Assembly (NCBI GenBank): GCA_026988815.1
Contig: JALSKP010000724.1
Span: 1-39,604 of the forward strand
DNA: 39,604 nt
Source of the DNA: Myxococcales bacterium
GTDB taxonomy: Bacteria > Myxococcota_A > Bradymonadia > Bradymonadales > Bradymonadaceae
Direction: 5' to 3'
Shown here: positions 1-39,604 of the stretch, piece after piece
How positions within the stretch are numbered: position 1 is the stretch's first letter
How the letters are laid out: each line of letters opens with the position of its first letter
Notes under the pieces: generated by a model
The model's input: the letters and a program-made list of their open reading frames with translations, nothing else
Database searches by the model: none
Told to the model about the DNA's origin: nothing
Position numbers and translations under genes: made by a program

Positions 1-1
1 C

Positions 2-448
2 CAAGCGATGGGCGCTTTTGACAAATCTCGTCCCTTCGTGGCCTCAGCCTCGGTTGGTCTTGCTCGGGCGGCCTATGAACATGCTCGCTCCTACGCGCTT
101 GAACGACACACCTTCGGAAAGCCGATTGCCAAACATCAAGCTATCAGTTTTATGCTTGCAAATATGGTCATGAACATCGAAGCCGGACGACATTTGGTAC
201 GTAAATCTGCGTGGCTTCACGACCAGAAAACGAAGAACACAATGGAAGCAGCGATGGCCAAAGCCTTCTGTGCCGATATGGCAAACCAAGTCGCGACCGA
301 CGCGGTTCAGATCCACGGCGGCAATGGGTATAGTAAAGAATACCCTGTCGAAAAATTGTTTCGTGATGCGAAGATTTTTCAGATTTATGAAGGAACATCT
401 CAGATTCAAAGACTCATCATTTCTCGTGAACTTCTGTCTCGAGGCTAA
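2..448 (+). CDS. Acyl-CoA dehydrogenase, C-terminal part (5' cut by window edge)
   Basis: The frame is open from the first bases, so this is the tail of a longer gene of which about 148 residues are visible. It matches the C-terminal all-helical FAD-binding domain of acyl-CoA dehydrogenases, which perform the first oxidation step of fatty-acid beta-oxidation and pass electrons to electron-transfer flavoprotein. Visible family blocks are the [13 protein letters not shown] segment, the [22 protein letters not shown] segment (FAD contact and dimer interface) and [16 protein letters not shown] near the C-terminus. By family knowledge the Glu of YEGT is the catalytic base in medium- and short-chain enzymes. 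Substrate chain length cannot be told from this fragment. The gene converges on the haemoglobin gene with only a base between the two stop codons. Confidence 0.95.
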
Positions 449-473
449 ATTAATCCAGGAGATTAATTTTTTT
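447..473 (+). terminator. Rho-independent terminator of the acyl-CoA dehydrogenase gene
   Basis: A nine-base arm (AAATTAATC, 447-455) is followed by a five-base loop (456-460) and the exact complement GATTAATTT (461-469), then more T residues. The T run follows only on the plus strand, so it should stop transcription rightward. It overlaps the plus-strand stop codon and also encodes the last residues of the convergent haemoglobin gene. Confidence 0.65.
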
Positions 474-863
474 AGGCGTGCCTTCGGCGCGTTTTTTTTC
501 GCCCAATTTTACTATCATATCGAAGAGTCCTCGATCTAATTTTAGCCATGCTTCTTGGACGTGGATAGGGACATCAAATTCCAATAGAATTTCTTTGAGG
601 ATGGTGTGGCGCCGATTAAAATGGCCTGCTGTGATTGGTAACTCTTCGTGCGCCTTTCTTAAATTCAAACCTTCGTAAACATGATTACGATTTCCCAAAT
701 TAGCCATCAGCCAACTCGTTTGTGATTTTACTAATTTTTCTTTCTCGTGCGGAGCGAAAAGAAAACCAATAAGAGGGTCTATAAAAAGACGATCATAGAA
801 GGCATTGAGAAGCAGATTCAACTCTTCTTGGCCACCCACAGCGGCGTCGAGATCAAAACTCAT
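450..863 (-). CDS. Truncated haemoglobin (2-on-2 globin)
   Basis: A 137-residue protein with truncated-globin hallmarks: an early FYDRLFIDPLIGFLF helix whose Tyr23 sits at the usual B10 position, and an AHEELPIT segment whose His72 fits the proximal haem ligand (F8), followed by HF and a long C-terminal helix. Such globins bind O2, NO or related ligands; their roles range from NO detoxification to oxygen delivery. The exact group (I, II or III) is not settled here. Its ATG overlaps the stop of the upstream 569-residue gene by four bases (ATGA), so translation is probably coupled. It is the last gene of the long minus-strand run and ends in the shared terminator hairpin. Confidence 0.85.
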   Translation of the reverse strand: MSFDLDAAVGGQEELNLLLNAFYDRLFIDPLIGFLFAPHEKEKLVKSQTSWLMANLGNRNHVYEGLNLRKAHEELPITAGHFNRRHTILKEILLEFDVPIHVQEAWLKLDRGLFDMIVKLGEKKRAEGTPKKINLLD

Positions 864-2569
864 GCGCTAAGAATGAAGGTTAGGCCACCGAGAATGGCAT
901 CCATGATGGTCGAGATATTCTGAGATTGGAGCTTCGAAATATGAATACTGCGGTCGCCCCACCACTCACATTTTTGCTCGGCAGAAACACGAACGACGCG
1001 GACGCGCAGGGCGTTGTGGTTAAGTGTGGCTGAGACGGCTGGTATGGGAACGCGAAAGGAAAACTGAAAAGGTTTTTCCCGAACACCAATGATAAACACC
1101 GGACTTGGCTTAACAATTTGGTTCAAATCTGGACTTCGAAAAGGATCAAATAAAACAGGCAAATCCATGAGCGGGCGAAAAGCGTCGACCAAATCCACAA
1201 ATTTTTCCTCTAAACCCAACTTCGAATGATTGTGAAACCGGCGTTCCCAAATCATCTCTGCGCGAGGATATTGGTTCTCTAAAGTTTCCCTCATTGATAG
1301 CGTTGTCGATAATTTTTCATCCTCATCGAGTTCAAAAAATTTCGACACGATCAAGTTTCGCGCTGCGCTAAGAGCACTTGAGGTAAGGTGATGATCGTAG
1401 GAAGGAGCGGGGGATTGACGCGTACTAAGTTTGATTCCAACCGCCGGTAGATTCCCAGGAATTTTTAGGATCTCATTGGTCGCCTCTTCTTCTCGAAAAG
1501 GAATGAGGACGTGAGAGGGAAGGGTCTTATCAATGCCGATGAGAAGATCGCGTAAAGCAGTAATTTCTCGTTGCGACCAACACACCACCGGCGATGACCA
1601 GGGTAATTCTTGAGGTAAGGAAAGCCCGAAAAGCTCGCCGGCCGGTTTTGTGACTTTTAGTTTTCCGATATCGGAGGCCCATGCGACGCCAAAAAGCTGT
1701 CGTTCTCTCTGCACCATATTAGAAAAAGCCAATACCACGCCTCCGAAGGCGGGCCATCGTCTTAAGCACAGCTCCTCCCCATCAGCGAAAAGCGTTTCTG
1801 CGAACGCGGAGAGACATTTTTCGCTTATATCGGCGTCCAACGAAAGCGCCCTTAGCTCTTGTCCAACATTTTTTAGTTGAGACTGTTTGGTCAACGAGAG
1901 GCTATCCCATGTTAATTTCGGGAGGAGGGTTCCTACCTCGTTAAAGTCAGTATCAAAAAGACGTGCATTGACCCACTCTTCTACGCTTTCCACAAAAGGT
2001 CGGTCTTGGATACCCTCCCAATCAGGCCAACTTGCTGCCGAAAAATCGGGTGGAGTCAGAACGAGCTTCTCGCCTTCGGTCGTTAGAAAGTCGGCAATTT
2101 GGTTGATCCGTTTCTGAAAAACTTGAATACGGCTTGTGACGAAACTCCCGATCGATGTCGCTCGAACAAAGTTTTTTTGCGATCGTTTCAAACGGGATGC
2201 AAGATTTTTCCGAAAGCGTTCATCGGATTGAAATAAAAGCGCGATGTTGAGTTGAGAAACCTGGAGGGTTTGGGCAATCGGATCGGCGAGTGCCTGAAAC
2301 AAATCCTCGTCTGAAATACGTGAGAGAAGTTCAATGTTGAGTTCGAGAACGTCTCCGTCAAAATCCAGCGCCACACGTCGCCCCTTCTTAAAAATCGTCT
2401 CTTTGAGGATGGGCATTAGAATCACTTGTGCAACTTTATTAAGTCGCAGCATTTGTTCATCTTGGGCAATTTCTTTCTCAGCTAAGATAAGGGAAAACAA
2501 CTCAAGATAGTCGTTGATAACGCTTTGAGCGATATCGGCTACCCTAGATTCGAGGCGTTTTGTCTGCAA
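860..2569 (-). CDS. Conserved-looking protein of unknown function, 569 residues
   Basis: I do not recognise this protein. It starts at TTG, with a GGTAAG-type ribosome-binding site a few bases upstream, and runs 569 residues. There is no signal peptide, membrane segment or Walker A motif. The N-terminal third is helical and charged; the middle has Trp/Pro-rich stretches (around residues 190-215); the C-terminal 150 residues read as alternating strands rich in Val/Phe/Ile. It begins 29 bases after the KamB-like P-loop gene and overlaps the haemoglobin start by four bases. Since KamB is known to work with a MutS-type ATPase, KamC, I looked for MutS motifs here and found none, so it is not KamC. 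A role as partner of the P-loop protein is only a guess from position. Confidence 0.75.
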   Translation of the reverse strand: MQTKRLESRVADIAQSVINDYLELFSLILAEKEIAQDEQMLRLNKVAQVILMPILKETIFKKGRRVALDFDGDVLELNIELLSRISDEDLFQALADPIAQTLQVSQLNIALLFQSDERFRKNLASRLKRSQKNFVRATSIGSFVTSRIQVFQKRINQIADFLTTEGEKLVLTPPDFSAASWPDWEGIQDRPFVESVEEWVNARLFDTDFNEVGTLLPKLTWDSLSLTKQSQLKNVGQELRALSLDADISEKCLSAFAETLFADGEELCLRRWPAFGGVVLAFSNMVQRERQLFGVAWASDIGKLKVTKPAGELFGLSLPQELPWSSPVVCWSQREITALRDLLIGIDKTLPSHVLIPFREEEATNEILKIPGNLPAVGIKLSTRQSPAPSYDHHLTSSALSAARNLIVSKFFELDEDEKLSTTLSMRETLENQYPRAEMIWERRFHNHSKLGLEEKFVDLVDAFRPLMDLPVLFDPFRSPDLNQIVKPSPVFIIGVREKPFQFSFRVPIPAVSATLNHNALRVRVVRVSAEQKCEWWGDRSIHISKLQSQNISTIMDAILGGLTFILSA

Positions 2570-2598
2570 AAAATCTTACCTGGTTTGAGGAGATACAT

Positions 2599-3630
2599 TT
2601 ACTCTACTACGAGAGAGAGGGGATCGAAAATAGCTAATTTGGGCCATTGGTGAAGTAATTTTTTTTCAATCTCTCCGCACGCGAAACGGTGTCCTTTAAC
2701 CGAAGTTGGATTGACCGAAATTGCAATAATCGCGTTTCCTTCGAAGGTTTCGATCGTCCATTTTTTTAACAACCTCCTTTTCACATGTTTTGATAAATGG
2801 AGCGATGTTGGGTCCCTCAAAATAATAAAGGAAGGGTCTTTTCTGTCCGGCAATTTTAAAAGATTTTTAGCGATGCTATCACTTAACATGCCCACGATTG
2901 CGATGCCTCGCGTCTGCGTCGTCCATAATTTTTCGGAATCTGAAAGCCCCAAAAGAGCAGAAGGATGAGAAAGAGGAAGGGCAATATTGGGCCCGCCGAT
3001 GAGCGATCGCTCCTGCGTCATGGCCTCTTGAAAAAGAGAAGCTCTCCAACCCGTCGCGCGAGAAATACTAAAATCTTTTACGATTTCTTTTGTCTTGATC
3101 AAGATTTCCTCAAGGGTCTCACCGGCAACAGCACCTGTTGAAAGAATGATCCCGTCGCAAACTCTTCCATGTGCGGCCATCAAACGGCCATAAGCACCGT
3201 CCATAAAAATATGTTCTACGGGACATTCTTTTTGAACTTCCGCTAAGTCTTGGCGATGGCGAAGACCGGTCAATACGATTTCGCCAGCCTTAACGACTTT
3301 GGCAATCACGGTTTCGCCGAGAGGGGTGTGAATTCCTAGTGCCGTTTGAATTTTTAAGGTCGCACTCGAACATTCCAACATTTTTTGCGTCGTTATACAC
3401 CACTGTCCCTCATAGAGAAAAACAGGGGGCTTGGGGGTGCCCAATAAAGCGTCAAGTCTCTCGCCATCAAGTCCAATCGATAGCGCGAGAACGTGTTTCT
3501 TTAACGCAAAAGCACGTGCGAGGCACCAATTGAGCGTGGTCGTTTTTCCGCTATTTTTGGCCACTCCAACAAAGGCGATCCGTCGTTCTTTAAATATTTC
3601 CCTATCTAATCTGTCTTGCAATTCTGTCAT
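2599..3630 (-). CDS. P-loop NTPase resembling KamB (aminomutase reactivase subunit)
   Basis: A 343-residue cytoplasmic protein with a clear Walker A near the N-terminus (GVAKNSGKTTT, residues 22-32). After it comes LSIGLDGER, a KPPVFLYEG segment, a TPLGE segment and IFMDGAYGRL. As I remember the family, this order matches KamB, the P-loop subunit of the factor that reactivates adenosylcobalamin-dependent lysine 5,6-aminomutase in lysine fermentation. KamB is known to pair with the MutS-like ATPase KamC and to sit near the kam genes; none of those is in this window. It may therefore serve another enzyme. ATG start at 3630; upstream ribosome-binding site is weak. It lies 29 bases before the unknown 569-residue gene and 73 bases after the HEAT-like gene. 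Confidence 0.7.
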   Translation of the reverse strand: MTELQDRLDREIFKERRIAFVGVAKNSGKTTTLNWCLARAFALKKHVLALSIGLDGERLDALLGTPKPPVFLYEGQWCITTQKMLECSSATLKIQTALGIHTPLGETVIAKVVKAGEIVLTGLRHRQDLAEVQKECPVEHIFMDGAYGRLMAAHGRVCDGIILSTGAVAGETLEEILIKTKEIVKDFSISRATGWRASLFQEAMTQERSLIGGPNIALPLSHPSALLGLSDSEKLWTTQTRGIAIVGMLSDSIAKNLLKLPDRKDPSFIILRDPTSLHLSKHVKRRLLKKWTIETFEGNAIIAISVNPTSVKGHRFACGEIEKKLLHQWPKLAIFDPLSLVVE

Positions 3631-3703
3631 ATTTTTTTATTCATGGACCCAAGGCAATACTACGAAACCTGGCTCGCGTCCACCAGGTGTTTAGTAACTC
3701 AAT

Positions 3704-4495
3704 TTAGTATTTTGGCAGGGTGTTAACCGGCGCCGATTTAGATTGACGCAATTTGACCAGATATTTCGCAAAGGCAACGACGCTGTCGTGTAACCCTCCT
3801 GATTTTGAAATATGGTGGATAACCGAAAAATTGATGCTCGGTAAAATGCGAAGTGTGCTTCCCGTACGCGTGAAAGGATTTTGCACGACCGCTTCCCGCA
3901 CCAGGGGTTCTTTGAACCACCGACTGCTCGTCACCACTTCGCTAATAAGGCGTTCGTAACTGGGTCGTCTGGCGGCAATAAGCTGGACATCTTTGACTTT
4001 TAGTCTTGGATTTCGAAGAACCTCTCGAAGAACCCTTGGGTTGGGATCATTTTGTAAGAATTTCCATAAGGTCGCGTGGGTTCTGGCGAGCGAACATCGT
4101 TCGCCCAGCGTTGTATCCCTCGATATGGGTAGGCGGACTTCGGGAAGTTTTGCGGCTCGTATCATTTCCCGATGATTCGGAGGATCGCGAAGGAGGAATA
4201 GAACCCCTTCTCGTTCTTCGTTGGCCGCGATCAAGAAAAGGGACTTAAACATTTCATAATGATCTGCGCATGCTCGAGTCTCAATGAGCGCACCCGCTAG
4301 CGCTACCATGGCGTCTATTTCCACGCTTTGCCCCCAAATTGCGCCACGTAGAATTTGGTCAATCATCCATACCGCATCATTGTTTGATGGATCAAAAATG
4401 AGATCTCTGGCTACCGAACGGCGCATGAGCGCTTCATCGAGAGAAGCAAAGCGTCTGAGATAATGTTGGTACTTTTTTCTTAGGGGATCGATCAT
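3704..4495 (-). CDS. HEAT/leucine-rich-variant repeat-like protein
   Basis: A 263-residue soluble protein made almost wholly of predicted short helices. Segments such as NPRVLREVLRNPRLKVKDV (about residues 150-168) and EPLVREAVVQNPFTR have the paired-helix pattern, with Pro at the turn, of HEAT or leucine-rich-variant repeats, which usually serve as protein-binding scaffolds. No catalytic motif is seen. The ATG lies 15 bases after the stop of the zinc-ribbon gene, so the two are probably co-transcribed. A remaining possibility is a bacterial relative of PBS-lyase-type HEAT proteins. The function is unknown. Confidence 0.7.
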   Translation of the reverse strand: MIDPLRKKYQHYLRRFASLDEALMRRSVARDLIFDPSNNDAVWMIDQILRGAIWGQSVEIDAMVALAGALIETRACADHYEMFKSLFLIAANEEREGVLFLLRDPPNHREMIRAAKLPEVRLPISRDTTLGERCSLARTHATLWKFLQNDPNPRVLREVLRNPRLKVKDVQLIAARRPSYERLISEVVTSSRWFKEPLVREAVVQNPFTRTGSTLRILPSINFSVIHHISKSGGLHDSVVAFAKYLVKLRQSKSAPVNTLPKY

Positions 4496-4510
4496 TAAAC
4501 GACCAAAGTG

Positions 4511-6187
4511 CTATTGGTCGATCAGCGTACGAAGGGAAAGTTTTCGGAAAGAATCCCCTTTCCGAAAAACCACGAAAAAAGGCGTGCTTCCTTTTTTAAG
4601 TATATCGACCTTTTTTGTAGATAGAGATTTTCCTTTTCCCCTTTCTTTAAACTGAGAGATATCTAAATGCTCGCCTATGTGAACCTCTTGTTTTTCCTCG
4701 CCATCTTTTGTGGAGATGACAACGTAGATGGTATTGGCGTTTTTACTTTTGTCGTTGGGATTATGGACTGAACCGTTGACGATTAAAACATGATTTTTCT
4801 TCGTGAGTTCGTAGGGAATCGCTGTGACGTCGCTGATATAAAGATCGCGTTGGGAAGTATCGGTTTTGTAGGGTTTACCCTCGAAAGCGACTTCGAGCAT
4901 GTGGAGAGGATTATTGAAATCAAAGATTCCACCCGCTTTATACGCAATAAAAGCGATAAAGCATGCAGAAAGAAAAAGTGCGATAAACAGAGTATCAAAA
5001 AGGCGCCGAAAACTATTTCCACCAATTTTATGGGGTTTTAGCGCAATAGGTTGCCTGGCTCGCGTGGATTCTTTGCGAGGCGAACGCTTTCCAGACTTTG
5101 CACCTTCAGATGGTTTCTTTCTTGGCTTATTGATGACCTGGGGCTTTATAGCGAGCTCAAGTTTAGGCTCTCTTTTCTCGACTTTGACGTCGGTTTTTTT
5201 CTCCTCTTTATCTGCTCGTAGGTCGACATGAATAGGAATATCTTTGTTTTCCGCTTCGCTAACTTCTGATGAAGCTCCTAGGGATTCGAAACTTCTCGCG
5301 CTCCCACCTCTCGAAAAATAATCTTCTCCGTTTTTCGAATCGTCCAAAGAATTACTTTGGAAATCTGTTGGTGGCGACGGATTTTCACGGGCGGGTGGAA
5401 GAGAGGGAGGTTTTGCTTTCGTTTCCACAACAGAAATTTCAGACATCGCGATGCTTTCATTTTCTTGCGAAGAAATGTCGTTTGAGAAAGCAGGGTCACT
5501 AAAGAAAGACTTACTGTCTGTTGGAAAGAGCTCCTCTTCTTCAGGTTCGTCAAATGCGCCGAAAAAGGGGTCTTCAATTGAAGGATCGTTATTGGAAAAA
5601 TTGAAACCAGAATCATCGCCGAATAGATCCAAATGATCGGAGGGAACCGGCGTTAGCTTTCTACGTGAAGAGGCGATCACCGGCTTGGCGGGGGGAATCG
5701 CGTCGGATTTTTCTTCAGCGAAGCCTTTTTCTTTGGTCGCAGGTGGTGTGATAATAGGCGTCAAAACTGGCGCCCTTAACGCTTTCATCGTCGGTTTAAC
5801 GGGCGCAAAAGTGCGTTGTTCTTCGTTCGAAAAGGAGTGCTGCGTTTTGTTGGCTTGAACACCTTTGGTTCGCGGAGAGGTCCCGGTTCGGGCGGGGGCA
5901 CCAAAGCGTGTTTCTCCTCCACGTTCAATGGTTTCGAGCTGATGAGTTTCCCGGATCTGTTCAATTTTTGGGCGGTGGGGACCGCCTATTTGTGTTGCAT
6001 TGGGATCCACATGGCTTCGATTTTTTTCTTTATCGCTGCTTTTATAAAAAATTTCTGTTCTGTCGTCGGTAATTCGGACGCGAAAAAGATGATTACATTT
6101 TGAACATCTTAGTTTGGCACCTTTGGCCGGAATTTTTTCTTTAGCTAGATTGAAACCGGTTTGACATTCTGGGCACCTAACGATCAT
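4511..6187 (-). CDS. MJ0042-type zinc-ribbon membrane protein with long disordered linker
   Basis: I place the start at the ATG at 6187 (558 residues), because the protein then begins MIVRCPECQTGFNL with an AGGA site ahead of it; a longer frame upstream lacks such a site. The N-terminus is a zinc ribbon of the MJ0042 type (Cys5, Cys8, Cys28, Cys31). Then follow about 350 low-complexity residues rich in Pro, Ser, Glu and Lys, one membrane segment (about 397-420) and a roughly 140-residue C-terminal domain outside the membrane that resembles DUF3426/FxLYD-like beta domains (VNGSVHNPNDKSKN and following). The family is common in deltaproteobacteria, and its function is not established. Its start overlaps the 3' end of phaR. 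Confidence 0.8.
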   Translation of the reverse strand: MIVRCPECQTGFNLAKEKIPAKGAKLRCSKCNHLFRVRITDDRTEIFYKSSDKEKNRSHVDPNATQIGGPHRPKIEQIRETHQLETIERGGETRFGAPARTGTSPRTKGVQANKTQHSFSNEEQRTFAPVKPTMKALRAPVLTPIITPPATKEKGFAEEKSDAIPPAKPVIASSRRKLTPVPSDHLDLFGDDSGFNFSNNDPSIEDPFFGAFDEPEEEELFPTDSKSFFSDPAFSNDISSQENESIAMSEISVVETKAKPPSLPPARENPSPPTDFQSNSLDDSKNGEDYFSRGGSARSFESLGASSEVSEAENKDIPIHVDLRADKEEKKTDVKVEKREPKLELAIKPQVINKPRKKPSEGAKSGKRSPRKESTRARQPIALKPHKIGGNSFRRLFDTLFIALFLSACFIAFIAYKAGGIFDFNNPLHMLEVAFEGKPYKTDTSQRDLYISDVTAIPYELTKKNHVLIVNGSVHNPNDKSKNANTIYVVISTKDGEEKQEVHIGEHLDISQFKERGKGKSLSTKKVDILKKGSTPFFVVFRKGDSFRKLSLRTLIDQ

Positions 6188-6683
6188 GTGGTAAATTCCT
6201 ATAAGGGTTATGTGTGGTTCCAATAAGGGTCGAATCTTTTGGAGCTAACACATTTTCGATGCGTAGCAGCGTCTTTTCGATGTGTTGAACGCGTACTTCT
6301 AAGCTGCTTATCTTTTGTTCTAGTTTAGGGAACTTGCTCGATTTTGAAAAGGCGTCTTTGAGATCTTCGACAATCATTTCTTTCAAGGCCGCCACATCTA
6401 ATTGAAGTTCCTGAATGGGACTTGGCTCTTTCTTTTCGATACTCCCTGCTTGAATCATCGATCGCAAGGTCGACAGAGAAAGTACGTTTTGCTGAGCTTT
6501 CTCGCGCTCAAAAATAATCTGAGCAAAGGTAGAGTTGGTAATGTCTTCTTTGGTTTTATTATCAAAGATTCGTAAATCCTCTCCCTCCTCCACCATTGCT
6601 TGAATCTGCTCTAAGGTAACGTAGGTACTATGTTTGGTATCGTAGAGTTTTCGATTTGCATATCGCTTGATTATTCGAGTCAT
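6177..6683 (-). CDS. phaR: PhaR-type polyhydroxyalkanoate accumulation regulator
   Basis: The first 62 residues are a textbook PHB/PHA accumulation regulator DNA-binding domain (RIIKRYANRKLYDTKHSTYV, then a FDNKTKEDITN segment). By family knowledge PhaR represses phasin and its own gene and is released by binding polyhydroxyalkanoate granules. The C-terminal part ends in a heptad-like coiled coil (about residues 120-150). At 168 residues it is close to the usual length. It starts three bases after the stop of the barrel gene and overlaps the zinc-ribbon start by about ten bases, so it sits inside an operon. No PHA synthase or phasin gene is in the window, so its target here is unknown; it may have been recruited to another role. 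Confidence 0.9.
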   Translation of the reverse strand: MTRIIKRYANRKLYDTKHSTYVTLEQIQAMVEEGEDLRIFDNKTKEDITNSTFAQIIFEREKAQQNVLSLSTLRSMIQAGSIEKKEPSPIQELQLDVAALKEMIVEDLKDAFSKSSKFPKLEQKISSLEVRVQHIEKTLLRIENVLAPKDSTLIGTTHNPYRNLPHDR

Positions 6684-6686
6684 CTC

Positions 6687-7601
6687 TTAAAAGTCTAGAC
6701 CACCCGAAAAAGTTGCTTGAGAAACGTCTCCGATCACGCCTTCAAGAACGAAGTTTAGAATCCAAACGTTGAGACGAGCGCCAAAAAAGAAACGGTTGAT
6801 TTGCGCTGTTTCTGTTTCAAAAACGAATTCTGGACTAAAGGTCGTCGATCCCGTTCCGTTCGGATTGGTCCGATCAAATTGAGGAGATCGCGGGTCTTGC
6901 GGGTAGGCATTTAACAGACGGCTTGTCCCAAAAACAACCATTAGTTGGTACCCAACGTAGGGTGTAACTTGCATGACGCCCGAAATACCGAAGGCTTTGG
7001 AGGCCGAAATATCTCCCCCTGTTGTGATAAGTTGCAGATCTCTTGAGCCCAAAAGCGTATTAACCGTTCCGCGTACGGCCAAATCCGGGAAGTATTTAAA
7101 CCCCTCGTTCAATGCCCATTTAATATCTGTTCCTAGCGTGAACATTTCACTCTTGAGCAAATAACCCATATTTCCGGCAACTTCGAAGGAAAAAGGGAGT
7201 CCTTTTCTTACTTGAAGATGACCGGTAAACATCGTGCTTTCGGGAGCGCGATCTTTGACCCCTTTTTGCCAATGCTCGGCATTCTTATCGATAAAACTTA
7301 AACTCGTCATGAGATTTACCGCAAAACCAGCTTCTCCCAAGGTTTCGGCAGGGTTGGCGATACGCGGCCCCATAACCTGGCCCATATCCTGAACCAAACC
7401 CTTAAAAAGTTTCTCGTCAGGTGTAACGGTGCCGCATGCATTCGGGCACGCGTTTCCATATTCTGAAGGATTAAAGGTAGAGAATCTCGATAAAACAAGG
7501 TCGTTGTCGCCAGCGAAAGCCGTGCTGCTAAGACCTAAGACGAGAATATTTACAATGGTTAATAACCAGAGAAATGATTTGGATTGTCGAAAGCAACTCA
7601 C
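6687..7601 (-). CDS. Predicted outer-membrane beta-barrel protein
   Basis: GTG start at 7601, with a GAGG site five bases ahead. The N-terminus is a signal peptide ending ...SSTAFA (about residue 30). The mature part begins with a short Cys-containing segment (CPNACG) and then alternates hydrophobic and polar residues in strand-length blocks, ending in Phe (SGGLDF), the terminal aromatic residue typical of barrels inserted by the BAM machinery. About ten to twelve strands are plausible for some 270 mature residues. I do not recognise a specific family; transport or structural roles are both possible. It is the first gene of the seven-gene minus-strand run, with phaR three bases downstream. 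Confidence 0.75.
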   Translation of the reverse strand: MSCFRQSKSFLWLLTIVNILVLGLSSTAFAGDNDLVLSRFSTFNPSEYGNACPNACGTVTPDEKLFKGLVQDMGQVMGPRIANPAETLGEAGFAVNLMTSLSFIDKNAEHWQKGVKDRAPESTMFTGHLQVRKGLPFSFEVAGNMGYLLKSEMFTLGTDIKWALNEGFKYFPDLAVRGTVNTLLGSRDLQLITTGGDISASKAFGISGVMQVTPYVGYQLMVVFGTSRLLNAYPQDPRSPQFDRTNPNGTGSTTFSPEFVFETETAQINRFFFGARLNVWILNFVLEGVIGDVSQATFSGGLDF

Positions 7602-7833
7602 GCTAACCTCTATTTAAAGATTTCAAATGTTTACACCAATAATACCAGGTTTCGCAACGATCTTACGATTTATTCAACAGTCCCCAATCAGAATATTGAA
7701 TTTACACCCCAACCTCCTCCTCGTTTGAAAACTATCCACTCGAAGAGGTCGTCGCGTTTTTTGAAAAACGTATCACCTAGGGAGAGAAGGCCCTCAAGAT
7801 CGCGCGTCGGAAAAGAAGAAAAAAGTGATTGGT

Positions 7834-7971
7834 ATGAAAAAATGTTACGAACTCAATCCCAAAAGCAGCCGCGTAAAACGGTCAAGATGTCGATTGCGAG
7901 GCGTTCTTGAAAACGATGCCTTTTTTGTCAAAGTTTTTAAAGACAGCCTCGCCGTCAAATTTTTTGAATAG
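7834..7971 (+). CDS. Possible small protein, 45 residues
   Basis: A short frame starting MKKCYELNPKSSRVKRSRC and ending in VKFFE. It has a basic N-terminal half with two Cys residues and an amphipathic C-terminal half (residues 24-45: ENDAFFVKVFKDSLAV). The second half reads like real protein, and codon third positions look like those of its neighbours. There is no good ribbon of Shine-Dalgarno bases ahead of it; the upstream stretch is A-rich (AAGAAG). It could also be the remnant of a larger decayed gene. I recognise no family. Confidence 0.25.
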   Translation: MKKCYELNPKSSRVKRSRCRLRGVLENDAFFVKVFKDSLAVKFFE

Positions 7972-7988
7972 TTGATTTTCGGATGCAT

Positions 7989-8074
7989 GTAGGTTGCGGT
8001 TGACGGAGCGGAGCGACGAAACCCAACAAGATACCGTTGGGTTTCGTCGCTTCGCTCCGTCAACCACAACCTAC
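7989..8074. repeat. Long imperfect palindrome of a widespread REP/MITE-like type
   Basis: Left arm 7989-8027 and right arm 8036-8074 are each 39 bases and complementary at 37 positions, around an eight-base loop. The arm begins GTAGGTTGCGGTTGACGG and ends in CGAAACCCAAC. Palindromes with GTAGGTTG...GAAACCCAAC arms occur in many copies across cyanobacteria and proteobacteria. This copy lies between divergent genes, so it is unlikely to serve as a terminator. Confidence 0.85.
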
Positions 8075-8159
8075 ACCGGCTAGCAAGCATTGAAGTTTTA
8101 TTTGTCTCTCCCGTCAAACTCACTATCTTGCTGATCCAAGAGGTCGCAAAGGAGTGTCT

Positions 8160-9194
8160 ATGCGTGGTTTTTTTCTTTTCAGTTTTATCGCTTTCTTCGC
8201 CTCTTGTACGGATGCTAATCCGGGCTATCAGTCCGATCCCTCGCTGCCCGGCGAGTGTCGGCGTGGTGAGGCGATCAACCAAACCTTTGATAACTTTGAG
8301 CAAAGCGATCTGCTCGATATTCTCTTTGTAGTCGACGCTTCGGGAAACTCAGAAACCTTGCTGAACTTAACAAAAGAGGCCCTTCCGGGTTTTCTTGAAC
8401 GCTTTGAAAACAAAGAAATCCACGTCAAAATGGGCGTGGCGACGACGCAGCGAAAATCAAAAATAAGTAGCGGCGAAAATTGCGCTGAATCTATTAAGAT
8501 TGTCGACAGTGTGGATGATTCGAATTGGAAAGAAATCGCGGCCTGTAATACAACGCAAAAGCTCGAAGCCGATGCCGCCGACGAGCCCTTAAGTGTTGCC
8601 TTGGCTCTGCAAAATTCTGCGCTTTGGCGAAAACGGGCCAAACGTTTGGTGGTCATCATTAGTCGCGATGACGATTGTTCGGGTGCCAATATTTCAGGTG
8701 ATAAGCCGCGGGAGAAATGCAATGACGCTGAACGAATGCCTCTTAATGTTTTCGAAGAGGGGTTCTTGAAGGACATCAAAAGCGAAGAAGGATTTACTTT
8801 GGCGATCATTGCAGGTCCTTCGTCAGGGGATGTCAATCGACCCGTTTGTAATTCAAGCGTTGGCCCCGTATACGCAGCCAATCGCCTGAACGAACTTGCC
8901 GATTCGCTCGGTGAACGCGCGATAAGGCAAAACCTTTGCGGCAACAATTTAGGACCGCCTTTGAAAAAAATCGCGGAAAAAATTGTCGCCTCAGGTACAA
9001 CTTTATGCGCTCAGAAAAAGATGGAACATGAACCCTTGCGTGTCGTTGATGGGGAAGATCGCATTCTCAATCTCGGTAAAGACGGGTTTATTTATGAGGC
9101 GGACCAACATTCCTGTGAAAATGGCGCAATTGTCTTGGATCATAGTGGCTCGCGAGCCCTAGAAGAGGTAAAAGTAACCTACTGCGTACTCTAG
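8160..9194 (+). CDS. Lipoprotein with von Willebrand factor A-like domain
   Basis: I chose the ATG at 8160, with AAGGAG six bases ahead; a GTG two codons upstream overlaps that site. The signal peptide ends in a lipobox-like FFASC, making Cys16 the lipidation site. After a linker comes a VWA-like core: DILFVVDASGNSE (residues 53-65) in the place of the metal-binding strand, a long helix, and RLVVIISRDDDCSG as a second core strand. The metal motif is imperfect (DxSGN instead of DxSGS). Six or more Cys residues suggest disulfides. Such lipoproteins are common in Myxococcota and relatives; they are thought to bind proteins at the outer membrane, but their roles are undefined. The next gene begins 18 bases downstream. 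Confidence 0.8.
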   Translation: MRGFFLFSFIAFFASCTDANPGYQSDPSLPGECRRGEAINQTFDNFEQSDLLDILFVVDASGNSETLLNLTKEALPGFLERFENKEIHVKMGVATTQRKSKISSGENCAESIKIVDSVDDSNWKEIAACNTTQKLEADAADEPLSVALALQNSALWRKRAKRLVVIISRDDDCSGANISGDKPREKCNDAERMPLNVFEEGFLKDIKSEEGFTLAIIAGPSSGDVNRPVCNSSVGPVYAANRLNELADSLGERAIRQNLCGNNLGPPLKKIAEKIVASGTTLCAQKKMEHEPLRVVDGEDRILNLGKDGFIYEADQHSCENGAIVLDHSGSRALEEVKVTYCVL

Positions 9195-9211
9195 GCTCCA
9201 AGGTTACTTAA

Positions 9212-10120
9212 ATGGCGAAAAAACCAGCACCAACTTCCATATTTAAAAATCTTTACCCTGCAATGGCCGGTCCGCCGCAGGATATCAAAGAAGAAAGCGG
9301 CTTTTTTGACGCCGCCGATGGGACCGATATTTTCTGGCGAGTATGGGAAAACGAAGACGCTCCCAAAGGGCTTATTGTTTTGGTTCATGGATTCGGTGAA
9401 CATTCGGCGAGGTATCATCACGTTGCAAGCGCATGGGTCCGGGCCGGTTACGCTGTTTTTTCTTTTGATTGTCGAGGCCACGGACGTAGCGGCGGAAAAC
9501 GCGCATTCATTAGGGCGTTTTCAGATTACGCCACCGATTTAGAAGCGGTGGTTGAAAAAGCAAGAGCGCGATATCCAGATTTAAATACCTACATCTTCGG
9601 TCATAGTAATGGCGGGTTGATCACCGTTTACCATTCCGCCTATTCCTCACAAACATCACAAATAAAGGCCTATGCGATAACAAGTCCCTTGCTCGGATTT
9701 ACTGAGGTACCGGCCGTCAAAGAAGCCGCTGCAAAAGTATTAAGCGTCCTCGCTCCGGCCTTAAAACTTGGAACGGAGCTCGACGCGAGTAAGATTTCGC
9801 GAAGCATTGAGGTCGTCAAAAAGTACAAAGAAGATCCGATGGTACTGAGCGCGGCGACGGGTCGATGGTTTACCGAAACCAGCAAAGTCACCCTTGCTTT
9901 AGAGGAAGGCGTAAAAAAGATTCAGCAGCCCTCGCTTTGGATCATCGCCAAGTCAGATGAGATTGTTGATAGCTCAGCGAGCGAAAAACGATTCCCTGAT
10001 GTTGGGTGCGAGGATAAAAAATTAGTCCTTCTTCCCGACCATTATCATGAGGTCCTCAATGAACCCGATTGGGAAGTTCACGCACAATCTATTATCGATT
10101 GGTTTGGAGCGCATTCATGA
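9212..10120 (+). CDS. Alpha/beta hydrolase, monoacylglycerol lipase-like
   Basis: A 302-residue cytoplasmic enzyme of the Hydrolase_4 (serine aminopeptidase/monoacylglycerol lipase) family. Visible landmarks are the oxyanion block VLVHGFGEHSARY (57-69), DCRGHGRSGG (86-95), the nucleophile elbow GHSNGG with Ser132, an acid at Asp249 (AKSDEIVD) and His279 in HEVLNE, as in monoglyceride lipases. It probably cleaves monoacylglycerols or related lipid esters, though lysophospholipase activity is also found in the family. Its stop overlaps the start of the exported HEAT protein (ATGA at 10117), so the two are translationally coupled. There is no signal peptide. Confidence 0.88.
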   Translation: MAKKPAPTSIFKNLYPAMAGPPQDIKEESGFFDAADGTDIFWRVWENEDAPKGLIVLVHGFGEHSARYHHVASAWVRAGYAVFSFDCRGHGRSGGKRAFIRAFSDYATDLEAVVEKARARYPDLNTYIFGHSNGGLITVYHSAYSSQTSQIKAYAITSPLLGFTEVPAVKEAAAKVLSVLAPALKLGTELDASKISRSIEVVKKYKEDPMVLSAATGRWFTETSKVTLALEEGVKKIQQPSLWIIAKSDEIVDSSASEKRFPDVGCEDKKLVLLPDHYHEVLNEPDWEVHAQSIIDWFGAHS

Positions 10121-11703
10121 AAAGAAGATGGCTTCTCATAGCACAGCTGGTTGTACTTTTTTCAATAAGCACTGCGATGGATTGTGAGGAAAGCAAAGAA
10201 TTCACTTTAGAAGAAAAGAAAAACATCGTATCTTTGTTTACTAATGGGACAACTTTCCAGGATCAATTTGTGCGCGCGGAAACCTTTCGTGTCATCAATC
10301 TTTTGCACGATAAGGATCTTTCAGCGCTTGCCATAGGAAGTGAAAAAGATAGCTCGGCGATGGTCCGTCTGGTGGGGCTACGCGTCCTTTTACAATCCAA
10401 GCATGAGAGCGCAAGAAGCAGCGCCTTGAATGCATTTAGCCAAGGCACCGCAAAGGAGCGTTACGCCGTTCTTGAGGCTGCCTTTGATCTCGGAGATCCC
10501 GCTTTAAAAGCAGAACTGAGCGCGCGTGCTTTTCGAGGCGACAACCCGCAGATAAAGAGAATGGCGTTTGAACAAGGGTTTCTAGCGCGTATTGATAAAG
10601 CCATCCAAGCCAAAGAAAGCAAACTTCTTGAACGTACGTTATTGCCGGATTTGGGACGATTTGTAAGCGAAAAAGATCCGACACTTGCCGCCCTTGCGTT
10701 GAAAAAGTTGGTGCAGGCTGGGCAGCCTGAACGCGCTGATCGTTTGTTAAAACAACTCAACGATAAGAACGAAACGACTCAAACCCGACTATTGGCGGCA
10801 ACGATTTTGGCTCGGGCAAAAATTTCTCAGGCCAACCCCACCTTTAAAAAACTTCGAGACGAATACGATAATAGTCTCACTGGAACAGCGTTAAAAGTTC
10901 CTGGTCGCATCGTTCCACCAGAAATCTTAAAATGGGCCATCTTGGGACTCGCGGGTTCGGGTGGTGAGGCAGACATTTTGCGTGCGAATAAGTATCGCAT
11001 CAAAGCCAATGTTGAGACCTCGATCGATGTTCTGGAATCCTTTTCAAAAAATCCAAATAGCGATGCAGCGATTGCACTTCGAAACGCGATGGGCGATGCC
11101 CGAGCTCCGATTCGCCGCCGTGCAATCGAACTCTACCTTACCCGAGAAGACGCAAACGCAGCTTCTCTCATGGAGGTGTTGCCTTCGGCAGATCAGGAAA
11201 CACGCGTTAGTATTTTCCGTAAACTTGTGGACCACTTCTCCAAAGAAACTGTTCCTCTTTTGGAGCTAAGTTTGAAACGAACCAGCGAGGTCGATCTCAC
11301 TTTAAAACTCCTAACCGATGTCATAAAAAACAAAGAAGATGCCGCAAAAATCCTCCGACCTTTGGTTCCCCTTCTTGAAGCTATTTATACGAGTGATAAC
11401 AAAGAGCGTACGCAAAAAGCGCGTTACCTTGTCGCGATTTCTAGTTCGGATAAAGTCGCAAAAGAATCTTTGTTGACCACCCTTTCGGAGAATATGTTGT
11501 ATGGATATTTGGAATTTGCGCTCATTAATTCACCCAAAGCCCATAAAGCCATCTTTCGAAAATATGCGTTAAGCGACCTCTATTCGGTACGACTTATTTC
11601 CCTAGCTGGTCGCATCGCCGCTCACTCTCCCCGACCTGGCGCGGGTTCACCGCCTAGCGTGGGCTCGCCTCGACCCAGTACTACTGCGACAAAAGCAGAA
11701 TAA
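10117..11703 (+). CDS. Exported HEAT-repeat protein
   Basis: Start set at the ATG at 10117, which overlaps the hydrolase stop and gives a clean signal peptide (MKRRWLLIAQLVVLFSISTA, cleavage near residue 20); a longer in-frame start would bury it. The 528-residue protein is nearly all helical with repeated paired helices, for example about residues 50-120, 190-260 and 320-400, matching HEAT/armadillo-like solenoids. The last 25 residues are Pro/Gly/Ser-rich and probably unstructured. No catalytic motif is seen. It is likely a periplasmic scaffold, perhaps acting with the coupled lipase-like enzyme, but the partner is a guess. Confidence 0.78.
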   Translation: MKRRWLLIAQLVVLFSISTAMDCEESKEFTLEEKKNIVSLFTNGTTFQDQFVRAETFRVINLLHDKDLSALAIGSEKDSSAMVRLVGLRVLLQSKHESARSSALNAFSQGTAKERYAVLEAAFDLGDPALKAELSARAFRGDNPQIKRMAFEQGFLARIDKAIQAKESKLLERTLLPDLGRFVSEKDPTLAALALKKLVQAGQPERADRLLKQLNDKNETTQTRLLAATILARAKISQANPTFKKLRDEYDNSLTGTALKVPGRIVPPEILKWAILGLAGSGGEADILRANKYRIKANVETSIDVLESFSKNPNSDAAIALRNAMGDARAPIRRRAIELYLTREDANAASLMEVLPSADQETRVSIFRKLVDHFSKETVPLLELSLKRTSEVDLTLKLLTDVIKNKEDAAKILRPLVPLLEAIYTSDNKERTQKARYLVAISSSDKVAKESLLTTLSENMLYGYLEFALINSPKAHKAIFRKYALSDLYSVRLISLAGRIAAHSPRPGAGSPPSVGSPRPSTTATKAE

Positions 11704-11761
11704 AGTTTAGAGAAATAACATCGCGACCAGCATGTCCTCTTCGTCAAAACGATAACCTGGG

Positions 11762-12115
11762 CTAACAATCTTCACACTTCTTTGTGCCTCTAAATGTGTT
11801 TATCTTTTTTTGATGAGTGGTGTTTTTGGGATTGAACCAAAATATATTTTTCTCAAGGGACACCTTATTTGGTAAACCCTTATGTATTTTTATCAAACTC
11901 TGGCGGTCGGGTAGGTCCACAGAATAAACGAAACTATTTTCGGAATAGGTATGAACGATGGGTTGATAAATCATGATTTCCAACTCGCCGAATTTACAAT
12001 GCGCACGTATCGCTTTGCTATCAAATTGGGTGACGCCTATTTGATGATTCGCGTTGAGAATGGCCAGAGCCAACGCTTTTGTTCGGTGGTCAGAAGGTAG
12101 GGACAAGAGCTTCAA
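11762..12115 (-). CDS. Hypothetical protein, 117 residues
   Basis: A TTG-started frame of 117 residues with a mixed alpha/beta look: a helical N-terminus (HRTKALALAILNANHQIG), a central block of short strands (LEIMIYQPIVHTY, SFVYSVDL) and a basic tail ending in KKCEDC. I recognise no family. The ribosome-binding site is poor, and the only nearby ATG is out of frame and closes quickly. The strand and position fit an operon with msrA, which ends 51 bases upstream. It may be a real but poorly expressed gene. Confidence 0.5.
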   Translation of the reverse strand: MKLLSLPSDHRTKALALAILNANHQIGVTQFDSKAIRAHCKFGELEIMIYQPIVHTYSENSFVYSVDLPDRQSLIKIHKGLPNKVSLEKNIFWFNPKNTTHQKKINTFRGTKKCEDC

Positions 12116-12165
12116 TCATTTAAGTTTCCCGACTAAACGTTCTCGAGGAAAGGTCAACTTGCTTA

Positions 12166-12867
12166 CTATATCGTCCATCTCCCTTTGGTCTTGTCCCCTC
12201 CCCCGCTGGGAGAGGGAGGTAAAAGGCTGGTAGGACATGTCACGCCAGTACCTCCTATGCCGCAATAGCCTGCAGGATTTTTGGCGAGGTATTGCTGGTG
12301 GTAATCCTCGGCATAGTAGAAGTTTTGGGAGGCAAGGATCTCTGTTGTGATCTGGTCAAAACCCATTTCGCTAAGTTGGGTTTGGTAGCTCGCTCGCATG
12401 TTTTCAGCGAGGTTGAATTGGGCTTGAGTTGATGTGTAAATTCCGCTCCTGTATTGGCTTCCTCGATCGTTACCTTGTCGCATACCTTGTGTAGGATCGT
12501 GATTTTCGAAGAAGACAACGAGAAGCTCTTCGAAGGAAATCATACTCGGATCAAACACAACGAGCACGACTTCATTATGTGCTGTTTTTCCAGAACACAC
12601 TTCCTTGTAGTTTGGGTTCTCAGTGTAGCCCGCCGCATATCCAACTGCAGTTATGTAGACACCATCGCGTTGCCAGAAAATTCTTTCCGCTCCCCAGAAG
12701 CAGCCCATTCCAAAGAGGACGCTTTCTAAGTGGGCATCAAAGGGTGGATTAATAGTATGCTGATTTACGAAGTGTTGGGTTTGAAGACGTTCTATTTGTT
12801 CCGATCGACCTTTTAAGGCCTCTGATGCAGAGACAAGATGTGGGGTTTTGAAATTGAGTTTGAACAT
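12166..12867 (-). CDS. msrA: Peptide methionine (S)-S-oxide reductase MsrA with extra C-terminal tail
   Basis: The enzyme reduces methionine S-sulfoxide in oxidised proteins using thioredoxin. The catalytic motif GCFWGAER places the nucleophile at Cys56. The N-terminal segment ([12 protein letters not shown]) matches the long, E. coli-like form. The family's C-terminal block [13 protein letters not shown], with two candidate resolving Cys residues, ends at residue 212, the length of the E. coli enzyme. Another 21 residues (Pro/Ser/Gly-rich, then DKTKGRWTI) follow and are encoded by a palindromic repeat, so the original stop has probably been lost. The gene is preceded on the same strand by the lipoprotein hydrolase (40-base gap). 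Confidence 0.93.
12194..12218. repeat. CCCTCTCCC/GGGAGAGGG-type palindrome inside the 3' end of msrA
   Basis: On the plus strand a C-rich arm (CCCCTCCCCC) is followed by GCT and a G-rich arm (GGGAGAGGG). The arms pair with one mismatch. This is the pattern of a very common interspersed bacterial palindrome. It encodes the Pro/Ser/Gly part of the MsrA tail and could still form an RNA hairpin near the end of the message, although no T run follows on the minus strand. Confidence 0.65.
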
Positions 12868-12907
12868 AATGTTTGCCCGTAAATTATTTAATATTTAGTC
12901 GGTGTAT

Positions 12908-13816
12908 TTAATCGCCGATCGTTTTATCTGCCCAATTGATGAGCGCCGGTAGGATGAGATCTTCAAGCTTCCCACCATCAAAATTATTGGTTCCATGACG
13001 TCCTTTATCGAGCGTAATAATCTTCCAATTTTCGGAGAAATTTTTGAACGCATTGGCGTAGGGCTCGCCGGATGGATGAACAATCAAAAGAGAAAGCGCT
13101 TGGAGCTGCGCTTTATGGTCGGCGATTTTATTCTGGCCTTCCGTGTAGGATCCGGGTGATAACCATGCCACGGCTTTGGGATCGGGGAGGGACTTATCAT
13201 CGCGTCCGGTCGTGTAATCCATCACGGATGTAGTGCCGTTGCTGGCGCCAACGAGCATGATTTTCTGAGGATTGGACGCGCATTTGCGATCCGTTGAAAG
13301 CACAAACTTCACGGCGGCTTCCACATCAAAACGTCCTTTGGGGCCAGAATAAGCGTCCTTGGCGGTGCCCTCTGATTCTCCGGCACCACGCCTGTCGACA
13401 TTGAGCACCGCATATCCCGCTTTTGAAAATGCTTCTCTAACGCGTAGGGGGTAACCCTTTCGATTGTTGCTGGGCGGAATCATGTGAAAAAGAATCACCG
13501 CACCTTTGGCAGTTGCTGCAGGGGGATGATAATCGGCGGTGAGTTTCACCCCATCGGTTGTCGAAAATTGTACAACGTCAACCTTACCGCAATCTTGGTT
13601 TCCGCCATCGGTCGACGGCAGGTCTTTTTCTCCGCCGTCTTTACCGATCTTCATGTCGGTTTTAGAAGACTGATCTTTTTTGCTAAGATCTTTTTGGTTG
13701 CTTCCATCTTTAACACTTAGGTCAGGGTCGGAGGAGGCGTCCTCGTTGGATTTGGCCTCAGAGTCGGTTTTGCAATTTGTGAGGAAGAGAAGGGTGAAAA
13801 TTAGAAAATATTTCAT
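12908..13816 (-). CDS. Lipoprotein alpha/beta hydrolase
   Basis: The signal peptide MKYFLIFTLLFLTNC ends in a lipobox with Cys15. Residues 16-76 form an Asp/Ser/Lys/Gly-rich linker of the kind seen in Bradymonadota and Myxococcota surface proteins. The hydrolase domain follows: ILFHMIPPSNNR around the oxyanion loop, DRRGAGESEG (141-150), nucleophile Ser192 in GASNGT, and His274 in KGRHGT. The usual acid Asp is not obvious; Glu251 in HPSGEPYAN lies at the right place. It resembles dienelactone hydrolase or peptidase S9-like enzymes, with unknown substrate. It is transcribed away from the prolyl-oligopeptidase gene and ahead of msrA. Confidence 0.85.
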   Translation of the reverse strand: MKYFLIFTLLFLTNCKTDSEAKSNEDASSDPDLSVKDGSNQKDLSKKDQSSKTDMKIGKDGGEKDLPSTDGGNQDCGKVDVVQFSTTDGVKLTADYHPPAATAKGAVILFHMIPPSNNRKGYPLRVREAFSKAGYAVLNVDRRGAGESEGTAKDAYSGPKGRFDVEAAVKFVLSTDRKCASNPQKIMLVGASNGTTSVMDYTTGRDDKSLPDPKAVAWLSPGSYTEGQNKIADHKAQLQALSLLIVHPSGEPYANAFKNFSENWKIITLDKGRHGTNNFDGGKLEDLILPALINWADKTIGD

Positions 13817-14022
13817 GAGGACTCGTTTTAGGTTCTATCTTAGATTCGCGAAAAGCTTACGCGTTGCGAATAAGAAAAGAAATATTTTTTCGTCAATTTC
13901 ACGGAATCCTAAATTTCGTCCAAACGGCGAGCTAGGGTCGTAAATTAAAAATATTTTCGAATCGACTCGCTTCGTGGTCTATTTCAGATTAAGAAGAATC
14001 ACACAAAAATCCGGAGCTATAA

Positions 14023-16149
14023 GTGATAAAATGGATGTCTATTGTTTTACTTTTTTCAGTCGCCTGTGGTGCCCAACATCAACCTAAAATCGTTTCTACA
14101 AAGAGTGAGATTCCTATGGAAATCAAAGCGCCACGCGCAAAAAAAGAGCCTAAAATTCAAGACATTCACGACGACTCTTTGGTCGATAATTATTTTTGGA
14201 TGAGGGATAAGAAAAACCCGCAGGTTATCGCCTACCTGGAAGCAGAAAACGCGTATACGAAAACAATGATGGCCAAAAGCGAGGCGCTTCAAGCATCGAT
14301 ATTCAAAGAAATGAAAGGCCGAATTCGAGAAACAGATGAAACCCCACCTTATCGCGATGGCGACTATCTTTATTACCAGCGCACGGTCGAGGGTTTAAAT
14401 TATCCGATTCATTGTCGCAAAAAAAACGAGGCCAATAGTCCCGAAGAAATTATTTTGGACGAAAACAAAATGGCCAAAGGGCACGAGTATTTCGAGATTG
14501 GTGTTCTAGAAGTTTCGCCTAATCATAAAATTCTGGCTTACTCTACTGATGTTTTGGGTAACGAACGTTATACCCTAAAGTTTAGAGATCTAGAGAGTGG
14601 AAAAGATTTCGAATACGAGATCAAAGATACGTCCTACTCTCTTGTTTGGGCGAATGATAATAAAACGATTTACTATGATCGGGTCGACAAAGCGTCCCGG
14701 CCCTACCGTGCTTTTCGGCATGTCCTGGCCAGCGCGCCTGCTGATGACGTGCTTGTTTATGAAGAAAAAGACGAACGCTTTTTTCTTTCATTGGAGAAAA
14801 CGCGCAGCAATCAATATATTTTTATTCAACTCGCAAGTGCGGAGACCTCCGAATATCGAATGCTAGATGCCAACGCCTCCAAACCGACAGTGACCATTTT
14901 TGCGCCGCGAAAACAAAAAGAGGAGTATTATGTCACCCACCAAAATGATGCTTTTTACATTGTAACGAACGCGGACGCCATGAATTTCAAAGTCATGAAA
15001 AGTGATCTCAAACACACCTCGAGAAAAGATTGGAAAGAAGTTCTCGCTCAGCGCGCCGAAACCCAAGTTGTTTCCATCGATGCATTTAAAGATTATTTGG
15101 TTATTTCAGAACGTCATAAAGGCGTCCCGCGTTTGGTAATCACTACAACTTTTTCTGATTTCAATGTGGTCGAACAACCCGAACCCGTCTATGATGCGTA
15201 TTTAGTTCGTAACTTTGTTTACGATACTGACAGGATTCGTTTTCGTTATACCTCTCTTGTGACGCCGCGTTCGACCATTGATTATGTGGTAAAAACGAAG
15301 GAGCGAAAGCTTATCAAAGAAACACCCGTCAAAGGGTATGACAGGTCCCAATACCAGTCTGAGCGCTTACTGGCCGCGGCATCTGATGGGACACAAATCC
15401 CGATCTCGTTGGTGTATAAGAAAGATAAAAAATCGGGAAGCATGCCCCTATTGCTCGCAGGTTATGGCTCCTATGGCGCAAGTTATGATCCCTATTTTTC
15501 ATCTACCCGCATTTCCTTACTTGACCGCGGCGTCGCCTTTGCCATTGCCCATATTCGTGGGGGCGGCGAGATGGGACGCAATTGGTACTTAGACGGAAAA
15601 TATTTGAAGAAAAAAAATACCTTTAATGATTTCATTAGTGTCTCAGAATTTCTTATCGAAAAGGGATATACGGATTCGACGCAGCTGGCCATTACCGGGC
15701 GAAGCGCGGGCGGATTGCTCATGGGGGCGGTTACAAATATGCGCCCTGATCTGTTTAAGGCCGTCATCGCCGGTGTGCCTTTTGTGGACGTCATCAATAC
15801 CATGCTTGACGCGACCATCCCCTTAACGGTTACAGAATGGGAAGAGTGGGGAAATCCAAATGATAAGGTATTTTACCAATATATGAAAAGCTATGCGCCC
15901 TATGAAAATGTGGAAAAGAAAGATTATCCGAACATGTTGGTGACAGCGGGTTTAAATGATCCTCGTGTTGCTTACTGGGAGCCGGCGAAATGGGTCGCAA
16001 AATTACGAGATATGAAGACGGATAAGAATCTACTTTTATTAAAAACGAATATGGGAGCCGGCCATGGCGGCGCGTCTGGACGCTATGATTATTTAAAGGA
16101 AGTTGCGTTTGAGTACGCCTTTATCTTGAATATGATTTTGAAGAAATAG
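14023..16149 (+). CDS. Prolyl oligopeptidase family (oligopeptidase B-like) lipoprotein
   Basis: GTG start at 14023, chosen because GGAG lies six bases ahead; the ATG four codons later is too far from it. The signal peptide ends LLFSVAC, so the protein is probably lipid-anchored at Cys14. The family start (VDNYFWMRDKKNPQVIAYLEAEN) leads into a seven-bladed propeller of about 370 residues, and then the peptidase domain with GSYGASYDPYFS, Ser561 in GRSAGG, Asp646 in GLNDPR and His681 in AGHGG. S9A enzymes cut short peptides after Pro (prolyl oligopeptidase) or basic residues (oligopeptidase B). The EYF/VWEE-type features look more like oligopeptidase B, but specificity is not certain. At 708 residues it has the normal length. 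Confidence 0.93.
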   Translation: MIKWMSIVLLFSVACGAQHQPKIVSTKSEIPMEIKAPRAKKEPKIQDIHDDSLVDNYFWMRDKKNPQVIAYLEAENAYTKTMMAKSEALQASIFKEMKGRIRETDETPPYRDGDYLYYQRTVEGLNYPIHCRKKNEANSPEEIILDENKMAKGHEYFEIGVLEVSPNHKILAYSTDVLGNERYTLKFRDLESGKDFEYEIKDTSYSLVWANDNKTIYYDRVDKASRPYRAFRHVLASAPADDVLVYEEKDERFFLSLEKTRSNQYIFIQLASAETSEYRMLDANASKPTVTIFAPRKQKEEYYVTHQNDAFYIVTNADAMNFKVMKSDLKHTSRKDWKEVLAQRAETQVVSIDAFKDYLVISERHKGVPRLVITTTFSDFNVVEQPEPVYDAYLVRNFVYDTDRIRFRYTSLVTPRSTIDYVVKTKERKLIKETPVKGYDRSQYQSERLLAAASDGTQIPISLVYKKDKKSGSMPLLLAGYGSYGASYDPYFSSTRISLLDRGVAFAIAHIRGGGEMGRNWYLDGKYLKKKNTFNDFISVSEFLIEKGYTDSTQLAITGRSAGGLLMGAVTNMRPDLFKAVIAGVPFVDVINTMLDATIPLTVTEWEEWGNPNDKVFYQYMKSYAPYENVEKKDYPNMLVTAGLNDPRVAYWEPAKWVAKLRDMKTDKNLLLLKTNMGAGHGGASGRYDYLKEVAFEYAFILNMILKK

Positions 16150-16304
16150 GCTTCACAAGCTCCCTACGTTTGGCAATACAAAATCGTTCGAAAAAAGTCG
16201 TCATCGTCGGGCGTGCTTTCGCACCGTTTTGGAGAACATGACATCGTTGATTTCAAGATGGTGCGTGGAAGGTAGGGCGTTTAAAGTAAAACAGCTTGCT
16301 ATTT

Positions 16305-16796
16305 TCAACCGCGTTCGAAGAAGCCTTCAGGATATCTTTTTTTTAGTTTTCCAATATTCTGGGCAAATGTTTCGGTCTGACTTTGCTTATCTATTCCGGA
16401 AATAGAGTCGACGTATCGTTTTGTCGCACGCTTGAGAGGATCTAAAATATCGTTAAATTCTCTTCCGTGAAAAACATGTTTTTTTACGAGTTCACACACC
16501 TTTCCGGAAAAATAATACGCGTCTTTTAGATGGTCTTCACTTTGGGAAGGACTGGCTTCATAGGATTCAACATTGAGCGCCCAAAGTAGAGTGTAGGCAT
16601 ACCAATACCCATCGCCGATTTCGTCGGAGCTTGGAAGTTCTGAAATCTCGGCAGCCTCGCCGCTCAAACCTAGGGCGCAGTTTGTCATTAACTCTGCACG
16701 TGCGTTCTGAACGTCGCCCTCGAAATCGAATTCCCAATACTGGTGAATTTTGGGGACCGTTCGTAGGCACAAGGATTGGTATTGGGCGCTATTCAT
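16305..16796 (-). CDS. MazG-like nucleotide pyrophosphohydrolase with rearranged core
   Basis: A 163-residue protein with MazG-like sequence. TNCALGLSGEAAEI (38-51) carries the first metal motif (Glu47, Glu50). The second, EIGD (Glu59, Asp62), follows after only eight residues. The segment that normally separates them, VKKHVFHG (104-111), appears later, followed by a degenerate second helix (DPLKRATKRYV) and the family C-terminus (NIGKLKKRYPEGF, 147-159). This suggests an internal duplication in which each copy lost half of the motifs. Family members hydrolyse (d)NTPs to monophosphate and pyrophosphate to clean the pool. The ATG overlaps the upstream helicase-associated gene by eight bases. 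Confidence 0.78.
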   Translation of the reverse strand: MNSAQYQSLCLRTVPKIHQYWEFDFEGDVQNARAELMTNCALGLSGEAAEISELPSSDEIGDGYWYAYTLLWALNVESYEASPSQSEDHLKDAYYFSGKVCELVKKHVFHGREFNDILDPLKRATKRYVDSISGIDKQSQTETFAQNIGKLKKRYPEGFFERG

Positions 16797-18837
16797 TTTC
16801 CATCTCGATGTTAAGTCGATTGAGCTCCTCGACGACGATATGTCGTAACTCCTCGTTCACCTCAAAGGCAAAAGGTCCCAAACGAACAAGCACTTTGGAC
16901 AGTGTTTCGAGCTCATAAAGTGCATCGGCCAAGACTTCGTCTTCAATCCAAAGGATGCTGATATTCTCTCTAAATTGCGCGCTCGTTCCGCCCGTCAGCG
17001 CATTTCTAAATGCGACCCTTTGTTCAGCGGGAACACCCCCTTCGGAATGGGGTTCCAAGAAGGTCATCAAATCGTCGAAGCCATCAAAATAGGTGTTAAT
17101 TTTTTCGGGATCAAAAACAGCAAGGCGCGTTTTTTTATCGTAAACACATATACTTTCTATGATTGAGGCGCTTGAAATATTGGCGCGAAAAGGATCATAG
17201 GTTGCTTCCAAGGCTATCGAGCCAAATTTGAAACAAGGGCTTGGCGTGTTTTGGCAGATACTAATGGGTTCGGCGAAAAGACGCGTCATACCGTTTATAT
17301 CAATGCCGGACACAAAGACGCTATCGCCAGAAAGATGGACAATCTGAGCATCAGGATTTTCGTGTTTGAGCTGACCTAGAGCCATATCCAATTTGTCATA
17401 ATCGCGACAACGAATAAGTTTACCACAGGGATAGATCGTATGTTGCTTGTGGATGCGATACGCGTCGTTGATCTGGAAAAGGATGGTGTCGGGGATGGGC
17501 GTCAAAGAATGTTCGGTCAAATAGGAGACCATATCTTTATCGCTTAAACCGCTCCCAAAACCGAGCTGCATAGACTCGGCACTAAGTTTAAAAATAATCG
17601 TCTTTTCTTGACGGTCACTTACCTCGGCAAAAGGTAGAATCCCCTGAAATTGGTCCAAATTGAGAGGGTCAAAAAATACCGAAACCTCGCCGTTGGGCTG
17701 GGGCACAAAAGACTTATGAATTTCCATTTTATGCGCAGGCGTCTTTCGAATAAACTTTTGGGTTCCCTCTTTGGACACCTCTAACCCACCAATAAGGTGC
17801 ATGGCTCTTACCCATTTTGGGATATATTTTTCCATGGTCATCTCGAGCGGATCTAGCGCATGTTCAACAAAAGCGCGATCGACGGCGAGACAATAACGAA
17901 TCAAAGTATCCACACTAATCCACTGTTCGGTATCAATGCGGGTGAAGACAGAAAGCACATATCGACGAACAGCAGGCAAGGCACCGGTGGTGTTTTGAAT
18001 GGCACCGCCTCGGCGATTTTCATTCCACCATTCCGTCGTCAGGTAGCCCTCTAGAAAGTTGGAACTCAGAAATTCCACACCTTTTTCGATGGCCGAGATT
18101 TCAGAATTTTCGATTTCCAGAAGTTCCATTCCGAATAAAATCGAAATGAGAAACGAGAAATCCCCAAGTTCGGAATCATTGGCAAGCGAAAGGTTTCCAA
18201 TTTCTGGAACCCATAGTTTTTCGGCGAGGTATTGAATGCTACGACGATTGGGGAGGTCCTGTTTGGTGAGCGTTAAATTTTTCCGTTTTAGACCGTGATA
18301 AAGTAGTGCTAAATTGAGTGCCGTTTGCTTTGGATCGTCACTATTTTGTGGTTCAAGATCGTCGCGCGTTTCGATGTTCGCACCAATGCGTTCGTCGGAA
18401 ACCACGGCAGTTAATACCGTTGCCGCGATGGCAAAATCACGATGAAAAAAGGTCGATTTATGAATCATCTCACTTAAAGAAATATTGTTTTCGTCGACCA
18501 CCAAAGGAAGGATAAGACCTTTGTTTGCCAGATTCTTCATCGTGCGCGACACATCATTATGGCCACGCAAGGTGAGTTTTTTTCGAATCTGTTCGCCATC
18601 AGCGCGACCACCTACAGCGGCAAATTCGGAAAGAATAATGCGTTCATCTTCCTCGATACGCTCGAGAATAGAGGCGACTTTTTCGGGCGAGGCCATCGCT
18701 GTAGAGATTTCGTTTGATTCCCAATGGGACACCCAATCTTTGATCGTTTGGTGATCAAATTTGGCGCGCAAGATTTTGATCTCGGCCAGTTTTAGAGGTC
18801 CCGCGGCTTTCACGATCGGTGCTATTTCTAAACTCAT
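16789..18837 (-). CDS. Helicase-associated (XPB N-terminal-like, Helicase_C_3) domain protein without helicase
   Basis: A 682-residue cytoplasmic protein. The N-terminal 120 residues look like tandem winged helices (EDERIILSEFAAVGGRADGEQIRKK and following). The region around residues 390-530 (a TIIFKLSAESMQLGF strand-turn, a TEHSLTPIPDTILFQINDAY helix, a KLIRCRDYDKLDMAL segment) matches the Helicase_C_3/XPB N-terminal DNA-binding module, which in actinobacteria is carried by a protein encoded next to an XPB helicase. No Walker motifs or helicase domains exist here or nearby. It starts by a four-base overlap with the 69-residue gene and ends inside the MazG-like start, so the three genes form one unit. 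A role in nucleic-acid binding is inferred. Confidence 0.75.
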   Translation of the reverse strand: MSLEIAPIVKAAGPLKLAEIKILRAKFDHQTIKDWVSHWESNEISTAMASPEKVASILERIEEDERIILSEFAAVGGRADGEQIRKKLTLRGHNDVSRTMKNLANKGLILPLVVDENNISLSEMIHKSTFFHRDFAIAATVLTAVVSDERIGANIETRDDLEPQNSDDPKQTALNLALLYHGLKRKNLTLTKQDLPNRRSIQYLAEKLWVPEIGNLSLANDSELGDFSFLISILFGMELLEIENSEISAIEKGVEFLSSNFLEGYLTTEWWNENRRGGAIQNTTGALPAVRRYVLSVFTRIDTEQWISVDTLIRYCLAVDRAFVEHALDPLEMTMEKYIPKWVRAMHLIGGLEVSKEGTQKFIRKTPAHKMEIHKSFVPQPNGEVSVFFDPLNLDQFQGILPFAEVSDRQEKTIIFKLSAESMQLGFGSGLSDKDMVSYLTEHSLTPIPDTILFQINDAYRIHKQHTIYPCGKLIRCRDYDKLDMALGQLKHENPDAQIVHLSGDSVFVSGIDINGMTRLFAEPISICQNTPSPCFKFGSIALEATYDPFRANISSASIIESICVYDKKTRLAVFDPEKINTYFDGFDDLMTFLEPHSEGGVPAEQRVAFRNALTGGTSAQFRENISILWIEDEVLADALYELETLSKVLVRLGPFAFEVNEELRHIVVEELNRLNIEMENE

Positions 18838-19043
18838 TCTTCGATCCTTGGATACACGCCTTGTTGGCGGAGTAACTCGCTAAGTGCCTCGGCAAATTCA
18901 GCCGGTACTAAAATAGCTTTCGGATTAATTCTGTGATGAGGAATATCGCTCAAATCGACTTTAACTAAAGCCTCTTCAAGGAGCGACGGTGTTTCACAAA
19001 TAAGAAGGGCGACGCCTTCTGCAATTACTGGTAGGTCTTCCAC
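18834..19043 (-). CDS. Small protein of unknown function, 69 residues
   Basis: GTG start at 19043 with an AAGG site seven bases upstream. The sequence has a beta-alpha-beta look: LPVIAEGVALLICE, a helix (SLLEEALVKV), AILVPAEFAEALSELLRQQG, then RIEE. It is acidic, with no Cys and no signal. The stop overlaps the ATG of the helicase-associated gene (ATGA), so the two are coupled. It may bind that protein. I recognise no family. Confidence 0.65.
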   Translation of the reverse strand: MEDLPVIAEGVALLICETPSLLEEALVKVDLSDIPHHRINPKAILVPAEFAEALSELLRQQGVYPRIEE

Positions 19044-19116
19044 TGCAAAACCTTGCTAAAAAGGAAACCGGAATCCTAGCGCAGGATCACCATAAGGTCC
19101 ACTTAACTCCGCAAGT

Positions 19117-20574
19117 TTACTGATTTTTCATTTTCATTCCGATGAAATATATTATTCCAGAGAGAAAAAATCCGACAAACCATGCGTAGGTGTAGATCGA
19201 TTGGAAGACCAAAGGGACCGATTCTTTACCGACCAATCCCGCTTGAACCAAAAAACCGGGGACATTAGGGGCGATACCCAAGATCATCGCAACGACAGCA
19301 ACCGGGTTGTATCCCTTGTTGTACCAATAGGGTCCCTTGCGTTGATAGAGCGCGTTGAGATCAAGTTCGGTTTTCCGAATCAAAAAATAATCGACGATAA
19401 CAATGCCGCCAATGGAACCTAGCAAGGCAGAATAGCCGATCAACCAGGTGAAAATGTAGGAGCCTGCTGATGCTAGAAGTTTCCAAGGAAACATCGCCAC
19501 GCCAATCCCGGCTGTAATCATACCGCCGGTTCGAAAGGAGATTTTATGGGGCGCGAGATTAATAATCGCATTCGCGGGCGAGACGACATTGGCGGCGATA
19601 TTGGTCGATAAGGTTGCAATGGTGAGTGCAAAAAGAGAAATCAAGATGGCAAAACCGCCGCCCATTTTTCCAAGAAGAACGGTGGGGTCGCTAATCGGTT
19701 CGCCGTAGATAACGACCGTGGCCGAGGTTACGGCCACGCCGATAAAGGCGAAGAGGGTCATAAAGGTTGGCAGACCGATGGCTTGACCGAGGATCTGATC
19801 ACGCTGCGATTTTGCGTAGCGGGTAAAGTCTGGAATATTGAGGGAAAGGGTCGCCCAAAATCCGACCATGGCAGTAAGAGAGGGGAAAAAGACCGACCAA
19901 AATTGACCCTCTTTTGGTTCCCCTTCGGCGAACTGACTTGGGGCGGAAAGCATTGGCCCGAAACCGTCGGCCTTCACGTAAGCCCACGCAAGAAGCGCCA
20001 AACCCATCAAAATAAGAAAAGGCGCTGCCCAGGTTTCAAGAACTTTAATCGATTCAATTCCTTTCCAAATAATGGCAACTTGAATTCCCCAAAAGAGTAA
20101 AAAGCACAGAAGTTGAATAAGGTTTATCCCGAGAATAGGAAGAGCCTCACCGGCCAGGCCGTCTCCTAGGACAACCAGGAGAAGCTGGTAAATCGCCTGT
20201 CCGCCAATCCATGTATTGATTCCAAACCAGCCGCAGGCGACAAGTCCACGAAGAACCGCGGCGATGTTTGCGCCCAAAATACCAAAACTTGCACGCGAGA
20301 ACACGGGAAAGGGTATACCGTATTTTGTGCCTGCGTGGCCGTTGAGGATCATAGGAATGAGAACGATGACGTTTCCCAAACAAACCGTAAGTACGGCTTG
20401 CCACCAATTCATGCCGGCCGAAATGAGTCCGCCGGACAAAAGATAGGTGGGTACGCATACGACCATTCCGACCCAAAGTGCGGCCATGTTGAAGACCGAC
20501 CAAACGCGTCCCTCCTTGGGTGTGGGAGCGATATCATCATTGATGAGGGTGGGATCGGGATTGATGAGTTTCAT
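19117..20574 (-). CDS. NCS1-family nucleobase/allantoin/hydantoin permease
   Basis: A 485-residue inner-membrane protein with about twelve hydrophobic segments. The N-terminal NPDPTLINDDIAPTPKEGR and the following NMAALWVGM are NCS1 family signatures, as are GTKYGIPFPVFSRASFG (about residues 82-98) and RGLVACGWFGINTWIGG (about 108-124). NCS1 carriers import purines, pyrimidines, allantoin, hydantoins or thiamine with H+ or Na+. The subfamily with ACGWFGI contains allantoin- and uracil-like carriers, but the substrate is not fixed by these motifs. AGGA lies just ahead of the ATG. No catabolic gene adjoins it. Confidence 0.92.
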   Translation of the reverse strand: MKLINPDPTLINDDIAPTPKEGRVWSVFNMAALWVGMVVCVPTYLLSGGLISAGMNWWQAVLTVCLGNVIVLIPMILNGHAGTKYGIPFPVFSRASFGILGANIAAVLRGLVACGWFGINTWIGGQAIYQLLLVVLGDGLAGEALPILGINLIQLLCFLLFWGIQVAIIWKGIESIKVLETWAAPFLILMGLALLAWAYVKADGFGPMLSAPSQFAEGEPKEGQFWSVFFPSLTAMVGFWATLSLNIPDFTRYAKSQRDQILGQAIGLPTFMTLFAFIGVAVTSATVVIYGEPISDPTVLLGKMGGGFAILISLFALTIATLSTNIAANVVSPANAIINLAPHKISFRTGGMITAGIGVAMFPWKLLASAGSYIFTWLIGYSALLGSIGGIVIVDYFLIRKTELDLNALYQRKGPYWYNKGYNPVAVVAMILGIAPNVPGFLVQAGLVGKESVPLVFQSIYTYAWFVGFFLSGIIYFIGMKMKNQ

Positions 20575-20661
20575 GATATCCTAATTGTTAGAGTGAAAAT
20601 TGGTAAAGAATGCAACCATCGATGTCAAGCATAGGGGCTGTGAAGGAGGTTGTTCGTGAAT

Positions 20662-21405
20662 TTATTTGAAGGTGTCGAGATAGACCTTCCACTTTGCAGC
20701 TCTGATCTCGTTTTTAATTTCGATTGAATCAGGTTTGGTTTGCTCAATTTTGGTGAGCAAGATGAAGTCGCAGGACTCAGGTTTGTCGGAGTGGGTGGGT
20801 TTATGAAGTCTGACAAGTGCGCCGACGGCGGAGAGGTTGGAAAGGGCACGTTGTTCTTTTTCAAAGGTTGGATCTGGAAGACGGGTTGAAAAGTTCACAA
20901 CATCTAGGTCGTGAAGGTCGCCATAGTCGAGCAGATTCGCGGGGGTCTGTTTTGATTCTTTTTCAAAGGCGCAGGGATAGGCGTTTAGTTTGAGTCCATA
21001 ATGGACGATCGTTGTTTGCTTTTTTTCTTCTTCAAGAATGTCCTCGGGGGTCACCTGAATGATTTTATGTGATGCCAAGGCTTGGCTTTTTCGAATCGCG
21101 CGTAGGGTTTGGGAGACGACGAAAGGGTCTTTGTCGAATCCCTTTTTTGCGGCGTAGTGTGCAAGTACTTCAAACTGAGCCACGGCGGCGAGGTAGGCTC
21201 TCTTTTCTTCAATTGTCGTGAGTCGTGCGGCCGCGAAGTCAGGAAGAGCATCAATGCGTCTGTTAAATTCGTTGAGAGAAATTTCTTCGCCTTCTAAGAT
21301 AATCAGCGGTGCGGACCCGTCATGTTTATCGTTTTTTGGATCGGGTTTTTGGGGTGCGCAGCCGACGGCGCATAGACAACAAAAATAAGGTAGAAGACGG
21401 AGCAT
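20662..21405 (-). CDS. Lipoprotein with SurA/PpiC-type N-terminal chaperone-like domain
   Basis: A 247-residue protein whose signal peptide ends in a CAVGC lipobox (Cys16). After a short linker, LEGEEISLNEFNRRIDALPDF and ...RAYLAAVAQFEVLAHYAAKKGF match the helical N-terminal domain of SurA/PpiC periplasmic chaperones. The later part (QVTPEDILEEEKK and on) has the position of a parvulin domain but shows no clear parvulin active-site pattern, and is short. It is probably a periplasmic chaperone or degenerate foldase. It is followed, 87 bases further, by the NCS1 carrier on the same strand. Confidence 0.72.
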   Translation of the reverse strand: MLRLLPYFCCLCAVGCAPQKPDPKNDKHDGSAPLIILEGEEISLNEFNRRIDALPDFAAARLTTIEEKRAYLAAVAQFEVLAHYAAKKGFDKDPFVVSQTLRAIRKSQALASHKIIQVTPEDILEEEKKQTTIVHYGLKLNAYPCAFEKESKQTPANLLDYGDLHDLDVVNFSTRLPDPTFEKEQRALSNLSAVGALVRLHKPTHSDKPESCDFILLTKIEQTKPDSIEIKNEIRAAKWKVYLDTFK

Positions 21406-24676
<3,271 letters not shown>

Positions 24677-24680
<4 letters not shown>

Positions 24681-26251
24681 ACACCTTCGGACCATACGAA
24701 TTAATAAAACAAATCGGTGTTGGAGGAATGGCCGAGGTATGGCTCGCCAGAGATAAAAATAAAAATCTGTGTGCAATAAAACGCATCCTGCCCCATCTTA
24801 GCAAGGAAGAAAGGTTCATCGAAATGTTTCTCGATGAAGGCAAAATTGCCGCCAAATTTGACCATCCCAATATCGTCGAGATCCACGATGTGGGCACCAT
24901 TGATAATGTGTCTTTCATGGCGATGGAATTTCTTGATGGAGGCGATCTAGCTGATATTTTAGATTGCATTGAAAACACAACTTTTCAAATTCCTATCAAT
25001 ACCGCACTGGAGATCGTCGCGCTGGCGACCGACGCCCTGGGTTATGCGCATCGCTTCAAAGACAAGGGCGTTCCGCAAAATATTATCCATCGCGATATTT
25101 CTCCGCACAATATTCTTATCACCAAAGAGGGGCGAGTTTGCCTTGTGGATTTCGGTGTCGCCAAAGCCATCGATAGACACGCGAAAACAGAAACCGGAAT
25201 TGTAAAAGGTAAACTTTCCTACATGTCTCCAGAACAAGTTCAACAAGAAGAGATGGACCATCGATCCGACCTTTTTTCGATGGGCGTGGTGCTCTATGAA
25301 CTCCTCACCTTGCAGACCCCTTTTGGCCGAGAGCTCAAAGCCGTCAGCGGTATCCTGCATATGCCCACACCGGACCCACGAGCGTTACGTCCCGAACTTG
25401 ATGCCTCCATTGTTCAACTTATTTACACGGCACTCGAAAAATCCCCCGATAAACGTTTTGCATCCGCCTTTGAAATGGCCTCAGCCATTCGGTCTATACA
25501 AGCGGCTTTCTACCCCAAGGGGGGGCCAAAACTTATTCGTGATTTATACACCAAGGTTGCTGCTATTCCGCGGCCGCCCGATCCCATCTTTCAAGTCGAT
25601 GACTCTAAGGCGGCTCTTTTCTCCCAAACGACAAAAGAAAATGATCAAAACCAGATCATAGACGGGCCTGTCGTAAACACAAAAAATAATAAACTTACCT
25701 ACCTTATCGGTCTGCTCATCCTCGCTCTCTTATCGGGTTGGGGAATATATGAAATTTCAAAAGACGATACACCTAACCCGACACTTGCGAGGGCCTCCGT
25801 TGAAAAAAAAGGGGAGATAGAAAGGGTTACAGAAACGCCTGCTAGCGAAACCCCTCTTTTTAAAAAAATCCTAGCCACACTTTCTCTTAGAACGCATCTA
25901 CGACAACCACTCAGCCTTACTCACCTTGAAATGAAGAAAGTGCTCAATTATCGAATTGGCGTAGATACCCAAAATTACCTCATCGATAAAAAGGTAAATA
26001 GATTTACGAATATTTTCGAAGATGAACCGAATGAGAAAACTTCCCTTATCGATCCGGGTAATCCAAAAGCGAAGTTTAATTTACGAACGACCCTGGCCGA
26101 GCGACGTCAACGACGTAAAGACGCCAAAGACCTCCGGAAAATTCGTGCGGAACGCTTACGTAAGAAAACGTTGGCGGAACGAAGAAAAAAGAAAAGAAAA
26201 CAAAAGAGAAAAGATAAGCTTATCGATAAAGCCATCCCGAGCGGAATGTAA
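24677..26251 (+). CDS. Transmembrane Hanks-type Ser/Thr protein kinase with basic tail
   Basis: TTG start at 24677 with GGAG four bases ahead; the TTG shares bases with the upstream TGA. The kinase domain (about residues 5-280) has the glycine loop IGVGGMAEV (13-21), Lys35, HRDISPHN with Asp140, DFGVAKA (Asp158) and an APE-like MSPEQ. It looks catalytically intact. One membrane segment follows (341-359), then about 165 residues outside the membrane, ending in an Arg/Lys-rich stretch (475-514) with no known sensor domain. Such kinases regulate development and stress responses in Myxococcota. Co-translation with gyrB is unusual. Its stop lies two bases from the convergent KAP ATPase stop. Confidence 0.93.
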
Positions 26252-26253
26252 TA

Positions 26254-27582
26254 CTAGATTCCGGCAATCTGAAGGTAGGGATCGAGGGTTTTTACATCAC
26301 GAATAAACTGCTCTTCTACGATCTCCAGGTGAGGATCCCAAAGCGGTCCTGTTTCATATATTTTTGAACCCTCATGCACACGGTATATGAAGGTAGCCAC
26401 CTCGGGAATCGCTGAACGATCGGCAAGTAGATTCTGCCGTTCGAGGGGATACTGGTTGCATATTGTTAGCCAGGTAAAGAAGGTGAGAACATGTTCAAAG
26501 TCGCGCAGATGAAGTTGGGTTCCCGAACTTGCAAAAAGAAAAAGGTCGTTCATCACTTTGCGCATAAGGCGAGCACGGCCCAATTTTGAATCGTGGAAAA
26601 TACGAACACCCGCGTCGATAAACCAATCCGGTGAAAGATTCATTCTTGTGCGAATGATATCGTGGAGTGAGTCCGTCCCCGCACTCGTTGGGAATTCTTC
26701 TTTCATAATCCCTTGCAGTGCGCGCTCGAGTTCGGTGCCGTTACGTTCCGGCAAATTAAATCGCGTCGAAAATATTTTCGCCAAATATTGCTCTGCATCA
26801 AAGGCGTTGACATGGTAGCGATTTTCGATTGAGGTACGGACGATGGCTGGATCGAGTCCCGCGTAAATCGTTACAGGTGCGCCAGCTGAGGCTAGAAAAA
26901 TAATGCTCTCAATAATTTGAACCTGCGCGCCGGGGGCGCAACGGTCCAGATCATCAATGCAAATAAGCAAGCGATTGCCATATTCTGCCTCTTCGGAACT
27001 AATGGAATGTCCGACCAGATCTGAGAAGGCCTCGCCCAATTTAATCATGGGGTCGTTCCATTCTAAGGTATCGCTATTGGATTTTTTATAGGTCCCCATC
27101 AAGGATGGTAAACCCATGATGGCACCGCCGATGATCGGATTTCCGGATGCCATCAAGGCCGCACCTCCGGCTTTTTGCAGGAACGCGAATCCGGCCGAGA
27201 CCATTGTGTTGAGTGCTTTTTCCCTTTCCCCTTTTCCGAGTTTTAAACGGTTTACTAAAATGGATGCGATCGGCGAGATCACGTCCGGTACACTCTGACG
27301 CCAGGGGTTTATCCAAATCGGATAGTATTTTTCTGCGTCTTTTTCTTTTCCTGCGAACTCGTCGAGGCGACGATTTCTTTCTTCAATAAAGATACGGGCT
27401 AGAAGATCGGTCTTTCCCGTTCCCCATCCTCCTTGAATTGCGATGACACTTCCGGGAGCGAGCTGACTAGCGCGTTGATGAAAAATCGTGGCAAGCTTGT
27501 CGTGCTCGAACCAATCCTTTGGAGGATTCCAATCTGAAAGAAGCTGTTTTTGGGTAAAAAAATCTCGTCGAATATTTTTCAT
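26254..27582 (-). CDS. KAP-family P-loop ATPase
   Basis: A 442-residue protein with Walker A GGWGTGKT (51-58) and Walker B LLICIDDLDRC (Asp210, Asp211), preceded by INPWRQ, which are the signatures of the KAP family (named for Kidins220/ARMS and PifA). A Gly/Ala-rich hydrophobic insert between the motifs (about residues 129-163) is the usual place for a KAP membrane hairpin, though it is weak here. KAP ATPases include the plasmid F phage-exclusion protein PifA and many membrane-linked signalling ATPases. No second defence gene stands beside it. It lies on its own, converging on the kinase; 37 bases separate it from the GMC dehydrogenase. Confidence 0.87.
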   Translation of the reverse strand: MKNIRRDFFTQKQLLSDWNPPKDWFEHDKLATIFHQRASQLAPGSVIAIQGGWGTGKTDLLARIFIEERNRRLDEFAGKEKDAEKYYPIWINPWRQSVPDVISPIASILVNRLKLGKGEREKALNTMVSAGFAFLQKAGGAALMASGNPIIGGAIMGLPSLMGTYKKSNSDTLEWNDPMIKLGEAFSDLVGHSISSEEAEYGNRLLICIDDLDRCAPGAQVQIIESIIFLASAGAPVTIYAGLDPAIVRTSIENRYHVNAFDAEQYLAKIFSTRFNLPERNGTELERALQGIMKEEFPTSAGTDSLHDIIRTRMNLSPDWFIDAGVRIFHDSKLGRARLMRKVMNDLFLFASSGTQLHLRDFEHVLTFFTWLTICNQYPLERQNLLADRSAIPEVATFIYRVHEGSKIYETGPLWDPHLEIVEEQFIRDVKTLDPYLQIAGI

Positions 27583-27619
27583 GATGGGGTCGCGCCGAGT
27601 CTATAAATAGTAAACCAGC

Positions 27620-29167
27620 TTAGCTTTTTGCGATATTTTCCGCAAGAGCTAAACACTGTGCCATGATCGTCACTTGGGGATTGACACCCAGCGCGGTCGG
27701 CAACAAGGAGGCGTCCATGACGTAAAGACCTTCGTGATCGTGGGTACGGGCGTCTTGGGGTCGGACCACATTTTCCTTTGGGTTCTCGCCGATTCTACAC
27801 GTTCCCATCGGGTGGCTAGCGTACAAATCAAGCGCCGAAACTTTCGTAATGGAACGAATAAATTGTTGGCAAGAATTCCACGAGGTAAAAAATTGGGAAC
27901 CATAGACCTGGGGACGTACACCTTTGGCACCCGCTTCAAAATACATTTTTGCTACGAATTCTATCCCTCGCTTGAATTTTTGGAAATCACGATCGATGAG
28001 ATGGTATTTAATATCAGGGTTTTTATTCCCTTTGGATGTCACACTACCCGAGGAGTGGTCGCGAACCAAAATCCCACTTCCGGCAATATGTTTGAAATCC
28101 CGAAGGAAGTCCGATGCCGCCGCACCGATGCGACTCGTCTGGGTCAAGAAGGCTTCTGGCGGAGCAGAGAAGGTTTCGGCTAGAATTTCGGTCTCGGTCG
28201 GATGATAGGCGAAGTAGCCCTGCGTGGCGCCCGACCAAATACGAACTTCTTCCTCAAACTTTGCCAGTACCGCTGAGCCGGGTTGAATGTGTAAATTCTT
28301 TCCAACCATTCCCGAGCTCATCGCAAGGTTATTGTTCTGCAGAAGCAAGGGAGTATAGATGGTCCCCGCCGAGAGAATGACCTTGTCCGCGTGGATAGTA
28401 AATTTATTTACCGCTTTTAAGGAATCAGGATCAATAATGTTTCCACTCACCCCGATCGCTCGACCGTCTTTCATCAAAATATTTTCTACACGCGCATCGG
28501 CGAAGAGCCTTGCGCCTTTTCGCATCGCTTGGGGTAGCCAGTTCAGATCCGACGACGCTTTGCCACCGACCGGACACCCTGTCTGACACGTACCACAACC
28601 GGCGCATCCTGGCGTATTTCTGGGCATGTAGTCGTGTGTCACGCCGCCCATTTTGGTGAAACCGCGGCGAGCAATTTCTGTATTTGTCCCACCGATAGAT
28701 TTCCTGGTTGGTGCCACGCCGATGGTTTTCTCGACGGTGGAAAATAAAGTTTCTCGATCGGACCAATACTCTAAACCTTGAGCTTTCGTCCATTCATCGA
28801 GAACGTAGTCGGGAGCACGAAAACAAATACCCGAGTTTACTAATGTTCCGCCTCCCACACCTCGGCCACTGACCAATGGAATGAATGCATTTCCTACGGC
28901 GATACGAACACCGCGATCTTGAAAAAGATGTTTTGTCGCGAAGGACTGTTGGCGGCGAAAATCTTTGTGTTGCCAGAAGCGTCCTGATTCCAGAATCAAC
29001 ACACTCAATCCTGCGTTGGCCAGGACAGAGGCAGTAACTAGACCGCCGGGGCCCGAACCTACAATGACCACGTCTACTTTCTCCGCGATCTCTTTCCCCT
29101 TGAGATGTTCGGAAGTTTTTAAAGAGGAGCCAAGCTGGGTATGTGCGAAATAGTCTAGGGGTGTCAT
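27620..29167 (-). CDS. GMC-family FAD dehydrogenase with ferredoxin-like Cys cluster
   Basis: I place the start at the ATG at 29167 (515 residues), one base after the small-subunit stop, with GGAG six bases ahead. The FAD motif is VVIVGSGPGGLVTASVLANAG (33-53) with ILESG at its end, followed by GRGVGGGTLVNSG. The catalytic His lies in SHPMGTCRIG and the C-terminal GVNPQVTIMA is the family block. A CxxCxxCxxxCP motif at 188-199 could hold a [4Fe-4S] cluster. GMC dehydrogenases oxidise alcohols and sugars. The adjacent gluconate-dehydrogenase-type subunit indicates a membrane or periplasm-facing complex; substrate unknown. Confidence 0.88.
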   Translation of the reverse strand: MTPLDYFAHTQLGSSLKTSEHLKGKEIAEKVDVVIVGSGPGGLVTASVLANAGLSVLILESGRFWQHKDFRRQQSFATKHLFQDRGVRIAVGNAFIPLVSGRGVGGGTLVNSGICFRAPDYVLDEWTKAQGLEYWSDRETLFSTVEKTIGVAPTRKSIGGTNTEIARRGFTKMGGVTHDYMPRNTPGCAGCGTCQTGCPVGGKASSDLNWLPQAMRKGARLFADARVENILMKDGRAIGVSGNIIDPDSLKAVNKFTIHADKVILSAGTIYTPLLLQNNNLAMSSGMVGKNLHIQPGSAVLAKFEEEVRIWSGATQGYFAYHPTETEILAETFSAPPEAFLTQTSRIGAAASDFLRDFKHIAGSGILVRDHSSGSVTSKGNKNPDIKYHLIDRDFQKFKRGIEFVAKMYFEAGAKGVRPQVYGSQFFTSWNSCQQFIRSITKVSALDLYASHPMGTCRIGENPKENVVRPQDARTHDHEGLYVMDASLLPTALGVNPQVTIMAQCLALAENIAKS

Positions 29168-29168
29168 G

Positions 29169-29675
29169 TTAGGCTCCGCATCCGAAACGAATGCCCATCG
29201 CACTGAGAACCTTCGGATGTTCACAATAGGCCGTGCTAAACAAAAGCTTGATACTTCTAAAACTTCCTCGCCGTTCTGGAATAGAAGATTGGTCCCATGC
29301 ATCTAAAATTTCTATTCTTTCGTTCAAGGGTCGTGTTCTAAAACGTGCGAAAGTAGAAAGAGGGAAATCGTCGATGGCGTGAAGCAAGACACGAAGAAGA
29401 TTGGCCGTGGGGCGATCGATAGCGGCGAGATAATCATCGAACAATTCCACGACGCCAACTTGGGAACCTTTGGGTAAAGGATTGTCCCAGTCGTCTCCGG
29501 GGAACATCGCGTCTGCGATGCTATTGACGATTTCAACTTCGTCGGCGCTGAGGATTTTATAATTGGGTGCACGTTCGTTATCGAACCAAGAGTAGATTCG
29601 TGCACCGCCACCTAAGAGGCCGAGGCCGCCGCCGATGGCGACGTATTTAACAAATTGTCTTCGATTGAAGTTCAA
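29169..29675 (-). CDS. Gluconate 2-dehydrogenase subunit 3-like small subunit (Tat signal)
   Basis: TTG start at 29675. The N-terminus NRRQFVKYVAIGGGLGLLGG is a twin-arginine (Tat) signal with Arg5-Arg6. The remainder (168 residues in all) matches gluconate 2-dehydrogenase subunit 3: LSADEVEIVNSIADAMFPGD, a VGVVELFDDYLA helix and LLFSTAYCEHPKVL near the end. In characterised complexes this subunit pairs with the GMC flavoprotein and helps its export. The GMC gene follows after one base, so the pair makes a two-subunit dehydrogenase; no cytochrome c subunit gene is nearby. Confidence 0.88.
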   Translation of the reverse strand: MNFNRRQFVKYVAIGGGLGLLGGGARIYSWFDNERAPNYKILSADEVEIVNSIADAMFPGDDWDNPLPKGSQVGVVELFDDYLAAIDRPTANLLRVLLHAIDDFPLSTFARFRTRPLNERIEILDAWDQSSIPERRGSFRSIKLLFSTAYCEHPKVLSAMGIRFGCGA

Positions 29676-29728
29676 GATTTTTCCAGGTGAGGGCGGACTA
29701 TTCCGACCCGCTGGTTTTTTTACTTGAT

Positions 29729-30289
29729 TTATGGAAGAGGATCAACACAAACCGCAGAAACTATTTGTGCGCCAGCACAGTTTTTTGCGACTGCTTGGCT
29801 AAGACGACAGTTGGCGGTGTCTTCGGTGTCATTGGCTTTCGCTGTTCCTTCAAGAGGAATTGTTCCAGGGCAGTTATTTAGGCAATCGTTGAGCTCACCG
29901 AAATCGGCGTTGAATTCGCTTTTACAGGATTCAAAGTATTCGGTGCAGTATTTATCACACACAGTGACGACGTCTTGGCAGGTGTCGATGGTGCTCATGA
30001 GGGAGGCGTGCGGACAATGTGTGGCCGGATTTGAAGCTGCCACATCGACGTGATAAATTCGGCATTGGAGGGTATTTCCTGCGACACGCCCTTCTTCAGC
30101 AGCGCGATCTTTGAGAATTGAGCAGGTAGCAAAACAATCCTCGTCATTATCGTACAAAGCATTTTTGCCAACACAATTTGCTTTGGCGTCGGCACAATAA
30201 ATCTGGCAATTCTCACTAGCCCCTTCCCCCGCATCCGAAGAACAGGCACCTAAAAGAAAAGCTAAAAGAGTAAATACAACGAACTTCAT
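29729..30289 (-). CDS. Cysteine-rich lipoprotein with two related modules
   Basis: I prefer the ATG at 30289 over a TTG two codons upstream; MKFVVFTLLAFLLGAC is a clean lipoprotein signal with Cys16. The mature protein has about 18 Cys residues. The first module runs CQIYCADAKANC ... CFATC ... NTLQCRIYHVDVA ... HCPHAS. The second (CDKYCTEYFESC ... CLNNCPG ... TANCRLSQAVAKNC) repeats the same Cys spacing in degenerate form, so it seems to be an internal duplication. Such proteins are frequent in Myxococcota-like genomes; their function is unknown. It ends 54 bases upstream of the Tat subunit gene. Confidence 0.75.
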   Translation of the reverse strand: MKFVVFTLLAFLLGACSSDAGEGASENCQIYCADAKANCVGKNALYDNDEDCFATCSILKDRAAEEGRVAGNTLQCRIYHVDVAASNPATHCPHASLMSTIDTCQDVVTVCDKYCTEYFESCKSEFNADFGELNDCLNNCPGTIPLEGTAKANDTEDTANCRLSQAVAKNCAGAQIVSAVCVDPLP

Positions 30290-30346
30290 ATACAAACCTG
30301 AGGAGAGTTGTGTAGATTACCGTGAATCAGAAAACATTCAAATAAA

Positions 30347-32122
30347 TTAGCTCAATGCCGATGAGATTAAATTTTCTCGGCTCTTTGCGATGAAGTGGGC
30401 GACGCTTCTAACTTCGCTCAAGCGCTCATCCACTTCTTTGGCGAGCGCGACGACGTCATCATCGTCTTTCCTCTCTTCCAAAACTTGCTCCAGCACTTCC
30501 TCAATTTGTCGATAAAGTTTATCGCCCGCCGTTTCGACGAATGTTTTCAGCCGATCGCCGTAATCGTGAATGACGTGTAAGAGTTCTTCTTCGACTTTCT
30601 GGCTGGCTGATTCAATTGACTTAACGCCAGCCTCGCGCGCCCGGTCTTTTATCTGAGAATCGACTTTATCTTTCAAAAAGAACGCTAAAACAGGAGCGGC
30701 GAGGGTGAGTAATCCGCCGACCAACGCGTTAGCAAAAAGGTAAACTGAAACGCCCAGCGCTCCCAATGCAAAAACACCAACATCGTAGGCGATGGTGTCC
30801 ACTTCCAAGTCTAAATCTTTGCCCACACCAAGTTCGTCCCGTAAGGATTCGACGGTATCGCGTAGGGATTCGTTGGTTATTTGGATGATTTCTTCGGCGA
30901 GCTCTTCCAGATCTCCGGCAAGGTTTTCACCTTCTTTTTCGAGGAACCCCTTAAAGGTGTCTTGGATAAAAGAGGGGAGATAGAGTTTTACATCTTTTGC
31001 GTCCGCTTTTTCAATTTCCATGGGTAGGGCAGACTGAAAGGCTTCGTTAAAGGTTCTGAGATTTCGTTTCGCGCTCGCGGCAATATCGGAAACTTTCTCG
31101 TCGATAAGATCGAGATTTTCGGCGATGAGCTTTCGCGAACTTTCAAGCTTTTCGCTGACATTGGCAATACGTTTTACGAGTTCATCTTTTTCAAGCAAGT
31201 ACCCTTGCTTTTTTATCGCAAGGTTTTGTTCAAGCATTGTCGCAATGCGAGCACCTCCGCCGAGCGCGCTGTCGAGAATAATGTAGGCGCGTTGGTCACT
31301 TAAAAAGTTCGATAGATGATCTTTGAATTTCAAAAATTCCGGTGGTGCCGGTTTTCCCTCGGATTGAAGATCGAGCGCCGCTTTTCCAGAAAGGGCAAAT
31401 AGTTGGACCTCACCGATCAGTCCCTCCAGACGTTCGCGCGCGTAGCTTTCGACCTCGGCGGCATCATCTTCATCAAGTGCATCAATTTTACCCAAGATAA
31501 AAATAATCCGATCGCGGTTGGCTGTTAAAAGGCGATCACGGATAAAGACCACTTCGCTTTTCTTTAAGACTTGGGTGGCGTCAAGAACATAGAGGATCAC
31601 ATCGGCACGTGGAACGTAGCCGTAGGTGATTTCTACTTTCTGCCGAGAAATATCGTTAACGCCTGGAGTATCGACAAGGGTCAAAGACTGATTAAGAAAG
31701 GCGTTGGGATGGGAAATTTCTACAAATTCAGGTTCATCTTTTTCGTCCTCGGCATGACGAATGACATCCTCAAGTTCGCTGAGTTCGATTTCATATTTTT
31801 CCCCAAACACGGGCTTCACCGAAATCTTTCGCTTTTGGCCATAAACCAGGTGCGTGATAACAGCGGTTGTTGGTGTAATCCCCATGGGGAGAACTTCTTC
31901 ATTGAGAAGCGCATTCACAATGGTGGATTTCCCATGATTGAATTCGCCAAGAACGACAAGCGTAATTTGCTCCTGGGTCAGCATAGGCAAACGTTCTTCA
32001 AAAACTTCTTTTTTGAGAGATTGTAGGCCACTTCTGTCCGCGATTTCACCAAGTTCGGTGAGGAGATCGGCGACCTGTTCGGCAGAGATTCGACTCGTTT
32101 CTTTTTGTGTTTCTTCGCTCAT
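30347..32122 (-). CDS. Bacterial dynamin-like GTPase
   Basis: I place the start at the ATG at 32122, seven bases after the M48 stop; the upstream in-frame TTG would overlap the M48 gene. The 591-residue protein has G1 GEFNHGKS (59-66), G2 TPTT (83-86), G3 DTPG (151-154) and a G4 of GKID (211-214) in place of N/TKxD. A long helical stalk follows, with a hydrophobic paddle or membrane hairpin at about 448-483 and helices to the C-terminus. This is the layout of bacterial dynamin-like proteins, which bind and remodel or fuse membranes. Coupling to the M48 protease and lipoprotein genes suggests a joint envelope task. Confidence 0.88.
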   Translation of the reverse strand: MSEETQKETSRISAEQVADLLTELGEIADRSGLQSLKKEVFEERLPMLTQEQITLVVLGEFNHGKSTIVNALLNEEVLPMGITPTTAVITHLVYGQKRKISVKPVFGEKYEIELSELEDVIRHAEDEKDEPEFVEISHPNAFLNQSLTLVDTPGVNDISRQKVEITYGYVPRADVILYVLDATQVLKKSEVVFIRDRLLTANRDRIIFILGKIDALDEDDAAEVESYARERLEGLIGEVQLFALSGKAALDLQSEGKPAPPEFLKFKDHLSNFLSDQRAYIILDSALGGGARIATMLEQNLAIKKQGYLLEKDELVKRIANVSEKLESSRKLIAENLDLIDEKVSDIAASAKRNLRTFNEAFQSALPMEIEKADAKDVKLYLPSFIQDTFKGFLEKEGENLAGDLEELAEEIIQITNESLRDTVESLRDELGVGKDLDLEVDTIAYDVGVFALGALGVSVYLFANALVGGLLTLAAPVLAFFLKDKVDSQIKDRAREAGVKSIESASQKVEEELLHVIHDYGDRLKTFVETAGDKLYRQIEEVLEQVLEERKDDDDVVALAKEVDERLSEVRSVAHFIAKSRENLISSALS

Positions 32123-32129
32123 TTTTCGC

Positions 32130-33011
32130 TCAAATAACTTTGATAATGTCTTCAACTTCTCGATCAATTTCGTCTAAAGGCCGTCCGCCTTTCTCTCCGA
32201 TCAAATTTCTATAATAACTTGATTCGGCAAAGAGTTTTAAGGCTTGGATCCGTTTGGGAAGGTAGGGATGGGTTTTGGTCAGTTCGGTCAGGCGACCCCA
32301 CCCCTCTTTGATGTCTTCAAGTTGAGACACGAATTCATCGACGTCCATTTTCGGGTACATTTTTTGACTTCCCAGTCCCATTCTCATGATCGATTCTAAG
32401 GCCACCTTTTCATCGCGACAGCAGATCAATCCCGCACGATCGCAGGTAATTTCACTACGGCGACTCCACGCGTTTAGCGCCAGTCCTGCGGGCATACTCG
32501 CCCACTTTACGACAATACCTAATCCATTGGCCAATTGCTTGGCCGCACTATGGTAGACGACGTGATTATTTTGAATGTGCCCACTTTCATGCCCCAGTAC
32601 GAAGAGCACTTGTTCATGGGTAAACGAATCGACAAGCGCTGAATTGACAACGATAAAGGATTCGGTGTTCGTTCCGTAGGTTCCAGCATTAATCGTTGGA
32701 TTATGGGTGACGTAAACGGTTGGAACAACGATTTTTAGAATTTTTGCACAATGTAAAATTTGATCGTGAAATGCTGGAAATTGGCGCGAGTTTACGCGCA
32801 CCGCAGTTCCTAAAAGATCGGAACGTTGGAAGGTTTTCCAAAATCTCACCGATGCTTCTACGACCATGCGAACAGGGGCTAAGCGTTCTAATTTTCGGAG
32901 AACGCGTAAGTCGCCGGAGAAGGCATAATCACCAAAATTGCCGCGCTCTTCGGCAGTTCCACTTGGGCTTTTCTGTTGGTCAATATAGTGTTGAAAATCG
33001 AATGTCGTCAT
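32130..33011 (-). CDS. M48-family zinc metalloprotease lacking membrane segments
   Basis: Start set at the ATG at 33011 (AGGA six bases ahead, eight bases after the lipoprotein stop), giving 293 residues. Zinc-site motif HESGH (141-145) is present, and SEITCDRAG supplies the third ligand Glu187, as in M48 peptidases such as HtpX and BepA/LoiP. TYGTNTESFIVVNSALVDSFTHEQ is the typical preceding block. No signal peptide or hydrophobic segment is seen, so it appears cytoplasmic. It lies between the lipoprotein and dynamin-like GTPase genes with gaps of about eight bases on each side, i.e. the middle gene of a three-gene operon. Confidence 0.88.
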   Translation of the reverse strand: MTTFDFQHYIDQQKSPSGTAEERGNFGDYAFSGDLRVLRKLERLAPVRMVVEASVRFWKTFQRSDLLGTAVRVNSRQFPAFHDQILHCAKILKIVVPTVYVTHNPTINAGTYGTNTESFIVVNSALVDSFTHEQVLFVLGHESGHIQNNHVVYHSAAKQLANGLGIVVKWASMPAGLALNAWSRRSEITCDRAGLICCRDEKVALESIMRMGLGSQKMYPKMDVDEFVSQLEDIKEGWGRLTELTKTHPYLPKRIQALKLFAESSYYRNLIGEKGGRPLDEIDREVEDIIKVI

Positions 33012-33019
33012 TGGAAATC

Positions 33020-33409
33020 CTATTTCGTGATTACGAATCGTTTTTTGGTTACGCGTTTCTTTGCATCCATTGCCTGAACGGAAATACGAAAATCGCCTTT
33101 GCAAATCATGGGCGGATCCCAGGATGTGGGTGGCTTCCATTCAAAAATATCATCCACCTCCGCACCGTCCCCAAGGGTCATGGACACACCGTTAACGGAG
33201 GCAATGAAACTATCAACGACAAGATCGCGATCTGGATCGCTGATATTGACCGTGATTTTATCAACGAGAGGGAAGTCGAAATTGCTATCCTCTTTGCAAG
33301 ATACTCGGGCATCTTCAACGGCCGGTGGAATCGGTGGAGGAACTTCTTCCTCTTCACATGAAAGGCTTAGAAAGAGGAAAGGAATCGTCACTAAAAGGGT
33401 CCAACGCAT
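33020..33409 (-). CDS. Small lipoprotein, 129 residues
   Basis: GGAG lies five bases before the ATG at 33409. The signal peptide ends LSLSC (Cys18), followed by four Glu residues and a Pro-rich linker. Residues 35-129 look like an immunoglobulin-like or fibronectin-like beta domain: KITVNISDPDRDLVVDSFIASVNG, then WKPPTSWDP and ...DFRISVQAMDAKKRVTKK. Two Cys in the mature part (KED-adjacent Cys38 and the MICKG Cys) could form a disulfide. First gene of the lipoprotein/M48/dynamin-like operon. Exact role unknown. Confidence 0.75.
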   Translation of the reverse strand: MRWTLLVTIPFLFLSLSCEEEEVPPPIPPAVEDARVSCKEDSNFDFPLVDKITVNISDPDRDLVVDSFIASVNGVSMTLGDGAEVDDIFEWKPPTSWDPPMICKGDFRISVQAMDAKKRVTKKRFVITK

Positions 33410-33797
33410 GATATCTCCGAAAGACTTTCGTTGTAAAAAGATAACTTCGGCTACCTTAAGAAAATTCCTTTAAAACGTCGAGCACGATTATTTAAAAGGT
33501 ATCGTCTTGTGAGTGTTCGAATTTGAAATCTAAATTGGAATGGTTTTCTTTGTAAGATCAAAGTTTGAAAATCGAAATATATTGGTGACGAGGCCAACAA
33601 CCCTTCGGAACGGATTTGAGCATGTTGTGTGACGATGAAATCGTACATGCGAAGGAGCCCTAATCGACCAAGAAAAACACGTGGATACAAAATCGAAAAT
33701 CCGTTAATGTTTGGCAACAATTTATTTGTTGTACTTGTTTGAATTCAGGAGTCATGAACAACAAAGACACGAATGTCGTTAATAATGAGGAGTAGAC
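33410..33797. other. 388-base gap between divergent genes
   Basis: Divergent promoter region for the lipoprotein/M48/dynamin operon and the GH43-like lipoprotein. It is AT-rich. A short inverted repeat (CAACAA ... TTGTTG) lies near 33713-33730. An 89-codon minus-strand frame at 33451-33720 does not look like protein. I see no RNA gene. Confidence 0.55.
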
Positions 33798-34964
33798 ATG
33801 TTTAAATATGTGACACCAAATCTCGATCGAATTCTATCAAGTTTAGTGTTCACTCTTTCCATTTTTGGATGTGATTCGGAAAAGTCCTCTTCGCCCGTCG
33901 TTGAAATTGACCAGTCGTCGTTCGAAGATATGAAAATGCGCGCCCAGGACGTGAGCAAGGATCTCGTTGAACCAGAACCGTGTGAAAGCGATTGTCCCTG
34001 GCCGAAATTTTCCGGCTCTGAAATCGTGTTTACGAATATCTTTGATTTTGAGGGCACTTCCGTGACATCGATTGCAGCTGATCCGAGTGTTATCCATACC
34101 GGTTTTCGATATGAGATGTTTTTTACCTGTATAAATTATGGACTGGGGGATCCTCCACCGACTCAGCTTTGTAGCGCATTCTCTTCCGATGGACGAAATT
34201 GGACCCAAACTCCCGGTCCATTTGGTGGAGGTATTCTCTCTGGTGAACAAGGCTCCGGAGCTTTTGCTCTGGAGGGCGTCGATACTGTCTATTTAGGGGT
34301 GGATGGATACGCACTTTTCTATTCCACTTACCCCGAGAGTGCGAATGCCGACCCGGTTTCCGGATATCCAGCGACGCTGAGATTAGCAACTGGAACCTCG
34401 GTGAATGGTCCGTTTGTGCCTCTGTCCGAGTCGCCATTACGTAAAACCCCAAGTGGACCAGATCATGACGCAATCTATAGTCCAAGTAGCATCCAAACTT
34501 CAGAGGGGTGGCAGATGGTTTATGCCGGACATTGTTTTCCGCGACAAGGTGTGGATTGCCCACTGACAGCAGGAGGGGTCTCACTACTTTTTGCGAAAAG
34601 CCCTAACCTTTTTGGACCGTGGGTGAAAATTGATCCGCCTGTGTTTGGAGAGAATCGACCTGAATGGGCTGGAATAATGGTAGCTGAACCATCGTTAGTT
34701 AAAGACCAAGATTTTTATTATATGTTCATCACTGGGTTTATTGCCGGTCCAGACGGAGAAAAGCCAAACGCTATAGGAATGGTTCGAAGTCGAACGCTTG
34801 ATGGTCCTTGGGAATGGAATCCAGTTCCCATTATCGAAAAAAAAGAAACGGAAATTGGTGTTGTGGCTCCAAGTGTTGTGGTCCGCGATGGAAAGTTTCA
34901 ACTTTGGTATACTTCCATTGATAGCGAGGGAATCTATAGGATCGCCTATTCTGAATCGAACTGA
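33798..34964 (+). CDS. Lipoprotein with GH43/GH130-like five-bladed beta-propeller
   Basis: GAGGAG lies six bases ahead of the ATG. The signal peptide ends LSIFGC (Cys25). After a Cys-containing linker (CESDCPWP) come repeated propeller blades of the glycosidase clan GH-F/GH130 kind: ADPSVIHTGFRYEMFFT, DGYALFYSTYP, DHDAIYSPSSIQTSEGWQMVYAG, AEPSLVKDQDFYYMFITG and APSVVVRDGKFQLWYTS. Each blade carries the xxPSV...YxMWYT pattern. The acids at blade starts (ADPS, GPDHDAIYSPS, AEPS) fit a catalytic pocket, but whether it is active cannot be judged. It probably binds or hydrolyses a carbohydrate at the cell surface. Confidence 0.78.
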   Translation: MFKYVTPNLDRILSSLVFTLSIFGCDSEKSSSPVVEIDQSSFEDMKMRAQDVSKDLVEPEPCESDCPWPKFSGSEIVFTNIFDFEGTSVTSIAADPSVIHTGFRYEMFFTCINYGLGDPPPTQLCSAFSSDGRNWTQTPGPFGGGILSGEQGSGAFALEGVDTVYLGVDGYALFYSTYPESANADPVSGYPATLRLATGTSVNGPFVPLSESPLRKTPSGPDHDAIYSPSSIQTSEGWQMVYAGHCFPRQGVDCPLTAGGVSLLFAKSPNLFGPWVKIDPPVFGENRPEWAGIMVAEPSLVKDQDFYYMFITGFIAGPDGEKPNAIGMVRSRTLDGPWEWNPVPIIEKKETEIGVVAPSVVVRDGKFQLWYTSIDSEGIYRIAYSESN

Positions 34965-35192
34965 CCAACGAATTTTCTAGCCGGTTCAATACAATTGGAG
35001 GTTTTAAGATTCCTTACGAAGAGTGGTTTCCTTAGACTCACATCGAGCGGAAATGGGACCGATCACGTGAATCAGAAGTAGGATCTTTAAAACAAATTAC
35101 AAACACCTAACAAACATGGTTCCACGGGAATTCTTTTGAGGCGTTCTCGAGACCAAGCAAGGAATCTATCAAAGACAATGCCGAGACTCTAG

Positions 35193-37190
35193 TTATTCAA
35201 CCTCGAAGCTAAGCGTCCAAGAGACAAGTTTTCCAACGTCTACAGCCGCGCTATCAACGATGTGAAGGGTATATTCTCCAGAAAGCACCTCGCCTTTTAA
35301 TGCATCAAGTGCTTTGGAATCAATAATCACGTTCGCTTGAGCATCGGCGCCTTTATAGACCTCGATGGTCTTCGCGCCTTTTGAAAGCGTGATGCTAAGG
35401 TCGCCGCGGTAGGTGTGCTCGACGTTGAGATTAATGAGTGCTTTTGCGATCTTACCGGGCTCATCAATCACGATGTTATCAAACGCGCCTGAAGCGTCGT
35501 TATCAGGAATGGCCATATTGGGAGTTGATGTTTTCGTGACCGATTTTTGATTGTCATTTCCAGACGAAAGTTTCGAGCCGACCAAGGCAAAACTGCTTTT
35601 CGCGTAACCATCGATCATGATGTGAATCACACCAGCGCCGGCGAGTTCTACACGGCAGGTTTCATTTGAGCCTGATTTATAAGGACGACAATCGTAGTTC
35701 GCTTTCGTTGGTTCTGAACCCACTTTGACGTAAAGGTCGGCGTCACCGGTACCGCTTAAGACGAATTCGTAAACGCCAGCTGCGAGCACTGGAGTCTGGA
35801 AACGAAGATTTGCGCCACGTGCAAGATCGCCGCTTTCTTGCAAGCCTTTCCAATCTTTGTCTGCGTTATCTCCGCCACCAGGAACGAAGGTATTGTCTTC
35901 TTCGCCGGAAACGAGAACGACTTGTGCCGAATCAACGCCGCGAAACATTTGCTCGAAGGTTTGAGGGTCGTCATATTTCATAAGACCGCGAATCAAAGAA
36001 ATGGTGTCGCGTTCCATCGAACGGAAGAAGGCAGGCATCGCGTTGGTGATGATGTCCACATATTTTGTTCCTTTAGCATCGTCCGGATTTACACGGGCAT
36101 GGGCGTCATTTAATGCTGAATCAACGTAGGCATAAGTATCACAACCGTTCATGAAAACGATGGAATATTGACCTTGAATCCAATCGCCTTTGTTGGCAAG
36201 AGTACGAATATTTGCCCCCAAACCAGCGTGCCCGCCGTAGGCGATAAGATCGGCAGTTCTTGATAACTCTTCATAACGATCGTTGAAATCTCTTCCCGCG
36301 GTTCGAACATTATCGACCAGAAGGGTTGTGATTTTCATCGTTTTTCCGTTCCCAAGTGAGACTTCGAAATTGACTTCAGGATGTTCAACACCAGGGTTTT
36401 TTGTCCTGGGCTCAATCGTTGGACTCATTCCTCTCAATTCACGTTTCATCTTCTTAACGAATTGATTGTATGCAGATATACCAGCATCGGAACGGGTAGT
36501 AGCGCCGTCCTCGTATTTTCCAAAAATGGCAACGATGTTGAGAACATCATCTTCATAAATTTTGTGGTATTCAGGATATTTCCCTGTGGTGTTGATTTCA
36601 CTCACACTCACATTCGCCGTCGCAGTATAGACGTCTTCGTCGGCGAGCTCGCAGTTACGAGCTGTAGCGCGATAGTAATACCACATCGACGAGGTATCAA
36701 CGTCATGGGCGGAACGGTCGATGCAATCATGGTTGTATTTTTCAGTGAAGGCGTCTTGGGCGCTTCTTGCCATGTCGATCGGGATTTTAAATTCGTAGGT
36801 ACTTGGAACGTTGCTTTTCTTTCCCCATGCAACAGGCAAAACCACATCGTAGTTGATCCGTGTACGGCCGTTTTCCTGTGCCGTTTCAACGTTGGATAAA
36901 ATAATCTTATCCAGACGACCGATTGAATTATGCTCGTTGAGGTGACCAATCGTGAAAAGAAGTTGGTCTTCGATTTGGCCGTTGACGTTAAAGCGGGAGT
37001 CGCTGAGAAGCGTTCCGCTAAATGCCATATTTAGGAAAATGGCCTGCACGCTAGAATCGGCTTTTCCATCACTTTTGACGAAATCGCTTTCGCTAATATC
37101 CAATTTTTCTACGGGCGCCGAGATCTCTTCAGAACATGAAAAGGTAAGGCTGGAAACAAGAGCTGCGGCAAATAAAGATTTAATTTTCAA
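35193..37190 (-). CDS. Caspase/gingipain-like lipoprotein with PPC and P domains
   Basis: I set the start at a TTG (37190) with GGAG six bases ahead, giving MKIKSLFAAALVSSLTFSC with Cys19 as lipidation site; an ATG four codons upstream is the alternative. The protein (665 residues) has a roughly 430-residue N-terminal part containing LIAYGGHAGLG (His321) and SIVFMNGCDTYAY (Cys350), the His-Gly and Cys pattern of clan CD (caspase-fold) peptidases. A PPC domain (about 455-545: GVYEFVLSGTGDADLYVKVGS) and a C-terminal P/proprotein-convertase domain (about 565-665: HTYRGDLSITLSKGA ... SGEYTLHIVDSA) follow. Probably a surface protease; activity unproven. Confidence 0.72.
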   Translation of the reverse strand: MKIKSLFAAALVSSLTFSCSEEISAPVEKLDISESDFVKSDGKADSSVQAIFLNMAFSGTLLSDSRFNVNGQIEDQLLFTIGHLNEHNSIGRLDKIILSNVETAQENGRTRINYDVVLPVAWGKKSNVPSTYEFKIPIDMARSAQDAFTEKYNHDCIDRSAHDVDTSSMWYYYRATARNCELADEDVYTATANVSVSEINTTGKYPEYHKIYEDDVLNIVAIFGKYEDGATTRSDAGISAYNQFVKKMKRELRGMSPTIEPRTKNPGVEHPEVNFEVSLGNGKTMKITTLLVDNVRTAGRDFNDRYEELSRTADLIAYGGHAGLGANIRTLANKGDWIQGQYSIVFMNGCDTYAYVDSALNDAHARVNPDDAKGTKYVDIITNAMPAFFRSMERDTISLIRGLMKYDDPQTFEQMFRGVDSAQVVLVSGEEDNTFVPGGGDNADKDWKGLQESGDLARGANLRFQTPVLAAGVYEFVLSGTGDADLYVKVGSEPTKANYDCRPYKSGSNETCRVELAGAGVIHIMIDGYAKSSFALVGSKLSSGNDNQKSVTKTSTPNMAIPDNDASGAFDNIVIDEPGKIAKALINLNVEHTYRGDLSITLSKGAKTIEVYKGADAQANVIIDSKALDALKGEVLSGEYTLHIVDSAAVDVGKLVSWTLSFEVE

Positions 37191-37389
37191 AATGATCTCC
37201 ATCAATGTGGTGTAACGAATAATCAACAAAGCAACTTTTAGGCCAAAAAACCTGCTTTAAATCCTCACGCAAATTCGCGCGATTTAAATCTTATTGACGA
37301 ATTATTGTACAAATTGTCAAGTCCACTTGCCACCAAGTGGGTCTCTCTTTGCACGTTTTGGATCCAAAACAGCGCGTAAGAGAATGGAA

Positions 37390-38616
37390 CTAGTTCTTGT
37401 TAACGTTGAGAACCAACTGGCGTTTTCCACCGACCATTCCCGGCGCTTCTGGTAGATCGATATGAAGGGTTCCAACGTCGGGGTGCTCCTTAATGATCTC
37501 TGGTAATTGCTTTACGATTTGGCGAAGAAGGTCTTCATATCCTTCGGGGGCACGTTGTGCTTCCCCGAAAAGATCGTCCAAAAGCGCACGAATATCGATA
37601 GGCTTGTTGGGATTGATTGGAATATTTTGAACAGGATTAAGGAAGCCGTAAACGTAGCCAGGCAAACGCGCGCTACCTTCGGTGTCTTTGCGCAACTCCA
37701 AGGCTCGGTCTTCTTTTCCCATGATGTCATAGGCTGAGGCTCTGAGCGACCAGAGGTCGGGAAGATCTCGCGCATTCTCGACTTTCGATTCCGCTTGCTT
37801 AAGTAAGGCGATCGCCTTCCCACCATCAACGCCGTGCGCAATCACCGAGGCCGCTGCTTGAAGGTAACCCCAAGGCTCGTCAGGAATCAGCGCGATCGCC
37901 GTCTCTGCATCTTCGAGAGCCGCCTCGCTGGCTTTTGAAAGCAAAGAAAGTTGGCTCCTCAAGATTGCGCCGGGCGCTACAAATTCAGGCGTTTCGCCTT
38001 TTTCAACCAACCAACCTAAGGCTTCCATCGCCGGATTGGTGCGTTGGTGCAAAGCATGGATCCTCGCCAAATTTAATCGAGACTCTTCGTCTTCAGGGTC
38101 CATTTGAACAGCGTGGTGAAGATCGCCCTCAGCGATTTCAATATTGCCCAAACGTACGTGAATTGAGCCTCTAATCGCGAAAGGTTGACCGTCTTGATCG
38201 TCGGCCTCAATAATACGATCCAAATCCAACATTGCCGCGTTGTAAAATCCCATATGCTCATGAACGATCGCGCGACCAGTAAGCGCATTTATCAAGTCAA
38301 CATCTTTTCCAATCGCCGCATTAAAATACTGGCGAGCACTTTCTGGATCGTCGTTGTAGAAAGCCGCGTAACCGCGACAACTGTAGGTTCGCGCTTCCCA
38401 TTCTGGATCGTCGATATTGACGAGTGCTTTTTCGCATAGCTCCAAACTCTTCGCATACTCCTCTTCTTCAAGCGCGATTTCGGCTTTCAAAACGGCCAAC
38501 TCAAATGCGTTGGGGTGATCTTCAAAGGCATTTTTTAAGGCACTTGTTGCAGAATCTACATCACCATCAAAAAGGGCGTCTTCGATGGTTTCAACATATG
38601 AGGAGAGTTCGGTCAT
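37390..38616 (-). CDS. TPR-repeat protein, 408 residues
   Basis: The ATG at 38616 has AGGA a few bases ahead. There is no signal peptide; the protein is acidic and contains about eight tetratricopeptide units, for example ARTYSCRGYAAFYNDDPESA (near residue 80), ALTGRAIVHEHMGFYNAAML and SRLNLARIHALHQRTNPAME. The last 90 residues are not TPR and include QNIPINPNKPIDIRALLDDLFG and TLHIDLPEAPGMVGGKRQLV. Acidic TPR proteins of this kind are frequent in Bradymonadota-like genomes. It probably scaffolds protein complexes. Single-gene unit by spacing: no close neighbour on this strand. Confidence 0.8.
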   Translation of the reverse strand: MTELSSYVETIEDALFDGDVDSATSALKNAFEDHPNAFELAVLKAEIALEEEEYAKSLELCEKALVNIDDPEWEARTYSCRGYAAFYNDDPESARQYFNAAIGKDVDLINALTGRAIVHEHMGFYNAAMLDLDRIIEADDQDGQPFAIRGSIHVRLGNIEIAEGDLHHAVQMDPEDEESRLNLARIHALHQRTNPAMEALGWLVEKGETPEFVAPGAILRSQLSLLSKASEAALEDAETAIALIPDEPWGYLQAAASVIAHGVDGGKAIALLKQAESKVENARDLPDLWSLRASAYDIMGKEDRALELRKDTEGSARLPGYVYGFLNPVQNIPINPNKPIDIRALLDDLFGEAQRAPEGYEDLLRQIVKQLPEIIKEHPDVGTLHIDLPEAPGMVGGKRQLVLNVNKN

Positions 38617-38784
38617 TCTATTTCCTTTGTCTTTGGCTCGGCTTTCTTACACCTATTCTTTGTCCAGGGATAGACTTTTGAGTAAGAGGGCGACCAAATA
38701 ATTTGACAACCATTCTCGCCGAGGTCGAAAAAGAAAGGGCTGACTCATTCGAATCAGCGTTTGTAACGTAAAAACAGGGGAATA

Positions 38785-39604
38785 ATGAAAAGGTATAAAA
38801 TCGAAAACTGGACCTATGAAGATATCTGTGAATGCAAACCACCGGAGGGCGAAGGTTTTGAACTTCGCTTTCCTGTCAAGGTTTTGGAGAGCCTTCGAAA
38901 ATTAACGTTTTTTAGAGAAGAGGGGCAACATTCTCAAAGTCGATTCGCATTATTAAAACGCGTAGGTATTGATGAAACTATTTTCCAAAGTGCGCATTTT
39001 TCAGCCTTTGGGTTTCCGCATATTTTAGAACATTCAACGCTTGATTTTTCGGATCCAAAGACGTGGCAACAATTTACGAAGACTTCAGGCAAGGGATGTG
39101 AAAAATGGGTTTTAAAAACGCTCAAAAACGCGCATTTGGACTGTTTTGAGGTGGAATCAAATCCCGATGGTGGACTCAGCACTTGTAGCTTACTCACTGG
39201 AAAACGTAGAGATCTTCATCTAAGTTTTTTCGAACTTCCACTTCGCAAAGGAGATTATTTTCTAGGAAGATTGTTCGAGACCCCGAAAGGAAATTTCGTA
39301 ACTTTTCCATTCGTTCTCACAAAAGAAGATGCCCTAGAATGTGTAACAACCTTGCAAAATATTTATGTGAGATCAAAGAAGGTTTCTTGGAAAAGCTTCA
39401 TGAAAAATGAGGGTGCGATTTCCTGCTTGTCTTTCCTCGTGGGTTTATTGAACACGTCCTTGTCCGCGGACATGGCATTATCAGGGCTTGGCCCCCATGC
39501 CTTGGTTTCTCTACAAAATGCATTTTCGGCTTTATCTGGGAACGTGGAATGCGAAAAATGCCTGTATGAAGGATTTACAAAAGAAGGGTGGATGTATTCC
39601 TTTG
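38785..39604 (+). CDS. Unknown protein, cut by window end (273 residues visible)
   Basis: The frame opens at an ATG with AGGGGA just ahead and stays open to the last base. The visible part begins MKRYKIENWTYEDICE and contains FELRFPVKVLESLRKLTFF, two long helical stretches and a CEKC pair near the cut end (NVECEKCLYEGF). There is no signal peptide or obvious membrane segment, and I recognise no family. A TTGACA hexamer lies at 38703-38708 on this strand, but no matching -10 box stands at the right distance. Confidence 0.7.
   Translation, partial: MKRYKIENWTYEDICECKPPEGEGFELRFPVKVLESLRKLTFFREEGQHSQSRFALLKRVGIDETIFQSAHFSAFGFPHILEHSTLDFSDPKTWQQFTKTSGKGCEKWVLKTLKNAHLDCFEVESNPDGGLSTCSLLTGKRRDLHLSFFELPLRKGDYFLGRLFETPKGNFVTFPFVLTKEDALECVTTLQNIYVRSKKVSWKSFMKNEGAISCLSFLVGLLNTSLSADMALSGLGPHALVSLQNAFSALSGNVECEKCLYEGFTKEGWMYSF

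Follow-up and report, generated by a model that had tools for sequence, protein, structure and literature searches.

A conserved gene pair encoding an M48-fold protein and a dynamin-like GTPase in Myxococcota, and its possible place in a two-dynamin module

Three closely spaced genes lie on the minus strand of contig C724 from a Myxococcales bacterium, and this whole contig, 39,604 nucleotides long, is the window analysed here. The source genome is a draft (88% complete) whose 903 contigs add up to 4.64 Mb. The genes run in the order lipoprotein-like open reading frame, M48-family protein and dynamin-like GTPase (hereafter DLP1), and their coordinates (Table 1) give gaps of 8 and 7 bases, in agreement with the tight spacing described in the initial annotation. 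From the sequence, this spacing looks operon-like. An Rfam search of the window returned no match. Two other minus-strand genes in the window stood out by eye. One (26254-27582) encodes a 442-residue protein resembling KAP-type P-loop NTPases (GGWGTGKTD). The other (35193-37229) encodes a 678-residue predicted secreted protein with caspase-like YGGHAG and FMNGCDTY motifs and C-terminal proprotein-like features.

Table 1. Coordinates of the three genes and their sequence features within the window.
Feature	Position	Strand	Basis
Predicted lipoprotein (Cys18), 129 aa, accessory gene	33020..33409	-	Cys18/Cys38/Cys103 invariant, 8 homologues
M48-family protein, 293 aa, ATG start	32130..33011	-	PF01435 Peptidase_M48 5.1e-24
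HESGH zinc-protease motif, M48 residues 141-145	32577..32591	-	Read from sequence
Glu187 (SEITCDRAG), probable third zinc ligand of M48	32451..32453	-	Alignment
DLP1, dynamin-like GTPase, 591 aa, ATG start	30347..32122	-	PF00350 Dynamin_N 5.3e-31
DLP1 P-loop GEFNHGKS, residues 59-66	31925..31948	-	Invariant or nearly so, alignment A1
DLP1 G3 motif DTPG, residues 151-154	31661..31672	-	Invariant in alignment A1
DLP1 hydrophobic hairpin, ~residues 445-490, likely membrane paddle	30653..30790	-	Kyte-Doolittle 2.02 at residue 450

The M48 protein of the window matches PF01435 at 85.6 bits, against a gathering score of 20.3, and its active site is intact (HExxH plus the downstream Glu ligand). In a hydropathy scan all 19-residue stretches stayed at or below 1.25, which predicts a protein free of membrane segments. 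The protein had been described as one that has lost its membrane segments. Their predicted absence stands, but many M48 proteins are soluble, so it need not reflect a loss. The best solved match is HtpX (3cqb, 1.4e-7), with which the protein shares the PF01435 fold. Unlike HtpX, however, it has no membrane helix and scores 42.9 bits where the NCBIfam equivalog cut-off is 245. HtpX was rejected as its identity, every HtpX cut-off lying far above its score.

DLP1 has the hallmarks of a bacterial dynamin: a Dynamin_N domain with P-loop and DTPG, and a hydrophobic hairpin. The hairpin reported in the initial annotation corresponds to two adjacent hydrophobic stretches (~450-487), and a hydrophobic stretch scoring at least 1.78 is present in all 93 DLP1 proteins inspected. 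The nearest solved relative is the bacterial dynamin BDLP (2j68, 1.4e-29), followed by Campylobacter DLP and the mitofusins. A role in membrane remodelling, as originally suggested, follows from this family membership. The third protein is less clear. It was said to have a beta domain, and this is unproven because the Pfam match is confined to Cadherin_4 and is sub-threshold (0.038).

How far does this arrangement extend? A survey of 379 Myxococcota genomes yielded 93 loci whose DLP1 scores above 200 bits, and their neighbouring genes were called by codon usage. In 86 of the 93 genomes DLP1 has the M48 gene at position -1 on the same strand; like the co-occurrence counts below, and apart from those made on trees, this figure ignores kinship, and several of the genomes are incomplete drafts. 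In a further four (G007, G023, G025, G063) the two genes sit at contig ends in an order compatible with adjacency. G027 and G352 encode both proteins at separate sites. The remaining genome, G019 (77% complete), has DLP1 and no M48 match in a genome search. The next commonest family of DLP1 neighbours turns up in 34 genomes and has no fixed position. Because no other neighbour is comparably constant, the pair can be taken as a real unit, and a chance association was rejected on the shared -1 position. The adjacency of M48 and DLP1 is thus real, old and conserved across Myxococcota. It had been conceivable that the three genes were neighbours only in the source organism. For the M48-DLP1 pair this is clearly not the case.

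Between the two genes the called gap is 44 bases at the median and does not exceed 10 bases in 31 genomes. Other Bradymonadia show gaps of 350-1400 bases. A hidden third gene was considered there and discarded, as part of this sequence codes for N-terminal extensions of DLP1 that are acidic and of low complexity. In G004, G010, G015 and G024 (L065, L069, L075, L080) such acidic or proline-rich extensions are long, ~60-330 residues, and probably disordered. Beyond the survey, a search of named genomes gave one match and a search of viral contigs gave no relatives. Plasmids yielded distant dynamins and M48 proteins only, and none of the three plasmid neighbourhoods inspected (H2, H3, H16) pairs them. 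No earlier description of the combination was found in the open-access literature searched, in keeping with the initial annotation, which knew of no described system joining lipoprotein, M48 protein and dynamin.

Could the locus be a mobile defence module resembling LeoA, whether against phages or otherwise? DLP1 does resemble the PADLOC LeoA profiles (PDLC03839, 1.8e-22). However, unlike the Leo systems it is a widely conserved gene without Leo operon partners. DLP1 is single-copy in the class: each of the 26 genomes in families f1 (the family of the window, 21 genomes) and f2 carries one copy, as do three others. Its orthologues are 46-86% identical to the window copy in alignment A1. Moreover, LeoB and LeoC are absent from the neighbourhood and the M48 protein has no PADLOC match. 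A defence role is therefore highly improbable. A defence island was also rejected; the neighbours are M48 and unrelated genes.

The lipoprotein gene is a different matter. The first proposal joined it to the M48 protein and the dynamin in a three-part machine, and in the window it does lie only 8 bases upstream of the M48 gene. Homologues precede M48 in eight of the 21 genomes of the family (G000, which is the source genome, G001, G004, G005, G007, G008, G010 and G015) and, as a weak match (6.6e-8), in G031 of another family. However, the gene is missing from most genomes with the pair. This is true even of the window's own family, in most genera of which an FHA-domain coiled-coil gene is found instead. 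In addition, the lipoprotein is exported, whereas M48 and DLP1 carry no export signal. Conservation as neighbours thus holds for the pair and not for the lipoprotein, which is an accessory gene. It was rejected as a core part, and a machine built on all three products is very unlikely.

Other upstream genes are also variable. The FHA-domain coiled-coil gene precedes the pair in 13 f1 genomes, with or without the lipoprotein gene in between. Further upstream there is often a member of a family with two likely membrane segments. These two families (L066-L078, L091) might possibly provide a phospho-signalling input. In other families the upstream genes encode, judged by eye, outer-membrane-like proteins, flippase-like membrane proteins and kinase-like proteins.

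Bacterial dynamins usually pair with a second dynamin, and such a partner is not missing here. The source genome encodes a TPR-dynamin of 948 residues, DLP2, on another contig (G000:C764:1054-3900), unlinked to DLP1. Elsewhere the two genes are adjacent. DLP2 lies directly downstream of DLP1 in G095, G119, G126, G287, G305, G332 and six f34 genomes, and the same order in G307 and G244 brings the total to at least 14 genomes. The adjacent copies are mostly 926-1111 residues long, with TPR repeats followed by Dynamin_N in most; the G332 copy is cut by a contig end, and in an f34 example Pfam finds Dynamin_N and no TPR. In twelve adjacent copies and the alignment members, a hairpin scan picked up only stretches within the GTPase domain or close to it.

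The two dynamins also occur together when unlinked. In a first pass DLP2 was found in 83 of 97 genomes with DLP1 versus 6 of 282 without it (Fisher p 7e-61, uncorrected for kinship). A re-check added G099, G155 and G170 as well as truncated copies in G332 and G367, raising the count to 88 of 97; none was found in the other nine, whose assemblies are partly incomplete. The re-check also confirmed DLP2 without DLP1 in G369 and G240. G369 (L239), a nearly complete genome from the genus of G340, has kept a DLP2-like gene and lacks both M48 and DLP1, a joint loss.

This arrangement recalls known bacterial dynamin pairs. In Campylobacter DLP1/DLP2 and in the D1 and D2 parts of DynA, one partner has a membrane hairpin and the other does not (PMC6162298). 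The GTPase domain of DLP1 is related in sequence to those of such systems (Campylobacter 5owv, BDLP 2j68, IniA 6j72 and two-headed DynA), and here too DLP1 has a hairpin and DLP2 does not, with adjacent genes in some genomes. However, there are three differences. The Myxococcota module adds a constant third gene, that of the M48 family; DLP2 bears ~450 residues of TPR repeats; and in most lineages, that of the source genome included, its gene is not linked to that of DLP1.

What does the M48 protein do? The initial annotation envisaged control by a protease, and as a universal principle this fails. HExxH is absent from 22 of 91 M48 orthologues, whereas HExxH and the third Glu are intact in 69. 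The altered sites read RxxGH, RxxGR, HQxxH, HHxxH, QxxGH or SxxGH, among others. Dead copies occur in all five f2 genomes, all four of f30, all six of f34, G031, G332, G272, G305, G095 (HHxxH) and G126 and G287 (both HQxxH); G364, a relative of G272, has an intact site. An HEIRH string in the G272 frame was dismissed as a surviving site, since it sits ahead of the M48 start. Mapped on the DLP1 tree, active-site status requires 7 changes by parsimony, at least six of them forced by well supported branches. If losses are irreversible, eight are counted on the drawn tree.

Despite this, the dead copies do not look abandoned. Their dN/dS is 0.03-0.45 in five pairs, similar to that of the partner DLP1, so they are under purifying selection and are not pseudogenes. 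In the same genomes DLP1 retains its P-loop (GEIKHGKS/T in f34) and DTPG. The active site has been lost several times with the pair kept, and therefore the M48 protein probably serves mainly as a binding partner of the dynamin rather than as a cutting enzyme. Residues common to active and dead copies (D5, F6, Y29, A30, W182 and D191-R192-A193) are candidates for a binding surface. AlphaFold models of M48 and DLP1, built from two sequences each (the window protein and one 86-89% relative), have mean pLDDT values of 35.6 and 39.2, too low to be usable. As a raw count, DLP2 is adjacent in 12 of 21 cases with a dead M48 and in 0 of 63 with an active one. However, this association is a lead only, because it comes down to four independent contrasts, of which 2-3 are concordant.

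An obvious comparison is with mitochondria. OMA1 sits in the inner membrane, with its protease domain on the side of the intermembrane space. The window M48 differs from it in having no predicted membrane segment, and among its orthologues catalysis has been lost repeatedly in nature. DLP1, for its part, is closer in sequence to BDLP and the mitofusins than to OPA1. What the systems share is an M48 protein genetically tied to a membrane-shaping dynamin, and OMA1 does carry an M48 domain and cleave the dynamin-related OPA1 (PMC8027119). The parallel is an analogy and not membership. Nevertheless, it suggests another explanation, in which the M48 protein would cut DLP1 or DLP2 under stress and so stop or reshape remodelling, with dead-M48 lineages having lost this control. 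The intact site in most orthologues, the window's included, favours this, and proteolysis clearly has selective value in most lineages. However, the independent changes of active-site status with the pair retained, and the purifying selection on dead copies, argue against it. On balance we consider regulated proteolysis rather unlikely as the general explanation.

It might also be that the two genes simply share a promoter. M48 proteases such as HtpX serve membrane protein quality control, and M48 and DLP1 could both be envelope-stress genes expressed together without acting on one another. Yet the -1 position is exclusive, and it is held across many families as other neighbours change freely. 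Furthermore, the pair persists after catalysis is lost, and separate clusters of M48 and dynamin genes exist. In G171 (L195, 3742-11218) a dynamin, an active M48, a second dynamin and a third dynamin are nearly contiguous, and in G217 (L196, 963-5900) two dynamin genes flank an active M48. All these dynamins are distant from DLP1 (about 100-117 bits). An operon of convenience is thus improbable. A different dynamin-like gene is found in family f5 (L095-L098, L093), in a conserved five-gene neighbourhood with families 18, 12, 13 and 14.

The reading we prefer, at a probability of about 0.55, is a phylum-level two-dynamin module in which a soluble M48-fold protein would bind DLP1, DLP2 or both, acting as an obligatory adaptor or as a regulator of assembly. 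Its core would be the two-gene operon of M48 and DLP1, working with a DLP2 that is encoded elsewhere in the source genome. All three proteins would be cytoplasmic. The hairpin of DLP1 may insert into the cytoplasmic membrane from its inner face, where GTP hydrolysis would bend, tether or fuse the membrane. DLP2, without a hairpin, would be the non-membrane partner, its TPR array docking clients or DLP1, and the two dynamins could assemble into a hetero-oligomer and so remodel the cytoplasmic membrane. Where the site is intact, as in the source genome, the M48 protein may also cut a dynamin or another substrate and thereby switch the machine off. In many other lineages proteolysis would have been lost, leaving the binding role alone.

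Several observations do not fit an adaptor comfortably. Most M48 orthologues retain the full active site, the genes are apart in two genomes, one genome has DLP1 without an M48 match, nine have DLP1 with no DLP2 found, and adjacency can reflect shared expression only. A bolder version of the adaptor reading is held with somewhat less than even confidence. In it, M48-fold proteins throughout Myxococcota would be partners dedicated to a dynamin machine of three proteins, often as pseudo-enzymes, and would govern how that machine assembles; they may have exchanged cleavage for binding on at least six occasions. By analogy, the module might then be a bacterial counterpart of OMA1-OPA1 whose protease and dynamin remained together once proteolysis had been given up, an idea we regard as equally tentative.

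To our knowledge, almost nothing is known about how bacterial dynamins are controlled. An M48 gene found beside a dynamin gene in nearly every genome, and retained even where its product has lost the catalytic site, suggests a regulator. The natural series of M48 proteins could serve to separate proteolysis from binding, as it runs from active enzymes through HQxxH forms, which have zinc ligands without the catalytic Glu, to fully degenerate ones. Cleavage in the manner of OMA1 and OPA1 could occur only with an intact site. Myxococcota include predators and producers of outer-membrane vesicles, and in this phylum the M48-DLP1 pair may offer a bacterial parallel to the mitochondrial control of OPA1 by OMA1.
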